The notes beneath the pieces were generated by a model. That model did not search any database. It was not told the origin of the DNA and saw nothing but the letters and a program-made list of their open reading frames with translations. From Nitrospirales bacterium LBB_01 (GTDB taxonomy: Bacteria; Nitrospirota; Thermodesulfovibrionia; Thermodesulfovibrionales; Magnetobacteriaceae), in NCBI GenBank assembly GCA_004376055.2, contig CP049016.1:434001-498000 (forward strand): a stretch of 64,000 bases of DNA, written 5' to 3'. Shown piece after piece: positions 1 through 64,000 of this stretch (position 1 is the first letter of the stretch; each line of letters opens with the position of its first letter). Position numbers and translations under genes: made by a program.

Positions 1-54
1 TGTTTCTTTTTGACATAGTGATGGTAAGACCAACTAAACGTATAGGAGATGAAT

Positions 55-1806
55 ATGGCAGACGTTAGCCCATCTAAAAGCCTGATAAAAGGGGTTATAA
101 AGTTAACCTTGTTTTTGGGCATAGGTTTTGCTGTACTTTTTATCTTAAACAAAGTTCTTGCAGCACCCACGGAGGACGGTTACAGGTTTTTCCCTGTGAT
201 TGGAAGCCGTGTGTGGGTGTGGGTAATAGCGCAGCTTCACCTTAATTTTGCTGCCTTTGTTTTGGGTGTTCCGATTTTTGCCGTTTCGATGGAGTTTATA
301 GGCTGGAGGCGTAATGATGAGAGGCTGGATAGAATCGCTTACGATTTTACGAAGCTCTTTACACTTGCCTACACGCTTACGGCTGCTGTCGGTACGATAC
401 TGTTGATAAGTTTACCCGTGCTGTATCCAAAGTTTATAGATCATTTGATGAAAATCCTTGGGCCTACGTGGTGGGTCTATGTGGTAGTGATGTATGTTGA
501 AACGCTTGTCTGCTACTACTACTTCTACTCATGGAAGCAGATGAAAGGTAATAAAAAGGGAAAGCATGTAGCCCTTGGCGGCCTTCTGAATATCATGGGC
601 ATGACCATGCTTCTAATTACCAGCGCATGGGTTGGGTATATGACAACGCCGGGCGGGGTTAGCGACACCGGCGAGCTTATAAACCGCTGGCACGCCATTA
701 AGACCTACATGTGGATACCTCTTTCACTTCACAGACTTGTCGCAAATGTTGTGTTTGGCGCAGGTATTGCTGCAGCTTATGCAGCTTACAGATTTATAAC
801 CGCTGAAAACGATGAGCAACGCGCCTATTACGACTGGATGGGTTATACATCGGCGATGATTTCTATCGGATTTTCACTGATTTTGCCCGGAGTTGGCTAC
901 ATGTTGGGTGTTGAAATCTACACGTTTAACGAACAGATGGGAATTCAGCTTATGGGCGGATTTTTTGCGTGGCTGTGGGTTATGCAGGCAATTCTAATAG
1001 GTGCTATTCTTATGTTTGTTAACTACTACCTTTGGATTTCCCTGAATAAGATGCCAGGGGGCGAAAGGTATTTCAAATACGTAAAATTCCTGTTTATTGT
1101 AAACCTGCTGTCATATGCAGTGTGGCTTACGCCTCATAGCATAGCGCTTAGTCTTGAAGAGGCAAGACGCATGGGAGCATATCACCCGGTGCTCGGTAGT
1201 CTTGGTGTTATGGCCTCTAAAAACACGGCCGTTGTTGTGTCCTATATGGCCACGTTTTTAAGTTTTACCATCTTTAAAATAAGCAACAAAGAGCCTGTGG
1301 TCAGTTGGGCTAAGCTCGGGCATGCCATTAGAGCTTTCGTGATAGTAGGGTCAACCGTTGCTGCTATTGCCATAGGTATTTACAGTTATATGGTAACATC
1401 CGCGGTGAGAGTGAAGATTCTGTCGCCAATCCAGTTTGGGATATTTTTCCTCTCTATAATAATTCTCTTTGTGCTTGACTCTATGATGTATAAAGGAGCA
1501 AAGATTATTGGAGAGCCAAAGTGGGGCAAAATGCCGGAGCGGTCGCAGTATGCACTAATAGGAATTACTGTGACATTTACGTGGCTTATGGCAATGATGG
1601 GATACATGAGAAGCGGAGGCAGACAGTTTTGGCATGTGTATGGAATCATGAAAGACACAAGTCCGGATGCCTATTTACCAACGCATGGTTATGCTGCAGT
1701 TGTTTCCTCCATTGTCACAGTGATATTTTTTGCCCTGATAGGACTTCTGTTTTGGAGCATTATGAAACTTGAAAAAGCGTCAGAGAAGGGGGGGGCTAAA
1801 ACATGA
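55..1806 (+). CDS. Cytochrome bd-like terminal oxidase, CydA-type subunit
   Basis: Polytopic membrane protein with about 14 hydrophobic segments. It is related to CydA, the quinol-oxidising, O2-reducing subunit of cytochrome bd. Numbered from an in-frame ATG at 49, H64 in a QLHLNF context matches the first haem-ligand region, E151 in VETLVCYYYFYSW matches the E107 region of E. coli CydA, and GRQFW (524-528) matches the family GRQPW. The residue eight before E151 is Val, where classical CydA has Glu (E99). I chose ATG 55 because AGGAG at 44-48 is spaced correctly for it and abuts ATG 49. No CydB follows; three cytochrome c genes do, and the stop overlaps the next start. Divergent bd-like oxidases without CydB are known from Nitrospira genomes. 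Whether it takes electrons from quinol or cytochrome c, and whether it reduces O2, cannot be settled from sequence. Confidence 0.8.
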   Translation: MADVSPSKSLIKGVIKLTLFLGIGFAVLFILNKVLAAPTEDGYRFFPVIGSRVWVWVIAQLHLNFAAFVLGVPIFAVSMEFIGWRRNDERLDRIAYDFTKLFTLAYTLTAAVGTILLISLPVLYPKFIDHLMKILGPTWWVYVVVMYVETLVCYYYFYSWKQMKGNKKGKHVALGGLLNIMGMTMLLITSAWVGYMTTPGGVSDTGELINRWHAIKTYMWIPLSLHRLVANVVFGAGIAAAYAAYRFITAENDEQRAYYDWMGYTSAMISIGFSLILPGVGYMLGVEIYTFNEQMGIQLMGGFFAWLWVMQAILIGAILMFVNYYLWISLNKMPGGERYFKYVKFLFIVNLLSYAVWLTPHSIALSLEEARRMGAYHPVLGSLGVMASKNTAVVVSYMATFLSFTIFKISNKEPVVSWAKLGHAIRAFVIVGSTVAAIAIGIYSYMVTSAVRVKILSPIQFGIFFLSIIILFVLDSMMYKGAKIIGEPKWGKMPERSQYALIGITVTFTWLMAMMGYMRSGGRQFWHVYGIMKDTSPDAYLPTHGYAAVVSSIVTVIFFALIGLLFWSIMKLEKASEKGGAKT

Positions 1807-2327
1807 AAGGCGGCATTCTGAAGTTATTGATAGTTGTGGTAGGGCTTAACATTTTCTTTGCCTATATTGGACTCTATTTCCTGCCTCAGTCTGAGTCACG
1901 CCCTCCTAAGGAGACAAAGATAGAGAAGGGAATAACGCAGGAGGACCTGATAGCGGTCGGTGAGCAAATCGTGTTTAGCAAAGGACAGTGCATGGTATGT
2001 CATCCGGTTAAAGTAGAGGTCGGAATGCGGGCACCTGCAATTTCAACTATTGGGGCTGAGATGGAAAAAAGCGCTAAAGAGAGAAATATGAAAATGGAGA
2101 ATTATGTCTTTGAAGCACTGGTTGATCCCTCTGCTTACATTCAAAAGGGATTTGAAAACATGATGCCCTCCATCCACAAGCCGCCAACATCGCTTACTGA
2201 CGGAGAACTGATTGCTGTTGCTGCATATTTACAGAGTAAAGGAGCAAAGGTAACCATCTCCTATCCGGAATCTGTCCCTATACTAAAAGAAGAGATAGAT
2301 AAAGAAGCCAAGAAAGGAGGTAAATAA
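1803..2327 (+). CDS. Membrane-anchored monohaem cytochrome c
   Basis: A 174-residue protein with an N-terminal membrane anchor (about residues 6-27) and one covalent haem c site, CMVCH (63-67). A later Met-Met-Pro segment could supply the distal ligand. The C-terminus is Lys-rich. It overlaps the stop of the CydA-like gene by 4 bp (ATGA), so the two are translationally coupled and the product is probably an electron-transfer subunit of the same complex on the periplasmic side. The exact cytochrome class is not recognisable beyond a class I-like fold. Confidence 0.82.
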   Translation: MKGGILKLLIVVVGLNIFFAYIGLYFLPQSESRPPKETKIEKGITQEDLIAVGEQIVFSKGQCMVCHPVKVEVGMRAPAISTIGAEMEKSAKERNMKMENYVFEALVDPSAYIQKGFENMMPSIHKPPTSLTDGELIAVAAYLQSKGAKVTISYPESVPILKEEIDKEAKKGGK

Positions 2328-2332
2328 TAGGA

Positions 2333-3133
2333 ATGATGAAAATATATCCTATAATTGCTGCCATTGGGCTTTTAATAACGGTGATTTCAGTGTTAAAGAA
2401 ATCTCCATTTTTTAATTTCATTGGTTTGCTGACTCTGATATACGGGCTTTTAAAAAGCGTGGGAATTATCACGGCTCCTTTCCCGGCTCAGGTTATGACA
2501 ATGTACATGTGTATGTCGGTGTTTTCGCTGTTTATTTACTTTTCGATTCAGGAGTCAACATTTGACGCTTTACTTGAGCCGATGAGAGCGGTTTTAGCCG
2601 ATGACAACAAACGGATTTTAAGAGTGCTGATAGTGTTTATAGCGTTACCTCTGTTTGCCGGGTATTTGACTTTTGACAAGGTAAAACCTAACTATGAACC
2701 GCCGGTATCGGCAAGAATAGTGCATCCGGAGCCGGTTTCCTCAATTGAATTTAGAGGAAAACCGATTACCATCATAGGGCTTGAAAATCCGCTTAGAAAA
2801 GATGCGCCTAACATGGCAAAAAATCTTGAGGCCGGAAAGAAAATCTACTATCAGAACTGTTTCTACTGTCACGGAGACGATCTTGATGGCAGAGGGCATT
2901 TGGCACTGGGCTTTAATCCGGTTCCGCCTCCATTTAGGGGAACTGACACTATAGCGCAGTTGCCGGAGTCTTTTGTTTTCTGGCGTATAGCTAAAGGCTG
3001 GAGAGGGTTACCTGCAGGCAGCACCCCTTGGAATTCTGCTATGCCTTCTTTTGAGGATTTCCTTACTGAGGATGAAATCTGGCAAGTGACTCTGTTTATC
3101 TATGAAGCCACAGGCAATAAGCCGAGAAGTTAA
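2333..3133 (+). CDS. Membrane cytochrome c with N-terminal transmembrane helices
   Basis: A 266-residue protein. Hydrophobic segments near residues 3-22, 28-48, 54-72 and 97-113 precede a periplasmic cytochrome c domain with one haem site, CFYCH (176-180), and a C-terminal helix typical of class I cytochromes. It starts 5 bp after the previous gene, with AGGAGG at 2315-2320; ATG 2336 is an equally possible start. A multi-helix anchor fused to cytochrome c, beside a CydA-like protein and without CydB, suggests it may act as the second integral subunit. That role is inference. Confidence 0.78.
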   Translation: MMKIYPIIAAIGLLITVISVLKKSPFFNFIGLLTLIYGLLKSVGIITAPFPAQVMTMYMCMSVFSLFIYFSIQESTFDALLEPMRAVLADDNKRILRVLIVFIALPLFAGYLTFDKVKPNYEPPVSARIVHPEPVSSIEFRGKPITIIGLENPLRKDAPNMAKNLEAGKKIYYQNCFYCHGDDLDGRGHLALGFNPVPPPFRGTDTIAQLPESFVFWRIAKGWRGLPAGSTPWNSAMPSFEDFLTEDEIWQVTLFIYEATGNKPRS

Positions 3134-3155
3134 CTAACACAGAAGGAGTGGGAAA

Positions 3156-4601
3156 ATGAAGAAAATTCTTTTAACGATACTACTGACTGTGATTTTATGC
3201 TCGGCGTGGTATTTAACCGCAAGTGCAGATGATAGTCAGGGTAAGAAACTCTATAACGGATGGTGCGCTCAGTGCCATGGTTATGACGGGGATGCAAAGT
3301 CTTACACAGATAAGTTTTCGATGCCTAAGCCCAGGGATTTCACTATGGGCACGTATAAGTTCAGATCAACACCGTCTGGGGAACCCCCGACAGATTCAGA
3401 TATTACAAAGATTGTCAGAAATGGTAACCCGGGCACATCTATGCCGCCATGGACCAGATTTACCGATGACGAGATAAAGGCCATAGTTGCGCATGTTAAG
3501 ACATTTGCTCCTGACATATTTAAAGACGCCGGTAAACCTATAACCATAGGGACGCCCCCAAAGGCCAGTGCAGATTTAATTAAAAAGGGCAAAGAGCTCT
3601 TTAACAAGGCAAAGTGTGTGGAGTGTCATGGCAAAGAAGGGCGCGGTAACGGAGAGAAGGGCTGGCAGGACAACTTCAAAAACGACTGGGGAGACCCTAT
3701 AACCCCTGCCAATTACACACATCCGTGGGAGTTAAGAAACGGCTCAAACGTAGAGGATATTTTTAGGACAATATCGGTAGGATTAGGCGGCACCCCTATG
3801 ACCTCTTACATTGATTCACTTAAGGATGAGGATAGGTGGGCTTTAGCTGTGTTTATAAAATCGCTTCAGCAGGAAAGAAAGCTGGGCGTGGCTATAAAGA
3901 TCAAAAAAACCGCTGCAATTCCTACGAAGGTTGATGATCCTGCGTGGGATAAAGTAGAGTCAATGGATTTGCCGATGGGCGGTCAGCTTATGTTTGAACC
4001 CCGTGACTTTACGACTCTTATCACAAACGTCAGAGTGAGGGGTCTATATACGGACAAGGAGCTTGCCGTGATGGTTGAGTGGAGCGATAAAAAGCCCAAC
4101 AACGGCTCTGATGGCAAGCCAGCTGACGCCGTATGGATTCAATTCCCAGAAAAGGTGTCTGAGACGGTGGAAAAACCATATTTCTTCATGGGTGACAAAA
4201 AGCACCCTGTGTATCTATGGAGCTGGAAAGCCTCTGATGCCGGTAAAGTTACAGAGCAGCTGGCAAAAAGCTATGAAAACGTCGAGGATTTACAAAAGCA
4301 CGACGTAACAGTAATAGCTGGATATAACGACGGCCTGTACCGTGTGGTCTATAAAAGAGCGCTAAAAACAGGCAGCAAGGATGATTTTGAAGTGGTACCA
4401 GGCAAATTTGTACCATTTTCAATTGCGGCATTTGACGGGCAAAATGACGAAAGCGGCATAAAGTGCGCAGTTTCAGCGTGGTATTATTTGATGCTTGAGC
4501 CTGCTACGCCGTTAAGGGTATATGTGTTTCCGCCGCTTGTGGCACTCTTTGTGTTTTTTGGTGGACTATCACTTAGCAGGAGTTTAAAGTCTAAAAAATA
4601 G
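3156..4601 (+). CDS. Dihaem cytochrome c with ethylbenzene-dehydrogenase-type haem-binding domain
   Basis: A 481-residue exported protein with a signal peptide (1-24), two haem c sites, CAQCH (37-41) and CVECH (154-158), then a beta-rich domain of roughly 250-455 resembling the ethylbenzene dehydrogenase gamma / NxrC-type haem b domain, and a C-terminal anchor (about 458-477). The ATG is preceded by AAGGAG. The arrangement suggests a periplasmic electron conduit with three haems next to the oxidase. The haem b assignment rests on overall similarity of the domain (paired VDDPAWDKV and AVMVEWSD segments); I could not verify the axial ligands. Its stop overlaps the NosL-like start by one base. 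Confidence 0.77.
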   Translation: MKKILLTILLTVILCSAWYLTASADDSQGKKLYNGWCAQCHGYDGDAKSYTDKFSMPKPRDFTMGTYKFRSTPSGEPPTDSDITKIVRNGNPGTSMPPWTRFTDDEIKAIVAHVKTFAPDIFKDAGKPITIGTPPKASADLIKKGKELFNKAKCVECHGKEGRGNGEKGWQDNFKNDWGDPITPANYTHPWELRNGSNVEDIFRTISVGLGGTPMTSYIDSLKDEDRWALAVFIKSLQQERKLGVAIKIKKTAAIPTKVDDPAWDKVESMDLPMGGQLMFEPRDFTTLITNVRVRGLYTDKELAVMVEWSDKKPNNGSDGKPADAVWIQFPEKVSETVEKPYFFMGDKKHPVYLWSWKASDAGKVTEQLAKSYENVEDLQKHDVTVIAGYNDGLYRVVYKRALKTGSKDDFEVVPGKFVPFSIAAFDGQNDESGIKCAVSAWYYLMLEPATPLRVYVFPPLVALFVFFGGLSLSRSLKSKK

Positions 4602-5110
4602 TGAACTGCTTAAAAGTTTATAGTTGGTTGATAGTTGTTTCACTGTTATTTATATTGGGTTGTTCCAAAGGGGAGGATACTAAGTATCCTCCCCTTTCAT
4701 TGGATAAAGACAGCACATGCAGTGTGTGCGGAATGACACTTTTGGAGTTTCCCGGCCCCAAGGCACAAATGATTTACACAAACGGCCGGTATGATTTTTT
4801 TTGCGGCACATTGGATTTGTTTACATTTTATCTGCAGCCGGACAGCCCCAAGAACATAGCCGCTATCTATGTAAACGACATGGGCAAGGAGGACTGGAGT
4901 CATCCTACTGGGCACTGGATTGACGCAAGGACGGCATTTTTAGTTTACGGAGCTGAGGTTAGGGGCGCTATGGGAGACATACTGGTTCCTTTTTCCTCTC
5001 AATCGCAGGCAAATGATTATATAAGTAAATACCGCGGCAAGCTGGTTAGTTTTAATGACGTTAATATGGAAATGCTGCGGCCCTTTATGACAGGTCATCA
5101 TAAGAAATAG
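4601..5110 (+). CDS. NosL-like copper-binding lipoprotein
   Basis: A 169-residue protein starting at GTG 4601. It has a lipoprotein signal whose lipobox ends ILG-C21, then a CSVCGM motif (40-45), as in NosL, the outer-membrane-facing Cu(I) chaperone for nitrous oxide reductase NosZ. YDFFCGTLDLF and a C-terminal MRPF region also fit NosL. No nosZ is present here; the partners are a bd-like oxidase and c-type cytochromes. A copper-delivery role for this complex is an inference. Just after the lipobox the coding DNA contains a perfect 15-bp-arm inverted repeat (4667-4697). Confidence 0.8.
   Translation: MNCLKVYSWLIVVSLLFILGCSKGEDTKYPPLSLDKDSTCSVCGMTLLEFPGPKAQMIYTNGRYDFFCGTLDLFTFYLQPDSPKNIAAIYVNDMGKEDWSHPTGHWIDARTAFLVYGAEVRGAMGDILVPFSSQSQANDYISKYRGKLVSFNDVNMEMLRPFMTGHHKK
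4667..4697. repeat. Strong hairpin inside the NosL-like coding sequence
   Basis: Two perfect 15-base arms, AAAGGGGAGGATACT and its complement, are separated by a single base. The repeat lies about 66 nt after the GTG start and encodes the linker directly after the lipobox Cys. There is no T-run after it, so it is not a canonical terminator. In mRNA it would be a very stable stem that could pause ribosomes or protect upstream or downstream RNA; that is inference. Confidence 0.85.
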
Positions 5111-5128
5111 GTGTTTTGGAGAAATACC

Positions 5129-5512
5129 ATGACAGTTGACGAAAGAGTGAAGCAATTAACAGAAACTCTCATACATAACGATAACTTTGGTGCTATCAAC
5201 AATGCTTTTCTTGATTTAACCGAAGACCATGAGTTTCGGCAGCTCGGAAAGCCGGAGATAAACAATAAAATTAAGGAAACTGTCACTGCCGTATCAAAAG
5301 TGGTAGTAAAGGATGCAGAGATAACAGAATTTATGTCTTTAAGCGTAAGGAAATATCAACTATGGCATGGTTGTTTTTTTGTGAATAAGCGACTGGCCAC
5401 GTTCTTTTATTTTGAAGAGTTCAACATGGGACTTCTTGCAATCACAAAAACAAGAAACCATACGGATCTCATCAGGATCACTATGTCCAAACATTCACGC
5501 TGCTTTCATTAG
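5129..5512 (+). CDS. Hypothetical protein downstream of the oxidase operon
   Basis: A 127-residue soluble protein that I do not recognise. It has no signal peptide, membrane segment or haem motif. Start ATG 5129 is chosen because GGAG at 5118-5121 precedes it; an in-frame GTG at 5111 would put that ribosome-binding site inside the gene. The N-terminal half is helical and charged (DERVKQLTETL); the C-terminal half has a YQLWHGCFFVNKRLATFFYF segment typical of a small alpha/beta fold. It lies 18 bp after the NosL-like gene and may be co-transcribed. The following 194 bp before the convergent regulator hold no gene. Confidence 0.6.
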   Translation: MTVDERVKQLTETLIHNDNFGAINNAFLDLTEDHEFRQLGKPEINNKIKETVTAVSKVVVKDAEITEFMSLSVRKYQLWHGCFFVNKRLATFFYFEEFNMGLLAITKTRNHTDLIRITMSKHSRCFH

Positions 5513-5706
5513 ACGCTAACAATTAACTACATCAAAACATCTTACGGAACCCAATCTCAAGCTTACCCTATGTACCTTAGTTCAGCGTAGAAGCTTACCC
5601 CACGCTCACAATAAATGCGCCATACACTCAATTCTGAAACTCAATCAATTTACATTGACCTTGCTTGATTGTAACAGGCACAAAAAACTAAAGTCTGTAG
5701 TTTAAA

Positions 5707-6411
5707 CTACAATATAAAATCTTTTTCAAAAAAATTCTGGGTTAGGTGATAGTATTTCTTTCCAACATACGAAATAAGCCCTTCATTTCTCCATTTATCA
5801 ATCACATGAGTGACAGTCTCCCGTAGGAGCCCTGTCATATCTGCAATATCCTGATGAGTGAGCTGAATGTCTAATGTGATGCCGTCTGCTGCATGTATGT
5901 CAAACTTACTCACTAACTTTAAAAATAACAGTGTAACTCTTTGATGAGCTTTGTTATAGGTTAATCGTTCAATTAGATCATTTGCTTCTCGTACCTTAGA
6001 GCATAATTCTGTCATCACACAGTAAAGAAACTTTGGGTGTGAATTAATCAATGTCAGAAAATCATTTTTAAACAAAATAGCAACAGCAGAATCTTCAAGT
6101 GCACGCACTGTTGCCACTGTTGTTATGTCATCAATCAGAGATAATTCACCGAAATGTTCCCCCGTTGTTCTTATCGCAAGAGTTACGTCTTTTCCATCGC
6201 TGTTTGTGATATTTACTTTAAGTGTTCCACTTATGACCATATACATATATTGGTTTTCAATATCCTGGTGAATAAACACTTCATTTTTTTTATATTTTCT
6301 TATTACAATTTTTTCAGCGATTGGTTTTAAATCTGTGTCGTCTAAAACAGACAATAGCGGCACTTTACGAAGTAGAACAAGTGCATCAATTTCATTTTCA
6401 ATTTTCTTCAT
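5707..6411 (-). CDS. Crp/Fnr-family transcriptional regulator
   Basis: A 234-residue regulator with an N-terminal cyclic-nucleotide-binding-type beta barrel (about 15-135, with GEHFGELSLIDD as the phosphate-cassette-like stretch) and a C-terminal winged helix (about 150-225; LTHQDIADMTGLLRETVTHVI is the recognition region). It lacks the N-terminal Cys cluster of Fnr, so Fe-S oxygen sensing is unlikely. The cassette does not carry the full Arg-Ser/Thr signature of cAMP-binding CRP, so the ligand is unknown. It is convergent with the oxidase operon and is a candidate regulator of it by position only. Confidence 0.88.
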   Translation of the reverse strand: MKKIENEIDALVLLRKVPLLSVLDDTDLKPIAEKIVIRKYKKNEVFIHQDIENQYMYMVISGTLKVNITNSDGKDVTLAIRTTGEHFGELSLIDDITTVATVRALEDSAVAILFKNDFLTLINSHPKFLYCVMTELCSKVREANDLIERLTYNKAHQRVTLLFLKLVSKFDIHAADGITLDIQLTHQDIADMTGLLRETVTHVIDKWRNEGLISYVGKKYYHLTQNFFEKDFIL

Positions 6412-6499
6412 TTTCGATTAAACAAATAAAAAAAATTCTCTCAGTATAGCCCTCTCGTGTAAATTATTAGAACAGTTAGCGCAACATTTTGTCAAGATA

Positions 6500-7651
6500 T
6501 CACGGATATGTAAATTTACCTAATATGGTACTTCTTGAAGCTCCTGTTGATGATGGCACATTTCCGGTGAGACCAATCAGTGTTCTGTAACCAAGTACAG
6601 CAAAACTCACCGCTTCTTTAGCCTCAGGCGGTATCCCGTATTCCGATATGTCTTTAATCTCTGTTCCAATTGATAAAAACAACTCTTTCAGGATTTCAAT
6701 AAGATACGTGTTTTTAACTCCGCCCCCTGTCACTATAATTTCAGTCAACTTATACGGCCTTAGAGCATTAAATATAGTTTTCACCGTAAAATGAGTTAAT
6801 GTGCTGACAATGTTCTCCTTTTTCAGATGATTGTACCGGTTGTGAAAAATATCTTCGGCGAGGGTTTTACCAAAAGTCTCACGGCCTGTTGATTTAGGCG
6901 GCTTCTTTTTTAAAAATGGATGTTTCAACAGTTCTTTAAGGAGGGCTTTATCAACAGTACCACCACGCGCTATAGAGCCGTTTTTGTCAAATGCTCGTTT
7001 ATTGCCGCTTAAAAGCATTACCGTGTCATCAATTAGGGAGTTGCCGGGCCCTGTGTCAAACGCTATAAGGTTTTCCATTTTTTCGCTTAAAATCGTAACA
7101 TTTGCCATTCCTCCGATATTTAAAACAGCTGTTATAACTCCGGGTTTTTTAAACATCAGGTAATCGCTAAGCGGCACAAGAGGCGCCCCCTGTCCTCCAA
7201 AAGCCATATCCTTGGGGCGAAAGTCAGACACTGTAACTATACCAGTGCGTGCTGCTATTATAGAGGACTCCCCTATCTGAAGCGTAGAGCCTCTCATTGA
7301 CCGCACCGGCGGAATGTGACATATTGTTTGACCGTGTGAGGCAATAAGTGCAATCTCATCAGCTGTAATACCGGATGCAGTTATTAACTTATTAGCGCAG
7401 CGAGCAAAAACCTCGCCAAGCTCAAAGTTAAGCCTGCATATTGTTTCCGTGTTACCGCTAAAGGCTGAGCGGATCTTTATTCGTAACTTTTCTGAATAAG
7501 GCATGTGAATATTATGCAGGAGGTTAACGCTTATAGCATCATCATTGCCAACTCTTCTAATGTCAACCAATGCGCCATCAACGCCGTCATGCGAGGTTCC
7601 GGACATGAGACCGATAATTTTTATGCTTTCATTATTAAAATGAGTGTTCAA
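6500..7651 (-). CDS. anmK: Anhydro-N-acetylmuramic acid kinase
   Basis: A 383-residue member of the ASKHA-fold kinase family. It converts 1,6-anhydro-MurNAc to MurNAc-6-phosphate during cell-wall recycling in the cytoplasm. The N-terminal GLMSGTSHDGVDGAL is the family's phosphate-binding signature; IASHGQTICHIP, LNIGGMANVT, FDTGPGNSLID and VTGGGVKN complete the set. Length is normal. It overlaps murQ by 4 bp and follows it in the same operon, so the two consecutive enzymes are made together. Confidence 0.95.
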   Translation of the reverse strand: MNTHFNNESIKIIGLMSGTSHDGVDGALVDIRRVGNDDAISVNLLHNIHMPYSEKLRIKIRSAFSGNTETICRLNFELGEVFARCANKLITASGITADEIALIASHGQTICHIPPVRSMRGSTLQIGESSIIAARTGIVTVSDFRPKDMAFGGQGAPLVPLSDYLMFKKPGVITAVLNIGGMANVTILSEKMENLIAFDTGPGNSLIDDTVMLLSGNKRAFDKNGSIARGGTVDKALLKELLKHPFLKKKPPKSTGRETFGKTLAEDIFHNRYNHLKKENIVSTLTHFTVKTIFNALRPYKLTEIIVTGGGVKNTYLIEILKELFLSIGTEIKDISEYGIPPEAKEAVSFAVLGYRTLIGLTGNVPSSTGASRSTILGKFTYP

Positions 7652-8523
7652 ACTTTAACCCCACTCAGAGCGGCACGCAGTGAGCCTCCGGAGTTCTCAA
7701 GAGCCGATGCGGCCTCACCTTTAGTTAACTTTTTTAGTTCCATTAAAATAGCAGTCTTTGGATTACCGCCGGATGCTGCAATTAACTCTGATGCGCACTC
7801 AGTTGTGCAGTTAGTTAGCTCAGACACTATTTTTATGGCGCGTTTTTTGAGTTTTTCGTTAGACGGAATTACGTCAACCATGTAACCGTCATAAACACGC
7901 CCTAGTTTAATCATAACGGCTGTAGAAATCAGATTAAGCACAATTTTAGTGGCAGTCCCTGCTTTAAGGCGCGTTGAGCCAGCTATCAGCTCAGGGCCTG
8001 TTACAACGTTAATAGAATTGGGGCAAAAATCGCATATATAGTTGTTACAGGTAAGGAGCCATATCTTAGCGCCTTGTTTTTTAGCCTCTTTTAAAGCGGA
8101 AAGCACATACGGCGCTGTGCCTGAGGCGGTTATTCCAAGCACCATATCAAGTGACGTGATTGATTTAACTGCATCAGAGCCTGCCACAACATTGTCCTCT
8201 GCACCTTCTATCGGCATGGTTAAAGCATCGGTGCCGCCGGCTATAACAGCCTGAATCATTGTGGGAGGTGCGCTGAATGTGGGATACATCTCGGATGCGT
8301 CCAACACTCCAAGACGTCCGCTTGTGCCGGCTCCAGCATACAGAAGCGTACCTCCGGCACGTATCGTTATATACGCATCCTCTATCGCTCTGCATATAGA
8401 CTCCCTTGCCGCCTCAACAGCCTCTAACACAGCCCTGTTATCAGCGCTCATAAGGTCAAAAATCTCCCCAACAGACCGGGTGTCAAGCCCTCTTGACTCT
8501 GGATGCAAACTTTCCGTTAACAT
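7648..8523 (-). CDS. murQ: N-acetylmuramic acid 6-phosphate etherase
   Basis: A 291-residue SIS-domain enzyme that cleaves the lactyl ether of MurNAc-6-P to give GlcNAc-6-P and D-lactate. LTESLHPESRGLDT at the N-terminus and AGAGTSGRLGVLDASEMYPTF in the SIS core are diagnostic. It is first of the two-gene murQ-anmK operon. It diverges from the next gene, with a consensus-like promoter for that gene in the short intergenic space. Confidence 0.95.
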   Translation of the reverse strand: MLTESLHPESRGLDTRSVGEIFDLMSADNRAVLEAVEAARESICRAIEDAYITIRAGGTLLYAGAGTSGRLGVLDASEMYPTFSAPPTMIQAVIAGGTDALTMPIEGAEDNVVAGSDAVKSITSLDMVLGITASGTAPYVLSALKEAKKQGAKIWLLTCNNYICDFCPNSINVVTGPELIAGSTRLKAGTATKIVLNLISTAVMIKLGRVYDGYMVDVIPSNEKLKKRAIKIVSELTNCTTECASELIAASGGNPKTAILMELKKLTKGEAASALENSGGSLRAALSGVKV

Positions 8524-8562
8524 TTAGTGTATTTTAGCATTTTCTGATCATGATTATTCGTA

Positions 8563-8590
8563 TTGACAAGCAGCGGTATTTTGTTATAGA
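8563..8590 (+). promoter_or_regulatory. Sigma70-type promoter
   Basis: TTGACA at 8563-8568, a 16-bp spacer, and TATAGA at 8585-8590. The predicted transcription start, near 8597, lies downstream of an in-frame ATG at 8550, which argues for the later start codons (8616 or 8634). Confidence 0.6.
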
Positions 8591-8633
8591 ATTTTTAAGC
8601 GTAACGTTTAAACATATGGAGGCACAGCAGCAG

Positions 8634-9152
8634 ATGAAAGAAAATGTAAATACGTTTGACAGAGGGTCTTTTTTGACGGCACATCCGATATTTAACCCTA
8701 TATATGTGCTTTCGTTTTTGACTATCATGTTGACAACATTTAAGGAATTCCCTGACTTTAAGGTTATTAAAGGCTCTTTAAACACGCATGAAATAAGCGT
8801 AAGGAGTGAGAAATCTGAGCCGGACTTTCGTAACGCTCCCACGCCCGGCGGCAATGGTAAGTTTTATGCAGCAGCGGTGACGCCTTCTTCACCAGATGTC
8901 CTTTACATAATAAAGGAGGGCACAGGCGGTGGCACTGTTTCAATAAAAGAGGGGGATAAAATATCGTGGAAAGGTCAAGTAGGCTCAATAGGTCATTTAA
9001 AAAAGGATAAAAAGCTCTCTATTATTGCAACACCGTCGTCACACTCTTTCATATCATCATGGAACGGCTGTAACACTGTAACCGGCTCTGACTGCTCAGC
9101 CATTTTCTCATCCGGTAAAGTTATAAAGATAAAATTTGAAAAAATAAAATAG
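8634..9152 (+). CDS. Hypothetical single-pass membrane protein
   Basis: About 172 residues, family not recognised. A membrane segment (YVLSFLTIMLTTF, about 26-38) is followed by a Gly/Ser/Lys-rich domain that may be beta-stranded and extracytoplasmic, with two Cys (NGCN and GSDCS) that could pair. The part containing VSIKEGDKISWKGQVGSIGHL suggests a small beta barrel. GGAGG at 8618-8622 favours ATG 8634; ATG 8616 is an alternative. The stop codon directly abuts a mobile-repeat copy. Confidence 0.6.
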   Translation: MKENVNTFDRGSFLTAHPIFNPIYVLSFLTIMLTTFKEFPDFKVIKGSLNTHEISVRSEKSEPDFRNAPTPGGNGKFYAAAVTPSSPDVLYIIKEGTGGGTVSIKEGDKISWKGQVGSIGHLKKDKKLSIIATPSSHSFISSWNGCNTVTGSDCSAIFSSGKVIKIKFEKIK

Positions 9153-9341
9153 ATTGCCTTTGCAGGTAACTCTGTTAATAAAAAATGGATTCCTGCTTTC
9201 GCAGGAATGACACTCCCCTACAAGGGGATTTCCCTATGACGTACTCATTTGTCATTCCCGCCTACGAGTGGGAATCCCGTCCTTTCAACTATATCTATGC
9301 TGGCTCTAAAAACATCTGCTGGAGTTAACTCAATAAACATT
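9153..9341. repeat. dRS3-like small mobile element, copy 1
   Basis: Non-coding element of about 189 bp. The left end, ATTGCCTTTGCAGGTAACTC, and the right end, GGAGTTAACTCAATAAACATT, are imperfect inverted repeats. The core has the palindromes ATTCCTGC...GCAGGAAT and ATTCCCGC...GTGGGAAT, each followed or preceded by a TGACA/TGTCA box. It starts at the base after the upstream stop codon. No convincing target duplication is seen. The remaining bases to 9442 are AT-rich leader for the next gene. Confidence 0.75.
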
Positions 9342-9442
9342 TTATATAAATATGTTTACTAAGCAAAAAAAAAGACTTTACATGAAGTTTTTTGTTAGAA
9401 TATTTTTTTGCTATTTTATGAGTCCTTATTAAAGGAGGATGT

Positions 9443-11800
9443 ATGTTTGCTAAATACGCTGTGAGAGTCTCATCTGTTGTGTTGGTCTTATTGTTTTTTC
9501 TGACAGCAGTATCCGAAGCCAAAATGTATAGATGGAAAGATAAGAGCGGCACAACTCATTTCACGGACTTTCCACCTACAGAGGAGGAACCTGCAACACC
9601 TGATGAGGAACTTCTGCCAACTCCTTCGCCTCCAAAAAAACCTGCAGTAACTGCACCCGGACATGACACAAAAGTTATACCAAAACAAGATAAAACAGCC
9701 GCACCAATCACACAACAACTAAGTAGTCCAACCCCTGCTCCAACTCCAACACTAACACCATCACCGTCTCCAACTCCGACCCCAGTTGTTACAGCCTCAG
9801 TCCCGCCGCCATCTCAGAATAAGCAGCCCTCAGCAACTCCGGTTCAAAACATACAGCCGCAAAAACAGCCCGTTAAGAAATTTCCTGTTACAGTCGGAAA
9901 AACGAAAATAACTCCAAAATCTAAATACGCACTGTTTAAAAACTTTGAAATCATATCCATAAAATACCCGATGTTTATGACGGTTGCCCCAATTGTAATA
10001 TTTCTGTTAGCCATGTTTTTTGGCTATTCACTCTTTAGGATTGCAAAGCTCCTTGAGATACCTGCTGTATTAATAGCTCTTATTCCTGTTGTCAACTTCT
10101 ACACGGTTGTTATTGTTTCGGGAAAGCCTATGTGGTGGATGGCTCTTTTGCTTTTTCCGTTAACGCTGCCGTATGCTTTTACGTCTTCATACATGTCGCT
10201 GGCTGAAAACCTTGGACTTGATAGAAAAGCTGGGCTTGTTCATGCAGTATCTTATGTATTTTTAGGAATATCCTTTGTTTGCATAGTGCTGCTTCCGGTC
10301 TCTTTTTTACTAACAATCGCAGAATCTGTTTTTTTGCTTCTCGGTACACTTGCGTTTTTTTTAACACCAGAGTATCTGATATTTTTATCAGGCAAGAAAC
10401 GTAAACAGGATGAAATGTTCGCTGAGAGATTTGCTGATGGGCAGCTCCCCTCCGAACGAAAAGCATGGGACGATGTATCGGATGAGTCAACTGTCGATGT
10501 GGCTGCTGTAGGAGCCGGTTTGGCAGCCTCCCGTGGTTTTTTAGGGAAAGATTTCTCTTATATAGACGACACTGTTGCTGTATATAGCGATGACCAGGAT
10601 GAGGCTGTAACTTTAGAACAGCCTGCACCGGCAGAAGATGAGGAAACTCTCACTATCAACAAAGGGGAGGCCCTCGGGTTTGAAGTTGTAGAGGATGACT
10701 CCTCCCATGTTGTGCATCGGTTAGATTCAGATGAGGACTCCGCTCTCAGAACCGATGATGAGGAGTATGAAACAATCACCGGCATCGGCAATACAGATGT
10801 ATCAGATGACAGACTGGACGCACCCTCTGATTTGACCGCATCTGATGACGAATTTAAACTTGTTGACGATGAGGGCAGTGGTGATTTTGATCTTTCACCT
10901 GAGCTGGACTCAGACCTTGTTCTGGAGCAGCCATTAGATGAGACAAATGTAGAGAATCAAAAACCTTACGAAGATGCAGAGGTGGATTTATCGTCATCGC
11001 TTGAAATAGATTTGGGTGATGAGCCGCAAGTTGTAAAAGATGAGCAATCCAGCTACAGCGAGGATGATGACTTTGAGATTAAAGATGAGGATTATGACTA
11101 TTCTGATGATTCCACTGTTGTTTTAGGCCAGGATATAGAGGACTTTAGAATTGATATAGATGACAAAGCACAGATGTCGGTGTCTGAGAAGTCAGATAGT
11201 GTCATAGAGCCTGATTTTGAACTTTCCCTTGACGATGAGCCGAGACTTAGTGATTCAGCAGTGATAGCTACTGAAGAAAGCGGTGTTCCTGATTTAGACG
11301 ATATTGCCGACCTTGAACTTTCTCTTGACGATGAGCCGAGACTTAGTGATTCAGCAGTGATAGCTACTGAAGAAAGCGGTGTTCCTGATTTAGACGATAT
11401 TGCCGACATTGAACTTTCTCTTGACGATGAGCCGAGACTTAGTGATTCAGCAGTGATAGCTACTGAAGAAAGCGGTGTTCCTGATTTAGACGATATTGCC
11501 GACCTTGGGCTTACACTTGATGATGGCAGTGATGCCGGCCCAATTCTTATAGATGAGGAGGAGACGATAGTGCCCTCCAAGTTGTCTTTTGAAAATTATG
11601 ATTTATCGCTGAATGACCCAACTATGGAGCTTATCAGTGGCAGCGAAATAGCACCTGATGAGACTTTACCGGATGTTCCCGTCTTGTCAGCTGATTTAGA
11701 TATTGCCGGCATTGATGACATATCAACCGATAATACGCCGACTCAGGAGGACAGCAGCAGCCGTGGTAAAAAGAAAGGCGGTAGAAAGCCGCGTGGTTAA
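9443..11800 (+). CDS. DUF4124 membrane protein with acidic repeat domain
   Basis: A 785-residue protein. The signal peptide (1-26) leads into a DUF4124-type segment, MYRWKDKSGTTHFTDFPP (about 28-45), usual in envelope proteins. A Pro/Thr-rich linker (about 48-145) follows, then a membrane region with several helices (about 174-316). The rest (320-785) is highly acidic, rich in Asp/Glu/Ser and probably disordered, ending in a basic tail, GKKKGGRKPRG. It contains three nearly identical 32-residue repeats (see separate entry). A strong ribosome-binding site, AAGGAGG, precedes ATG 9443. The function is unknown; the layout suggests an envelope scaffold. Confidence 0.75.
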   Translation: MFAKYAVRVSSVVLVLLFFLTAVSEAKMYRWKDKSGTTHFTDFPPTEEEPATPDEELLPTPSPPKKPAVTAPGHDTKVIPKQDKTAAPITQQLSSPTPAPTPTLTPSPSPTPTPVVTASVPPPSQNKQPSATPVQNIQPQKQPVKKFPVTVGKTKITPKSKYALFKNFEIISIKYPMFMTVAPIVIFLLAMFFGYSLFRIAKLLEIPAVLIALIPVVNFYTVVIVSGKPMWWMALLLFPLTLPYAFTSSYMSLAENLGLDRKAGLVHAVSYVFLGISFVCIVLLPVSFLLTIAESVFLLLGTLAFFLTPEYLIFLSGKKRKQDEMFAERFADGQLPSERKAWDDVSDESTVDVAAVGAGLAASRGFLGKDFSYIDDTVAVYSDDQDEAVTLEQPAPAEDEETLTINKGEALGFEVVEDDSSHVVHRLDSDEDSALRTDDEEYETITGIGNTDVSDDRLDAPSDLTASDDEFKLVDDEGSGDFDLSPELDSDLVLEQPLDETNVENQKPYEDAEVDLSSSLEIDLGDEPQVVKDEQSSYSEDDDFEIKDEDYDYSDDSTVVLGQDIEDFRIDIDDKAQMSVSEKSDSVIEPDFELSLDDEPRLSDSAVIATEESGVPDLDDIADLELSLDDEPRLSDSAVIATEESGVPDLDDIADIELSLDDEPRLSDSAVIATEESGVPDLDDIADLGLTLDDGSDAGPILIDEEETIVPSKLSFENYDLSLNDPTMELISGSEIAPDETLPDVPVLSADLDIAGIDDISTDNTPTQEDSSSRGKKKGGRKPRG
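11219..11506 (+). repeat. Three 96-bp in-frame tandem repeats
   Basis: Units at 11219-11314, 11315-11410 and 11411-11506 encode the same 32-residue block, starting ELSLDDEPRLSDSAV and ending DLDDIAD(L/I). They are nearly identical at DNA level, including third codon positions, so the expansion is recent. A divergent half unit (GLTLDD) follows. Confidence 0.95.
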
Positions 11801-11838
11801 CAAAGCAGTATTAAGCAGCATCGGCTGATAGAGAATAG

Positions 11839-13281
11839 ATGGCATACAGAGACATCAGGGATTTTATAGGTTTATTAAAAAAGAAGGGACTTATCAGGTA
11901 TGTTAAAACCGAGGTTGACCCTGAGCTTGAAATAACAGAGATAAACGACAGGTTTGTTAAAAATGGCGGAGAAGCGCTTTTTTTTGAAAATTGTAAAGGA
12001 GCACAATTTCCATGTGTTGTTAATTTGTTTGGTACTTTTGAAAGGATGTGTCTGGCGCTTGAGGTTGAAAGATTAGATGATATTGGCACAGAGATTCTTG
12101 AGTTTTTAGAGCCTGAAATCCCTACAAATCTTATATCCAAACTGCGTGCCCTTCCTAAGTTAAAGCGCCTTGCCGACTTTTTACCTAAATACGTTAAAAC
12201 AGGCCCCTGTAAAGATGTCGTAATAACAGAAAATCCGTCGTTAAGTATATTTCCGATTCTAAAAACGTGGCCCTCTGACGGAGGCAGATTCGTAACCCTT
12301 CCTATGGTGTTTACAAAAGACCCGGAAACCGGCGAGCGCAACTGCGGTATGTACCGTATGCACGTTTACGATGAGTGCACAACCGGTATGCACTGGCATA
12401 TGCACAAAGACGGAGCAAGACACTACAGAAAAGCCGAGCAACTGGGCAAGCCGCTTGAAGTGGCAGTGGTAATTGGTGCAGACCCAGCCGTGATGTATTC
12501 CTCAACGGCACCGCTTCCGGAGGGAATTGACGAGATGCTCTTTGCCGGATTTTTACGGAAATCGGCTGTTGAGCTTGTTAAGTGTGAAACTGTAGAGCTG
12601 GAGGTTCCGGCAAATGCCGAGATAGTCCTTGAGGGGTATGTTAATCCATTTGAAAGAAGAGTGGAAGGGCCATTTGGCGACCACACCGGTTACTACTCTA
12701 TGAAAGATGATTTTCCTGTGTTTCATATAACCTGTATTACGCACCGGAAAGACGCCATATATCCTGCCACCATAGTGGGAAAGCCACCGATGGAGGACTG
12801 TTTTATAGCAAAAGCCACCGAGCGGATTTTTCTACCGCTTTTGAGAAAGCAGCTGCCAGAGGTGGTTGATATGAATTTGCCTCTGGAGGGAGTGTTTCAT
12901 AACATTGCTTTGGTCTCTATAGATAAGCGCTATCCGGGGCACGCAAGAAGAATTATGTATGCGCTCTGGGGAATGGGGCAGATGAGTTTCACTAAGATGA
13001 TAGTTATTGTTGATAAATGGGTCGATGTGCAAAACACATCTGAGGTTGTCTGGCGTATTGGCAACAATGTCGATCCAAAGCGGGATGTAGTTATCCTTGA
13101 GGGGCCCCTTGATGTGCTTGAACATGCCTCAGCAATTACTGCTTATGGCGGAAAGCTGGGAATTGACGCCACCAAAAAACTCCCCTCAGAGGGGTTTCAC
13201 AGGGAGTGGCCGCCTGATATTACGATGGATGAGACAATCATAAAATTAGTTACTGAAAAGTGGAAAGATTACGGTTTTTAA
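11839..13281 (+). CDS. UbiD-family prenylated-FMN decarboxylase
   Basis: A 480-residue member of the UbiD family, which decarboxylates aromatic or alpha,beta-unsaturated acids using prenyl-FMN made by UbiX. Family features are the N-terminal YRDIRDFIGLLKKKGL, the GMYRMHVYD...MHWHMHKDGARH metal/phosphate region, EGPFGDHTGYY, and IVGKPPMEDC. Length is normal for UbiD. Since menaquinone is made here by the futalosine route (mqnE and mqnC at 54-56 kb), this could be the late-pathway decarboxylase (MqnL-like); 3-octaprenyl-4-hydroxybenzoate decarboxylase is less likely. No ubiX lies in the window. Confidence 0.88.
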   Translation: MAYRDIRDFIGLLKKKGLIRYVKTEVDPELEITEINDRFVKNGGEALFFENCKGAQFPCVVNLFGTFERMCLALEVERLDDIGTEILEFLEPEIPTNLISKLRALPKLKRLADFLPKYVKTGPCKDVVITENPSLSIFPILKTWPSDGGRFVTLPMVFTKDPETGERNCGMYRMHVYDECTTGMHWHMHKDGARHYRKAEQLGKPLEVAVVIGADPAVMYSSTAPLPEGIDEMLFAGFLRKSAVELVKCETVELEVPANAEIVLEGYVNPFERRVEGPFGDHTGYYSMKDDFPVFHITCITHRKDAIYPATIVGKPPMEDCFIAKATERIFLPLLRKQLPEVVDMNLPLEGVFHNIALVSIDKRYPGHARRIMYALWGMGQMSFTKMIVIVDKWVDVQNTSEVVWRIGNNVDPKRDVVILEGPLDVLEHASAITAYGGKLGIDATKKLPSEGFHREWPPDITMDETIIKLVTEKWKDYGF

Positions 13282-13298
13282 TTGAGGAGTTTTAACAC

Positions 13299-13488
13299 TA
13301 ATACAGGTTGCATTCAAAGATATAAATAAAAAACTGGATTCCTGCCTTCGCAGGAATGACAAGAAAAAGAGGAATGACAAGATAATGAAGAACAACAGAG
13401 AGTAGCACGCCACTTTGTCATTCCAGCCTCCGAGCTGGAATCCAGTCCTTCTTTCCCACGATTATATTACCTTTGGGAAGTGGTATTA
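13299..13488. repeat. dRS3-like small mobile element, copy 2
   Basis: The core (about 13332-13450) has ATTCCTGC...GCAGGAAT and ATTCCAGC...GCTGGAAT palindromes in inverted arrangement. The outer ends differ from the other main type: TAATAC at 13299-13304 and GTATTA at 13483-13488. Its right arm resembles that of copy 4. It fills the space between the convergent ubiD-like and MFS genes and may act as a bidirectional hairpin terminator. Confidence 0.65.
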
Positions 13489-13490
13489 CC

Positions 13491-14702
13491 CTATACTTCA
13501 ACATAATCAAGGTCTTTATCGAAAGTCTCCTCAAGATGATAGTACGCATAGAAAGCAATCAGCATACACAATGCGCCAACCATTGCTGCTGCGTTTAAAA
13601 TGCCAATGTAATGCCTTGCAAATTGAAAAGCAGACGTAATCGGTATAACAGTACCGCGTATAATATTTGGTACAGTGGCGGCAACAGTAGCTCTTATGTT
13701 TGTGCCAAACTGCTCAGCTGCAACGGTGATGAATATTGCCCAATAACCGACAGCAAAACCAATGAAACTACAAAACGTATAAAACAAAGCACTGCTTACC
13801 CCGCTTAGCATGAAATACCCCGCTATAGCAGCTGAGGACAAAAGAAGAAACACCAACACAACTCTTCTTCTGCTGCGAAGGCACTGACTTAAAAATCCGC
13901 TGCCAAAGTCCCCCAACGCTAGTCCCATATAGCAAAATGTCACAGCCTCGCCGGCGCTGACCGTGCCAGTGATATTCATGGCTTTAGCAAACTCAGGCGA
14001 AAGTATTATCAGAATTCCCACACAAAACCATATTGGAAGCCCTATCATGATAGACTTCATATACTTAAAAAAACGACTCTTATTGGTAAACAGCATAAAG
14101 AAATTCCCCTTGATGATATTGCTTGCAGCTATCTGCTGATACATCCCTGATTCGTAAACACCAACTCTCAATATAAGAAGTGCCATTCCGAGGCCGCCTC
14201 CGATAAGATAAGCCATTCTCCAGTGGAATATTTTTACTGTATAGTTAGCTGCTACTGCGCCCAAAACTCCGATGGTGGCAACAAGCATGGTTCCGTAGCC
14301 TCTGGTTTCTCTTGGCAGGCTTTCCAGCACTAAAGTTACACCGGCGCCAAGCTCTCCAGCCAACCCTATGCCGGCAATAAATCTCCATAAAGCGTAGTAC
14401 CCGACAGAGTCAACAAAACTATTGGCAATATTCGCTGTTGAGTATAAAAATATTGAACCAAAAAGTATCTTTACCCTGCCTCGTTTATCCCCAACGACCC
14501 CCCATAAAAACCCTCCAAGCAGCATCCCCGCCATCTGCATGTTTAGCAGAAAAACCCCCTGATTTAATATCTCCGATGAGTCAACCCCTATAGCCTTAAG
14601 GCTCTGAACCCTAACAATCCCAAAAAGGATGAGGTCATAAATATCAACAAAATACCCAAGTGCAGCCACTATTACAGAGAGCGAAAAAAACTTGTACATC
14701 AA
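13491..14702 (-). CDS. MFS transporter, metabolite:H+ symporter type
   Basis: A 403-residue, 12-helix major facilitator protein. GGFLWGVVGDKRGRVKILFGS is the loop 2-3 signature, and a second half-motif lies near GSGFLSQCLRSRRRV. It overlaps the aconitase stop by 4 bp and is translated after it, which points to uptake or export of a di- or tricarboxylate; this is inference from context. The substrate cannot be read from the sequence. Confidence 0.85.
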   Translation of the reverse strand: MMYKFFSLSVIVAALGYFVDIYDLILFGIVRVQSLKAIGVDSSEILNQGVFLLNMQMAGMLLGGFLWGVVGDKRGRVKILFGSIFLYSTANIANSFVDSVGYYALWRFIAGIGLAGELGAGVTLVLESLPRETRGYGTMLVATIGVLGAVAANYTVKIFHWRMAYLIGGGLGMALLILRVGVYESGMYQQIAASNIIKGNFFMLFTNKSRFFKYMKSIMIGLPIWFCVGILIILSPEFAKAMNITGTVSAGEAVTFCYMGLALGDFGSGFLSQCLRSRRRVVLVFLLLSSAAIAGYFMLSGVSSALFYTFCSFIGFAVGYWAIFITVAAEQFGTNIRATVAATVPNIIRGTVIPITSAFQFARHYIGILNAAAMVGALCMLIAFYAYYHLEETFDKDLDYVEV

Positions 14703-16639
14703 CTTTGTGTTGTCTTTTTTGTGTATGGCAGAAGACCTCCGGCAAGAATTAATTCCGTCTCTCTTTGGTTAAGGTTAGATGCACAGGTAAATGTAAAACC
14801 GCCGGTCTCATCCGTTACAGTGTAGGACTGACTGCCGGTTACAGATGCTTTCAGTCTTGAGATTTTTAGTCTGTCACCTTGTTTTATCTTTTCAATATCA
14901 GCCGTATTATCAAAAGTAAGCGGAATAATCCCAAAATTAATCAAGTTAGATCTATGGATTCTTGCAAAAGAAATGGCAATGACAGCTTCAATCCCTAAAA
15001 ACATCGGCGCAAGTGCCGCATGTTCACGAGATGAGCCCTGCCCATAGTTTTCACCGCCAATAATGATTCCGCCACCGGCCTTTATCGCCCGTTTAGAAAA
15101 TCCCTCATCAATGCTGCTAAACACAAAATCGGAAATAGCCGGAATATTTGACCTAAAGGGTAAAACCTTAGACCCAGCCGGCATTATGTCATCTGTGGTG
15201 ACATTGTTACCGAGTTTTATAAGAACCTCTGCTGTAATCTCATCTTTTAGCGGTTCCTTAACCGGAACTCCCTTGATGTTTGGCCCCTTTACAATTTTCA
15301 CATCAGCAGCGCCGTCCTTAGGAGCAACCAACATATTACTGTTAACAATGTAATGGGACGGTTCTTCTATTTCAGGTATATTTAAGTCGTTAATATCCCT
15401 CGGATCAACTATTTTACCACTTAGGGCTGCAACTGCGCACGTTACAGGGCTTGCCAAATACACCATAGCGTCCTGTGTACCGGAGCGTCCCTCAAAATTT
15501 CTGTTAAAGGTTCTCAGTGAAACGTGACCGCTCCCAGGCGCTCCACCCATCCCAATACAAGGGCCGCAGGAGGACTCCAGCATTCTTACCCCTGAGGCTA
15601 TCATCTCACGCAGACAGCCATCCACCGCCATCATCTCATAGACCTGCTTAGAGCCGGGATTAATCAGGAGATTGACATTTTCAGCCACATTCTTACCCTT
15701 TAACACATAGGATACCGCCTTCATTGACTGATATGAGGAGTTTGTGCATCCTCCGATACAGACCTGGTTGACCTTTGTACCGGCTAGTTCTCTGACTGCA
15801 ACAACATTGTCGGGGCTATGCGGCATGGCTATCATAGGCTCTAAAGACGACAAGTCCAACTCTATTACGCTGTCGTAGGAGGCATCAGTATCGGCCTTTA
15901 ATTCTATCCAGTCGGAGAGTCTGCCCTGAGCTTTAAAAAATTCCATTGTGTTTTCATCGCTTGGGAAAATAGAGGTGGTAGCGCCCAACTCAGCGCCCAT
16001 ATTGGTTATGGTGGCTCGTTCGGTTAAGTTTAATTCTTTGACTCCGTCTCCGCCGTACTCAAAGATGCTGCCGACCCCTCCCTTTACGGTAAGTTTTTTC
16101 AGAAGTGTCAGTATAACGTCCATAGCAGTGACGTATGGTCTGTTGAGTTTTCCAGTGAGATTTACAAGCACAACTTTGGGCATCGTTAGTTCAAATGGGG
16201 AGCCTGCCATAACTGTTGCGGCATCAAGTCCACCCACTCCGATAGCTATCATAGCAGCGCCGCCGTTTGTCGGGGTGTGACTGTCTGTGCCAAGAGCAAT
16301 TCCGCCGGGGCGAGAAAACCTCTCAAGATTGACCTGATGACATATCCCATTACCGGGTCGTGAAAAGTACGCCCCAAACCGCGCAGCAGCGCTCTGTAAA
16401 AAGGCGTGATCATCAGGGTTCATGTAGTTTGACTGTATCATGTTATGGTCAACATAGGAGACTGCAACCGGAACCTTGACTGTATCAACCCCGATTGCCT
16501 CAAACTGAAGCCATGCCATTGTTCCTGTTGCGTCCTGCGTATAAACCTCATCCACTTTTAATCCAATAGGAGTGCCGCAAGTCAGCTCCCCGTAAACCTT
16601 GTGTGATTGAAATATCTTTTGCACTAAATTTGCTGCCAC
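14699..16639 (-). CDS. Aconitate hydratase, Aquifex type
   Basis: A 646-residue [4Fe-4S] enzyme interconverting citrate and isocitrate. Cluster cysteines lie in CIGGCTNSSY and SSCGPCIGMGG; the substrate loop is QGSSREHAAL. It is the short form found in Aquifex and many anaerobes. I chose GTG 16639 because AGGAGG lies just upstream at the right distance; an in-frame ATG at 16702 would add 21 residues of unlikely sequence. It is first gene of a two-gene operon with the MFS transporter. Confidence 0.93.
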   Translation of the reverse strand: MAANLVQKIFQSHKVYGELTCGTPIGLKVDEVYTQDATGTMAWLQFEAIGVDTVKVPVAVSYVDHNMIQSNYMNPDDHAFLQSAAARFGAYFSRPGNGICHQVNLERFSRPGGIALGTDSHTPTNGGAAMIAIGVGGLDAATVMAGSPFELTMPKVVLVNLTGKLNRPYVTAMDVILTLLKKLTVKGGVGSIFEYGGDGVKELNLTERATITNMGAELGATTSIFPSDENTMEFFKAQGRLSDWIELKADTDASYDSVIELDLSSLEPMIAMPHSPDNVVAVRELAGTKVNQVCIGGCTNSSYQSMKAVSYVLKGKNVAENVNLLINPGSKQVYEMMAVDGCLREMIASGVRMLESSCGPCIGMGGAPGSGHVSLRTFNRNFEGRSGTQDAMVYLASPVTCAVAALSGKIVDPRDINDLNIPEIEEPSHYIVNSNMLVAPKDGAADVKIVKGPNIKGVPVKEPLKDEITAEVLIKLGNNVTTDDIMPAGSKVLPFRSNIPAISDFVFSSIDEGFSKRAIKAGGGIIIGGENYGQGSSREHAALAPMFLGIEAVIAISFARIHRSNLINFGIIPLTFDNTADIEKIKQGDRLKISRLKASVTGSQSYTVTDETGGFTFTCASNLNQRETELILAGGLLPYTKKTTQS

Positions 16640-16788
16640 AAGTGTGCCTCCTGTTTTCTTTCTAAGTGTACTATGGTAATAATAATTAAAAGCGCAGGTC
16701 AAGTAGGCGAAACTTAATTAAGTCAAAAGATAATCTTAATACAAGTGTTACTCTTTCCCTGTAACGCAACTACAAGCAAATTACTATA

Positions 16789-16818
16789 AATAGTTTATCC
16801 ATTAATGGATAAACTATT
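16789..16818. promoter_or_regulatory. 30-bp perfect palindrome, candidate operator
   Basis: A perfect inverted repeat with 15-base half-sites, AATAGTTTATCCATT and its complement, with no spacer. It lies between the divergent aconitase and acetate kinase genes and abuts the predicted -35 of ackA. It is AT-rich with no T-run specific to one strand, so it looks like a dimeric regulator site, not a terminator. Confidence 0.7.
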
Positions 16819-16846
16819 ACAAAAACATCTTAAAATTAATTATAAT
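16817..16846 (+). promoter_or_regulatory. Predicted ackA promoter
   Basis: TATAAT at 16841-16846 with TTACAA at 16817-16822 (18-bp spacer). The -35 overlaps the last bases of the 30-bp palindrome, so a bound regulator would compete with RNA polymerase. The -10 is consensus; the -35 is only fair. Confidence 0.55.
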
Positions 16847-16883
16847 ACAGGTTATTGAATGAGTCGGTGAGGAGGCTTTAATA

Positions 16884-18182
16884 ATGGAATTAAACCAAAA
16901 AGATGTTTTAAAAATAATACCAACACATCCTGATGACCCGTACGATTTAAATTTTACATCAGCCAAAGCTTATATAAAAGTGCTTGTCATAAACTGTGGC
17001 AGCTCCTCGCTGAAGTATTCACTGTTTAATGTGCCTGATAGCCGGCCGTTGTTTGAGGGTTTGATTGAAAAAATCGGTTCAACCTCACCGCTCCACAAGA
17101 TTAAAACACCCACAGGGGGCAAAGAGTTACCGTGCGATGTGAAAAACATCGGAGAGGCATTTCAGACAATGGAGCATGTTCTTATCAATGAAGACCATGG
17201 TGTTTTGAAATCCTTAGATGAAATTCAGGCGGTAGGGCACAGAGTGGTTCATGGCGGGGACAGGTTTTCAGCCTCCGTTGTAATAAACAAAGAGGTTAAA
17301 GACGCCATAAGAGACTGCTGTGTGCTTGCCCCTTTACATAATCCCTATAATCTTGCGGGCATTGATGAGATGGAAAAGCTTCTTTCCGATGTTCCAGCAG
17401 TTGCAGTTTTTGACACAGCATTTCATCAAAGCATGGCTGAGCATGTTTACAGGTATGCGTTACCTTATACACTTTGCAATGAAAAACACATCAGACGATA
17501 TGGCTTTCACGGCACTAACCATAACTACGTAGCGCTTGCAGCGGCGATGTATTTGAAAAAGCCGATAGAGGAGTTAAAGTTAATAACCTGTCATCTTGGC
17601 AATGGCACATCAATGTGTGCAATAGACGGCGGACTGAGCGTTGATACAAGCATGGGGCTGACTCCGCTTGAGGGACTTGTAATGGGCACAAGGGGTGGTG
17701 ATATTGACCCGGGTGTACTTTTGTATCTTATGCGTGAGGGCAGCACTGCCGCAGAAATTGATACGCTCTTAAACAAAGAGAGCGGTCTAAAGGGAATAAC
17801 CGGCTCAAGCAATGATATGCGGGAGGTGTTGAGTCTTTCTGAAAATGGCGATGACAGGGCTAAGTTAGCGGTCGCTATATTTGTCTATAGGATAAAGAAA
17901 TACGTGGGGGCGTATGTTTCTATTTTGGGAGGCCTTGACGCATTTATCTTTACCGGAGGCATAGGTGAAAACTCCGATATCATCCGCAGCCGTGTTTGCA
18001 CAGGGTTGGAACATATAGATATACGGCTTTCAGATGCGCGCAATAAAGCGGCGAAAGCAGTACGCGGTAATGTGGTTGACATATCGGCTGATGGTTCAAA
18101 TCCTGTGATTTTGATAGTGCCTGCCGATGAGGAGCGGATGATAACAAGAGAGACAATTCATGCTCTTGAAAGGTATAAGTAA
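16884..18182 (+). CDS. ackA: Acetate kinase
   Basis: A 432-residue ASKHA-family kinase interconverting acetate/ATP and acetyl phosphate/ADP. VINCGSSSLKYSLF, GFHGTNHNYVA, CHLGNGTSMCAIDGG and GTRGGDIDPG are signature motifs. It carries about 32 extra residues before the usual start (KVLVINCGSSS); GAGGAGG just upstream supports ATG 16884, so the extension is probably real. No pta is adjacent. Confidence 0.95.
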   Translation: MELNQKDVLKIIPTHPDDPYDLNFTSAKAYIKVLVINCGSSSLKYSLFNVPDSRPLFEGLIEKIGSTSPLHKIKTPTGGKELPCDVKNIGEAFQTMEHVLINEDHGVLKSLDEIQAVGHRVVHGGDRFSASVVINKEVKDAIRDCCVLAPLHNPYNLAGIDEMEKLLSDVPAVAVFDTAFHQSMAEHVYRYALPYTLCNEKHIRRYGFHGTNHNYVALAAAMYLKKPIEELKLITCHLGNGTSMCAIDGGLSVDTSMGLTPLEGLVMGTRGGDIDPGVLLYLMREGSTAAEIDTLLNKESGLKGITGSSNDMREVLSLSENGDDRAKLAVAIFVYRIKKYVGAYVSILGGLDAFIFTGGIGENSDIIRSRVCTGLEHIDIRLSDARNKAAKAVRGNVVDISADGSNPVILIVPADEERMITRETIHALERYK

Positions 18183-18226
18183 ACATCTTTAGGGTACAGG
18201 TTGTTTTTATGAGGGGAGGGGTTGCT

Positions 18227-19006
18227 GTGGATTACAAGGAAATTCAACACATTCTTATGGATGAGCTTAGGCTTATGCACTATCCGATTGCCGTAAAGTT
18301 TATTTTTAATGATACTGAGCTTGAGGATTTTAAAAACAATGTCACTTACCACAAACCGGTTCATCCGATAACGTTTTGTCAGTTTGAAATTGGTCCCAGA
18401 ATGAAAGGGCAAACAGTGCTGGGCACAAAAGAGACGCTGGGGTGCGCCAATGCGCAGTTTATTTTTGGATGGAAACCGCTTGATGAGGCTGAGATAAAAT
18501 CTCATCAGAAATACACCCGTGATATGGAACAGGCGGAAAGGTTTTTAAAGACAAAATCCCGCTTACCGGAGGGACAGTTAAGGGCTTTTGTTGTCTCGCC
18601 TCTTTCAGAAACCTACTTTGCGCCGGATGTCGTTCACTTTTATTGTGACAACATGCAGGCATACCATCTGGTTGTGGACTATATGGCTGCTCTGGACGTC
18701 CATCCGTTAAGGCCGTCTCTCACTATGAACTCATCGGCTTGCGGAGGATGCGTATTTGCTTACAGTGAAAACACGTTAAACATGTTGACAGCTTGCAGCG
18801 GCAGTTATAACTCAGGAAAGACCGAGCGGGGCGAGATTAACGTGATGATTCCCGGAGGGCACATAGAGCTGGTGACTCAAAGACTGTTGGAAAGGAAAAA
18901 GCTGTCTGGCAGCGCCTCAGTAACAAGACCCGGAGATCTATTCCCCGGCGCCGATGTATGCAAAAACTGCCCGCTTATTATTTGCGTTAAGGCAAAGGGA
19001 AGTTAA
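18227..19006 (+). CDS. DUF169 family protein
   Basis: About 259 residues, matching the DUF169 family (function unknown, common in anaerobes and archaea). Recognisable features are YPIAVKFIF near the N-terminus, the Cys-containing FCQFEIGPRMKGQTV and TLGCANAQFIFGW segments, SACGGCVFAY, and a C-terminal CKNCPLIIC pair. The conserved cysteines suggest a metal or Fe-S site, unproven. GTG 18227 is preferred because GAGGGG lies just upstream; ATG 18209 is in frame but precedes that site. It follows ackA closely and may share its transcript. Confidence 0.8.
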   Translation: MDYKEIQHILMDELRLMHYPIAVKFIFNDTELEDFKNNVTYHKPVHPITFCQFEIGPRMKGQTVLGTKETLGCANAQFIFGWKPLDEAEIKSHQKYTRDMEQAERFLKTKSRLPEGQLRAFVVSPLSETYFAPDVVHFYCDNMQAYHLVVDYMAALDVHPLRPSLTMNSSACGGCVFAYSENTLNMLTACSGSYNSGKTERGEINVMIPGGHIELVTQRLLERKKLSGSASVTRPGDLFPGADVCKNCPLIICVKAKGS

Positions 19007-19082
19007 AAAGGGATATAGATACTAAATGTCAAACATTAGAGTGCGGCTGCCGTGGTCATTATAGCAACCTGTCTCTGATGAT

Positions 19083-19469
19083 TTACCAAATAATCTTAAC
19101 ACCGTATTGCTTAATAAATGGGTCATTCGTAATTATAGGTAATTCCTCAGATTTTGCCTGAGCGACAAGTAGTCTGTCAAATGGGTCTTTGTGGTACATA
19201 GGTAAGGAATATACACCAAAGGCATGGTTTATATTCATTGGCAAGCACTGTATAGAATTTGTAACCATTTGTTCTGTTACGAATATCTCTGGTTTGTCCG
19301 GTAATGTCAATCTTCCAATTTGCGCTTTTATTACAATTTCAAACACACTGACAGCGCTAAGGTAAAGCTCAGTGCTAACATTACTCATAATACGCACTGC
19401 CCTATCTGATAACAAAGAACTGTCGGTTATCCACCACAGAAAGGTGTGGGTATCCAGTAAGGCTCTCAT
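19083..19469 (-). CDS. vapC: PIN-domain toxin, VapC type
   Basis: A 128-residue PIN-fold ribonuclease. Acidic residues expected at the active site are present: the N-terminal LLDTHTFLWW Asp, the Glu in SVFEIVIK, the Asp in HKDPFDRLLVAQA, and IITNDPFI near the end. It overlaps the antitoxin stop by 4 bp. The toxin appears intact. Confidence 0.9.
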   Translation of the reverse strand: MRALLDTHTFLWWITDSSLLSDRAVRIMSNVSTELYLSAVSVFEIVIKAQIGRLTLPDKPEIFVTEQMVTNSIQCLPMNINHAFGVYSLPMYHKDPFDRLLVAQAKSEELPIITNDPFIKQYGVKIIW

Positions 19470-19696
19470 TTATAGAAGGAATCAATTATGTCATCGGGCA
19501 ATGGCGCTATAAAATCCTCATGCAGAATTATTTTACCTTTAGCTGTATCAGGGATTCTTGTAGTACGTCTGTCGGCAATAGGTATAAGCCTGGCAACAGG
19601 CTTACCGGCTCTGGCTATTATTATCTCCTCACCACTGCTTACCTTGCTTATAAGCTTTGATAAATGAGCTGCTGCCTCATGAATGTTCACTTTCAT
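19466..19696 (-). CDS. Phd/YefM-type antitoxin
   Basis: A 76-residue antitoxin starting MKVNIHEAAAHLSKLI, with the conserved EEIIIARAGKPVARLIP DNA-binding N-domain and a C-terminal toxin-wrapping tail. A longer in-frame reading back to 19804 is rejected because a consensus promoter lies immediately before ATG 19696. It is expected to bind and repress that promoter together with the toxin. Confidence 0.9.
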   Translation of the reverse strand: MKVNIHEAAAHLSKLISKVSSGEEIIIARAGKPVARLIPIADRRTTRIPDTAKGKIILHEDFIAPLPDDIIDSFYK

Positions 19697-19702
19697 GCTT
19701 AA

Positions 19703-19731
19703 ATTATAAACTAAATTACAAAAGAAGTCAA
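19703..19731 (-). promoter_or_regulatory. Promoter of phd-vapC, predicted leaderless
   Basis: On the minus strand TTGACT (19731-19726), a 17-bp spacer and TATAAT (19708-19703) are followed after 6 bases by the antitoxin ATG. The transcription start would fall on or within a base or two of the ATG, so the mRNA should be leaderless; no ribosome-binding site is visible. Confidence 0.75.
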
Positions 19732-19953
19732 AATTACAGATTTCGTACAGGACTCTTTCAACCTTGACAATACATTTTGTTTCACTCGTTTTAATTCTGG
19801 GCATCGCAGCAAAACAGCCATGTATTTGTGAAGCGATTCTTTGAAAATTATTAAGTCTAAATTAAAAAGTGCTATAAGCGTGTGTAAGCGAAAATTATTA
19901 ATGGGATATTTTATGGATTTTATGTTAGAATCTCAGAGTTATGTTTATTAGTA

Positions 19954-20955
19954 ATGAGCAAAAAAAGGTTTGAGATGGATAGTAACATCCCTGAGTTTAC
20001 AAATGTAAAGAGATATCGCCTCTCTGAAAGGAAAAGCAAAGTAGATGTTTCAAAAACCGGAACCCCTTATAGTCCAGGCGGCAGTTTCAATGATTTTTTA
20101 AATACTCTCCCTGATATCTTAGCAGCAGGGGATTTTAAATCCGCAGTCAACGCTATAGTTAAAGCAAGGAATAAAGGCGCACCCGTAGTGCTTGCTATGG
20201 GAGCGCATCCCATTAAGGTCGGTCTGTGTCCGATTATAATAAATCTGATAAACGAGGGGCTGATTACCGCAATTGCAACAAACGGCGCTTCAGTTGTTCA
20301 TGATTTTGAACTCTCTTACATGGGCTATACCTCAGAGGACGTATTAGAGCACCTTAATGACGGAAGCTTTGGTATGGCTTATGAAACCGGAGTTTTCTTA
20401 AATGAGGCTATAAATAGCGGCGTTGAAGAGGGATATGGAATAGGGTATTCTATAGGAAAATATATAAACTCAGAGCCATCTATGAAGTTTGCCGAAAAAA
20501 ACAGTATTTTTGCTGCCTGCTTCCGTAAACAAATTCCTATGACCGTCCATGTTGCCATAGGAACCGACATAATACATATGCACCCGGAGGCTGACGGGGC
20601 AAAGATAGGGCTTGGAAGCATGAGAGATTTCAAAATTTTTACCGGTGTAGTTTCTGGACTAAATCACGGAGTGTTTATAAATCTCGGCTCTGCCGTACTA
20701 ATCCCAGAGGTGTTTTTAAAGGCTCTGACTCTTGCAAGAAATACCGGAGCCTGCGTTGATAACTTTACAGCCGTAAATATGGATTTCATACGTCACTACA
20801 GAGCGCATGAAAATGTGTTAAAAAGACCAACCGCAAACGGCGGCAAGGCAATAAGCCTCATAGGACACCATGAGCTGATGTTTCCGCTTTTAGCGGCGGC
20901 AGTGCTTGAGAAAATGACTACTCAGCCGCTTAGAATTATTAAAGAGGAGTTTTAA
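19954..20955 (+). CDS. Conserved protein heading the arg operon, possibly deoxyhypusine-synthase-like
   Basis: A 333-residue soluble protein with a Rossmann-like core: VVLAMGAHPIKVGL, AIATNGASVVHDFEL, an IPMTVHVAIGTDIIHMHPEADG segment and GVFINLGSAVLIPEVFLKAL. The layout recalls bacterial relatives of deoxyhypusine/homospermidine synthase, but I could not identify the catalytic Lys, so the assignment is tentative. It lies 5 bp upstream of argD, followed by argF and rnjA, in one transcription unit, which suggests a link to arginine/ornithine or polyamine metabolism. Confidence 0.55.
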   Translation: MSKKRFEMDSNIPEFTNVKRYRLSERKSKVDVSKTGTPYSPGGSFNDFLNTLPDILAAGDFKSAVNAIVKARNKGAPVVLAMGAHPIKVGLCPIIINLINEGLITAIATNGASVVHDFELSYMGYTSEDVLEHLNDGSFGMAYETGVFLNEAINSGVEEGYGIGYSIGKYINSEPSMKFAEKNSIFAACFRKQIPMTVHVAIGTDIIHMHPEADGAKIGLGSMRDFKIFTGVVSGLNHGVFINLGSAVLIPEVFLKALTLARNTGACVDNFTAVNMDFIRHYRAHENVLKRPTANGGKAISLIGHHELMFPLLAAAVLEKMTTQPLRIIKEEF

Positions 20956-20960
20956 GTGTT

Positions 20961-22160
20961 ATGGATATAAAGAAAATGTTGGATGAATCATCTCAGTATG
21001 TGATGGAAACGTATAAGCGCTTTCCTGTGGTGTTTTCTAAGGGCAGGGAAATGCGTCTGTGGAGTGTTGACGGGAAAGAATATTTGGACTTTCTTGCAGG
21101 TCTTGCCGTTAATGTCTTAGGGCACTGCCATCCTAAAATAGTAGTAGCAATCCAGAAGCAGGCACAGCGGCTGATTCACGTCTCAAATTTCTATCACAAC
21201 GACGTGCAAATCAAGCTTGCACGGCTTTTGATAAAGTATTCGTTTGCCGACAGGGTGTTTTTTTGCAACTCTGGAGCTGAGGCAAATGAAGCCGCAATCA
21301 AACTCTCCAGAAAATACGCTAAAGCGCGTCATGGTGAGCACTGTGTAAATATAATAACTGCTACTAATTCCTTTCACGGAAGGACTCTTGCTACAATAAC
21401 AGCTACAGGGCAGCCTAAGTTTCAGAAAGGATTCGAACCCCTTGTGCCGGGCTTTAAGTATGTGCCGTTTAACGATTTTGATGCAATTGAGGATGCCGTT
21501 GACACAAACACTTGCGCCGTTATGATTGAGCTGATTCAGGGCGAGGGCGGTGTGCATGTGGCTGATGAGGACTATTTAAAAAAATTGCGAACGCTTTGTA
21601 CCGAAAAAGGTGTTTTGTTAATTTTTGATGAGGTTCAAACCGGGATGGGACGTACAGGCACGCTGTTTGCCTATGAACACTACAATATAGAACCAGACAT
21701 CATAACGCTTGCTAAGGGGTTAGGAGGCGGAGTTCCCATAGGGGCTTGTATGGCACGAGATGACGTTGCCAAAGCCTTTGAGTACGGAAGCCATGCCTCC
21801 ACTTTTGGCGGCAATCCGCTGTCCTGTGCCGCATCCATTGCAACTCTTGAGACGCTCCTTGAAGACAGCATTATGCTCACTGAGTGTAAACGCCTTGGAG
21901 GTCACCTGCAAAAATCTCTCTTAAAGTTAAAAGACCAATTTCCTAACATAATAATGGATGTAAGGGGAAGAGGGCTGCTGCTTGGAATGGAACTCACTCG
22001 TGAGTGCAGTCAAGTAGTGCAGGCGTGTTTTGAAAGAGGAATACTGATTAATTGCACGGCAGGTAATATACTTCGCTTCTGCCCTCCTCTTATTGTCAAA
22101 GAGGAGGATATTGATAAACTCATCGCAGTACTCACTGAGATTTTAGCGAGGTTATCGTGA
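20961..22160 (+). CDS. argD: Acetylornithine aminotransferase
   Basis: A 399-residue class III PLP aminotransferase that converts N-acetylglutamate semialdehyde to N-acetylornithine. FFCNSGAEANEAAIKLSRKYA, SFHGRTLATITATGQPK, IFDEVQTGMGRTG and the Schiff-base lysine in ITLAKGLGGGVPIGA are present. Its neighbour argF takes the next product but one. It overlaps argF by 4 bp. Confidence 0.93.
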   Translation: MDIKKMLDESSQYVMETYKRFPVVFSKGREMRLWSVDGKEYLDFLAGLAVNVLGHCHPKIVVAIQKQAQRLIHVSNFYHNDVQIKLARLLIKYSFADRVFFCNSGAEANEAAIKLSRKYAKARHGEHCVNIITATNSFHGRTLATITATGQPKFQKGFEPLVPGFKYVPFNDFDAIEDAVDTNTCAVMIELIQGEGGVHVADEDYLKKLRTLCTEKGVLLIFDEVQTGMGRTGTLFAYEHYNIEPDIITLAKGLGGGVPIGACMARDDVAKAFEYGSHASTFGGNPLSCAASIATLETLLEDSIMLTECKRLGGHLQKSLLKLKDQFPNIIMDVRGRGLLLGMELTRECSQVVQACFERGILINCTAGNILRFCPPLIVKEEDIDKLIAVLTEILARLS

Positions 22161-23065
22161 AAAGAGATTTTTTGACATTTTGGGAACTATCACAAAAAGA
22201 GGTTGAAAGCATACTTGAACGTGCTGCCGACCTTAAAACCGTAAAAGCTCAACATGAAAAACCCCTTAGCGGCAAAAGTGTGGGGCTTCTGTTTGAAAAG
22301 TCCTCAACACGTACACGGGTTTCCTTTGAGGTCGGGATATATCAGCTTGGCGGGCAGCCGGTTTACATTCGCGGCGGCGACAGCCAAATGGGGCGGGGTG
22401 AATCAATCGGCGACACTGCGCGTGTTCTTTCCCGCTATTTAGACGCTGTGGTTATACGGACATACGCACAAGCAACTCTTGAGGAATTTGCAGCGCATTG
22501 TACAAAGCCTGTCATAAATGGTTTGAGTGACACACATCATCCCTGTCAGGTGTTGGCAGATTTACTTACCATAAAGGAGAAAAAGGGCACTCTGCAAGGC
22601 GTGAAATTAACATATCTTGGCGATAGTAATAATGTTACAAACTCGCTGATTGAAGCCTCCATAAGAATGGGAATTGTGCTTTCCATAGCATCTCCTGCTG
22701 GATATGAACCTGAACCGAGTATGATGAAGAAAGTCAGCGACATAGGCTGTCAGGATATAAAAATATGCAATGACCCTATTGAAGCTGTAAAACATGCCGA
22801 TGTTGTTTACACTGATGTGTGGATAAGCATGGGGGATAAAGACACAGATCAACAAAAGAAGAAGGATGCCCTGAGACCGTTTCAGATTAACGATGCCCTC
22901 TTAAAATATGCAAACCCTGACGTCACAGTGCTGCACTGTCTGCCTGCCCACAGAGGAGAGGAAATAACCGGCAGTGTCATAGACAGCCCGATGAGCGCTG
23001 TGTTTGATCAAGCAGAAAACAGATTGCACACGCAGAAGGCTCTGCTTGAGATGCTAATAGGATAG
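22157..23065 (+). CDS. argF: Ornithine carbamoyltransferase
   Basis: A 302-residue enzyme making citrulline from ornithine and carbamoyl phosphate. The carbamoyl-phosphate loop is EKSSTRTRVSFE; the ornithine loop carries HCLPAHRGEE; HPCQVLADLLTI is also present. Normal length, tightly coupled to argD and rnjA. Confidence 0.96.
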   Translation: MKRDFLTFWELSQKEVESILERAADLKTVKAQHEKPLSGKSVGLLFEKSSTRTRVSFEVGIYQLGGQPVYIRGGDSQMGRGESIGDTARVLSRYLDAVVIRTYAQATLEEFAAHCTKPVINGLSDTHHPCQVLADLLTIKEKKGTLQGVKLTYLGDSNNVTNSLIEASIRMGIVLSIASPAGYEPEPSMMKKVSDIGCQDIKICNDPIEAVKHADVVYTDVWISMGDKDTDQQKKKDALRPFQINDALLKYANPDVTVLHCLPAHRGEEITGSVIDSPMSAVFDQAENRLHTQKALLEMLIG

Positions 23066-23067
23066 CT

Positions 23068-24744
23068 TTGGAGTTACCCACTTTGGCGGCTGGAGTTTCT
23101 ATAATCCCATTGGGTGGTGTAGAGGAAATCGGCATGAATATGACGGTTTTGGAGACGGATGACTCCCTGATAGTGATAGACTCCGGTCTTATGTTTCCAG
23201 AGGAGGGTATGCCCGGCGTTGATTTTGTTATCCCCGACTACTCTTACATTTTAGATAATAGAGATAAACTAAAAGGAATAATAATAACCCACGGGCATGA
23301 GGATCACACAGGGGCTCTACCGTTTCTTCTTAGGGATTTAGACCCGGATGTGCCGGTTTACGGTACACTTCTAACCATAGGGTTAATAAAAGATAAACTT
23401 AAGGAATACAATGTTAAAAACTTATTGTTTATAATAATTAAGCCGAGAGACAGGATAACGCTTGGCGACTTTACGATAGAATTCATTCGTGTTGCACACA
23501 GTATAGCCGACGGCGTTGGGCTTGCCATTGAGACCCCTTATGGCACAATTGTTCACACGGGCGATTTTAAGTTTGACTCAAGCCCTGTAGATGGTGAGTT
23601 TCTGGATATATCAAGATTTGCACAATACGGCGAGCGCGGCGTGCTGCTATTAATGTCTGACAGCACAAACGCCGAGCGCGGAGGCTTTACGCCGTCAGAA
23701 AAAGTAGTACGGGCTGCATTTGAGGATGTCTTTGCTAAGGCCGCAGGACGGATAATCATTGCCACATTTGCTTCAAACATACACAGAATCCAGCAGGTGG
23801 TGGATGTGGCGGTTGAGTTTGGGAAAAAGGTCGTTCTCTGTGGTAGAAGTATAGAGTCAAACGTGCGGATAGCGATGGATTTGGGTTATTTGAAAATTCC
23901 AGCTGAAACGTGTCTTAAGGTTGAAGATATTAAAAATCTTAAACCTGAGGAGACAGTCATTGTGACAACTGGGAGTCAGGGAGAGCCGATGAGCGTGTTA
24001 ACCCGCATTGCCCGCAATGAACACAAACAGATAAAGATTAAAATCGGAGACACCGTGATAATCTCGGCAAAGGCAATCCCAGGCAACGGAAGAGCGGTTG
24101 GCAAGATAATCAATCAACTATTTAAAATCGGAGCAGACGTTATTTATGAGAAAGTAGCAGATGTGCACGTCTCCGGACACGCCTCCGTTGAAGAGCTTAA
24201 ACTAATGATTAATATAACTAAACCTAAATACTTTGTGCCAATTCACGGCGAGTACAGACATCTTCACCGTCACGCATACATAGCTGGAACTCTGGGCATT
24301 GCAGTGGAAAACATATTTATGCTATCTAACGGCAATGTGCTTGAAATCAATCAGGAGGCGGGATTTCTTGCCGATGGTGTAACCGCAGGGAGAGTTTATA
24401 TTGAAGGGAAAAACCTCTGTGACATTGGCGACATGGTGCTTAAGGAACGTAGGCGGCTTTCTCAGGACGGCGTTGTCATTGTGCTCATTTCAATAGCTAA
24501 GGAGGACGGCACTATAGTCTCAGGCCCTGACATTATAACGCGTGGTTTTGTCTTTGAGAGTTCATCAAAAGAGATAATGGATGAGGCCAGATCCCTCATT
24601 ATTGAAACCTTTGCCGCTTTGGATGACTCTTTTGAAAAAAATGTTATAAACATATCGGCAAAAGTAAAAAGCAAACTGAGAAAATTCATAAGAAACAAGA
24701 CTGAAAAACGCCCGATAATTATGCCGGTTGTCGTTGAGGTGTAG
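23068..24744 (+). CDS. rnj: Ribonuclease J
   Basis: A 558-residue metallo-beta-lactamase / beta-CASP ribonuclease involved in RNA decay and maturation. The metal site is THGHEDHTGALPF, with AHSIADGVGLAI, HTGDFKFD and the beta-CASP motif VSGHASVEELKLM. The start is TTG 23068, with AGGA 5 bases before it and only 2 bases after argF. Its place at the end of an arginine operon is unusual. Confidence 0.93.
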   Translation: MELPTLAAGVSIIPLGGVEEIGMNMTVLETDDSLIVIDSGLMFPEEGMPGVDFVIPDYSYILDNRDKLKGIIITHGHEDHTGALPFLLRDLDPDVPVYGTLLTIGLIKDKLKEYNVKNLLFIIIKPRDRITLGDFTIEFIRVAHSIADGVGLAIETPYGTIVHTGDFKFDSSPVDGEFLDISRFAQYGERGVLLLMSDSTNAERGGFTPSEKVVRAAFEDVFAKAAGRIIIATFASNIHRIQQVVDVAVEFGKKVVLCGRSIESNVRIAMDLGYLKIPAETCLKVEDIKNLKPEETVIVTTGSQGEPMSVLTRIARNEHKQIKIKIGDTVIISAKAIPGNGRAVGKIINQLFKIGADVIYEKVADVHVSGHASVEELKLMINITKPKYFVPIHGEYRHLHRHAYIAGTLGIAVENIFMLSNGNVLEINQEAGFLADGVTAGRVYIEGKNLCDIGDMVLKERRRLSQDGVVIVLISIAKEDGTIVSGPDIITRGFVFESSSKEIMDEARSLIIETFAALDDSFEKNVINISAKVKSKLRKFIRNKTEKRPIIMPVVVEV

Positions 24745-24874
24745 TGTGCACCAGAAGTTTGATATTACGTTATCAGTGCTGCCGTTAAAAGACAGAGAGG
24801 ATTATATTTTGAAATTACTCTATCTATCTGACTTAAGAAAATTATATACTAAAATAAAACTGGAGGTAGAGAAA

Positions 24875-25119
24875 ATGCCTATAACGATTGATTTAGAAGA
24901 CAGCGAAATTTATAAGGAAGCTGTGGAGAAGGGGCAACGTAAGGGTTGTTTGAGGGCATTGAAGGAATGCTTGAACTCAAATTTGGTATCAATGGACTTG
25001 GGTTAATGAATATTGTTAGAGCTATAAATACTTTGGATAAACTGGAGGAGTTCAAAAATTTTATCAAGAAAGCTGCTTCAGTAGATGAATTGAAGGAGTT
25101 TTTGGGTAAAAATGTATAA
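24875..25119 (+). pseudogene. Frameshifted remnant of a Rpn/PD-(D/E)XK-associated small protein
   Basis: GGAGG precedes ATG 24875, which opens MPITIDLEDSEIYKEAVEKGQRKG. The natural continuation, FEGIEGMLELKFGINGLG and on to EFLGKNV at 25119, is in another frame. A missing T in the ggttgttt run near 24940 would restore one reading of about 81 residues. The pattern matches the C-terminal tail seen on Rpn-type nucleases and in stand-alone small genes. The frame as read ends at 25006. It is a probable pseudogene, although a sequencing error cannot be excluded. Confidence 0.65.
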
Positions 25120-25298
25120 CACTAATCAGCTAAAAATGCTGACTTTGACCATAACTGAAACAGAATAACTTTTTAAAACATTCATTCATAAAGTGATAGC
25201 ATGTTCAACAAACTGTGTAAACCCTTGAGATACTGTATAATATATGTTTTGCTTTCTCAAGCGTATAAATATGAAAATAGCGTAATGGAGGAAATCCG

Positions 25299-26084
25299 GT
25301 GGAGATAGTGCAGGCAATTGTGTTAGGAATAGTACAGGGAATATCGGAGTTTTTTCCGATAAGCAGCACAGCGCATTTAATTTTAGTGCCGTGGTTTTTT
25401 GGATGGACAGGCGCTGTGGATTCCCTTGAGTTTGATATTGCTCTGCATGTTGGCACTTTGCTTGCCCTTGTCGTGTTCTTTTTCAAAGACTGGCTTGAGA
25501 TGTTTTTTAAAAAGCATAAGAGAAGACTTCTCTTTTTGATAATTGTTGCAACTGTGCCGGGGGCAGTAGCGGGTAAGTTGCTTGATAAGTTTGCAGAGAC
25601 CTCGTTAAGAAGCCCTTTGATTATAGCGATAAGCCTGATAGTTGTCGCAATTGCCATGTTTATTTCCGAACGGGTTGGAATAAAAGTGCAAACTGTGGAA
25701 AAATTAAGTTTCTTAGATGCACTGTTAATTGGTGTAGCGCAGGCTGTTGCCATAATTCCTGGCGTGTCACGCTCAGGTGCCACCATAACTATGGGTATGT
25801 TTTTGGGGATGAAAAGGCATGAGGCTGCAAGGTTTTCTTTTTTAATGTGTACACCGATTGTGGCAGGAGCTGCGTGTTTACATGGTTATCACATACTAAA
25901 GGCAGGACATGCCGGTTTTAACTTGTCAATGTTTGCCTTTGGCGTGCTTGCCTCTTTTATTTCAGGAGTGCTGACAATTAAATTTCTACTGTCTTTATTT
26001 AAAAGATTTTCGTTAAACGGATTTGTTTATTACAGAATTATTCTTGCTGTTGTGATAATAGCTGCGATGGTATGGCAGAAGTAG
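25299..26084 (+). CDS. uppP: Undecaprenyl-diphosphatase
   Basis: A 261-residue, 8-helix membrane enzyme that recycles undecaprenyl pyrophosphate for cell-wall synthesis. GISEFFPISSTAHLIL and PGVSRSGATITMGMFLGM are the two active-site motifs. GTG 25299 is preceded by GGAGG. It overlaps ftsK by 13 bp. Confidence 0.95.
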   Translation: MEIVQAIVLGIVQGISEFFPISSTAHLILVPWFFGWTGAVDSLEFDIALHVGTLLALVVFFFKDWLEMFFKKHKRRLLFLIIVATVPGAVAGKLLDKFAETSLRSPLIIAISLIVVAIAMFISERVGIKVQTVEKLSFLDALLIGVAQAVAIIPGVSRSGATITMGMFLGMKRHEAARFSFLMCTPIVAGAACLHGYHILKAGHAGFNLSMFAFGVLASFISGVLTIKFLLSLFKRFSLNGFVYYRIILAVVIIAAMVWQK

Positions 26085-28144
26085 TAAGAGGTATAAAATA
26101 TGAGATAAAAGGGCTTGCTGCCGTTTTATTGGCGCTCTTTACGGCAACGTCTCTGCTTACATATAACAAGTGGGATCCCTCGCCTTTTACCTACACCGAT
26201 ATAACCGCCGCTAACTATTGCGGCATAGCCGGCTCATACTATGCCGATATATTGTTGTCTTTCATTGGAAGCGGAGCTTTTATCTTACCGTTTTTTCTGT
26301 TTTACTACGGGTTGAGGAGACTTATCGGCTCTGTAAAGAAAAAAGAAAACCTCGTTGGCTCATTTCTTTTATTAGTCACGTTGCCTATGGTTTTTGCCCT
26401 TGTTTCCGAGACATTCAACACATTGGCAGTGACTGGAGGGTTATATGGCGTTGTTTTGATTAACGTTCTAAAAAAACCGTTTTCACCGGTATTTGCATAC
26501 ATTGTAACACTGTCCGTTTTTTATACCTCAATAGCCATTATGTTGCCAATTAATCTGACCTCTATATCTTTCAGACGGAATCCTAAGACAAAAGGCGAGC
26601 CGATACCTGCCACCGCTGGTGAGACTCACAAGGATAACGGCATAGAGCCGGACTTTAAAATTATCAAACACAAAGAAGAGCCGCTTGAAGACGAGAAAAA
26701 ACCCACCGTGACAGTACGACAATTTAAAATGACGCCTGAAGTGCGCGAGGGTCAATATACGCTTCCCAAAGCGGAATTGTTAAGCAGCAATGACACTGAA
26801 AAGTATGAATTAACCAGAGAAGAGTTAATCCTGGCGGCCGATATTTTAAAAAATAGACTTTCAGATTTCAACGTAGAGGGGAGAATCTCACAAGCACACC
26901 CTGGGCCTGTTATTACCATGTATGAGTTTGAACCGGCACCGGGCGTTAAAATCAGCAAGGTGGTCTCACTCTCTGACGATCTTGGGCGCGCTATGGGCGG
27001 AATTAAAGTCAGAGTGTCATTAATACCCGGCAAAACCCCAATTGGTATTGAAGTTCCTAATGAAAAAAGAAGTGTAGTCAGCCTGAAGGAAATCATAGCA
27101 TCAGACAGATTTGTTAAAAAAAGTTCTCTGCTAACCCTCTGTATGGGTAAGGATATTTACGGTAATCCTATTGTAGAAGACCTTGCCCGTATGCCGCATC
27201 TTCTTGTAGCTGGAACAACTGGTTCCGGTAAAAGTGTAGCCATAAATTCTATGATTATGAGCATTCTTTTTAAAGCCAAACCCTCAGAGGTTAAAATGCT
27301 GATGGTTGATCCTAAACTTCTGGAGCTTTCAATCTATGAAGGGATTCCGCATCTGATTTCAAATGTTATAACAAGTCCTAAAGAAGCCTCAGATGCCCTA
27401 AAGAAAATGCTGCTTGAGATGGAACGCCGTTATCGTTTGATAGCAGGGCAGGGGGCCAGAAACATAGAGATGTTTAATGCCTCAGTGACCGATGAGGAAA
27501 AGCTCCCCTATATAATAGTAATCATAGATGAGCTTGCGGATTTGATGTTTACGGCGGCAAAAAATGTGGAGGACTCAATCGTGCGCCTTGCTCAGATGGC
27601 AAGAGCATCAGGGATACATCTGATTGTAGCCACACAGCGCCCATCTGTGGATGTTATAACGGGGATAATCAAGGCTAATTTCCCCTCAAGAGTAGCCTTT
27701 ATGGTCTCTTCAAAGGTTGACTCAAGGACGATACTGGACACTCATGGGGCGGAAAAACTGCTTGGGCGCGGAGATATGCTGATGCTTAGCCCGGGAGCTA
27801 AGATAACCCGTGTACACGGCGCATTTGTCGATGAGAGTGAAATAAAGGCGGTCGTGGATTTTGTTAAATCACAGGGCCGGCCGGATTATTCTATTTTTGA
27901 GGATTTGGTAATGGAGGAGGCACAATCTGCCGATACCGAAAACACTGTCAGCGACAAAGACGATGTGTATAAGGATGTAATCCGATATGCGCAAACTATG
28001 GGAGAGGTGTCAATCTCATCAATTCAAAGGCGGTTTAAGATTGGCTATAACAGAGCGGCGCGGATTATGGATATGCTTGATGAGGACGGTCTTGTAGGGC
28101 CCCCAAAGGGCGCCGGTAAACCAAGAGATTTTGTTTCTAATTAA
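26072..28144 (+). CDS. ftsK: DNA translocase FtsK
   Basis: A 690-residue protein with N-terminal membrane helices (about 15-155), a short linker, and a RecA-type motor domain. Walker A is GTTGSGKSVAINSM (about 380); Walker B lies in IVIIDELADLMF. The C-terminal gamma winged helix (about 625-685; SISSIQRRFKIGYNRAARIMDML) reads KOPS-like sites. The short linker resembles SpoIIIE-sized forms. It moves chromosome termini at the septum. Confidence 0.95.
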   Translation: MAEVVRGIKYEIKGLAAVLLALFTATSLLTYNKWDPSPFTYTDITAANYCGIAGSYYADILLSFIGSGAFILPFFLFYYGLRRLIGSVKKKENLVGSFLLLVTLPMVFALVSETFNTLAVTGGLYGVVLINVLKKPFSPVFAYIVTLSVFYTSIAIMLPINLTSISFRRNPKTKGEPIPATAGETHKDNGIEPDFKIIKHKEEPLEDEKKPTVTVRQFKMTPEVREGQYTLPKAELLSSNDTEKYELTREELILAADILKNRLSDFNVEGRISQAHPGPVITMYEFEPAPGVKISKVVSLSDDLGRAMGGIKVRVSLIPGKTPIGIEVPNEKRSVVSLKEIIASDRFVKKSSLLTLCMGKDIYGNPIVEDLARMPHLLVAGTTGSGKSVAINSMIMSILFKAKPSEVKMLMVDPKLLELSIYEGIPHLISNVITSPKEASDALKKMLLEMERRYRLIAGQGARNIEMFNASVTDEEKLPYIIVIIDELADLMFTAAKNVEDSIVRLAQMARASGIHLIVATQRPSVDVITGIIKANFPSRVAFMVSSKVDSRTILDTHGAEKLLGRGDMLMLSPGAKITRVHGAFVDESEIKAVVDFVKSQGRPDYSIFEDLVMEEAQSADTENTVSDKDDVYKDVIRYAQTMGEVSISSIQRRFKIGYNRAARIMDMLDEDGLVGPPKGAGKPRDFVSN

Positions 28145-28156
28145 AAGTTTACATTT

Positions 28157-30706
28157 TTACTTTTCAATTAATTTAGAGCGAGGAGAAAAATATAGACGAA
28201 AATTCAGACTTGCTATCCACTCGGTGTAATCAGCTGACTTATTCATCTCAAACCCGCCTCCAACCGCTGAATATTTAGTAACGAGCTTAAGTCCCTGCAG
28301 GTTAAAATAGTATCCAATTCCTTTTTTGGTATCCCCTTTGTAAACATTGCCGCCTGCATGGTAATCTTCAGGATAGGGAAACATCGGAGCATCATCATTT
28401 TGAGCATGAAAATAACCGGCTGAGAGCTGGCCGTCAATAAAGTAATCCTTGCACTGGTTTACTTGAAGGTGTGCAAACGGCCCAAACATGTAATAAGCAC
28501 CAGGGCTGTAGTACCCGCCGTATCCATGAGTGTAAAAGCCGGAGTTTTTATCAAAATGCATGTCTGTCAGAGTTATTCCTGTTGAAAAGTTTGTTATCTC
28601 AGCCATAAATGTGGCGCCCAAAGAGATATTGCCGTGATATGCAAAGTTATCAAGCACATCTACTCCATTATAAGAGTCGTATCCCCCCTTTATTGATAAC
28701 CAAACAGGCTTGAAAGGTGTAACAATAATCTCTCCCTCAACACCGGTCTTCACCACCCGTCCCCATTTAGCACTGCCGTAAGGGTCTTTTAATCCAACAT
28801 AAGACAGTATGGACTCCTCAATAGCTGTCCTGTGAACGTTAAAATTCCAGTGTTTTGTCCCTAAGAGAGCGTCAAATGTTACTGTTGGATCAATTGTGCC
28901 GTTAAACGGAGTTGTGCCAAGTTTAATGGCATAGTGAAGCTCTCCTTCTTTTTCCAATTTAACCTCAGGTGTATAAACATAGGCTGTAGTCATAAGAGAG
29001 TTTACAGGGTGTAACACATTTCCAGAATAGGTGCCCGTAAACGGGATATCCGGCGCAGTGCCCGAAGATAGCTGCTGGTAAGTGGCAGATACAGTTATTT
29101 TTTTATCTGGAGCTATTGTAAAAGAGTATCTCATAGGGGTTGAATATTCTCTAAGTTTAGAAAACCCGGCCTCACCGGTTTTAACCCTCATAGAAAACGA
29201 TTTTGAAAATACCGATTTTTCCTGGTTATAATAACAAGAATCTGAACTGCAATAAGAGTAAGCTGCTCTAATGGTTTCACCCCTATCAAAAAAATAATCT
29301 CCTGATATCTTTTTAAGTTTTTCATCACCAAGAGTCAAAAGCATATTGGCAAATGATTTTGCTTTTTCTACATCACCGGCGTCATCATAGGCTGATAAAA
29401 TCACCTGAGCCGTTGCCGGCTCCTTTTTAGTCTCAAACACAGAAAGAAACACAGGCAGTGCATCGTTAATGCGTCCTTGTTTATATATGCTCCAGGCTAA
29501 AAGAGTTTTATCATCGGCATCGCCGCCACTTATCTCTATAGATTTCAAAGTAAACTCTTCAGCCTCTTTATAGTGTTGCGCATCAAAAGCCTCAGATGCC
29601 CTGTCTTTATATATACCGGCTTTGATGTCTTTAAAATCTGCTACAGATTCATACTTTTCTATTAACTTCAGAGCCTCGTCAATCCACTTTAACTTGACAA
29701 GCGTGTATATCAGACCTGAAACATTTGTGGCGATACCGGGCTTCATAGCTTGAAGTTTTGAAAATCTCTCATAGGCGCTCTCGTAGTTTTCTTCGTGGTA
29801 AGCGTGCCACGCAAGCGCAGAAATTGCATCAGTGTCATCAGGGTTTATAGATAGGATTTTTTTTGCGATAAACTCAGTGTTATTCTTATCGTCGTTAAGC
29901 TCATCGTGCAGCAGGGCAAGTTTTATTTCAACAAGTTCTTTAGTATAATCCTCAGGAAGTCTGTCCCGTTCCTCTTCCTCTTCAACAATCGCAATAATGT
30001 CTGCTGTTGGCAGCAATTTGTTAAGCGAATAAAACACACCCTTTCGGATTCCCCATTCTTTTGGACAGGATTGAAGCAGTGCCTGAAAGATTTCCAGAGA
30101 CTCAGTTTTTTTATCTCTTTGGTTTAATGCTTCACCGGCATCAAAAAAAGTGCCAGGAAGAGCACATTTCTTTAAGTAATTTTGATGCGATTTTGTAAGA
30201 TTTAAGAGCTCATCAACATTGCCGTCATTTATTGCTGTCTTAACCTGTTCGGGAAAGAGCGCATTGTCTATTATTTCTTGAATTTTTTTTCGGTCTTTAG
30301 CCTCAAGCATGCTAAGATATGAGGAGGCTTTATCAAAATCCTTTCTATCAATCATCACCCATACAATATCTGAGACAACATCCTTTACCTTATAACTCTT
30401 TGCAAGGAGCATCTCCAAAATGGAAACAGCTTCGTCAGTTTTCCCAAGTTTTATATAACAACGGGCTAAACCTAAGTTGGCGTCAAGCACGCTTGGCGGG
30501 AAGTTCAGTGCATACTTATAGAGATCTATAGCTTGTTTGTAGTCGCCTCTTTCGTAATACTGCCAGCCCTTATAAGTATAGAAAGAGCCGTCGTCTTTTT
30601 TTTCTTCCTCCACTTTCGGCAAATCACTGATAATCTCTGCATATGTTTGGCTCTGACACAAAAAAACGACGACAACCGCAATAAGCAGTGTTTTTACAGA
30701 TTTCAC
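28157..30706 (-). CDS. bcsC: TPR/beta-barrel cellulose export protein, BcsC-like
   Basis: An 849-residue protein with a signal peptide (1-23), TPR-like helical repeats (about 40-470; YERGDYKQAIDLYKYALNFPPSVLDAN begins them), and a C-terminal region rich in amphipathic beta strands (about 510-849) ending in a Phe-containing strand region. It is shorter than enterobacterial BcsC (about 1150). It is last gene of the operon, overlapping bcsZ by 4 bp. It is expected to form the outer-membrane pore that exports the glucan. Confidence 0.82.
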   Translation of the reverse strand: MKSVKTLLIAVVVVFLCQSQTYAEIISDLPKVEEEKKDDGSFYTYKGWQYYERGDYKQAIDLYKYALNFPPSVLDANLGLARCYIKLGKTDEAVSILEMLLAKSYKVKDVVSDIVWVMIDRKDFDKASSYLSMLEAKDRKKIQEIIDNALFPEQVKTAINDGNVDELLNLTKSHQNYLKKCALPGTFFDAGEALNQRDKKTESLEIFQALLQSCPKEWGIRKGVFYSLNKLLPTADIIAIVEEEEERDRLPEDYTKELVEIKLALLHDELNDDKNNTEFIAKKILSINPDDTDAISALAWHAYHEENYESAYERFSKLQAMKPGIATNVSGLIYTLVKLKWIDEALKLIEKYESVADFKDIKAGIYKDRASEAFDAQHYKEAEEFTLKSIEISGGDADDKTLLAWSIYKQGRINDALPVFLSVFETKKEPATAQVILSAYDDAGDVEKAKSFANMLLTLGDEKLKKISGDYFFDRGETIRAAYSYCSSDSCYYNQEKSVFSKSFSMRVKTGEAGFSKLREYSTPMRYSFTIAPDKKITVSATYQQLSSGTAPDIPFTGTYSGNVLHPVNSLMTTAYVYTPEVKLEKEGELHYAIKLGTTPFNGTIDPTVTFDALLGTKHWNFNVHRTAIEESILSYVGLKDPYGSAKWGRVVKTGVEGEIIVTPFKPVWLSIKGGYDSYNGVDVLDNFAYHGNISLGATFMAEITNFSTGITLTDMHFDKNSGFYTHGYGGYYSPGAYYMFGPFAHLQVNQCKDYFIDGQLSAGYFHAQNDDAPMFPYPEDYHAGGNVYKGDTKKGIGYYFNLQGLKLVTKYSAVGGGFEMNKSADYTEWIASLNFRLYFSPRSKLIEK

Positions 30707-31749
30707 AAATCGCTGCCCTTTTTTACAAGAAGATACAGAGTGTTGGAGTAGTAATTGTCCTTTTCGTTTGCGAGCTTATCTTGAGCTTCTTTGGATAATT
30801 TGGCGCCTAACTCACCGTCTCCAGATTTTGAATAGGCTTGAGCATAGATGGCATAAAACCCGGATGGTGCGGTATCTGTTGAGGCTTTAGTGGCATTGTC
30901 TGATAGATCAATTTGAGCCGCAATAGAACCGGCTTGCTTATATATTTTTGAAATCTCCTTAAGACCGTCAGGGTAAGGAGTCCGTTTGTCCAACAAAAGG
31001 TAAAGAACCGTCCTTATCGCATCATAGCCAAACACCTGGGGATTTTCAGTGCTAACCTGAATTCCCTTGCCGTTTAGGGTAACCCAATCGGCAGGAAGCT
31101 TATACTTACCAAACTTACACTGCTCTAAAATAGAAATAGAGTCTTTATATGTTTTTTCCCAAAATGCTTTATCATCAATGGTTGCAAACAATTTGTATGC
31201 TGGAGGGATTATGTATGATGGGTTTAGGGTAATAGCATCGTTTTTTGTAAATCCATAGTAACCGGGCAAAAGTACGTTCATTCCCTGCCATTTAACTGCA
31301 AGATTTACTCTTATTGCCTCTACTATTTTTAATCCGGCAGACTTGTACGCATTATCTTTCCACTTCTCCGCTGCCTTAATAAGCGCAAATGCTATTAATA
31401 CATCGCCATCTGTGGCATTGTTGTAGTCAATGACATCCCACTTATCGTTTGCCCGCTTGCCCCAACTCCACACAGACAAGCCGTCTTTTCTAACCATCAG
31501 ATTATTTTTTGTCCATTTAAAGAGTTTGTCAAATGCTGCCCTGTCATTGTATAAAACGCTAAGGAGCATACCGTAGCCCTGCCCTTCGGAGTGGCTTATC
31601 TGCCCCTGATAGAAGTCAACTATGCGGCCGTCAGCCTGAATAAAGGTGGATTTGTACTTTTCCCAAAGCTCTTTATCGTCTGCGCCGGATAAACCAGAAA
31701 ATAGCATTGAGAGAATTACGCTAACTACTACTATCCGAATTCTTACCAA
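30703..31749 (-). CDS. bcsZ: Cellulase of glycoside hydrolase family 8
   Basis: A 348-residue periplasmic endoglucanase. After the signal peptide (1-22), E55 in SEGQGYGM is the expected proton donor; D114 and D116 lie in NATDGDVLIA. It trims glucan during export in bcs operons. It overlaps the end of bcsB by 29 bp and bcsC by 4 bp. Confidence 0.92.
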   Translation of the reverse strand: MVRIRIVVVSVILSMLFSGLSGADDKELWEKYKSTFIQADGRIVDFYQGQISHSEGQGYGMLLSVLYNDRAAFDKLFKWTKNNLMVRKDGLSVWSWGKRANDKWDVIDYNNATDGDVLIAFALIKAAEKWKDNAYKSAGLKIVEAIRVNLAVKWQGMNVLLPGYYGFTKNDAITLNPSYIIPPAYKLFATIDDKAFWEKTYKDSISILEQCKFGKYKLPADWVTLNGKGIQVSTENPQVFGYDAIRTVLYLLLDKRTPYPDGLKEISKIYKQAGSIAAQIDLSDNATKASTDTAPSGFYAIYAQAYSKSGDGELGAKLSKEAQDKLANEKDNYYSNTLYLLVKKGSDL

Positions 31750-33883
31750 CGTTCAGCCTCCTTTTTCTATATGCTTTTAATATAACATATAAAGTAGAGC
31801 CTATCACAGTCACAGCTAATCCAATGGCCACATAATATAGCCACGGGTAAACGTACAAATACGCATCAAGCCTTGATGTTACACCAGTCTTGCCTGAAAA
31901 GTATTTTTTCCCGGTGCTTAGAGAGATTACCTTATAATCAGGCGGGGTGAGGTCAATGATGTTGAGGTCTCCCTTGCAATCTCCCTGAACATTAGAATCT
32001 AACAGTGCTTCGGAAACCTTAAAGACGTCTTTTGTTGCTGCGGCAGTCAGCAGTATTGCTGTTTTTCCTTGAGCATACGGCGATTCAAATTCCATAAGAG
32101 CGCCTTTGTTTTCACTCATATTGACCATTTGCTTACTTAGAGCAATAGTTATCTCATCACCCCAGCTTTTTACTATAGGATATGGTATTACAGACTTGGC
32201 TGTAAGTTTTATCGGAGTTATCTCTTTGATATTTTCTGGAATTGTACCGACATCGCCAATCACCATAATATCACCTTTCCATGTTTTGGGGTTAGTATAA
32301 GTAAACTGTGTAGCAAACAAAGGATATCCATTTTTCTGAGTGATAAAACCAATTAAGTTAAAAGCTGATGCAATTGTATCAAAGTTGTTGTTTGTCAGAT
32401 ATATCAGTGATTCATAACCGTCTGGCCATCTTGTAATTGGAAAACCGCTGCTCATAAAAAGCTCCAGTTTTGGCAAATCTACGATATGTGGCATTGCCGG
32501 AAACTTCATAGAGGATTTCCCGAATATGGTTAAAAAAAGATTTCTAAACTGAGGCAATTCACAATTTTTAGTGACTGAAGGTACCAGCACAGGCACAAAA
32601 GTAAGCAGATTTGCCCCCACTTTAAACATGTGTGTAGGTATGTTTATTCTGTAATCCTCAATAATTCCACCACTGGGATTATCAAGACGTATTGCAGAAA
32701 CACTTACGTTGTTTATCAAAATATTCAAAACTGAATCTGACCTCATCCCTGCACCGTATGAGTACGTCAGAAAAACCTCGGCATATTGATTAGGTTTTAT
32801 AAAAAAGTCCGGCGACAAACGAAAAGAAACACTTTTTGACATAGAGTTAAATCCTATAAAGGTAAAGTCAGTAAAATCCATTGTCTTAAATGTGTATTGT
32901 TTGTTTGGAACAATAGTTTGTCTGCCTCCGTAGAGTGTGATGTCAGGCAGGGTTAGCTCAAGTATAGTAGTTTCGCTGTCATCCGGGTAAGGATATGAAA
33001 TGATAGCCATCGTCTCTGCTGCCAGCTTCACATGGTCTGCATTCTTACCGGATATAATGAGAAGTGCGTGCTGTGCATCTTCTTTTTCCCCTGTGGGTAA
33101 ATTCATAACCTTAAGAAACGGCCCCTTAATTTCAGTCAAGGTTATTCCCTTTTGTTTAAGATAGTCTGTTACAAAGCTGCTTTCACCCACAATTACATTG
33201 TCAACCCCGGGTTTGATTTCTTGAGAGACGGTAAAAACAACCTTCTTATAGTCAAACTTCTTGGCAATGCTTGAGGCTACTATGCCTGCATTTGTAACCA
33301 TATCCTCTTTTGTGCTTGAAACAACTATGTTAATCTCACCATAGGGCAAAAGTTTTGGGTCAAACAGGAACTTATCAAGGGAGGACAGTTTCTGAGGTAT
33401 GGGACGAAGCGTGTATTCCAGCTCCAAAAAAGCCTGGTCAAGCCTAAGCGTGGTCCAAAGTTCTTTGGCGCAGATATCCTCGCACTCATTGGCATAGTGC
33501 TGGGCTACTTCAAAGGTCAGTCGGTTATAACCAGGTTCAAATAGAAGTTCAGGTAAGACTATTTTGGCGTTTTTATCAGGAAACTGGGGAGTGAGAGTAA
33601 ACTGCTCTACGGGAAAACCGTTTAGTTTAACGACCATACGGGATCTGCTGGCTAAGAGTGCTGTTGAGTTGGTGTAGCTGAAGTCAAGAACAGCTTTACT
33701 TAGTTTCCATCTCTCTGGAATTGCAATAGAGAACTCAGCTGTTGCGCCCAAACACTTAAGATCAAGCGCTTTAACGGGGGCAAGTTTATACAAGGGGATT
33801 TTCATTACCTCAGCATCGGCAAATTGCAAAAAAAACATACATAAGCACATCGGGATAAAAGCTAAAACGCTCTTTGTTTTCAT
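31721..33883 (-). CDS. bcsB: Cellulose synthase regulatory subunit BcsB
   Basis: About 720 residues: signal peptide, paired carbohydrate-binding/flavodoxin-like repeats, and a C-terminal transmembrane anchor (YPWLYYVAIGLAVTVIGSTLYVIL). YGAGMRSDSVLNILINNVSVSAI is characteristic of the family. I chose ATG 33883 because a signal peptide (MKTKSVLAF) begins there; an ATG at 33952 overlapping the bcsA stop would add 23 residues. It guides the nascent glucan through the periplasm with BcsA. Confidence 0.9.
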   Translation of the reverse strand: MKTKSVLAFIPMCLCMFFLQFADAEVMKIPLYKLAPVKALDLKCLGATAEFSIAIPERWKLSKAVLDFSYTNSTALLASRSRMVVKLNGFPVEQFTLTPQFPDKNAKIVLPELLFEPGYNRLTFEVAQHYANECEDICAKELWTTLRLDQAFLELEYTLRPIPQKLSSLDKFLFDPKLLPYGEINIVVSSTKEDMVTNAGIVASSIAKKFDYKKVVFTVSQEIKPGVDNVIVGESSFVTDYLKQKGITLTEIKGPFLKVMNLPTGEKEDAQHALLIISGKNADHVKLAAETMAIISYPYPDDSETTILELTLPDITLYGGRQTIVPNKQYTFKTMDFTDFTFIGFNSMSKSVSFRLSPDFFIKPNQYAEVFLTYSYGAGMRSDSVLNILINNVSVSAIRLDNPSGGIIEDYRINIPTHMFKVGANLLTFVPVLVPSVTKNCELPQFRNLFLTIFGKSSMKFPAMPHIVDLPKLELFMSSGFPITRWPDGYESLIYLTNNNFDTIASAFNLIGFITQKNGYPLFATQFTYTNPKTWKGDIMVIGDVGTIPENIKEITPIKLTAKSVIPYPIVKSWGDEITIALSKQMVNMSENKGALMEFESPYAQGKTAILLTAAATKDVFKVSEALLDSNVQGDCKGDLNIIDLTPPDYKVISLSTGKKYFSGKTGVTSRLDAYLYVYPWLYYVAIGLAVTVIGSTLYVILKAYRKRRLNVGKNSDSSS

Positions 33884-33948
33884 GTTAGATCGGCATCTCT
33901 TTACTTGTAACAACTGCGACATAATATAGCAAATATTTGATAGATGTG

Positions 33949-36234
33949 TCAAGCATTATTTCTGCTTAGTTTCAAATATTTTAGATTTTTTTTCATTGAC
34001 TGAAAAAGCATCTGAGAAACCACCACAATGCTCTTTTTAGTGCCTGATACACCCAGTTTTAAGAGGATGAGGATTATACTTAAAGCGTTTGGAGACTTTT
34101 TTCTTTTGTTCCAGAAATCTACCCATCTTTGGCTGTCTCCATAGACTAACCCTACGACGTTTTTAAAAGCCTCCTCATTTGAAACAATAAACTCACAACC
34201 GCAAAGGATATGGTCAGATCTATTGAATATTCTCTGAATCTTTGATCGTACAGAATACTGGTTTCCGTAGCTGTCTGTAAGTTTGATTATTATCTCATCA
34301 AGCTGCTTTAAAGGAAGCGATAGATTAAGCACAACACTAGCGCCGGAGAGGGAAAGGTCAATGATTTTACCATCGAAAGGTTCATTTGATTGCGGCAAAT
34401 AAACGCTTGCGTTATAGTTTGCCCACAAACGATGATGGCGGCGTACTTGACGGCGCTCAAAAAACGCTCCCAATGAGGCCATAGCCAATATTACGTTAAA
34501 GATGCTCCATGCTGCTGTGACAGCGATAACATCTCTGTACAAAGGAAACTCAACCCACCTTATAATGGCTACTGGCACGGCTATGAACATTATGGAGGTC
34601 ATAATTAAAAATGGAACCGCCATTTTACTTAATGATTCACCCTCGGATGTTTGTCCTTTAGGCGTCACCTTAAACGATGGGGAACGGGGGTTTAACACAA
34701 CGCCAAGCACCGCCGGAAACAGATATATTGACTGTACGCTTTCATACAAATCCGAGAAGAATGGCCATCTGTACTTTCCTGAAATATAATCCGTAAGAAT
34801 TAGCGAACACACCAAGTGCGGCAGTGCATAGATTAGCACCTGAGAGGTGGAGGCAAAAAATATCTTAAGGTTAAGCAGTAAAAAAGCCGCAGGAGCCACA
34901 TAGAAAATTACTCTTGATATTCCAAAAAACCAAAAACCGCAGTCATTGATATAGCAAATCAGTTGGTAGAATTTAAGTCCTTTTATAAATAGCGGATTTT
35001 TCAAAATAAAAATCTGTACCATCCCCTGTGCCCAGCGGCTTCTTTGCAAAATAAAATCATCAAACGTTTCAGGGGAAAGCCCGCAAACCATCGGGCGGCC
35101 ATAGTAGATGCTGTTATAACCTTTGCCATGAAGCGACAGAGCGGTCTCGGCGTCTTCTGTAATCGTCTCTCCAGAGATGCCGCCAACCTCCGTAAGATAT
35201 TTCCTTCTCATAATAGCCGCAGAGCCGCAAAAAAATGAAGCATTCCAAAAATCAAGCCCCGGTTGCCCCCCGCGGTAAAACATCTCGTTTTCAGCGGGCG
35301 CATCTGCAAATGCGTCAAGGTTTTTCTCAACCGTGCTTGCATTGATAAAAAAGTGAGGAGTTTGAACAAATGCAAGTTTTTCGTCTTTTAAGAAATATCC
35401 AACGGTGTTCATTAATATGTCTTTTGAGGGAACATGATCGCAATCCAGAATCAGTATGAGGTCGGAGCTGGTATGTCCAAAAGCGTGATTAAGATTGCCA
35501 GCTTTAGCGTGGATGTTTCGTTCTCTTGTGATGTAACCGGCGCCATTTTCCTTAGCCATTCTTCTGAATTCATAATGACGCTCCCATGACGCCCCAGAAA
35601 TCTTAGGATTAATCCTTCTTGCCAAAGTGCCGCCGTCGTCAAGCACATAGACGTTAAGTTTATCTTTGGGGTAATCTACCTGAAGTGCTGCAATTACCGT
35701 TACTTTGACTAAATCTAACGGTTCGTTGTACGTTGGAATGAATATATCAACTGAGGGATACGAAGAAGTGTCAGCCGGCAGCGGCACAGGTTCATTTTCT
35801 GTTGGCCAGAGGCTTACAAAAAGCGATAAGAAATGTAGTGTAATACCATAAAGCTCAGCCAAATAAAGCAAAGCCATCCCTATAAAATCAGATAAATCCG
35901 TGTATATCAGCGTTTCAAAAGTCCGCCAGTATAGGTAGCGCAGTGTTATGAGAGAAGCTATGAGCATAAAATGGATACGCAACGGAGGAAATTTAAACTT
36001 TTTAATGCGGTTAAAAATTATTAGTATTGCTATCAATCCCCAACTGACTATAGCTTGCGCATAAACCGGCAAAAGCAAGCCGATAAGATGAAAGTACAGC
36101 AAAATTGCTGCGCCCAAAGCTACATATACGCCAACAGTGTAACCTCGCCTTGTTTGAACAAAGTGTCTGTGTATGAAGCGCTTAATTGGCGTCCTTATCC
36201 ACTCCGTGATGTATAGTGCGCTTGGGTTGATCAT
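33949..36234 (-). CDS. bcsA: Cellulose synthase catalytic subunit with PilZ domain
   Basis: A 761-residue inner-membrane GT2 synthase. Active-site motifs are complete: DDG (199-201), DCD (264-266), TED (359-361) and QRSRW (397-401), between N- and C-terminal helices. The C-terminal PilZ domain has RRQVRR (594-599) and DLSLSG (626-631), the two c-di-GMP-binding signatures, so activation by c-di-GMP is expected. The 5' end overlaps the cyclase gene by 53 bp. Confidence 0.95.
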   Translation of the reverse strand: MINPSALYITEWIRTPIKRFIHRHFVQTRRGYTVGVYVALGAAILLYFHLIGLLLPVYAQAIVSWGLIAILIIFNRIKKFKFPPLRIHFMLIASLITLRYLYWRTFETLIYTDLSDFIGMALLYLAELYGITLHFLSLFVSLWPTENEPVPLPADTSSYPSVDIFIPTYNEPLDLVKVTVIAALQVDYPKDKLNVYVLDDGGTLARRINPKISGASWERHYEFRRMAKENGAGYITRERNIHAKAGNLNHAFGHTSSDLILILDCDHVPSKDILMNTVGYFLKDEKLAFVQTPHFFINASTVEKNLDAFADAPAENEMFYRGGQPGLDFWNASFFCGSAAIMRRKYLTEVGGISGETITEDAETALSLHGKGYNSIYYGRPMVCGLSPETFDDFILQRSRWAQGMVQIFILKNPLFIKGLKFYQLICYINDCGFWFFGISRVIFYVAPAAFLLLNLKIFFASTSQVLIYALPHLVCSLILTDYISGKYRWPFFSDLYESVQSIYLFPAVLGVVLNPRSPSFKVTPKGQTSEGESLSKMAVPFLIMTSIMFIAVPVAIIRWVEFPLYRDVIAVTAAWSIFNVILAMASLGAFFERRQVRRHHRLWANYNASVYLPQSNEPFDGKIIDLSLSGASVVLNLSLPLKQLDEIIIKLTDSYGNQYSVRSKIQRIFNRSDHILCGCEFIVSNEEAFKNVVGLVYGDSQRWVDFWNKRKKSPNALSIILILLKLGVSGTKKSIVVVSQMLFQSMKKNLKYLKLSRNNA

Positions 36235-37036
36235 CGGGCGCTGAAAACATATTCATTCCCTTTACAATCATAAAAACAACGAGAAACGTAAGAACAAGAT
36301 AAACTATTAACTTTACGGCATTGGATTTCTTCTTTCCCGGCTGCACAGTAGCAGCGTCAGCAGCCTCGTCTTTTTCTATTTCAGTTGTGTTCCAGTAGGC
36401 TTTGTATATCTTAAACTCACCGGATTTTCCCTTAAGAGACGTTGTCTTAACAAACCTGCATAATATCTCGTCCTTAGTCTCTCCGGCAGCGATCTTTGCA
36501 GCCACATGCTCTCTCATAGCATTGTACGTTTCCTCGGAGATATAAATCTCACTGGGATTGGCCTGACTTTCAAACCTTGACGCAACGTTAACCACATCGC
36601 CGAATATGTCGCTTTTCTCCACTATACCCTGTCCAGTATGTATGCCGATTCGTATAAGGATGGGAACTACGGATTTCTTTTCAAGATTAAACGCATCAAT
36701 CGCTCTCTGCATAGCTGCGGCTGACTCTACCGCATCAGAGGCATCCTCAAAATAGGACATTGTGCCGTCGCCCATAGTTTTTACAAGAGTGCCATTATGT
36801 TGAGATATGAGTGGAAACACAATTTCGTTGTGCTGTTTAAGTATTGTTCTGTGAAACATATCGCCGTGCTGTTCGGCCAGTGCGGTTGAGCCTTTAATAT
36901 CGGTAAACATCACTGTTATGATTTTTACAAATTTATTTTTGAATAGCTCATCAAGCTTCTCACGCTGCGAAATTATGTCTTCTACGCCAAACTGCTCTGC
37001 CGAACCCTCCGCCGGCGCACCGTCTTTCTCTTCCAT
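36182..37036 (-). CDS. Class III nucleotidyl cyclase with C-terminal membrane anchor
   Basis: A 284-residue protein. The cyclase homology domain (about 35-215) has metal aspartates D46 (MFTDIKGST) and D90 (KTMGDG), GIHTG, and the N150/R154 transition-state pair in FGDVVNVASRFE. All catalytic positions look intact, so it should be active; cAMP is likelier than cGMP, but specificity is not proven. A single helix near residues 244-262 anchors it by the tail, an unusual order. It is first gene of the cellulose operon and overlaps bcsA. Confidence 0.87.
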   Translation of the reverse strand: MEEKDGAPAEGSAEQFGVEDIISQREKLDELFKNKFVKIITVMFTDIKGSTALAEQHGDMFHRTILKQHNEIVFPLISQHNGTLVKTMGDGTMSYFEDASDAVESAAAMQRAIDAFNLEKKSVVPILIRIGIHTGQGIVEKSDIFGDVVNVASRFESQANPSEIYISEETYNAMREHVAAKIAAGETKDEILCRFVKTTSLKGKSGEFKIYKAYWNTTEIEKDEAADAATVQPGKKKSNAVKLIVYLVLTFLVVFMIVKGMNMFSAPDDQPKRTIHHGVDKDAN

Positions 37037-37095
37037 TGTAACTTCGCCCCCTTAGTACTTTTTCTGATAACATCTGTAATGATAAAGACATCGCT

Positions 37096-37124
37096 ACGAT
37101 AACATAAACCCGAAAATACGTCAA
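37096..37124 (-). promoter_or_regulatory. Promoter of the cyclase-cellulose operon
   Basis: On the minus strand TTGACG (37124-37119), a 17-bp spacer, and TATCGT (37101-37096). The predicted start near 37089 leaves a leader of about 53 nt. The -35 overlaps the left target duplication of the adjacent element. Confidence 0.6.
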
Positions 37125-37132
37125 GTTTCCTT

Positions 37133-37349
37133 CAGGGCAAACGCATTAGAGAAAAAAGCAGCAAAAGACTTCTCTGTTGCAAGGCAGAATTTTTAGAGAA
37201 AAGGACTGGATTCCCGCTCGTAGGCGGGAATGACAAGGAAGGATATGTCTTTTTTTTGTCATTCCTGCGCAGGCAGGAATCCAGTTTTTTAGCGAAGCTA
37301 CACTGCATTGGCAATATATTATTATTTCCTGTGAAATGCGTTTGCCCTG
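37133..37349. repeat. dRS3-like small mobile element, copy 3, with 15-bp inverted ends and 10-bp target duplication
   Basis: 217 bp, ended by perfect inverted repeats CAGGGCAAACGCATT (37133-37147) and its complement (37335-37349). AAGTTTCCTT flanks both sides (37123-37132 and 37350-37359). The core has ATTCCCGC...GCGGGAAT and ATTCCTGC...GCAGGAAT palindromes. Inside its right part lies a GCTACACTGCATTGGCAAT stretch similar to the right end of copy 5, so it may be a composite. The CAGGG tips and 8-10 bp duplications recall ISAs1-family ends, tentatively. It occupies most of the 395-bp gene-free interval 37037-37431. Confidence 0.88.
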
Positions 37350-37358
37350 AAGTTTCCT

Positions 37359-37387
37359 TTGACATTTGTCTCTGTCACACTTATAAT
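37359..37387 (+). promoter_or_regulatory. Consensus promoter of the MASE3 hybrid kinase
   Basis: TTGACA (37359-37364), 17-bp spacer, TATAAT (37382-37387): a full sigma70 consensus. The start near 37394 gives a leader of about 38 nt. The first T of the -35 belongs to the right target duplication of element copy 3. Confidence 0.85.
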
Positions 37388-37431
37388 AAGATTCGCATAG
37401 AAAAGCGCAAGTTCGGCAAAGGGATAGGTTT

Positions 37432-40032
37432 ATGAAGGAAAATATCGCAGCAAAAGGTAACTACAGACTAATCCGCAGTTTACCGCTTTGGGGAGTAGTC
37501 ATCACAGCCTTGTATCTGACCTCTTTATCAGGATTTTTGGTGTTTCATACCCTTGCTGAGTTATTTTGTGTGATTATAGCGTTTTGTATTTTTATTCTTT
37601 CCTGGAACACACGCAGATATATGCAAAATAATTATCTTTTCTTTATCGGCATATCGTATTTTTTTATCGGCAGTCTTGATTTGGTGCACACACTTACCTA
37701 TGAGGGCATGACTTTAATACATGTTCACAGTGCTGGAGCGACAATCGAAATATGGATTTCCGTAAGATATATTGAGAGCATTTCACTGTTTATTGCTCCG
37801 TTGCTTTTGTACAAAAAAAGGCTTAGGGCTCCCATTATATTTAGCGGTTACGTGGTTGTAACCCTGATGGTATTTGTCTCAGTTTTCGTATTGAATAACT
37901 TTCCGGAGTGTTATGAAAAAGGGGTTGGGCTTACGTCATTTAAGAAAAACAGCGAATATATTATTTGCTGCATTTTAGTAGTCTCACTGATTCTGTTGTA
38001 TAGAAAAAGAAGTTTTTTTGATAAAGAAGTTCTGAGACTATCTGCCGCCTCAATATCTTTTGCAATACTTACTGAGCTATGCTTTACCTTCTATGTTGGT
38101 CTATATGACGAAATTAACATGGTGGGGCATTTCTTTAAAGTGTTTTCCTACTACTTCATTTATAGAGCCATAGTTGTCACAGGCCTTAATAAGCCATTTG
38201 ATCTGCTGTTCAGAACTCTGAAGATAAGCGAGGATTCCCTTCAGAAAATGAATACCGAACTTGAACGGAGGGTTGAACAACGTACTACACTGCTTCTGGA
38301 TGAGATTGCAGAGCGGAAAAAGATTGAAATCAGCCTTGCCCGTTTAAATCGTGTATATGCCGTTGTAAGTGAGACAACCCATCTGATAGTGCACGTTACA
38401 AATACCGGTGAGCTTATGGATAAAATATGCAAAGTCGGGGTTGAACAGGGATCTTTCATGTTTGTAACTATAATCAGATACAACGAGTATAACGATACTT
38501 TAGAACCTGTGGCTTTTAGTGGGCATACTGAGAATTATACAAACTCAGCAACACTTGTTTCAAACTGTGATGACAAGGACTCTGATCCGGTTAAAAGAAC
38601 CATTCAAACCGGCAGCTTTTACATCTGTAACGATATTATTTCTAATGAAACCTGCACTGAGAGGAAAGAGGAGGCGATTAGTCAAGGGTATCAGTCTTAT
38701 GCCGTGTTTCCTTTAAAAGTCTTTGAGAAAAATGAGGGAGTTATTATGTTTTACTCAGGGGAGCCGGATTTTTTCAGCGAAGAAGAAATCCTTCTGCTTG
38801 ATGAGCTATCTAGGGATGTTTCGTATGCTCTTGAAAATATGGAAAAGGAAAAGATAAAAAACCAGATAGAGCAGCAGAACAAAGCACTTGAGGAACAACT
38901 CGTCCGCTCTCAAAAGATGGAGGTTATCGGGCAGCTTTCAGGCGGCATTGCCCATGATTTCAATAACATTTTATTTTCGATAACTAATTATATTTATCTC
39001 ATGCTTAAAAACTTAGACGAAAGTCATCCACTAAGAAAATACGCCGAGGGCATACAGTTAGCCTCCGAAAAGGCATCAAATCTTACAAGGTCGCTTCTTG
39101 CATTCAGCAGAAAGCAGATAATTCAAACCAGGGTCGTTAATTTAAACGATGTAATATCACACATAGAGCCTATACTAAGACGCCTGATTCCTGAGGAAAC
39201 AGAGCTCAGAGTGGAACTCACCGATGATGACACCAGCATAATGGCAGACCCCTCCCAGCTGGAACAAGTTCTCTTAAACCTTATCACTAATGCTAAAGAT
39301 TCCATGCTTGCAGGAGGCTTTCTAATCATAAAAACAACCGTTGTGCAGCTTGACAAACCATACATTGGTAAAAGATACTATGACGTCAAAGGCCCGTATG
39401 CTCTCTTAGCAGTAACAGACACCGGCTGTGGAATGGATGCTGAGGTTATGAGCAGAATTTATGAGCCCTTCTATACAACTAAAGAAATAGGCAAAGGGAC
39501 TGGTTTAGGGCTTTCCACAGTCTATGGAATAGTAAAGCAGCATAATGGTCTGATTAATGTCTATAGTGAGCCTGAACTTGGCACTTCTTTTAAGGTGTTT
39601 TTTCCGTTGGCAAATACAAGGGCAGAGCGGTTGAAGGCATCGGAAAAGTCAGAGGTAAAGGGTGGAGATGAAACAATCCTGATAGTTGAGGATGATTCTG
39701 AAGTTAGGAGGATAGTAGTGGAGCTCTTGCAAGACGCCGGCTACAAAACCATTGAGATACAAGACGGTCAGGAGGCTGTGGAAACTTACAAAAAACGCAG
39801 CGGAGAAATTCACATGGTAATACTGGACGTTATAATGCCAAAAATGAACGGTGAGCAGGCTTACGATAAGATGAGAGATGTAAAACCGAGCGTGAAAACA
39901 TTGTTTATGAGCGGTTTTTCCTTTGATGTTTTGTCAAAAAGAGAAACTGTGCCAGAAAACTTTGATTTTATATCAAAACCATTATTTGCAGAGGAGTTTT
40001 TGTCAAAAGTTAGAGAGATTCTTGATAAGTGA
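37432..40032 (+). CDS. MASE3 hybrid sensor histidine kinase/response regulator
   Basis: An 866-residue protein. The N-terminal 7-helix MASE3 sensor (about 15-260; YFFIGSLDLVHTLTYEGM is typical) is followed by a coiled coil, a GAF domain (about 300-480), a HisKA domain with H508 in GGIAHDFNN, an HATPase (GKGTGLGLSTVYGIV) and a receiver domain with D799 in VILDVIMPKMNG. The receiver carries the expected acidic pocket (VEDD). No separate response regulator is adjacent, so phosphotransfer goes elsewhere. It is divergent from the cellulose operon. Confidence 0.92.
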   Translation: MKENIAAKGNYRLIRSLPLWGVVITALYLTSLSGFLVFHTLAELFCVIIAFCIFILSWNTRRYMQNNYLFFIGISYFFIGSLDLVHTLTYEGMTLIHVHSAGATIEIWISVRYIESISLFIAPLLLYKKRLRAPIIFSGYVVVTLMVFVSVFVLNNFPECYEKGVGLTSFKKNSEYIICCILVVSLILLYRKRSFFDKEVLRLSAASISFAILTELCFTFYVGLYDEINMVGHFFKVFSYYFIYRAIVVTGLNKPFDLLFRTLKISEDSLQKMNTELERRVEQRTTLLLDEIAERKKIEISLARLNRVYAVVSETTHLIVHVTNTGELMDKICKVGVEQGSFMFVTIIRYNEYNDTLEPVAFSGHTENYTNSATLVSNCDDKDSDPVKRTIQTGSFYICNDIISNETCTERKEEAISQGYQSYAVFPLKVFEKNEGVIMFYSGEPDFFSEEEILLLDELSRDVSYALENMEKEKIKNQIEQQNKALEEQLVRSQKMEVIGQLSGGIAHDFNNILFSITNYIYLMLKNLDESHPLRKYAEGIQLASEKASNLTRSLLAFSRKQIIQTRVVNLNDVISHIEPILRRLIPEETELRVELTDDDTSIMADPSQLEQVLLNLITNAKDSMLAGGFLIIKTTVVQLDKPYIGKRYYDVKGPYALLAVTDTGCGMDAEVMSRIYEPFYTTKEIGKGTGLGLSTVYGIVKQHNGLINVYSEPELGTSFKVFFPLANTRAERLKASEKSEVKGGDETILIVEDDSEVRRIVVELLQDAGYKTIEIQDGQEAVETYKKRSGEIHMVILDVIMPKMNGEQAYDKMRDVKPSVKTLFMSGFSFDVLSKRETVPENFDFISKPLFAEEFLSKVREILDK

Positions 40033-40054
40033 TAACAATAAGCTAAAAAGTAAA

Positions 40055-40235
40055 ATTGCGTATGCAGTTAACTCCTTTAATAAAAAAACTGGATTCCTGC
40101 CTCCGCAGGAATGACAAAGGAAAAAAGGAATGACAAGAAAAAAGAAGTCCCTCTCTTGTCATTCCAGCCTACGAGCTGGAATCCAGTCCTTTTCCTCCAC
40201 CATTACATTACATTTTTGGATGCTGCTTGGTATTA
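40055..40235. repeat. dRS3-like small mobile element, copy 4
   Basis: The left end, ATTGCGTATGCAGTTAACTC, matches copies 1 and 6. The core has ATTCCTGC...GCAGGAAT and ATTCCAGC...GCTGGAAT, with GGAATGACAA repeated once more inside. The right end matches copy 2 (ending GGTATTA) and not the usual GAGTTAACT end, so the copy is mixed or decayed. It lies between convergent kinase genes. Confidence 0.68.
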
Positions 40236-40255
40236 GGTGATAGAAAGCTGCTTAT

Positions 40256-41239
40256 TTATCTGGGAAAGCGCACATACGCAATATAATGCTGACCCTTTTG
40301 CCGGGATACTAATTTGCCATTACAGCGCTTCAAAATATTATTTGTTATTTCAAGTCCAAGTCCAGTCCCTCTCAGGGAATTAACCGCAAGCTCATTTCTG
40401 ATAAATACATAGGCAAAGCGGGCATCAGCCGACAATCTTATGTTAACGCTGCCGCTTGAGTATTTCACTGCATTGTCAATGAGATTATACAGGACGTCTC
40501 CAATGTCGTTGGAATTAGAAGATATAATAATCGGTATAACATTTAAATGAAAGACTGTTTTGGTCTCAGAGAGCGCAAAGAAATCTGTTGCTTCAAAAAT
40601 ACAATCTCTCAGATTAACATTCTCATTTACAGTTTTTCCCTTTTCTCTGAGCATTTTAAATGTGCGTTTTAAGTCAGCCTCTATTTTTTCGGTAGTTGAA
40701 AACAGCCTCTCAGTTGCCCGCTTTTCACATGGGTTTTCCCTTAGAATTTCAATATTTACTTTTAGAATTGAGAGAAAATTACCAATCTTATGGTTAAAGG
40801 AAAGAAGGAGCAAGTTAAGAAATCTCCCGCTGTTTTCACTTTCTCTTACAAATCTGGACACAATCAGATACGTAATGAGAATCAGAGAAAGAAACAACGA
40901 GGACTCTATACCGAAAACTATAATGGCAAAATCCTTTATTTTATCTTCAAAATATATTCTTTTGACATAAAAGTACGTCCGTGTTCCGTTAACGCTTTCC
41001 TCAGTCAATAAAGTCAAAGATTTTTCAGGAATATGTTTGTCGGTTGCCACGATATACTCCGGCACACAAGCTGTATTTTGCTTGTACTGTCGTATTGTTA
41101 CAGAGAGTTTGTCCAATAAAATCCCTTCAAGCGTTTTTCTGAAATACGTTACGCTTACAAAATTCAGAACAGAAAACCAAACCACACTGACCACTATAAA
41201 CACAATCAGAATTTTAGCACCGGTGTGAAGCGGTTTCAT
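40256..41239 (-). CDS. Membrane sensor histidine kinase
   Basis: A 327-residue protein with two transmembrane helices (about 8-31 and 104-128) bracketing a small periplasmic sensor, a phosphoacceptor-type helix with H150 in SFNHKIGNF, and a compact HATPase (VLYNLIDNAVKYSSG; GTGLGLEITNNIL). The H-box is atypical, so autophosphorylation is likely but less certain than in the hybrid kinase. No cognate regulator is adjacent. Confidence 0.8.
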   Translation of the reverse strand: MKPLHTGAKILIVFIVVSVVWFSVLNFVSVTYFRKTLEGILLDKLSVTIRQYKQNTACVPEYIVATDKHIPEKSLTLLTEESVNGTRTYFYVKRIYFEDKIKDFAIIVFGIESSLFLSLILITYLIVSRFVRESENSGRFLNLLLLSFNHKIGNFLSILKVNIEILRENPCEKRATERLFSTTEKIEADLKRTFKMLREKGKTVNENVNLRDCIFEATDFFALSETKTVFHLNVIPIIISSNSNDIGDVLYNLIDNAVKYSSGSVNIRLSADARFAYVFIRNELAVNSLRGTGLGLEITNNILKRCNGKLVSRQKGQHYIAYVRFPR

Positions 41240-41267
41240 CTGCGGCGACTATGCCTGCTTGAAGCCG

Positions 41268-42011
41268 TTAAATTGTGTCAATATTAGCAAATTCAGGCTC
41301 ATGAAGGGGTAAAAGAATATCTGCCATAGCCTTAACCTTAAGCATTATGTCGTAAGAGTCATAGACGTTAACGTGGGTTCCGGGAGGTATTACCTCCATA
41401 TCCATTCCTCTTATGGCAGGGGGCGGGTTGAAATTTTCCATGATACAGCAAAACCCTGTGATAACAGCCTTACCAGCCGGGGTTTCAACCATAACGCTCA
41501 TGCCGCCCTCGGTATGAGCCGGTGTGTGAATCATAGTAATGCCAGGCAGCACTTCGGTGTCTTTGGTAAGAGGTTTAATCTGACCACTTTCTTCTACCTC
41601 AAGAATATAGTCCTCCATATAGCGGAAATCAAGCGGGTGGGGTTGATGAATTCTAATAAGCTCTTTCTCATGGACGTAGATATCGGCGTTTACACATTTA
41701 TCATCGTTTTCACAGTGGTCGTTATGCAAGTGAGTATGAAGTATGATGTTTAAATCGGATGGGGAGAGGTTCCATTTTGCAAGCCCCTCCACAAAGGTAT
41801 AGACTTTAGCGCCGAGTGCTTTTTCACGTGCTGCAGTTTTTCCGGGTGCCGCCTCTCCGGTATCAACGACAATTCTGACGCCATCGCCCTCTATTAGCCA
41901 GCAATATATGGGAATGTTATACATCTGCCCATAGCCGTACTGATAGGTCATCATGGTTTTATCAAACAACTTTGACCCCATCACGATGGGATGAATCTTA
42001 TACTGTGTCAT
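41268..42011 (-). CDS. Metallo-beta-lactamase-fold hydrolase, N-acyl-homoserine-lactonase-like
   Basis: A 247-residue cytoplasmic protein with the dinuclear-zinc motif HTHLHNDHCEND and later His ligands in IHTPAHTEGGMSV and LHEPEF. Overall layout fits the AiiA/AttM group of lactonases, but the fold serves many hydrolases, so the substrate is open. ATG 42011 is chosen because AGGAGG lies 7 bases upstream; a TTG 6 bases earlier is less likely. Confidence 0.78.
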   Translation of the reverse strand: MTQYKIHPIVMGSKLFDKTMMTYQYGYGQMYNIPIYCWLIEGDGVRIVVDTGEAAPGKTAAREKALGAKVYTFVEGLAKWNLSPSDLNIILHTHLHNDHCENDDKCVNADIYVHEKELIRIHQPHPLDFRYMEDYILEVEESGQIKPLTKDTEVLPGITMIHTPAHTEGGMSVMVETPAGKAVITGFCCIMENFNPPPAIRGMDMEVIPPGTHVNVYDSYDIMLKVKAMADILLPLHEPEFANIDTI

Positions 42012-42097
42012 AGCCAAACCTCCTGTGAATAAGTCTTTTCTGATTATAGCAATTCGGCTTTAAAAAAGTAATTTTAAAAAGATGAAAGGTGTAAGTA

Positions 42098-42126
42098 TTG
42101 ACAAAAAAACAAGAATATTTTAATAT
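42098..42126 (+). promoter_or_regulatory. Predicted promoter of the AbrB-type gene
   Basis: TTGACA (42098-42103), 17-bp spacer, TAATAT (42121-42126, 4 of 6 matches). The start would be near 42133, 6 bases before the GTG start, so the message is nearly leaderless. Confidence 0.5.
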
Positions 42127-42138
42127 TAATTATGAGAA

Positions 42139-42408
42139 GTGTCATCAAAGGGTCGGGTAGCAATCCCTAAGGCTGTAAGAGTAGATTTAAACATACACGA
42201 GGGGGATACTCTCTCTGTTTCGGTAGCAGATGGAAAACTGATATTAGAGCCTGCGGTTAATGATATGCGCTCTCGCAGTTGGTTTTGGAAACCAGAGATA
42301 CAACAGCGAATAGGCAGCGCTCAGGAAAACTTCAAAGCAGGTAATTATGATCGTCATACTATAGACGAGTTTATAGAAATACTTGAGAAAAAAACCGGCA
42401 CATATTGA
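42139..42408 (+). CDS. AbrB/MazE-type antitoxin
   Basis: An 89-residue protein with the SpoVT/AbrB swapped-hairpin motif SSKGRVAIPKAVRVDLNIHEGD and a C-terminal helix-rich tail typical of antitoxins. The GTG 42139 start is used because the ATG 7 bases upstream (42132) is out of frame by one base; that ATG with one base fewer would give the usual MR-VSSKGR beginning. The stop overlaps the TTG of the toxin gene by 3 bases. Confidence 0.83.
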   Translation: MSSKGRVAIPKAVRVDLNIHEGDTLSVSVADGKLILEPAVNDMRSRSWFWKPEIQQRIGSAQENFKAGNYDRHTIDEFIEILEKKTGTY

Positions 42409-42872
42409 AAAGCGTTATTATTGTTGACGTAGAGCCGGAGTTTTGGTCTGATTTTGATAACCTTCCTAAAGAAATTAAAAAAAAATTTAAAAAGCAATTC
42501 AAGTATCTTAAGGAAAATCCTAAACACCCATCTTTGAAGATTCATAAAATTCAGGGAACAGATTATTGGGAATAATGCTTATTGAGTTAACTCCTGTAGA
42601 TTTTTTTCAGTCAGCAAATGATACAATTAAAAGGACTGGATTCCCGCTCGTAGGCGGGAATGACAAAGGGGGGCCATTTCTTTTTTTTGTCATTCCTTTT
42701 TTTCTTGTCATTCCTGCGAAGGCAGGAATCCATTTTTTTGTTTGCGGAGCTAACTGCATAGGCAATTTGGGAATTATACGTGGATAAGTTCTACCGCTGC
42801 GTTTTTACAAAAGAAGAAAACCTGTACAGGCTTTACTGTATAGGTACTCATGACGTGCTCAATATCCTTTAA
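42405..42872 (+). pseudogene. RelE/YoeB-type toxin gene split by a mobile element
   Basis: The left part, 42405 to a TAA at 42573-42575, encodes about 56 residues ending KIQGTDYWE. The right part, from the TGG at 42768 to TAA 42870-42872, encodes WELYVDKFYRCVF...GTHDVLNIL (34 residues). Removing 42567-42767 (the element plus one copy of an 8-bp duplication) joins both parts in frame into an 88-residue protein of RelE/YoeB type. The first TAA in the element ends the left part. The toxin is therefore probably inactive while its AbrB partner remains. Confidence 0.85.
42574..42766. repeat. dRS3-like small mobile element, copy 5, inserted in a toxin gene
   Basis: 193 bp. The left end, AATGCTTATTGAGTTAACTC, and right end, GAGCTAACTGCATAGGCAAT, are imperfect inverted repeats. 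TTGGGAAT flanks both sides (42566-42573 and 42767-42774). The core has ATTCCCGC...GCGGGAAT and ATTCCTGC...GCAGGAAT, with an extra TGTCATTCC box. The disruption of a known gene proves this copy was mobile. Confidence 0.9.
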
Positions 42873-42920
42873 TAGAATTAGGGTACTTGGTTCAAACTCC
42901 AAACGTCTGACAGAAACATA

Positions 42921-44396
42921 TTAAGACTGTGAATTGAGGAACGTTTTGATAATTCCGCTATTTTCGGTTGACAGTTCTATAAATTCCATACCGATAAGTG
43001 AGTGATCGGTTTTGCGCTGAATTGTTCTTGACATGGCTTGTATGTTTTCCATAGTTCTGTTGAGTAGCCGAAAAGTTATATAGAACTCCTTATTGTATTG
43101 GAATTCCTTATCCGTAGCAGTTTGAATTCTAATGAAGCATCCCTTTTGGCTTATGTTTAAAATAACGGCGTCATATGTTGAAATTGTAGCAAGCTCAAGC
43201 ACCTTTGCGGCAATTGTGACCTGTACTCTTTGCTGCTTGCGTTTTGCGACCTTTGGGCGTTTAAACGCACCGTATCCCCATAGTTGGTAACGGTTTATCA
43301 CAACTTTTACCTTAGAGGGCGGAACTATGGTTTTTACAGCAAATTCATCAAGCGATGTATCTCTCTTAATTGCCACTGTCGGCACAGTGTTATTACTTCT
43401 AAGGACTGTGTAGGCAATCGGAGCGTTGATTCTTTCTCCTCTTTGGGTGACAATTGCCATTTCATTATTTGCCAGTTGCACGTAAGTCCCTGGAGGATAA
43501 ATACCAAGATTTTTAATAAATACAGCAGAAAGATCAGGGTCAAGACTGTCATTTTTATTTAAGAACAGCTCCTTAAGCGCAACCGTTGGAAGCAGAGGCT
43601 GACGGTAATATCTGCCGGAGACTCTGGCACAGTAGATGTCAGCCAGCGCTATCACTCTTGCTGCCTCCGTTATCGCTTTGTCCTTAAGCTTTGAAGGATA
43701 CCCTGTACCGTCAAGCATCTCATGGTGCTGAAGCACAGCGGTAAGCCACTGGTCATCTGTAATGCCAAGCCGTTTCAACAGCTTAACACCTTCTAACGGG
43801 TGTCTGTTTATCTCCTCTTTCTGATATGGCGACAGTGCCTCCTCCTGAAAGTGGAGTCTCTCTTGGAGCTCTACCATTCCCACATTCATAGTTAAAGCGG
43901 CACATATCAGAGAGGAACGACCCTCCTGACTCCAGCCCTGTTTTTTTGCCACTATTTCGCACACTATAGCAGTATGAATAGGATGCTTGACCGTATATCG
44001 GGAGTCATGTTCAAGCATAATGGTTCCAAGGGCTAAGTCCTCATCAATGCTACAAACGTCTTGTACAATTTTGGCTGAGTTGCGAATCTTCTTTTGAAAT
44101 TCCTTCTCTCTTGTTAAATTTTCAAAGAGTCCGTCTATTTTTATACTTAGAAGGTCAAGGTTTTCAAATGGCAGGTCAGAGTCAACTATCTTTTCTATGT
44201 CAATGTCTTCGTCCTCTTCCGGTATGACATCATCGCCCTCAGCATCTACCACAAGTGCACGGGATATCCGAGCAATGTCTTTATCTGTCACGACATAGCC
44301 GCGCCCGAGCATTAATTGACCATTTTCGTCATACAGCGGCCTGTCAAGAGGTTTACCTACCATAGCCCCTGACAATCTGAGCACTCGCATCTTCAT
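42921..44396 (-). CDS. Degenerate HD-GYP domain protein with C-terminal PilZ domain
   Basis: A 491-residue protein with an N-terminal helical region, an HD-GYP-like domain (about 125-310) and a C-terminal PilZ domain (about 385-490). In the HD position the family's AALLHDIGK reads AALTMNVGM, so the HD pair is M170/N171; H141, INRHPLEG and the QHHEMLDGTGYP (GYP) motif remain. Loss of the metal-binding HD pair predicts no phosphodiesterase activity. PilZ has RKQQR and NISQKG, the c-di-GMP signatures, so a c-di-GMP receptor role is inferred. Confidence 0.85.
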   Translation of the reverse strand: MKMRVLRLSGAMVGKPLDRPLYDENGQLMLGRGYVVTDKDIARISRALVVDAEGDDVIPEEDEDIDIEKIVDSDLPFENLDLLSIKIDGLFENLTREKEFQKKIRNSAKIVQDVCSIDEDLALGTIMLEHDSRYTVKHPIHTAIVCEIVAKKQGWSQEGRSSLICAALTMNVGMVELQERLHFQEEALSPYQKEEINRHPLEGVKLLKRLGITDDQWLTAVLQHHEMLDGTGYPSKLKDKAITEAARVIALADIYCARVSGRYYRQPLLPTVALKELFLNKNDSLDPDLSAVFIKNLGIYPPGTYVQLANNEMAIVTQRGERINAPIAYTVLRSNNTVPTVAIKRDTSLDEFAVKTIVPPSKVKVVINRYQLWGYGAFKRPKVAKRKQQRVQVTIAAKVLELATISTYDAVILNISQKGCFIRIQTATDKEFQYNKEFYITFRLLNRTMENIQAMSRTIQRKTDHSLIGMEFIELSTENSGIIKTFLNSQS

Positions 44397-44529
44397 TGTG
44401 TCAATTCCACCACAATGAAATATATCATTGATTATACATTTTTATCAAGAAGTGGTGATTTTAGTAACTAATTATTCAAAATAAACATTCTGGTGTAGTC
44501 AGTCAAATTCATTTGCATATACACTTGTA

Positions 44530-45054
44530 TTACACATCTTTTGTGAATTCCTTAAGTGTTGGCAAATCTGCAATATCTTTAAGACCAAAGTACTGAAGGA
44601 ACTCTCTTGTGGTACCAAAAAGCAGGGGTTTCCCGGGTGCATCTTTGCGACCTGTGATTTTTACCAAATTTCTTTCAAGCAATATTTTTATAGTCCAATC
44701 GGAACCGACGCCGCGTATTTCCTCTATCTCAACCCGTGTTATGGGCTGTTTGTATGCTACAATGGAAAGAGTTTCAAGGGCTGCAATGGAGAGTTTCCCC
44801 AGAGATTTTGTCTTCTTTAGCACCTTTGCCCACTGCGCATAAGCGGGATTTGTTGTCATTTGATAGCCGCCGGCTATTTCAGTTATCACAACACCGCCGT
44901 CTCTTTCCTTGTAGGCTCTTATAAGGTCTGTCAAGGAGGACAATATCTCAGCATCCGTTAAATTTGTAAGCCCTTTTATATCACCCGCAGAGAGCGGGTC
45001 TCCAGCTATAAACAGAAGAGCTTCAATTACTGCTGTCTGTTCGGTTTTTTCCAT
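44530..45054 (-). CDS. scpB: Segregation and condensation protein B
   Basis: A 174-residue winged-helix protein that works with ScpA and SMC in chromosome compaction. ALLFIAGDPLSAGDIK, LETLSIVAYKQPITRVEIEEIRGV and GRKDAPGKPLLFGTTREFLQYFGL are diagnostic. scpA is not in the window. It is divergent from the ceramide-type operon. Confidence 0.94.
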   Translation of the reverse strand: MEKTEQTAVIEALLFIAGDPLSAGDIKGLTNLTDAEILSSLTDLIRAYKERDGGVVITEIAGGYQMTTNPAYAQWAKVLKKTKSLGKLSIAALETLSIVAYKQPITRVEIEEIRGVGSDWTIKILLERNLVKITGRKDAPGKPLLFGTTREFLQYFGLKDIADLPTLKEFTKDV

Positions 45055-45157
45055 GTTGAGTATTTTCCTTGATATTTGAGCTCAAAATAATAATTTCTTA
45101 GTATAAACAAAAACACAAGAAAAAAGACTCTGAAATCGTATATAATTGTACTGACTT

Positions 45158-46120
45158 ATGAAAGCACTCGTAACCGGAGCAACTGGTTTTATAGGAAGCC
45201 ACCTTGTAGAGGAGCTGGTAGGGCAAGGGTACTATGTCACATGCCTTGTCAGAGGCGACTCTGATTTGAAGTGGATAGAGAATTATCCAGTTAAAAAAAT
45301 ACTTGGTGACTGTTTAAAACATGAGATTCTCCATAAGCTTACTGATGAGTTTGATTATGTGTTTCACCTTGCCGGTTTAACAAAGGCTGCAAACACCAAC
45401 GACTTCTATTCTACAAACGCAACCGGAACGGAGAATCTGATAAAAAATGTGATCAAATACAACAAAAACGTAAAAAGATTTGTCTATATAAGCAGTCTTG
45501 CAGTTGGAGGACCATCTATGGATGGGGTGCCGCTCTGTCCCTGCTCACCGCCTAATCCGGTCTCCGAATACGGCAGGAGTAAGCTTCAGGGCGAGGAGGC
45601 TGTCATAAGACAAAGTGATGAGATACCGGTTACCATAATAAGACCGCCTGCGGTTTACGGCCCAAGGGACAGGGATTTCTATATGCTTTTTAAGATGGTT
45701 AAACGAGGATACCTGCCCTATTGGGGCAAATCGTTCTATTCCTTTATCTATGTTGAAGATTTGGCAAGAGGTATTGCAAATTCGGTAAAGACCGAGAAAA
45801 CTATCGGAAAAACATACTATCTAACCGATACAGAAACGTATTCTAACGAGTTTCTTACCGACACGATAGCCAGTGAGCTTAAATGCAAGTACATTAAACT
45901 CCGCATTCCAAAAAGTGCAATTCCTTTTATTGCTAACATTATACAAAAGTTAACTAAAACAAGCATAATAAACTCTGACAAGATGACTGAGCTTAAGCAC
46001 ACGCACTGGACATGTAATTGTGAAGATGCTGTGAATGATTTTTCATTTAAACCAGAGGTAACTTTGAGAGAGGGAATAAAGTGGACAGCAAACTGGTACA
46101 GGTTACACAAATGGCTGTAG
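45158..46120 (+). CDS. NAD(P)-dependent SDR epimerase/reductase, CerR-like
   Basis: A 320-residue extended short-chain dehydrogenase. TGATGFIGSH binds NAD(P); Y138 and K142 (SEYGRSK) form the catalytic pair; RPPAVYGPRD is the family's later motif. It overlaps the serine palmitoyltransferase-like gene and resembles CerR, the reductase acting after dihydrosphingosine formation in Caulobacter ceramide synthesis. General epimerase function cannot be excluded. TATAAT at 45141-45146 lies 11 bases before the ATG, so its leader is very short. Confidence 0.8.
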   Translation: MKALVTGATGFIGSHLVEELVGQGYYVTCLVRGDSDLKWIENYPVKKILGDCLKHEILHKLTDEFDYVFHLAGLTKAANTNDFYSTNATGTENLIKNVIKYNKNVKRFVYISSLAVGGPSMDGVPLCPCSPPNPVSEYGRSKLQGEEAVIRQSDEIPVTIIRPPAVYGPRDRDFYMLFKMVKRGYLPYWGKSFYSFIYVEDLARGIANSVKTEKTIGKTYYLTDTETYSNEFLTDTIASELKCKYIKLRIPKSAIPFIANIIQKLTKTSIINSDKMTELKHTHWTCNCEDAVNDFSFKPEVTLREGIKWTANWYRLHKWL

Positions 46121-47319
46121 TAGAAAACTCAAAATCTATATTTGATAAGTGCTCTAAATTTACCCGGGCAAGAGATGTTATGGCGCTGGGACTTTATCCG
46201 TATTTCAGAATGATTGAAAGCGCCCAGGAGCCGGTTGTCACGATAAGCGGGCGGCAGGTTGTCATGGCCGGGTCAAACAACTACCTTGGGCTTGCTAATC
46301 ATCCTAAGGTTAAAGAGGCAGCCATTGAGGCAATAAGAAAGTATGGCACAGGTTGTGCCGGTTCAAGGTTTTTAAACGGCACACTGGATATACACGTTGA
46401 TTTAGAAAATAAGCTGGCTCAATTTATGCGGACAGAGGCGGCTCTCATTTTTACGACTGGTTTTCAGGTAAATCTCGGCGTTATTTCAGCCCTTGTCGGG
46501 AAAGATGATACCGTTGTCTTAGATAAGATGGACCATGCGAGCATCATAGATGGCTGCAGGCTTTCCTATGGGGAGGTTAAGAAGTTTCGTCATAACAACA
46601 TGGACGACTATGAGAGGGTGCTAAAGGATGTATCAGAGAGCGGAAGGAACACTCTTACCGTGGTTGACGGCGTATTTAGCATGGAGGGCGACATAGTGAA
46701 CCTGCCCGGGTTAGTGACTGCTGCAAAAAAGTACAATTCCAAAATAATGGTAGATGACGCTCATGGAATAGGGGTACTTGGCAGGACTGGACGGGGCACG
46801 GTGGAGCACTTTGGTTTAGAGGCTGATGTGGATCTTATCATGGGAACCTACAGCAAATCACTGGCCTCGGTGGGCGGCTTTATAGCAGGCAGTGAGGCTA
46901 TAATACATTATATAAAGCACTTTGCAAGGTCTTTAATTTTCAGCGCCAGTCCAACTCCTGCAACGGTGGCCACAGTAAGTGCCGCATTAGATATAATAGA
47001 GAGCGAGCCGGAGCGAATAGAGACACTTTGGAAAAACACAAGAAAGATGATGGATGGGTTTAAGTCTATGGGGTTTAAGACAGGACCATCACAGACCCCC
47101 ATTGTGCCTGTAATCGTTGGGGAGGATGAGCTGGCCTATAAGATGTGTAAGATGCTGCTTGATGAGGGGGTGTTTGTAAATGTAGCAGTCCCGCCTGCCG
47201 TCACACCTGGAATGTCGCTTGTAAGGACAAGTTTTATGGCAACTCACACGGATGAGCATCTTGATATTATTCTGAGCGCTTTTCAAAAAACAGGTAGAGC
47301 ATTTGGTGTTATCAAGTAG
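46111..47319 (+). CDS. spt: Serine palmitoyltransferase-like alpha-oxoamine synthase
   Basis: A 402-residue PLP enzyme. It fits serine palmitoyltransferase better than AONS or KBL: GTYSKSLASVGGF (K249 is the PLP lysine) replaces the GTLGKALG of those enzymes; VVDGVFSMEGDIVNLPGL and VDDAHGIGVLG match SPT. It would condense serine with an acyl thioester. ATG 46111 is used; GTG 46081 is an alternative. It overlaps the upstream SDR by 10 bp. Confidence 0.82.
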   Translation: MAVVENSKSIFDKCSKFTRARDVMALGLYPYFRMIESAQEPVVTISGRQVVMAGSNNYLGLANHPKVKEAAIEAIRKYGTGCAGSRFLNGTLDIHVDLENKLAQFMRTEAALIFTTGFQVNLGVISALVGKDDTVVLDKMDHASIIDGCRLSYGEVKKFRHNNMDDYERVLKDVSESGRNTLTVVDGVFSMEGDIVNLPGLVTAAKKYNSKIMVDDAHGIGVLGRTGRGTVEHFGLEADVDLIMGTYSKSLASVGGFIAGSEAIIHYIKHFARSLIFSASPTPATVATVSAALDIIESEPERIETLWKNTRKMMDGFKSMGFKTGPSQTPIVPVIVGEDELAYKMCKMLLDEGVFVNVAVPPAVTPGMSLVRTSFMATHTDEHLDIILSAFQKTGRAFGVIK

Positions 47320-47323
47320 TGAT

Positions 47324-48430
47324 ATGCAGATAATAGAGGTAACAAATAAGCGGCAGCTTGTGGATTTTATCAAATTTCCACTTACACTTCACAAAGACGA
47401 TCCATTCTTTACCCCTGAACTTACCCGTGACCTGAAAGAGCATCTTTCGGCAGAGAAAAACCCGTTTTTTAAACACGCCGATGTTAAGTATTATCTTGCC
47501 TTTCGTAACAATGACTGTGTTGGGCGCATTGCTTCAATAGTAAACCGGAGACATCTGGAATTTCACAACGATGGCGTCGGGTTTTTTGGGTTTTACGACT
47601 CTATCGATGATAAGTTGGTTGCTAAATCGCTTCTTGATACTGCGGCAGTGTATTTGAAATCAGCCGGGCTTTCTGTGATGCGTGGGCCTATGAATTTTTC
47701 AACAAACGAGGAATGCGGCTTTCTTATCGATGGGTTTGAGCATCCTCCGGTTCTGATGACTCCGCACAATCCGGTCTATTACATGGCTCTTATGGAAAGC
47801 TGCGGAATGAGCAAGTCTAAAGACCTCTATGCCTATATAACAGACATACCGGAGGCACTGCCGGAGAAAGTTGAGCGGGTGGCGCAGATAGCTGAAAAAA
47901 GCGGCGTCACTGTGACAAAGATAGATAAGCGGCACTTTAATGAGGAGCTTGCGAAATTCAAAGAGGTGTATAACAGCGCATGGGAGAAAAACTGGGGCTT
48001 CATCCCGCTAACGGACGAGGAGCTAACTTATATTGGCAAACGGCTTAGTCAGATTATAGAGCCGGATACGGCTTTGGTAGCTTCAAAAAATGGCGAGCCG
48101 ATTGGATTTTTAGGGCTTTTCCCAGATTTTAATATTGTTTTAAGGAAAATGATGGGCAAGCTCAATCCTATTACAATAGCTAAAGCGCTGTATTACTCAC
48201 GAAAAATCAAAGGGACACGGCTCTTGCTTTTGGGCATAAGGGCAGGGTACAGAAACCGTGGAGTTGACGCATTGCTTTTCAGAGAGGGATTTAAGGGCTG
48301 CCGCAAGCACGGGTTTAAGTCTGTTGAGTTTTCATGGATACTTGAAGACAACCTGCCCGTTCAGATGTTGGTAAAGATGATTGGCGGCTCGCTTTACAAA
48401 ACCTTCAGGATTTTTGAAAAGGCGATATAG
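47324..48430 (+). CDS. GNAT-like acyltransferase, candidate bacterial ceramide synthase
   Basis: A 368-residue GNAT-type protein starting MQIIEVTNKRQLVDFIKFP. KNPFFKHADVKYYLA, GRIASIVNRRHLEFHNDGVGFFGFYD and MRGPMNFSTNEECGFLIDGFEHPPV are family hallmarks shared with the bCerS protein of Caulobacter. Its position right after SPT and an SDR supports N-acylation of a sphingoid base. A few bases separate it from the SPT stop. The acyl donor is unknown. Confidence 0.75.
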   Translation: MQIIEVTNKRQLVDFIKFPLTLHKDDPFFTPELTRDLKEHLSAEKNPFFKHADVKYYLAFRNNDCVGRIASIVNRRHLEFHNDGVGFFGFYDSIDDKLVAKSLLDTAAVYLKSAGLSVMRGPMNFSTNEECGFLIDGFEHPPVLMTPHNPVYYMALMESCGMSKSKDLYAYITDIPEALPEKVERVAQIAEKSGVTVTKIDKRHFNEELAKFKEVYNSAWEKNWGFIPLTDEELTYIGKRLSQIIEPDTALVASKNGEPIGFLGLFPDFNIVLRKMMGKLNPITIAKALYYSRKIKGTRLLLLGIRAGYRNRGVDALLFREGFKGCRKHGFKSVEFSWILEDNLPVQMLVKMIGGSLYKTFRIFEKAI

Positions 48431-48472
48431 CGGAAGTATTTTTATCTATACTCTGTAGTGCCGTAAGCAAGC

Positions 48473-49117
48473 CTACTGCAGCTTTCTCAAAATTGCTCTT
48501 ACAGGGGAGCCGTCACTGTCTGCTATTTTTAGAGGAAGACATACGAGGTCGTAATTTCCCTCTGAGACTTCTGATAAATCAAGGCTTTCAATTATCCATA
48601 TGCCGGCGCCAAGCAGCGTTCTGTGTACAGGCTCGGAGCTTCCACACTGTGCGATTGAGTAATAATCAATTCCAACTAAACTGATTTTACAGGAAACGAG
48701 ATAGTCTGCTCCTTCTTCTGTTAGATAGACATATTTTTCATAAAATTGCGGCCTCTTTAAATGTTCTGTTGAGTTAACCGTTTTAAACAGGATCCGTTGT
48801 CCTTCTTTAATGGCGTGTTTTTTAAGTTCATCTGCTTTTATGGATTCCCTGTCATTTATGCAGATTACTCTTGAGTGACCTACTGTGGTTGCTATAGGCA
48901 TTTGGTCTATTGACAGACCGTCTTTGATAAAATGCAGAGGGCTGTCCATATGAGTGCCGGCGTGAACGCTCATAGTAACTTCTGAAAGATTCATATTGTC
49001 TCTTTCCATAGTCTTTTTTTTTCTGATGTAAAAAGGCGGATCCCCCCTCCACACCACCATATCCGTACTAAGGGTCAACGTTACGTCAATCCATGGTTTT
49101 ATCGGCACAGGTTCCAT
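48473..49117 (-). CDS. Cyclase-family hydrolase, kynurenine-formamidase-like
   Basis: A 214-residue metal hydrolase of the PF04199 cyclase family with the signature HAGTHMDSPLHF. KPWIDVTLTLS at the start and a C-terminal LPLKIADSDGSPVRAILRKL are also typical. Its true start is ATG 49117; an open frame runs upstream through element copy 6, but those residues are repeat-derived. Kynurenine formamidase is only one option in a broad family. Confidence 0.8.
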   Translation of the reverse strand: MEPVPIKPWIDVTLTLSTDMVVWRGDPPFYIRKKKTMERDNMNLSEVTMSVHAGTHMDSPLHFIKDGLSIDQMPIATTVGHSRVICINDRESIKADELKKHAIKEGQRILFKTVNSTEHLKRPQFYEKYVYLTEEGADYLVSCKISLVGIDYYSIAQCGSSEPVHRTLLGAGIWIIESLDLSEVSEGNYDLVCLPLKIADSDGSPVRAILRKLQ

Positions 49118-49177
49118 TGAGTAATATTCTTTCTTTTTTCGGTGTAAAAAAGCAAATGTTAAATTGTAATAAATTTT

Positions 49178-49364
49178 ATTGCCTATGCAGTTAACTCCGT
49201 TAATAAAAAATGGATTCCTGCTTTCGCAGGAATGACAAGAAAAAAAATGACAGGAAAAAGCATTCCCTACTTTGTCATTCCAGCCTCCGAGCGGGAATCC
49301 AGTTCTTTTAAATATATCATTTGCTGACAAAACACCATCTGCCGGAGTTAACTCAATAAGCATT
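49178..49364. repeat. dRS3-like small mobile element, copy 6
   Basis: 187 bp, the best-preserved orientation pair. Left end ATTGCCTATGCAGTTAACTC, right end GAGTTAACTCAATAAGCATT. Flanks TAAATTTT (49170-49177) and TAATTTTT (49365-49372) match at 7 of 8. The core palindromes are ATTCCTGC...GCAGGAAT and ATTCCAGC...GCGGGAAT. It fills most of the 348-bp interval 49118-49465. Confidence 0.85.
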
Positions 49365-49465
49365 TAATTTTTTTTATAATATGTTGACTTACACTATAGT
49401 GCTGTAAACAAGATATACTATAAAAGTAAAATTGTGAGCAGACATAGAAGGAGGATGGTTTAATA

Positions 49466-50098
49466 ATGAATATAGCAAAACTTAAACAGGCTGAGCAGGA
49501 TTTTTTCGATATCTATCCAGGGGGATTTTCAAACCCAATTATCCAGGAAATTGCAAAAAAACATAAACTTGTTCAAATGACAGAACTTGCATGCAAACTT
49601 TTTGATAAAGCAAACTTTGAAAATCCATCAGATATTGTAACCGGAATGATCCAAATAGTTACCCGCTCCTCGTTAATTTCAATATTTGAAAAGCCTAAAT
49701 TTCGGGATTTTGCAAAAGCCCTGCCCTCATATATGCAGGAGCAAATGGCAAATGCCCTATTTACACTTCTTTACTCCGATCAAGATTCAGGGTTTGAACT
49801 GCTTGTTAAAGCATTCAAAGCTGGAAAGCTGGCAAAGTGGTCTTTGGTGTCTGTATGTCCTTTTTATGTATATCCTCAAACGGAAGTATTCATGAAGCCT
49901 ACGACAGTCAAGGGTATTATTGAGTTTTTTGATTTGAAAGGGCTTGAGTATAAACCTAATCCTACATATCAATTCTACAAAAAATATAGGGATGTCATAA
50001 ATGAGATGAAACAACACGTTGATCCTTCACTTGCTCCGGACAACGGACATTTTTCCGGCTTTTTAATGATGACTATGGAACATAAGGGAGACTGTTGA
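49466..50098 (+). CDS. Hypothetical protein
   Basis: A 210-residue soluble, mostly helical protein preceded by AAGGAGG. I do not recognise the family. It has no signal peptide. Features are an N-terminal AEQDFFDIYPGGFSNPIIQEIAKKHK segment, a DALFTLLY-like helix in the middle and one Cys in SVCPFYVYPQTEVFMKPTTVKGI. It does not share an operon with its neighbours on clear evidence. Confidence 0.7.
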   Translation: MNIAKLKQAEQDFFDIYPGGFSNPIIQEIAKKHKLVQMTELACKLFDKANFENPSDIVTGMIQIVTRSSLISIFEKPKFRDFAKALPSYMQEQMANALFTLLYSDQDSGFELLVKAFKAGKLAKWSLVSVCPFYVYPQTEVFMKPTTVKGIIEFFDLKGLEYKPNPTYQFYKKYRDVINEMKQHVDPSLAPDNGHFSGFLMMTMEHKGDC

Positions 50099-50216
50099 AG
50101 CTGACTGGTGAGTGCAACCCTTAATGTTTACAGATTTTCGTATAAAACATGCAAAGTGCTCTCCGATATGTTAAACTTGCTGAGTGAATGTTGCAGGGAA
50201 TAGTGGATAAGCGAAT

Positions 50217-50771
50217 ATGACAGAAGAGCTCAAAATGAAATCGATACGTCTCAATGTTCCCACAGTGTTGACGTTAAGCAGGATTTTGCTGATACCGGTG
50301 TTTCTGTACGTAACTCCGATGCAGCCGATAGCAGGGGCTGCGGTGTTTGGACTCGCTGCAATTACGGATTTTCTGGATGGATATCTGGCAAGACGCTCCG
50401 GGCAGGTTACAACGTTTGGCATCATAATGGATCCAATTGCGGATAAGTTTCTTGTCATTGCCGCCCTCATACTTCTTGTCGATATAGGCTATCTTTCTAT
50501 ATGGCCTGCTGTGGTGATAATTGTCAGGGAGTTTCTTGTCACAACACTAAGAGTTGTGGCACTTTCAAAAGATATTGTGATAAAGGCCGAACTCGGCGGT
50601 AAACTTAAGACGGGAGCCCAAATAGCTGGAATCCTCTGTATGATAGTGGAGAGTAATCTCTTTAGCTGGTTTAACTTCTACACTATTGGGCTTATGTTTA
50701 TCTGGATTTCTGTGGTTCTTGCCGTTATCTCAGGTGTGCAATATACGGTAGTGTTTTGGAGGAGGATTTGA
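50217..50771 (+). CDS. pgsA: CDP-diacylglycerol-glycerol-3-phosphate 3-phosphatidyltransferase
   Basis: A 184-residue membrane enzyme for phosphatidylglycerol synthesis. The CDP-alcohol phosphotransferase motif DFLDGYLARRSGQ...GIIMDPIADKF is complete. ATG 50217 is used; ATG 50235 (MKSIRLNVP) is also plausible. Its TGA overlaps the plsY ATG, so two phospholipid enzymes are coupled. Confidence 0.92.
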   Translation: MTEELKMKSIRLNVPTVLTLSRILLIPVFLYVTPMQPIAGAAVFGLAAITDFLDGYLARRSGQVTTFGIIMDPIADKFLVIAALILLVDIGYLSIWPAVVIIVREFLVTTLRVVALSKDIVIKAELGGKLKTGAQIAGILCMIVESNLFSWFNFYTIGLMFIWISVVLAVISGVQYTVVFWRRI

Positions 50772-51379
50772 TGGTTTTATATCTGTTACTTTCTTTTCTT
50801 TTGGGCTCAATACCCTTTGGCGTGGTAATAGCCAAAACAAAGGGTGTGGATTTGACAAAGGTTGGAAGCTGTAACATCGGTGCCACAAACGTGCTGAGAT
50901 CAGTGGGGAAACTGCCGGCTCTCTTAACTTTCCTTGGAGATTCACTTAAGGGCGCTGTTGCCGTGCTAATTGGCAAACTAACCGGACAGAGCGATATAGC
51001 CATAGGACTTATGGGCATATTTGCCGTACTAGGCCACGATTTCTCTATATTTATGAAATTTAAAGGCGGTAAAGGGGTTGCAACAAGCATCGGAACCGTT
51101 CTGTTTTTTATGCCCTATGCCGGTGTGTTTGTTGGACTCACGTGGATTATCACGGCTATGATTACAAGATACTCTTCGTTGTCGGCTCTTGTTGCGTTTG
51201 CACTGTTACCATTTGCATCCCTTTTCATATATGGTCAGATATTTGATAAACTTAACTTCAGCCTAATATTGGCTCTTCTGATTTTTTATAAACACAGGGG
51301 AAATATTGCCAAACTTCTCAAAGGCGAGGAGCCAAAAATCGGAAAAAAGACAGGTGAAAAAAGCAGTAGTTCTTCTTAG
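50771..51379 (+). CDS. plsY: Acyl-phosphate glycerol-3-phosphate acyltransferase
   Basis: A 202-residue membrane acyltransferase making lysophosphatidate. [50 protein letters not shown] and the C-terminal [16 protein letters not shown] are the three family motifs. ATG 50771 has GGAGG just upstream; an earlier TTG at 50756 does not. It overlaps queC by 26 bp. Confidence 0.94.
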
Positions 51380-52031
51380 CGGCGGTGTGGATTCCTCCAC
51401 AACCCTTGCCGTTGCCGCATCTGAGGGGTATGACGTTCATGCGCTGTCGTTTGATTACGGACAAAGACATAAGATAGAGCTCCAATTTTCAGGCCGCATA
51501 GCCGCACAGTTTAAAGTTAAAAAACACACTGTTTTGACTTTTGATTTAAGAGAAATCGGAGGCTCAGCTCTTACCTCTGACATTGAGGTGCCTAAAGGCA
51601 ACTCTCATTCTAAATCAATTCCTATCACATATGTGCCTGCAAGAAATACGATTTTTCTTTCCTTTGCCCTTGCCTTAGCTGAAGCCACAGGCGCAGCTGA
51701 TATATTTATTGGAGCCAATGCAGTTGACTATAGCGGCTATCCCGATTGCCGCCCCGAATATCTCAGGGCTTTTGAGGCTATGGCAAATCTGGCAACAAAG
51801 GCAGGAGTGGAGCATAGTGCAAAGTTTAAAATCCATGCGCCGCTCATTTATTTGTCAAAGGCAGAAATTATAAAACTTGGCACATCACTTGGAGTGGATT
51901 TTGCTCTAACACTAAGCTGCTATGACCCTGGCCCCACAGGAACGCCCTGCAAAGAGTGTCAAAGCTGTATAATAAGAGCAAAAGGGTTTAAAGAGGCTGC
52001 AATTGTTGATCCTTGTATAGCAGAGCATTAA
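51354..52031 (+). CDS. queC: 7-cyano-7-deazaguanine synthase
   Basis: A 225-residue ATP-dependent enzyme of queuosine synthesis. The PP-loop is [12 protein letters not shown]; the zinc cysteines lie in [20 protein letters not shown] 51354 is chosen because the family begins [10 protein letters not shown]; an ATG at 51306 would add 16 residues inside plsY. No other que gene is nearby. Confidence 0.92.
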
Positions 52032-52043
52032 TTAAACTTACCC

Positions 52044-53747
52044 CTATGATAACTCCGGAATCCGCCAAATTGCCACAGCCTGTTTTGCAAGCCACCTTTG
52101 ACGGGAAACTATTCTGTCAGGCGTCCACTCTTTATGTTCCAAAGGAATGCTCTTTGTAATTTCAAATTCGCTTTGTTCGTAAAATGCTATCTTTTGTTGA
52201 TATGACATATTAGCGATGTCACGATTTGGCCCTGCTGTCAAAAGAGTCATATTACCAATCCAGTAAAGATAGTTTTCTACCTGTTCATCAGTAAACTCCG
52301 GCCAGTTATCCTCTGGACTTTTAGGAAGAACATGCTCAATGTTGTACCGATCGCTGTTTTGATCGTAATCTTTGCCTGAGATGTTTTTTTCAATTTCAAA
52401 CAGTATATAACGGACAACCTTCAGGTTTCGCGAGGTACGAAATTGTTTTTCTGCAAAAGCCATATGAAATTGCTCATCTGATGGGTAAATTGAACGTAGA
52501 GAATGGATTATATCTTTTGCATTATCCAACTCTCTTTTTGAAATTCTCACTGCCATAGCATTATATACCCGCTCTTGTTCGTTTGGAGGAAGAGCTCCTA
52601 TTATATTGTAGCGAAATGAGGCAATAGTACACGCTCTTAGAATCCGTGTAAAATCGTCATCATTAAAAACTTCTTTAGAAGCTAACAACATGGAATAAGG
52701 TTGTTTGACATTGAACATTTTTAGCTGGCTAATGTACTTCTTCTGTTCATGCGTCCACAAAGAGTTATTGGCATCGCTTAAGGCTATGTAGATATCTGAT
52801 TTTTTATCCATTTTTCGTATTAGTGAAAATACGTCAGCTTTGTCTTTAATATTTTTTCTGATAGTTTTAAAGAGCTCAGAGTGACGTGCCAACGGGTTGT
52901 AGCTGTTCCAAAAAACTCTAAGAAAATCAGGGACACTTTCGCTTCCAAGTTTATCTACTATGTTCTCCCAGTGATCCTCAAGAGAGCTGATTTCATTTTC
53001 ATGACTGCCCGAGCTGTGGACAACTGAAAAAAGGTAGTTTTTAAGCAAATCGGTAGCTGATAGCCGCACACCTCTTGCATTTAGCGTTTCAAACACGGTA
53101 AAAGCATTTAACTCGTCATTTACGGAAATGACAGTAAAAAAAAGGCGGTCTGCTAACTTATCAAGAAAACGAGCCAATTCGGCACCGTTATTAGTTTTGT
53201 CAAATTTAGCATTAATCTTTTTGTCAAACCACTCGAACCCTTTACGAAGTAACTGTTCAGAGGTTTTAAGACCTCGTTTGGAGGGGATATCAAGAGGTAC
53301 AAGGTAGGTTTGATAAAACCTGTCATTGTGGCGGTTGAGTTTTAATTTTGAGCTTGGAACCAGTGTCACTGGGTCAAGGTATCCAATGTAGGTATCTCTT
53401 AGCGCGCCAACTCTGCGGTTATTATTGACAGCATCAATACTTTTCTTAATAAGGTTTTGCAGATTATTTAACACGGCTAATACAATTAGGCTTAATGTAG
53501 TAATCCGCTGCTGTCCGTCTATGATATTGTAGTTTCTTTCACTCTTAGACTGCAGCACAAGGTAACCCATGTAGTGACCCTGCTCTTCATCGGGTTCCAC
53601 AGTTTGCATTATATCCTGCCACAGGTCATCCCATTCCTCCTCTGTCCACGAGTAATCCCTCTGAAACATTGGTACGGTATATACTAATCCGTTTCCCATT
53701 AATTTGCGAAACGTTTGGTTTGACGTATTGAAGTTAGTTACTGACAT
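52044..53747 (-). CDS. DUF262/DUF1524 protein, GmrSD-like
   Basis: A 567-residue single-chain protein. The N-terminal DUF262 domain has VPMFQRDYSWTEEEWDDLWQDI and IIDGQQRITTL, a ParB-like NTPase signature. The C-terminal DUF1524 HNH-type nuclease has NIEHVLPKS and IGNMTLL. This layout matches GmrSD type IV restriction enzymes, which cut modified phage DNA. AGGAGG precedes the ATG. It stands alone with no methylase, convergent with queC at a gap of 12 bases. Confidence 0.86.
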   Translation of the reverse strand: MSVTNFNTSNQTFRKLMGNGLVYTVPMFQRDYSWTEEEWDDLWQDIMQTVEPDEEQGHYMGYLVLQSKSERNYNIIDGQQRITTLSLIVLAVLNNLQNLIKKSIDAVNNNRRVGALRDTYIGYLDPVTLVPSSKLKLNRHNDRFYQTYLVPLDIPSKRGLKTSEQLLRKGFEWFDKKINAKFDKTNNGAELARFLDKLADRLFFTVISVNDELNAFTVFETLNARGVRLSATDLLKNYLFSVVHSSGSHENEISSLEDHWENIVDKLGSESVPDFLRVFWNSYNPLARHSELFKTIRKNIKDKADVFSLIRKMDKKSDIYIALSDANNSLWTHEQKKYISQLKMFNVKQPYSMLLASKEVFNDDDFTRILRACTIASFRYNIIGALPPNEQERVYNAMAVRISKRELDNAKDIIHSLRSIYPSDEQFHMAFAEKQFRTSRNLKVVRYILFEIEKNISGKDYDQNSDRYNIEHVLPKSPEDNWPEFTDEQVENYLYWIGNMTLLTAGPNRDIANMSYQQKIAFYEQSEFEITKSIPLEHKEWTPDRIVSRQRWLAKQAVAIWRIPELS

Positions 53748-53845
53748 CTCTGCCTCCTAATTTATAATCCGTTATATTATACTATAGCTGCATTAAAATT
53801 ATATTTTGCATAATCGCTGTCGAATATATTAGACTTAAAGAGAGT

Positions 53846-54904
53846 ATGATTAGCCGCATTCAGGAAAAAGTCAGTGCCGGTGTGAGATTAACCCAAGAGG
53901 AATGTCTATTCCTTTTTGAAAGCGATGATATTTTTACACTTGGACAATTGGCTGATTTTAAGTCAAAACAGATTCACTGTGACAAGGTCTATTACTCAAG
54001 AAACCACCATGTTAACCCAACTAATCTGTGTGTAAATCGGTGTAAATTCTGCTCCTTCAGCCGTTCAACCGGCGATGAGGGCGGCTTTGAACACACAGTT
54101 TCCGACATTATCAATATGCTTAAACACTCCGATGACCCTTTCAGAGAACTTCACATTGTTGGCGGACTTCACCCCAAGTGGCCATTTGATTACTACGTTA
54201 ATCTCCTAAGCCAGATAAAGTTAAACTTCCCCCACGTTTATATAAAAGCCTTCACCGCAGTGGAGATAGACTATATGTCTAAACTAAGCGGTTTGACAAT
54301 TGAGCAAACTCTGCAAATCCTGAAAAATGCCGGTCTTGATATGCTGCCTGGAGGCGGTGCCGAAATTTTTGCAGGCTCAGTGAGAAATGCCCTGTGTCCT
54401 GAGAAAATCTCAGCTGAAGCTTGGTTACATATTCATCAGATAGCCCACTCTCTGGGAATAAAAAGCAACGCTACGATGCTTTACGGTCACATTGAGTCGT
54501 TTGAGGACAGAGTTTCACATCTCACTGAGCTTAGAGACCTTCAGGATAAAACCCACGGCTTTTTTGCATTTATCCCGCTTTCGTATCAACCTAACGGCAG
54601 AGTTTCAGGCACTCGCTTTCACTCTGCTATTGACGACCTTAAAACCATTGCCATAAGCCGCCTGTACCTTGATAACTTTCCCCACATAAAGGCCTATTGG
54701 ATTATGCTTGGCGAAAAATTAACTCAGGTTGCCCTGCTTTTTGGCGCTAACGATATTGACGGCACTGTCATTCAAGAAAAAATTGCCCACAGTGCAGGCG
54801 CTAAATCAGCCGAGAAATTGACAGTTGCCGAAATAGAAAATCTAATAAGAAAAGCCGGTAAAATCCCTGTTGAAAGAACCGCCCTATATGAAGAGGTCAC
54901 GTAG
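53846..54904 (+). CDS. mqnE: Aminofutalosine synthase
   Basis: A 352-residue radical SAM enzyme of the futalosine menaquinone pathway. The cluster motif is CVNRCKFCSF; GGLHPKWPFDYYV, AFTAVEID and GANDIDGTVIQEKI fit MqnE. Its stop overlaps the GTG of mqnC. Confidence 0.9.
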   Translation: MISRIQEKVSAGVRLTQEECLFLFESDDIFTLGQLADFKSKQIHCDKVYYSRNHHVNPTNLCVNRCKFCSFSRSTGDEGGFEHTVSDIINMLKHSDDPFRELHIVGGLHPKWPFDYYVNLLSQIKLNFPHVYIKAFTAVEIDYMSKLSGLTIEQTLQILKNAGLDMLPGGGAEIFAGSVRNALCPEKISAEAWLHIHQIAHSLGIKSNATMLYGHIESFEDRVSHLTELRDLQDKTHGFFAFIPLSYQPNGRVSGTRFHSAIDDLKTIAISRLYLDNFPHIKAYWIMLGEKLTQVALLFGANDIDGTVIQEKIAHSAGAKSAEKLTVAEIENLIRKAGKIPVERTALYEEVT

Positions 54905-55938
54905 TGACCAGAATTACCCAAAAAGAAGCGCTGGAACTTTTTAACACTGCTTCAACTCTTGAGCTTGGTAAGGCAGCCGACTCTGTCAGGGCGTCACTTC
55001 ACCCAGATAAGACTGTCACCTTTATAGTTGATAGGAACATCAACTACACCAATGTGTGTGTAAATGAGTGCAGTTTTTGTTTGTTTTTCAAAAAACCCGG
55101 CGACCCTTCAGCTTACATTATAAGCGAAGAAGAACTATTCAAAAAAATTAAGGAAACCATTGCCTGCGAGGGCACACAGATTCTCCTTCAGGGCGGACTG
55201 CACCCTGATCTCGGACTTTCCTTTTTTACCGGTATGCTTAAGAAAATTAAGGACAGGTTTACAATCAACATACATGGTTTCTCTCCTCCTGAGATATGCG
55301 ACATGGCTAAAAAGAGCGGGCTTTCCATTAAAGATACCCTATCGGAGTTGAAATCGGCGGGGCTGGACTCAATTCCCGGAGGTGGTGCTGAGATTCTGTC
55401 TGACAGAGTTCGTGAGGCTGTAAGCCCAAAGAAAATAAAATCTGGGGCTTGGCTTAGCGTAATGCGTGAGGCGCATAAGCTTGGCATGAGGACGACTGCC
55501 ACTATGATGTTTGGCTCGGTGGAAACTGTTGAGGATATTGTGGAACACCTTGATGCTGTAAGAGCGCTTCAGGATGAGACCAAAGGGTTTACCGCATTTA
55601 TCCCATGGACATTTCAACCCGGAGACTCAGCGCTTGGTCAAAAGTCAGAGCTTGCAACCGCAGTTGACTATCTACGGGTGCTTGCCCTAAGCCGTCTGTA
55701 TCTTGATAACGTAAAAAACATCCAAGTGTCGTGGGTAACGCAGGGACTAAAAATAGCGCAGACGGGGCTTAGGTTTGGAGCTAACGATTTTGGCTCCACA
55801 ATGATAGAAGAAAATGTGGTAAAAGCTGCTGGGGTTACCTATACAGTAACAAAAAATGATATAATAGAAGCTGTAAGGGCTGCGGGGTTTACCCCGGCAC
55901 AAAGAGATACGTATTATAGCGTTATAAAAAGATTTTAA
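54904..55938 (+). CDS. mqnC: Cyclic dehypoxanthine futalosine synthase
   Basis: A 344-residue radical SAM enzyme, next step but one after MqnE. The cluster motif is CVNECSFCLF; LQGGLHPDLGLSFF, NIHGFSPPEI and VSWVTQGLKIAQ match MqnC. GTG 54904 overlaps the mqnE stop. Confidence 0.92.
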   Translation: MTRITQKEALELFNTASTLELGKAADSVRASLHPDKTVTFIVDRNINYTNVCVNECSFCLFFKKPGDPSAYIISEEELFKKIKETIACEGTQILLQGGLHPDLGLSFFTGMLKKIKDRFTINIHGFSPPEICDMAKKSGLSIKDTLSELKSAGLDSIPGGGAEILSDRVREAVSPKKIKSGAWLSVMREAHKLGMRTTATMMFGSVETVEDIVEHLDAVRALQDETKGFTAFIPWTFQPGDSALGQKSELATAVDYLRVLALSRLYLDNVKNIQVSWVTQGLKIAQTGLRFGANDFGSTMIEENVVKAAGVTYTVTKNDIIEAVRAAGFTPAQRDTYYSVIKRF

Positions 55939-55951
55939 GAGGTGTAGAAAA

Positions 55952-56899
55952 ATGTCTGAACAAGAGCACTTATACGATTGTATAATAATAGGGGGTGGAC
56001 CGGCAGGGCTTTCTGCCGCACAATACTTGTCTCGGCTTGCGCTAAAAACCGTAGTGCTGGATAAATCAAAGACAGCAGGAGCGCTGGCATTTACAAATAA
56101 GATAGAGAATTATCCCGGCATTACTAAGCCGTTAACTGGCGCTGAGCTTCTTGATATTTTCAGAGCACAAGCCGTCACCTTTGGCGCTGAGTATGTGGAG
56201 AGTCAAGTTATAGGAGCACTGCTCGATAACCCGATAAAAGAGGTTTTTACAATGGAGGGCGTTTATAAGGGGCGCTCAGTCATAATTGCCACAGGAGCAA
56301 TGGGACGGAAACCATCTTTTAAAGGCGAAAAGGAATTCCTTGGCAGAGGTGTCAGCTATTGCGCCGTGTGTGACGCTGCCTTTTACAAAGACAAAACCGT
56401 GTGCATAGTGGGAGAATCTGATGAGGCAGTGAAAGAGACCTTTGTGCTTAGACGCTTTACCGATAAGGTATCTCTGATTGCACAGACTGATAATCGCAAA
56501 CTCCGTGATAATCCGCAGTTGATCGCTCAAGATATAAAGGTGCTCATAAACAAGAGAATTGAGGAAATCAGAGGCAGTGAAATAGTGGAAAGCATTGTGC
56601 TTGTGGATAAGTTGTCAAACGAGCAAGAGATTTTGCCAATGGACGGCGTGTTTATGTATCTTCATGGAAATACTCCGATTGTTGACTTTCTGAATTTTGC
56701 CGTAGATATAAGCGACGATAGGTGTGTGATAACTAACAGAATGATGGAAACTAATCTTGAGGGCGTTTTTGCCGCAGGGGATGTCACCTGTGTAGAAGTC
56801 CGGCAGGTACTGGTTGCCGCCTCAAACGGATGTGTCGCCGCTCTTTCGGCTGAAAAATACCTGCACCACAGAAAGAGAAGAAAATACGTATGGGGTTAA
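55952..56899 (+). CDS. trxB: Thioredoxin-reductase-like flavoprotein
   Basis: A 315-residue NAD(P)H/FAD disulphide reductase. FAD binding GGGPAGLSAAQYLS, redox pair CAVCD, and the C-terminal AAGDVTCVEVRQVLVAASNG are present. The NADPH-binding region GESDEAVKETFVL departs from the usual GGGDSA(V/A)EEA, so the nucleotide preference or the partner may differ from classical TrxB. It lies 13 bp after mqnC. Confidence 0.82.
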   Translation: MSEQEHLYDCIIIGGGPAGLSAAQYLSRLALKTVVLDKSKTAGALAFTNKIENYPGITKPLTGAELLDIFRAQAVTFGAEYVESQVIGALLDNPIKEVFTMEGVYKGRSVIIATGAMGRKPSFKGEKEFLGRGVSYCAVCDAAFYKDKTVCIVGESDEAVKETFVLRRFTDKVSLIAQTDNRKLRDNPQLIAQDIKVLINKRIEEIRGSEIVESIVLVDKLSNEQEILPMDGVFMYLHGNTPIVDFLNFAVDISDDRCVITNRMMETNLEGVFAAGDVTCVEVRQVLVAASNGCVAALSAEKYLHHRKRRKYVWG

Positions 56900-56978
56900 A
56901 TCACCCTTCTGCCATTTACTATATCTCTAAACTTAATTCAATTTGAAAATTTTTCTACAAAACTGTAAAATAATACAT

Positions 56979-57194
56979 GATGCTTATATACTTAACTCAG
57001 GTACATGGTTTTATGTCAGCTAAGGATACCTTAAAAAGGACTGGATTCCCGCTCGGAGGCGGGAATGACAAAGGAGGGGATTTTCTTTTTCTGTCATTCC
57101 TTTTCTTTTTCTTGTCATTCCTTTTCTTTTTCTTGTCATTCCTGCGAAGGCAGGAATCCAGTTTTTTCTTTGCGGAGCTAAGGGCATAAGCATT
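56979..57194. repeat. dRS3-like small mobile element, copy 7
   Basis: 216 bp. Left end GATGCTTATATACTTAACTC and right end GAGCTAAGGGCATAAGCATT. A perfect TAATACAT flanks both sides (56971-56978 and 57195-57202). The core has ATTCCCGC...GCGGGAAT and ATTCCTGC...GCAGGAAT. The right arm holds three tandem copies of a 20-21 bp unit (57081-57142). It fills most of the 354-bp interval 56900-57253. Confidence 0.88.
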
Positions 57195-57253
57195 TAATAC
57201 ATTAGGATAGCTTTAAGGACAACACTTTTAAATAAACGGGAGGTCAAAGAGAG

Positions 57254-58249
57254 ATGGCCGACAAGGACATCATTGCGATTAACGAAAAGGTCAAAAGGGA
57301 AAGTGCGTTTGTAACCCTGCTTTTGTCGGAGCTGGAAAAGGTGATAGTTGGGCAGCGGGAGCTTCTTGAGCGGCTGCTTATAGGAATTTTGGCTAATGGT
57401 CATGTGCTTTTAGAGGGTGTGCCGGGACTTGCCAAAACCACTGCCGTTAAAGCCCTTGCAAAGGCCATAAGTACCGGATTCAAACGTATCCAGTTTACGC
57501 CCGACCTGCTCCCTGCCGACATCATAGGCACTCAGGTGTATAACCCTAAAGAGGGGACGTTCACAACTAAGAAAGGCCCTGTGTTCTCTAACATCATACT
57601 GGCTGATGAGATAAACCGCGCACCTGCTAAAGTACAAAGCGCTCTCCTTGAGGCTATGCAGGAGAGGCAAGTGACTATAGGCGATAACACATATAAACTC
57701 AACGAGCCGTTTCTGGTGCTTGCCACGCAAAATCCGATTGAACAGGAGGGCACATATCCTCTCCCTGAGGCGCAGACTGACCGCTTTATGCTGAAAGTTA
57801 AAATCACTTACCCAACCATCGACGAGGAACATAAAATCCTAAAACTGATGGCTTTTACATCCCCCGATGTTAACGTCTCAACTGTCGTTACTCCAAAGGA
57901 AATCATTGATGCTCAGAAGGTTATAGATGAGATTTATATGGATGAAAAAATTGAGAAATACATCGTTGATATTGTCTTTGCTACACGTAAGCCGCAAGAC
58001 TATAAACTTGCTGACCTTTCCGGTTTGATTCAATACGGAGCATCTCCGCGTGCTACAATTTATTTGGCTCTTGCCTCAAAAGCCGCCGCATTTATGCAGG
58101 GCAGAGGGTTTGTTACGCCGCAGGACGTTAAGACAATTGGGCATGACGTTTTACGCCACCGCGTAGTGGTTAGCTATGAGGCAGAGGCCGAGAATGTAAC
58201 CTCTGACGATATAGTACGCCGTATTTTTGAAGAGGTGGCTGTCCCATAG
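57254..58249 (+). CDS. MoxR-type AAA+ ATPase
   Basis: A 331-residue ATPase. Walker A is GVPGLAKTTAVKAL; Walker B is NIILADEINRAPAKVQ; sensor region LATQNPIEQEGTYPLPEAQTDRF. MoxR proteins act as chaperones that load or mature von Willebrand factor A proteins. It starts the moxR-DUF58-bat operon. Confidence 0.93.
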   Translation: MADKDIIAINEKVKRESAFVTLLLSELEKVIVGQRELLERLLIGILANGHVLLEGVPGLAKTTAVKALAKAISTGFKRIQFTPDLLPADIIGTQVYNPKEGTFTTKKGPVFSNIILADEINRAPAKVQSALLEAMQERQVTIGDNTYKLNEPFLVLATQNPIEQEGTYPLPEAQTDRFMLKVKITYPTIDEEHKILKLMAFTSPDVNVSTVVTPKEIIDAQKVIDEIYMDEKIEKYIVDIVFATRKPQDYKLADLSGLIQYGASPRATIYLALASKAAAFMQGRGFVTPQDVKTIGHDVLRHRVVVSYEAEAENVTSDDIVRRIFEEVAVP

Positions 58250-58256
58250 AACCAAT

Positions 58257-59141
58257 ATGCTGACGCCTGAGATAATTAAAAACATCCGCAGGGTGGAGTT
58301 GAAGACCCGCCGAATGGCTGCCGATTTTTTTACTGGTCATTACCGGAGTGTGTTTAAGGGCATGGGGATGGAGTTTGATGAGGTGCGTCAGTATGTTGCT
58401 GGAGATGACATCCGCTCCATAGACTGGAACGTGACGGCAAGAATGGGAGAGCCGTTTATCAAAAAATTTGTTGAGGAGCGGCAGCTTACTATTATGTTTC
58501 TCCTTGATCTATCCCGTTCGTGTTCTTTTGCCACAGTCAACAGACTTAAGCGTGACCTTGCCGCAGAGCTTTGTGCTGTGCTGGCGCTTTCCGCCAATAA
58601 AAATAACGACAAGGTTGGGCTTATCGCCTTTACCGATAAGGTGGAAAAGCTCATTCCACCAGCTAAGGGACTAAAACACATCCTCAGAGTCGTGCGGGAA
58701 TCCCTCTATTATGAGCCTACAGGTAAAGGCACTGACATTGCTGCAGCTATAGAATATCTAAATAAGATTACTCACAGAAAAGCAGTTGTTTTTATTGTCT
58801 CAGATTTTCACGCAAAAAATTACGAAAAAGCCCTCGCAGTTGCCAATAAAAGGCATGACGTCATAGCGGTAACTCTTACCGACCCAATTGAACTGGAGAT
58901 GCCCAACGCCGGAATGATTACGCTTGAGGACGCCGAATCCGGCGAGACTTTGCTTGTTGATACATCAAATAAAAAACTGAGAAAAGAGTATAGTGACAAC
59001 GCTCTGAAAATATTTAACCAGCGCAAGCGTATGTTTAGAACCTGTAACATTGACCACATTGATATAAACACGGATGTGCATTATTTAAAGACATTGATTA
59101 AATTTTTCAAAATGAGAGAGTGGAAATTAGGACATTATTGA
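58257..59141 (+). CDS. DUF58 protein with von Willebrand factor A-like fold
   Basis: A 294-residue protein. RRMAADFFTGHYRSVFKGMGMEFDEVRQY and GDDIRSIDWNVTARMGEPFIKKF are DUF58 hallmarks; FLLDLSRSCSFA is the MIDAS-like stretch. ATG 58257 follows the moxR stop by 7 bp; an in-frame TTG at 58227 is weaker. Paired with MoxR in the bat operon. Confidence 0.9.
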   Translation: MLTPEIIKNIRRVELKTRRMAADFFTGHYRSVFKGMGMEFDEVRQYVAGDDIRSIDWNVTARMGEPFIKKFVEERQLTIMFLLDLSRSCSFATVNRLKRDLAAELCAVLALSANKNNDKVGLIAFTDKVEKLIPPAKGLKHILRVVRESLYYEPTGKGTDIAAAIEYLNKITHRKAVVFIVSDFHAKNYEKALAVANKRHDVIAVTLTDPIELEMPNAGMITLEDAESGETLLVDTSNKKLRKEYSDNALKIFNQRKRMFRTCNIDHIDINTDVHYLKTLIKFFKMREWKLGHY

Positions 59142-59155
59142 TGTGTTATGATTAA

Positions 59156-59411
59156 AATGCTTATTAAGTTAACTATGGTAGAGGGTTTTCAGGATTCTAA
59201 GAAGGTGGGTTTCTATGTTTTTTAAAGTGGAAAAAAGGACTGGATTCCCGCTCGGGGGCGGGAATGACAAATTAAGGGGCGGGAATGACAAATTAAGGGG
59301 CGAGAATGACAAAGGAGGGGTTTTCTTTTTCTGCCATTCCTTTTTTTTTCTGTCATTCCTGCGAAGGCAGGAATCCAGTTTTTTATTAGCAATGTTAACT
59401 ATAAAGACATT
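59156..59411. repeat. dRS3-like small mobile element, copy 8
   Basis: About 256 bp inside the moxR-bat operon. Left end AATGCTTATTAAGTTAACT; right end TGTTAACTATAAAGACATT is its decayed partner. Core palindromes ATTCCCGC...GCGGGAAT and ATTCCTGC...GCAGGAAT. The left arm has 21-bp tandem units at 59255-59275 and 59276-59296, with a third partial. The ATG of the next gene lies in its right end. No convincing target duplication is seen. Confidence 0.78.
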
Positions 59412-60300
59412 AACATTCATTTTATCAATATTTTTTATTCTCATCACGGCACACACGTCTTTTGCCTCAGCGACTGACCCTGTGGCATCGGTAAACAAAG
59501 ACTCTGTGGCAATCGGCGAAAAGTTTACCTATACAATTTCAATCGCACATGATGCGGAATTCCCTGACCTTGGCAGCAGCGTTGATAACCTAACGGTTGT
59601 AAGTAGCGGCACAAAGACAAGCGGCATATTTACTAAAGTGTATTCTAAATGGTATGTGATGAGAGGGTTTACTGTCGGGCAATATACGATTCCTGCCTAC
59701 ACGATAAAGTATAAAGATGGCGGGTTTTTGAAAGAAGCTAAGACTCCTCCTATTCGTATAAGTATTATAACGCAGCTACCCGATAACGCAACGGAGATTG
59801 CCGACATCAAGGGGATAGAGGATGTCGGATGGAAACCGATTCATTCATGGATTGCAGCCGGAGTGCTGCTGGCGTTAGCACTTGCGGCATTGATTTATTA
59901 TTTGATAAAACGCAGAAAACTAAATAAAGGAAAGCTGCCCCCGCCTTTACGCGCTCATGAAACAGCGTATGAGGCGCTTCGTAAACTTCATGAAAAAAAC
60001 CTTATTTCGGCAGGGTTAATCAAGGATTACTTCACCGAGCTATCCTTAATTGTAAGAGTCTATATAGAAAACAGATTTTTCCTTAAAGCGCCTGAGATGA
60101 CCACCATTGAGTTTCTTGCTATGGTAAAGGACTCAACAGTGCTTACTGAGGCACATAAGGCATTGCTGAGGGATTTTTTAAACCGCTCGGATATGGTCAA
60201 ATTTGCTAAATACGGCCCGACCACTGATGAGATAGAGATGAGCTTTATAGCCGCTAAACAGTTTGTAGATCAGACGCGGGAGACGCCCTTAGCTTTATGA
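59392..60300 (+). CDS. BatD-like membrane protein, start inside element copy 8
   Basis: A 302-residue protein with a signal peptide (MLTIKTLTF..., 1-25), a beta-sandwich periplasmic domain as in BatD, a transmembrane helix (about 145-163) and a cytoplasmic helical tail like DUF4381. The start ATG 59392 and about six codons come from the right end of the repeat; no ribosome-binding site is visible. An in-frame ATG at 59215 with AAGGTGG upstream would add 59 repeat-encoded residues and bury the signal peptide. Overlaps the next gene by 4 bp. Confidence 0.75.
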   Translation: MLTIKTLTFILSIFFILITAHTSFASATDPVASVNKDSVAIGEKFTYTISIAHDAEFPDLGSSVDNLTVVSSGTKTSGIFTKVYSKWYVMRGFTVGQYTIPAYTIKYKDGGFLKEAKTPPIRISIITQLPDNATEIADIKGIEDVGWKPIHSWIAAGVLLALALAALIYYLIKRRKLNKGKLPPPLRAHETAYEALRKLHEKNLISAGLIKDYFTELSLIVRVYIENRFFLKAPEMTTIEFLAMVKDSTVLTEAHKALLRDFLNRSDMVKFAKYGPTTDEIEMSFIAAKQFVDQTRETPLAL

Positions 60301-61346
60301 TGGATATTATTAAACAGTTTTTGACTTTTAAAGCGCATCCTGCCTCCTCGTTCATGTTTAAAGACACGTGGGTACTGCTGTTAATACCCGTGCTTGTTGC
60401 CTTACTGATTATAAGAGAGCGAAAGATATCTGTCCCTACTATCAGATTTTCCACGTTTACTCTTTTAGCTGACATTACGCCGACATTTAAAACCTTAGCA
60501 GTTAAGTACATCGTGATTTTAAGAATAATTGCCGTGATTTTATTTGTTATGGCACTGGCAAGGCCGCAAAACCGCCTTGATATGACCACAGTTGAGACAA
60601 AAGGGATAGACATAGCGCTTGCTGTAGATTTATCAACGAGTATGTTTGCGGAGGATTTTTCAATTAAAGGCAAACGCCAAAACCGGCTGGATGCTGTAAA
60701 GGCGGTAGTGCAGGATTTTATAAAAAACCGCAGCGGCGACCGCATCGCAATGGTGGCCTTTGCCGCACGTCCATATACGGCAAGCCCACTTACGACAGAC
60801 TATAACTATCTGCTTGAAAATCTGGACAGACTTAAAATCGGAATGCTTGAAGACGGCACAGCCATTGGAAATGCTCTTGCCGCCGCAGTAAACAGAGTTA
60901 AAGACACAAAGTCATTGTCCAAAGTTGTCATCCTTCTAACCGATGGCATAAACAACACTGGCACTATATCCCCTATGATGGCAGCTGAGGCAGCTCGTGC
61001 GCTTAGTATCAAAGTATATACAATTGGAGCTGGTTCAAAGGGCCCCGTTCCATATCCCATGAAAGACCCATTCGGTAACACCGTCTATCAAAATATACAA
61101 AGCGATGTTGACGATGCTACGTTAACCGCAATAGCAACACTTACTGGAGGGCTCTACTTCAGAGCAACGGATTTTGCATCGCTTAAGAAAATTTATGCAG
61201 AAATAGATAAACTTGAGAAAACCAGTTTTGAGGAGAAGCGGTTTTTTGAGTACAAGGAGTATTTTCACTTTTTTCTGATACCTGCGCTTATTTTATTGTT
61301 GTTCGAGATATTGCTTAAAAATACGTTTTTAAGGACAATGCCGTGA
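60297..61346 (+). CDS. BatA-like von Willebrand factor A protein
   Basis: A 349-residue protein with N-terminal helices (about 24-38 and 62-82), a periplasmic vWA domain with MIDAS AVDLSTSM and ILLTDGINNTG, and a C-terminal helix. In Bacteroides and Leptospira, Bat proteins have been linked to oxygen or stress tolerance. It overlaps batB by 4 bp. Confidence 0.88.
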   Translation: MMDIIKQFLTFKAHPASSFMFKDTWVLLLIPVLVALLIIRERKISVPTIRFSTFTLLADITPTFKTLAVKYIVILRIIAVILFVMALARPQNRLDMTTVETKGIDIALAVDLSTSMFAEDFSIKGKRQNRLDAVKAVVQDFIKNRSGDRIAMVAFAARPYTASPLTTDYNYLLENLDRLKIGMLEDGTAIGNALAAAVNRVKDTKSLSKVVILLTDGINNTGTISPMMAAEAARALSIKVYTIGAGSKGPVPYPMKDPFGNTVYQNIQSDVDDATLTAIATLTGGLYFRATDFASLKKIYAEIDKLEKTSFEEKRFFEYKEYFHFFLIPALILLLFEILLKNTFLRTMP

Positions 61347-62356
61347 GATTTGGGAATTTTCAATTGGCGCATTTTTTGTGGGTAGTTGCAGCGGTTGCTA
61401 TATTTTATGTGCTTGCATTTAAAAGCAGGAAGAGTGCGCTCAATGGCTTTGCAGCTTCGGAGCTTTTAAAAGATATAACTCAAGGTTTAAGTTATCGGAG
61501 GGTTTATTTAAGGGCTGCTCTTATTGTAATTTCTGTGTTACTTTCAATTGTTGCGCTGATGAGACCTCAGTTTGGGTTTCATCTGGAGGAGGTCAAACGA
61601 GGCGGCTCCGATGTGCTGATAGCGGTTGACATCTCTAAAAGTATGCTTGCAACCGACGTTAAACCAAACAGACTGATACGCTCCAAACTTGCCGTAGAGG
61701 GTTTAGTAAAGAAACTCAAGGGCGACCGTGTTGGGCTTATAGGATTTGCCGGGCGGGCTTTTCTATTTGCTCCACTTACAGTTGACTATAATGGATTTTT
61801 ACTTGCCTTAAACGACCTTAGCGTGAAATCAGTTCCAATTGGGGGAACTGATATTGCAAGCGCAATAGATGAGGCTATAAAAGTTTACAATGTAGGGGGA
61901 GAAAAAAGCACAAAAGAGAAGTCGTTAATTCTGATAACTGACGGCGAAGACCTTGAGGGCGGAACTAAAGAGGCTGCTGAGAGAGCAAAAGCGGCAGGGA
62001 TTAAAATATATGCGGTAGGGATTGGAACTGCTGAGGGTGAGCTTATTCAGATAACCGATGAAAAGGGCGGCGTGAGTTTCTTAAAAGACGAAGAAGGCAA
62101 CATTGTCAAATCCCGGCTGGATGAGGGCACGCTTGAAAAAATTGCGCTTGCTACGGACGGGGCTTATATAAAAGCGACTGGCGTCGACCTTGGGCTTGAT
62201 ATTATCTATGAAGAGAAAATCTCAAGCGGCAAGAATTATGCGACAGAGGATAAAATGGAAAGGCGTTATAATGAAAAATTTCAGTACCCGCTTGCCGCAG
62301 CTTTGCTTCTGTTAATGATAGAGGCATTGATTGGTAACAGAAAGAGGGTTTTATGA
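61343..62356 (+). CDS. BatB-like von Willebrand factor A protein
   Basis: A 337-residue paralogue of the previous protein with MIDAS AVDISKSM and LILITDGEDLEGG, flanked by N- and C-terminal helices. It overlaps both neighbours by 4 bp, consistent with production of a complex. Confidence 0.88.
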   Translation: MRFGNFQLAHFLWVVAAVAIFYVLAFKSRKSALNGFAASELLKDITQGLSYRRVYLRAALIVISVLLSIVALMRPQFGFHLEEVKRGGSDVLIAVDISKSMLATDVKPNRLIRSKLAVEGLVKKLKGDRVGLIGFAGRAFLFAPLTVDYNGFLLALNDLSVKSVPIGGTDIASAIDEAIKVYNVGGEKSTKEKSLILITDGEDLEGGTKEAAERAKAAGIKIYAVGIGTAEGELIQITDEKGGVSFLKDEEGNIVKSRLDEGTLEKIALATDGAYIKATGVDLGLDIIYEEKISSGKNYATEDKMERRYNEKFQYPLAAALLLLMIEALIGNRKRVL

Positions 62357-63189
62357 ATATAGCCGCTATGCTGATATTCGCAGTAGTTTTTGTTATGACG
62401 CCAAACTTGGCAAATGCAGCGATATTTGATAATCCGGTAAGTGAGGGCAATGAGCTTAACAAAAAGGGTAAATATGATGAGGCAATCCAAAAATATGACA
62501 ATGCTCTCAAAAAGACCCCTGACTCAGATGTTGCTAATTATAACGCAGGCACAGCTTATTACAAAAAGGGTGACAATCAGAAGGCGCTGAGCCATTTTAC
62601 AAAATCGCTGTCAAGTAAAGATAAATCTCTTGAGATGCGCTCAAACTATAACATTGGAAACACTCACTATATGACGGGTAAATCCGCCGAAAAGAGCAAC
62701 CCCAATGAGGCAATATCATCTTATGAGGGCGCACTTCAATATTACAAACGGGCACTGGAACTTGACGACAAAGACAAGGATGCCAGATACAATTATGAAT
62801 TTGTTACTAAAAAAATCCGTGAACTAAAAGAACAACAACAAAAACAAGATAAAAAAGACGACAAAAAAGATGATAAGAAAAATCAGGATAAGAAAGACGA
62901 TAAAAACGGACAAGATAAAAAAGACAAAGACGAAAGCAAGCAAGGCGATAAAAAGGACAAGCAGGATAAATCCGATGAGAAGAAGGAGAATCAAGATGCT
63001 TCACAATCGCCACAGGAAAATAAGACGGAAAATAATGACAAGAAATCTGGAGAAAAAGGTAAGCAGCCTCGTCAAATGTCAAAAGAGGAGGCAAAGGCGC
63101 TTCTAAATGGGCTTGAAAATGACAGCCTGCAGCATAATATGACTGAAGAGAAAAAAAGCGGCTACCCAAAGGTTACTAAAGACTGGTAA
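62353..63189 (+). CDS. BatC-like TPR protein with charged tail
   Basis: A 278-residue exported protein: signal peptide (1-19), three TPR-like repeats (about 28-155; NELNKKGKYDEAIQKYDNALKKTPD) and a long Lys/Asp-rich disordered tail (about 158-245). TPR proteins in this position scaffold BatA/B. Last gene of the operon, convergent with the HTH gene. Confidence 0.85.
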   Translation: MNIAAMLIFAVVFVMTPNLANAAIFDNPVSEGNELNKKGKYDEAIQKYDNALKKTPDSDVANYNAGTAYYKKGDNQKALSHFTKSLSSKDKSLEMRSNYNIGNTHYMTGKSAEKSNPNEAISSYEGALQYYKRALELDDKDKDARYNYEFVTKKIRELKEQQQKQDKKDDKKDDKKNQDKKDDKNGQDKKDKDESKQGDKKDKQDKSDEKKENQDASQSPQENKTENNDKKSGEKGKQPRQMSKEEAKALLNGLENDSLQHNMTEEKKSGYPKVTKDW

Positions 63190-63219
63190 TGAGAGATGTT
63201 AAACTGTAAGACGGGTCAG

Positions 63220-63498
63220 CTACACCAATTCAAGGCGAAGTTCACGCCCGACAAGTGCAGCGGCGCGTTGCAGTGTTTCAATTGTCACGTTACCTTTTGC
63301 CTTGATAATACGGTCAACCTGTGTGCGGCTTGTGTTCATAAGGGCGGCCATTTCCAGCTTGGTAATTCCCTTCTTACGCATTTCCTCGGCAATCTGCCAC
63401 GAAATCACGCGTATAGCCGCCTCCGTCTTAGCGGCTTCGTAAATGCCCTCCTCGTGTAGAAACTCATCGAGCGTTGATCCTAAATGTTTATTGCTCAT
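63220..63498 (-). CDS. Small HTH (XRE-type) protein
   Basis: A 92-residue protein with a helix-turn-helix, AEEMRKKGITKLEMAALMNTSRTQVDRII, followed by TIETLQRAAALVGRELRLEL. It resembles HigA-type antitoxins. It lies 11 bp downstream of hicA on the same strand, so the three genes could form one unit. No RelE/HigB partner is next to it. Confidence 0.82.
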   Translation of the reverse strand: MSNKHLGSTLDEFLHEEGIYEAAKTEAAIRVISWQIAEEMRKKGITKLEMAALMNTSRTQVDRIIKAKGNVTIETLQRAAALVGRELRLELV

Positions 63499-63509
63499 TC
63501 AGTTTATCA

Positions 63510-63725
63510 TTACACCAAATTTTTAAGTTCATCGATTGTAATGCCCGCCTTTTTGATAATGTTGCATAGAGTTCCTTTTTTTATTTCTTTATGAAACGGA
63601 ACAACCACTGAAATGTTTTTTCCCAGATTGTGCATAAAGATATGGCTTCCCCGTATGTGGTCAACAACAAAGCCTTTACGCCTCAGTGCTTTTACAACAT
63701 CTTTTCCGGAGAATGTTTTGCTCAA
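63510..63725 (-). CDS. hicA: HicA-type mRNA interferase toxin
   Basis: A 71-residue dsRBD-like toxin. [22 protein letters not shown] carries the conserved His, and [20 protein letters not shown] the C-terminal motif. The 5' end overlaps hicB by 4 bp, with the antitoxin translated first. Confidence 0.92.
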
Positions 63726-63937
63726 AGAGCCATTTCCACTTCTTTCAAAATGACATCAGGCCTTGATTTTATCTGATTCAGTTTTTCAAGTCCTTCTATA
63801 TAAGCATGTATAGCTTCTTTGGCATTTTCAATGGCCTCCTCTTCAGTATCCCCTTGTGTAAAACAACCGTCCAAAGCAGGCACTGTAACGTTGAAACCGC
63901 CTTCGTCGGCAGGCTCAAGTATTAAATTGAATTTCAT
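63722..63937 (-). CDS. hicB: HicB-type antitoxin
   Basis: A 71-residue protein with the partial RNase H fold of Hic[37 protein letters not shown]. It lacks a separate C-terminal DNA-binding domain, so autoregulation may depend on the downstream HTH protein. AGGAGA precedes the ATG. The last 63 bp of the window hold no gene. Confidence 0.92.
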
Positions 63938-64000
63938 AACAAAATCTCCTATTTATACCATATTTTAAGCACAGTCATCGTCTTTCAAGAAGGCGCAAGG

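Follow-up and report, generated by a model that had tools for sequence, protein, structure and literature searches.

A class III nucleotidyl cyclase, predicted to make cAMP, leads the cellulose synthase operon of Nitrospirales bacterium LBB_01

The cellulose synthase operon of Nitrospirales bacterium LBB_01 begins with a class III nucleotidyl cyclase gene, and we think it reasonably probable, from the sequence comparisons set out below, that its product is a dedicated, tail-anchored adenylyl cyclase that is made with BcsA and couples cAMP signalling to cellulose synthesis. The operon lies on the minus strand (28157-37036) of the window (the whole 64,000-nucleotide stretch of DNA that was analysed), and its gene order is cyclase-bcsA-bcsB-bcsZ-bcsC: the cyclase, predicted to be of adenylyl type (36182-37036, 284 aa; PF00211, 83 bits against a curated cut-off of 21.9 bits), stands directly upstream of bcsA (33949-36234; cellulose synthase catalytic subunit with a PilZ domain; TIGR03030, 829.6 bits against a CelA equivalog cut-off of 699 bits), followed by bcsB (31721-33952; PF03170, 349.5 bits), bcsZ (30703-31749; a GH8 endoglucanase; PF01270, 242.9 bits) and bcsC (28157-30706; a TPR and BCSC_C outer-membrane export protein; PF05420, 175 bits). 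The co-occurrence of bcsA, as a CelA equivalog, with bcsB, bcsZ and bcsC identifies a bacterial cellulose synthase operon, and the complete cyclase ORF on the same strand agrees with the preliminary description, which had placed the cyclase at the operon's head. A scan also found a candidate sigma-70-type promoter just upstream of the cyclase (TTGACG-17-TATCGT; 37096-37124, minus strand; a consensus match only), the -35 box of which is conserved in two congeners in a three-congener alignment, so transcription of the operon probably begins with the cyclase.

Assignment of the enzyme to class III draws on the PF00211 match, two metal-binding aspartates, the catalytic asparagine and arginine, and the fold. 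The catalytic domain spans residues 38-180 by its Pfam match (36497-36925, minus strand), and within it D46 and D90 are the metal residues, N150 and R154 serve the transition state, and K86, D143 and S153 determine an adenine-type choice of substrate. The earlier claim that the cyclase retains all catalytic residues was upheld: D46, K86, D90, D143, N150 and R154 are all present, and all six, like S153, are invariant in six bcs-linked homologues. The best solved relative by sequence is the mycobacterial Ma1120 adenylyl cyclase (E 9e-20), which is also the top Foldseek match of the cyclase structure model (a model of moderate confidence, pLDDT 66); the leading matches, with E values down to 4e-9, are adenylyl cyclases, Rv1900c and CyaB among them. 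K86 and D143 align with the K and D of Ma1120 that were mutated in the change KDA to EGY. Guanylyl enzymes carry Glu and Cys or Gly where adenylyl cyclases have Lys and Asp. The specificity residues here are of the adenylyl type, which led us to reject a guanylyl cyclase identity, and the product predicted from K86, D143 and S153 is cAMP. Ma1120 (4WP3), Rv1900c and CyaB thus resemble the cyclase in the catalytic domain, by best sequence and fold match, and in the substrate-specifying Lys and Asp; they are soluble or otherwise regulated enzymes, and we know of no tail anchor or link to cellulose genes in any of them. Between congeners the cyclase has a dN/dS of 0.095-0.107 (about 0.10) and is under purifying selection; this value, together with the conserved linkage described below, argues that the gene is not a chance ORF.

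Behind the soluble N-terminal domain the protein has a single predicted membrane helix, at about residues 240-258 by hydropathy (36263-36319, minus strand) and at 239-262 in the structure model, followed by a tail of about 25 residues. A lone C-terminal helix after a soluble domain is the pattern of a tail-anchored membrane protein, as the preliminary description had proposed, and in all six homologues the helix has a hydropathy of 2.6-3.2 and a Lys-rich flank on its N-terminal (cytosolic) side. Because catalysis by the soluble domain depends on cytosolic ATP, the tail anchor is predicted to leave that domain inside the cell. The short tail carries a conserved motif, “KRT”, in which R273 and T274 are invariant. 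The motif is kept also in homologues where no gene overlap constrains the DNA, and its conservation would fit a contact between the cyclase tail and the membrane parts of the Bcs complex.

The junction between the cyclase and bcsA had been described as 53 bp of shared coding sequence, and this holds as ORF arithmetic (36182-36234, minus strand; the 3′ end of the cyclase and the 5′ end of bcsA) but is doubtful as shared coding. Two observations bear on it. First, the bcsA frame of one congener (G003) is interrupted within the overlap by a TAG at codon 12, although the draft state of the G003 genome leaves room for a sequencing error there. Second, all six differences between G002 and G003 within the overlap are silent in the cyclase frame and change the amino acid in the bcsA frame, so the stretch is constrained in the cyclase frame only; well downstream of it, bcsA is under the constraint usual for coding DNA. 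The TAG and the six differences together suggest that the overlap is cyclase sequence and that bcsA may really start downstream of the ATG at 36234. One possible downstream start is an ATT at 36186, which abuts the cyclase stop and is preceded by AAGGA. In two other genomes, G068 and G073, the genes do not overlap and are separated by gaps of about 28 bp and about 8 bp, respectively. The close coupling of the cyclase and bcsA genes stands. Such coupling, through which the cyclase may be co-produced with BcsA, could also serve a cyclase domain that is inactive, or whose activity goes unused, and that instead scaffolds BcsA in the membrane or chaperones it, a reading we hold to be very improbable because the catalytic and adenine-specifying residues are invariant across six proteins whose identity falls to 43%. 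An active adenylyl cyclase that works alongside the synthase is the reading carried forward here.

A search for the same gene order found the cyclase-bcs linkage in congeners, in another family and in another class, and the possibility that the arrangement is unique to the source genome, which would have refuted the original proposal, was thereby rejected. The congeners G002 and G003 have a tail-anchored cyclase upstream of bcsA in the same arrangement. G068 and G073, which belong to another family of the same order, have a tail-anchored cyclase 52-54% identical to this one directly before bcsA and carry an extra gene between bcsA and bcsB; in G068 the product of that gene matches PDB 7D62, PggH (E 5e-86), which we take to be a pGpG hydrolase. 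In G179, from outside the class, the order is a variant one (bcsA-bcsB-bcsZ-bcsG-unassigned gene-cyclase) with the cyclase last instead of first. A profile of the linked cyclase, run over 395 Nitrospirota genomes, found full-length homologues including the tail only in G000, G002, G003, G068 and G179: all five are in bcs operons, on the same contig as bcsB and a few kilobases from it, and all five fall within the 19 genomes that bear BcsB. The co-occurrence of cyclase and BcsB has a p value of 1.5e-7 counted per genome and of about 1e-4 counted as three lineages, in a sample that is confined to Nitrospirota and small as regards the linked cases (six bcs-linked cyclase genomes, three lineages). 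A second profile, with an overlapping draw of genomes, gave the same linkage result, and neither profile found a full-length tail-anchored homologue away from bcs genes in the Nitrospirota sample. A contig scan with a three-sequence alignment and genus-specific patterns returned one locus, on G003's own contig. Among the plasmid tblastn matches listed there were only cyclases of under 36% identity, and cellulose genes were absent from the two plasmid cyclase neighbourhoods that were annotated (a third record has no annotation). One congener, G001, has neither bcsA nor the cyclase: its copy of the neighbouring kinase is followed, where the cyclase would begin, by a SpoIIE-like phosphatase (identified by eye), and 1.9 kb of contig remains beyond the kinase. 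Given that the position in the operon shifts while membership persists, the cyclase looks like a dedicated Bcs component, and it appears to mark a recognisable subtype of bcs operon in at least three Nitrospirota lineages and in two operon positions.

The trees point to a history of movement. Cyclase-linked BcsA proteins form one clade (support 99/99) apart from the GGDEF-linked, Thermodesulfovibrio-type BcsA of the f9 genomes, whose operons have a GGDEF gene in the slot upstream of bcsA in three of the genomes read. The cyclase-linked BcsA clade (f1+f12+f25) mixes classes and conflicts with taxonomy, from which it follows that the cyclase-bcs cassette has probably moved horizontally. The bcs-linked cyclase domains group as one weakly supported clade (43/89), compatible with a single origin, and their nearest paralogues, from the same Nitrospirota family, share the N-terminal helix but carry an FHA or CHAT output domain in place of a membrane anchor and do not lie beside bcs genes. 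Whole-cassette transfer, as the conflict with taxonomy suggests, could preserve the linkage without any functional coupling, and the cyclase might then be a general cAMP enzyme whose link to bcs arose a single time and was maintained by a shared promoter and joint transfer, with no role in cellulose synthesis. The breadth of cAMP signalling in the genome, in which five PF00211 matches pass the cut-off and CNB matches number 29, and a receptor that would lie outside the operon are in keeping with such a history. Set against it are the survival of the linkage through a move from first to last gene and through gene additions, the finding of full-length tail-anchored homologues only beside bcs genes within the phylum sample, and the conserved tail motif; on balance we regard a cyclase of this kind as unlikely. 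The dedicated adenylyl cyclase remains the preferred reading.

BcsA is a textbook c-di-GMP effector, and the preliminary description had noted that c-di-GMP normally controls BcsA through PilZ. The PilZ domain of this BcsA (residues 596-698, 45.9 bits) carries the motifs RRHHR and DLSLSG in translation, matching the RxxxR and D/NxSxxG of c-di-GMP-regulated BcsA, so that the c-di-GMP site looks intact. Replacement of c-di-GMP control by the cyclase was rejected on this ground: with the motif retained, the cyclase appears to have been added, not substituted. The genome also has 19 GGDEF matches, indicating that a full c-di-GMP network is present as well. With a conserved bcs-operon cyclase of predicted cAMP product beside a PilZ-bearing BcsA, the natural reading is that cellulose output is linked to a further nucleotide signal. 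That part of the original proposal is supported by the recurrence of the cyclase; the shared coding, as described above, and the receptor that had been suggested for the signal are weakened instead. The suggested receptor was the Crp-like protein at 5707, and the cAMP-binding cassette sought in it was FGE..x..PRSA, with its phosphate-binding Glu and Arg. The protein reads FGELSLIDDITTVAT where the cassette needs Arg, the Arg is absent, and it was rejected as the cyclase's receptor; it is unlikely to be a CRP-type cAMP receptor.

None of the bcs operon genes encodes a cNMP-binding protein, and the receivers of the signal are therefore most likely cNMP-binding proteins whose genes lie outside the operon. 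The cassette is kept in at least six further CNB proteins of the genome, three of which are Ser/Thr kinases that carry the CNB domain at their C-terminal end (the kinase-CNB domain order was confirmed by Pfam for L113). A link through CNB-GGDEF or CNB-EAL proteins was also considered and was set aside, as none was seen among the CNB proteins read. The sequence of events we favour would begin with transcription of the cyclase, which would probably then be translationally coupled to bcsA. The one C-terminal helix would hold the cyclase in the inner membrane and leave the catalytic domain on the cytosolic side, beside the PilZ domain of BcsA as the topology suggests, where the enzyme would dimerise and, as its adenine-specifying residues predict, produce cAMP. 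The cAMP would act as a second input or a read-out alongside c-di-GMP, raised when cellulose is made or is to be made (the signal could run in either direction), and would be received by cNMP-binding proteins elsewhere in the cell, for example the CNB-domain Ser/Thr kinases.

The single tail anchor and the short outer “KRT” tail, conserved even where no overlap constrains it, also lend themselves to a purely reporting role, in which the cyclase helix senses whether the Bcs complex has bound c-di-GMP or is exporting and converts that state to cAMP for the cell, with the several cNMP-binding kinases as possible receivers; we consider this a doubtful alternative. Equally speculative, and a touch bolder, would be a cyclase that is a true subunit of the cellulose synthase: its helix and tail would touch BcsA or BcsB, c-di-GMP binding or export would gate cAMP production, and the kinases would receive the signal. 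We hold this to be distinctly unlikely; were it true, the secretion of the polymer would itself be signalled, through a second messenger, to cNMP-binding Ser/Thr kinases. The broader proposal of a dedicated adenylyl cyclase coupled to cellulose synthesis is the one compared with known systems here.

Neither class III cyclases nor bcs operons are new in themselves. A class III cyclase within a bcs operon was reported in none of the papers searched, among which subscription journals were thinly covered. The closest parallel in gene arrangement is in the same phylum: Thermodesulfovibrio sp. N1 and T. aggregans have a type 3 bcs operon with a PAS-GGDEF gene upstream (PMC5165239). The two systems share the bcsA-bcsB-bcsZ-bcsC order and have a signalling gene of cyclase type immediately before bcsA, but there the upstream diguanylate cyclase makes the BcsA activator, whereas the gene here encodes a mononucleotide cyclase of class III; the two BcsA proteins also fall in different clades. 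In Xanthomonas campestris, XC_0250 makes cGMP and the linked gene XC_0249 encodes a CNB-GGDEF receptor (PMC3770947). There too the output of a class III cyclase enters a pathway connected with c-di-GMP and biofilm; unlike that case, the cyclase described here has adenylyl-type residues and no linked CNB-GGDEF gene, the linked gene being the synthase. Crp/Fnr-type control of cellulose is known in Komagataeibacter (PMC6559022). If the proposed coupling is true, cellulose output would be coupled to cAMP at the synthase and not only through distant, Crp-type control of transcription, and the cyclase with bcsAB would form a compact, clonable module for testing cross-talk between cAMP and c-di-GMP. 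Cellulose output may thus be linked to two nucleotide signals, c-di-GMP and cAMP, in several Nitrospirota lineages.

Between the kinase gene and the cyclase that leads the cellulose operon lies a mobile-looking element of about 217 bp (window 37130-37352). It is bounded by perfect 18-bp terminal inverted repeats (CTTCAGGGCAAACGCATT), encloses an older repeat family of about 120 bp and is present in the organism's own genome in some 15 copies that are 96-100% identical. Two congeners, G002 and G003, lack the element.

Two further observations concern cellulose operons in other genomes. In G003, bcsA carries an in-frame TAG at codon 12 (locus L068, about 9910-9953), which reflects either an error in the draft genome or a bcsA start that lies further downstream in the genus. 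In two genomes of another family of the order, G068 and G073, a PggH-like gene sits between bcsA and bcsB (L057, 10127-11122; L058, 5447-6508); relatives of the gene occur in other members of the window's family but are missing from its genus.

Class III cyclases also appear in other settings. Within Nitrospirota, Pfam places a cyclase and a CHAT protease-type domain in one protein (L009), and L012 and L030 were judged from sequence to be the same fusion. In genome G115, phosphatase-like, kinase-like and cyclase genes are consecutive (L104, 1122-5340; all but the cyclase assigned by eye), a row that hints at Ser/Thr phosphorylation as an input to class III cyclases.

The organism's own genome also encodes a full acetate kinase fused to a cyclic-nucleotide-binding (CNB) domain (L130; PF00027 and PF00871). 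Three Ser/Thr protein kinases (L113, L119 and L129) have a C-terminal CNB domain, the combination being assigned by Pfam for L113, and all three keep the phosphate-binding cassette; they may be bacterial cAMP-dependent kinases.
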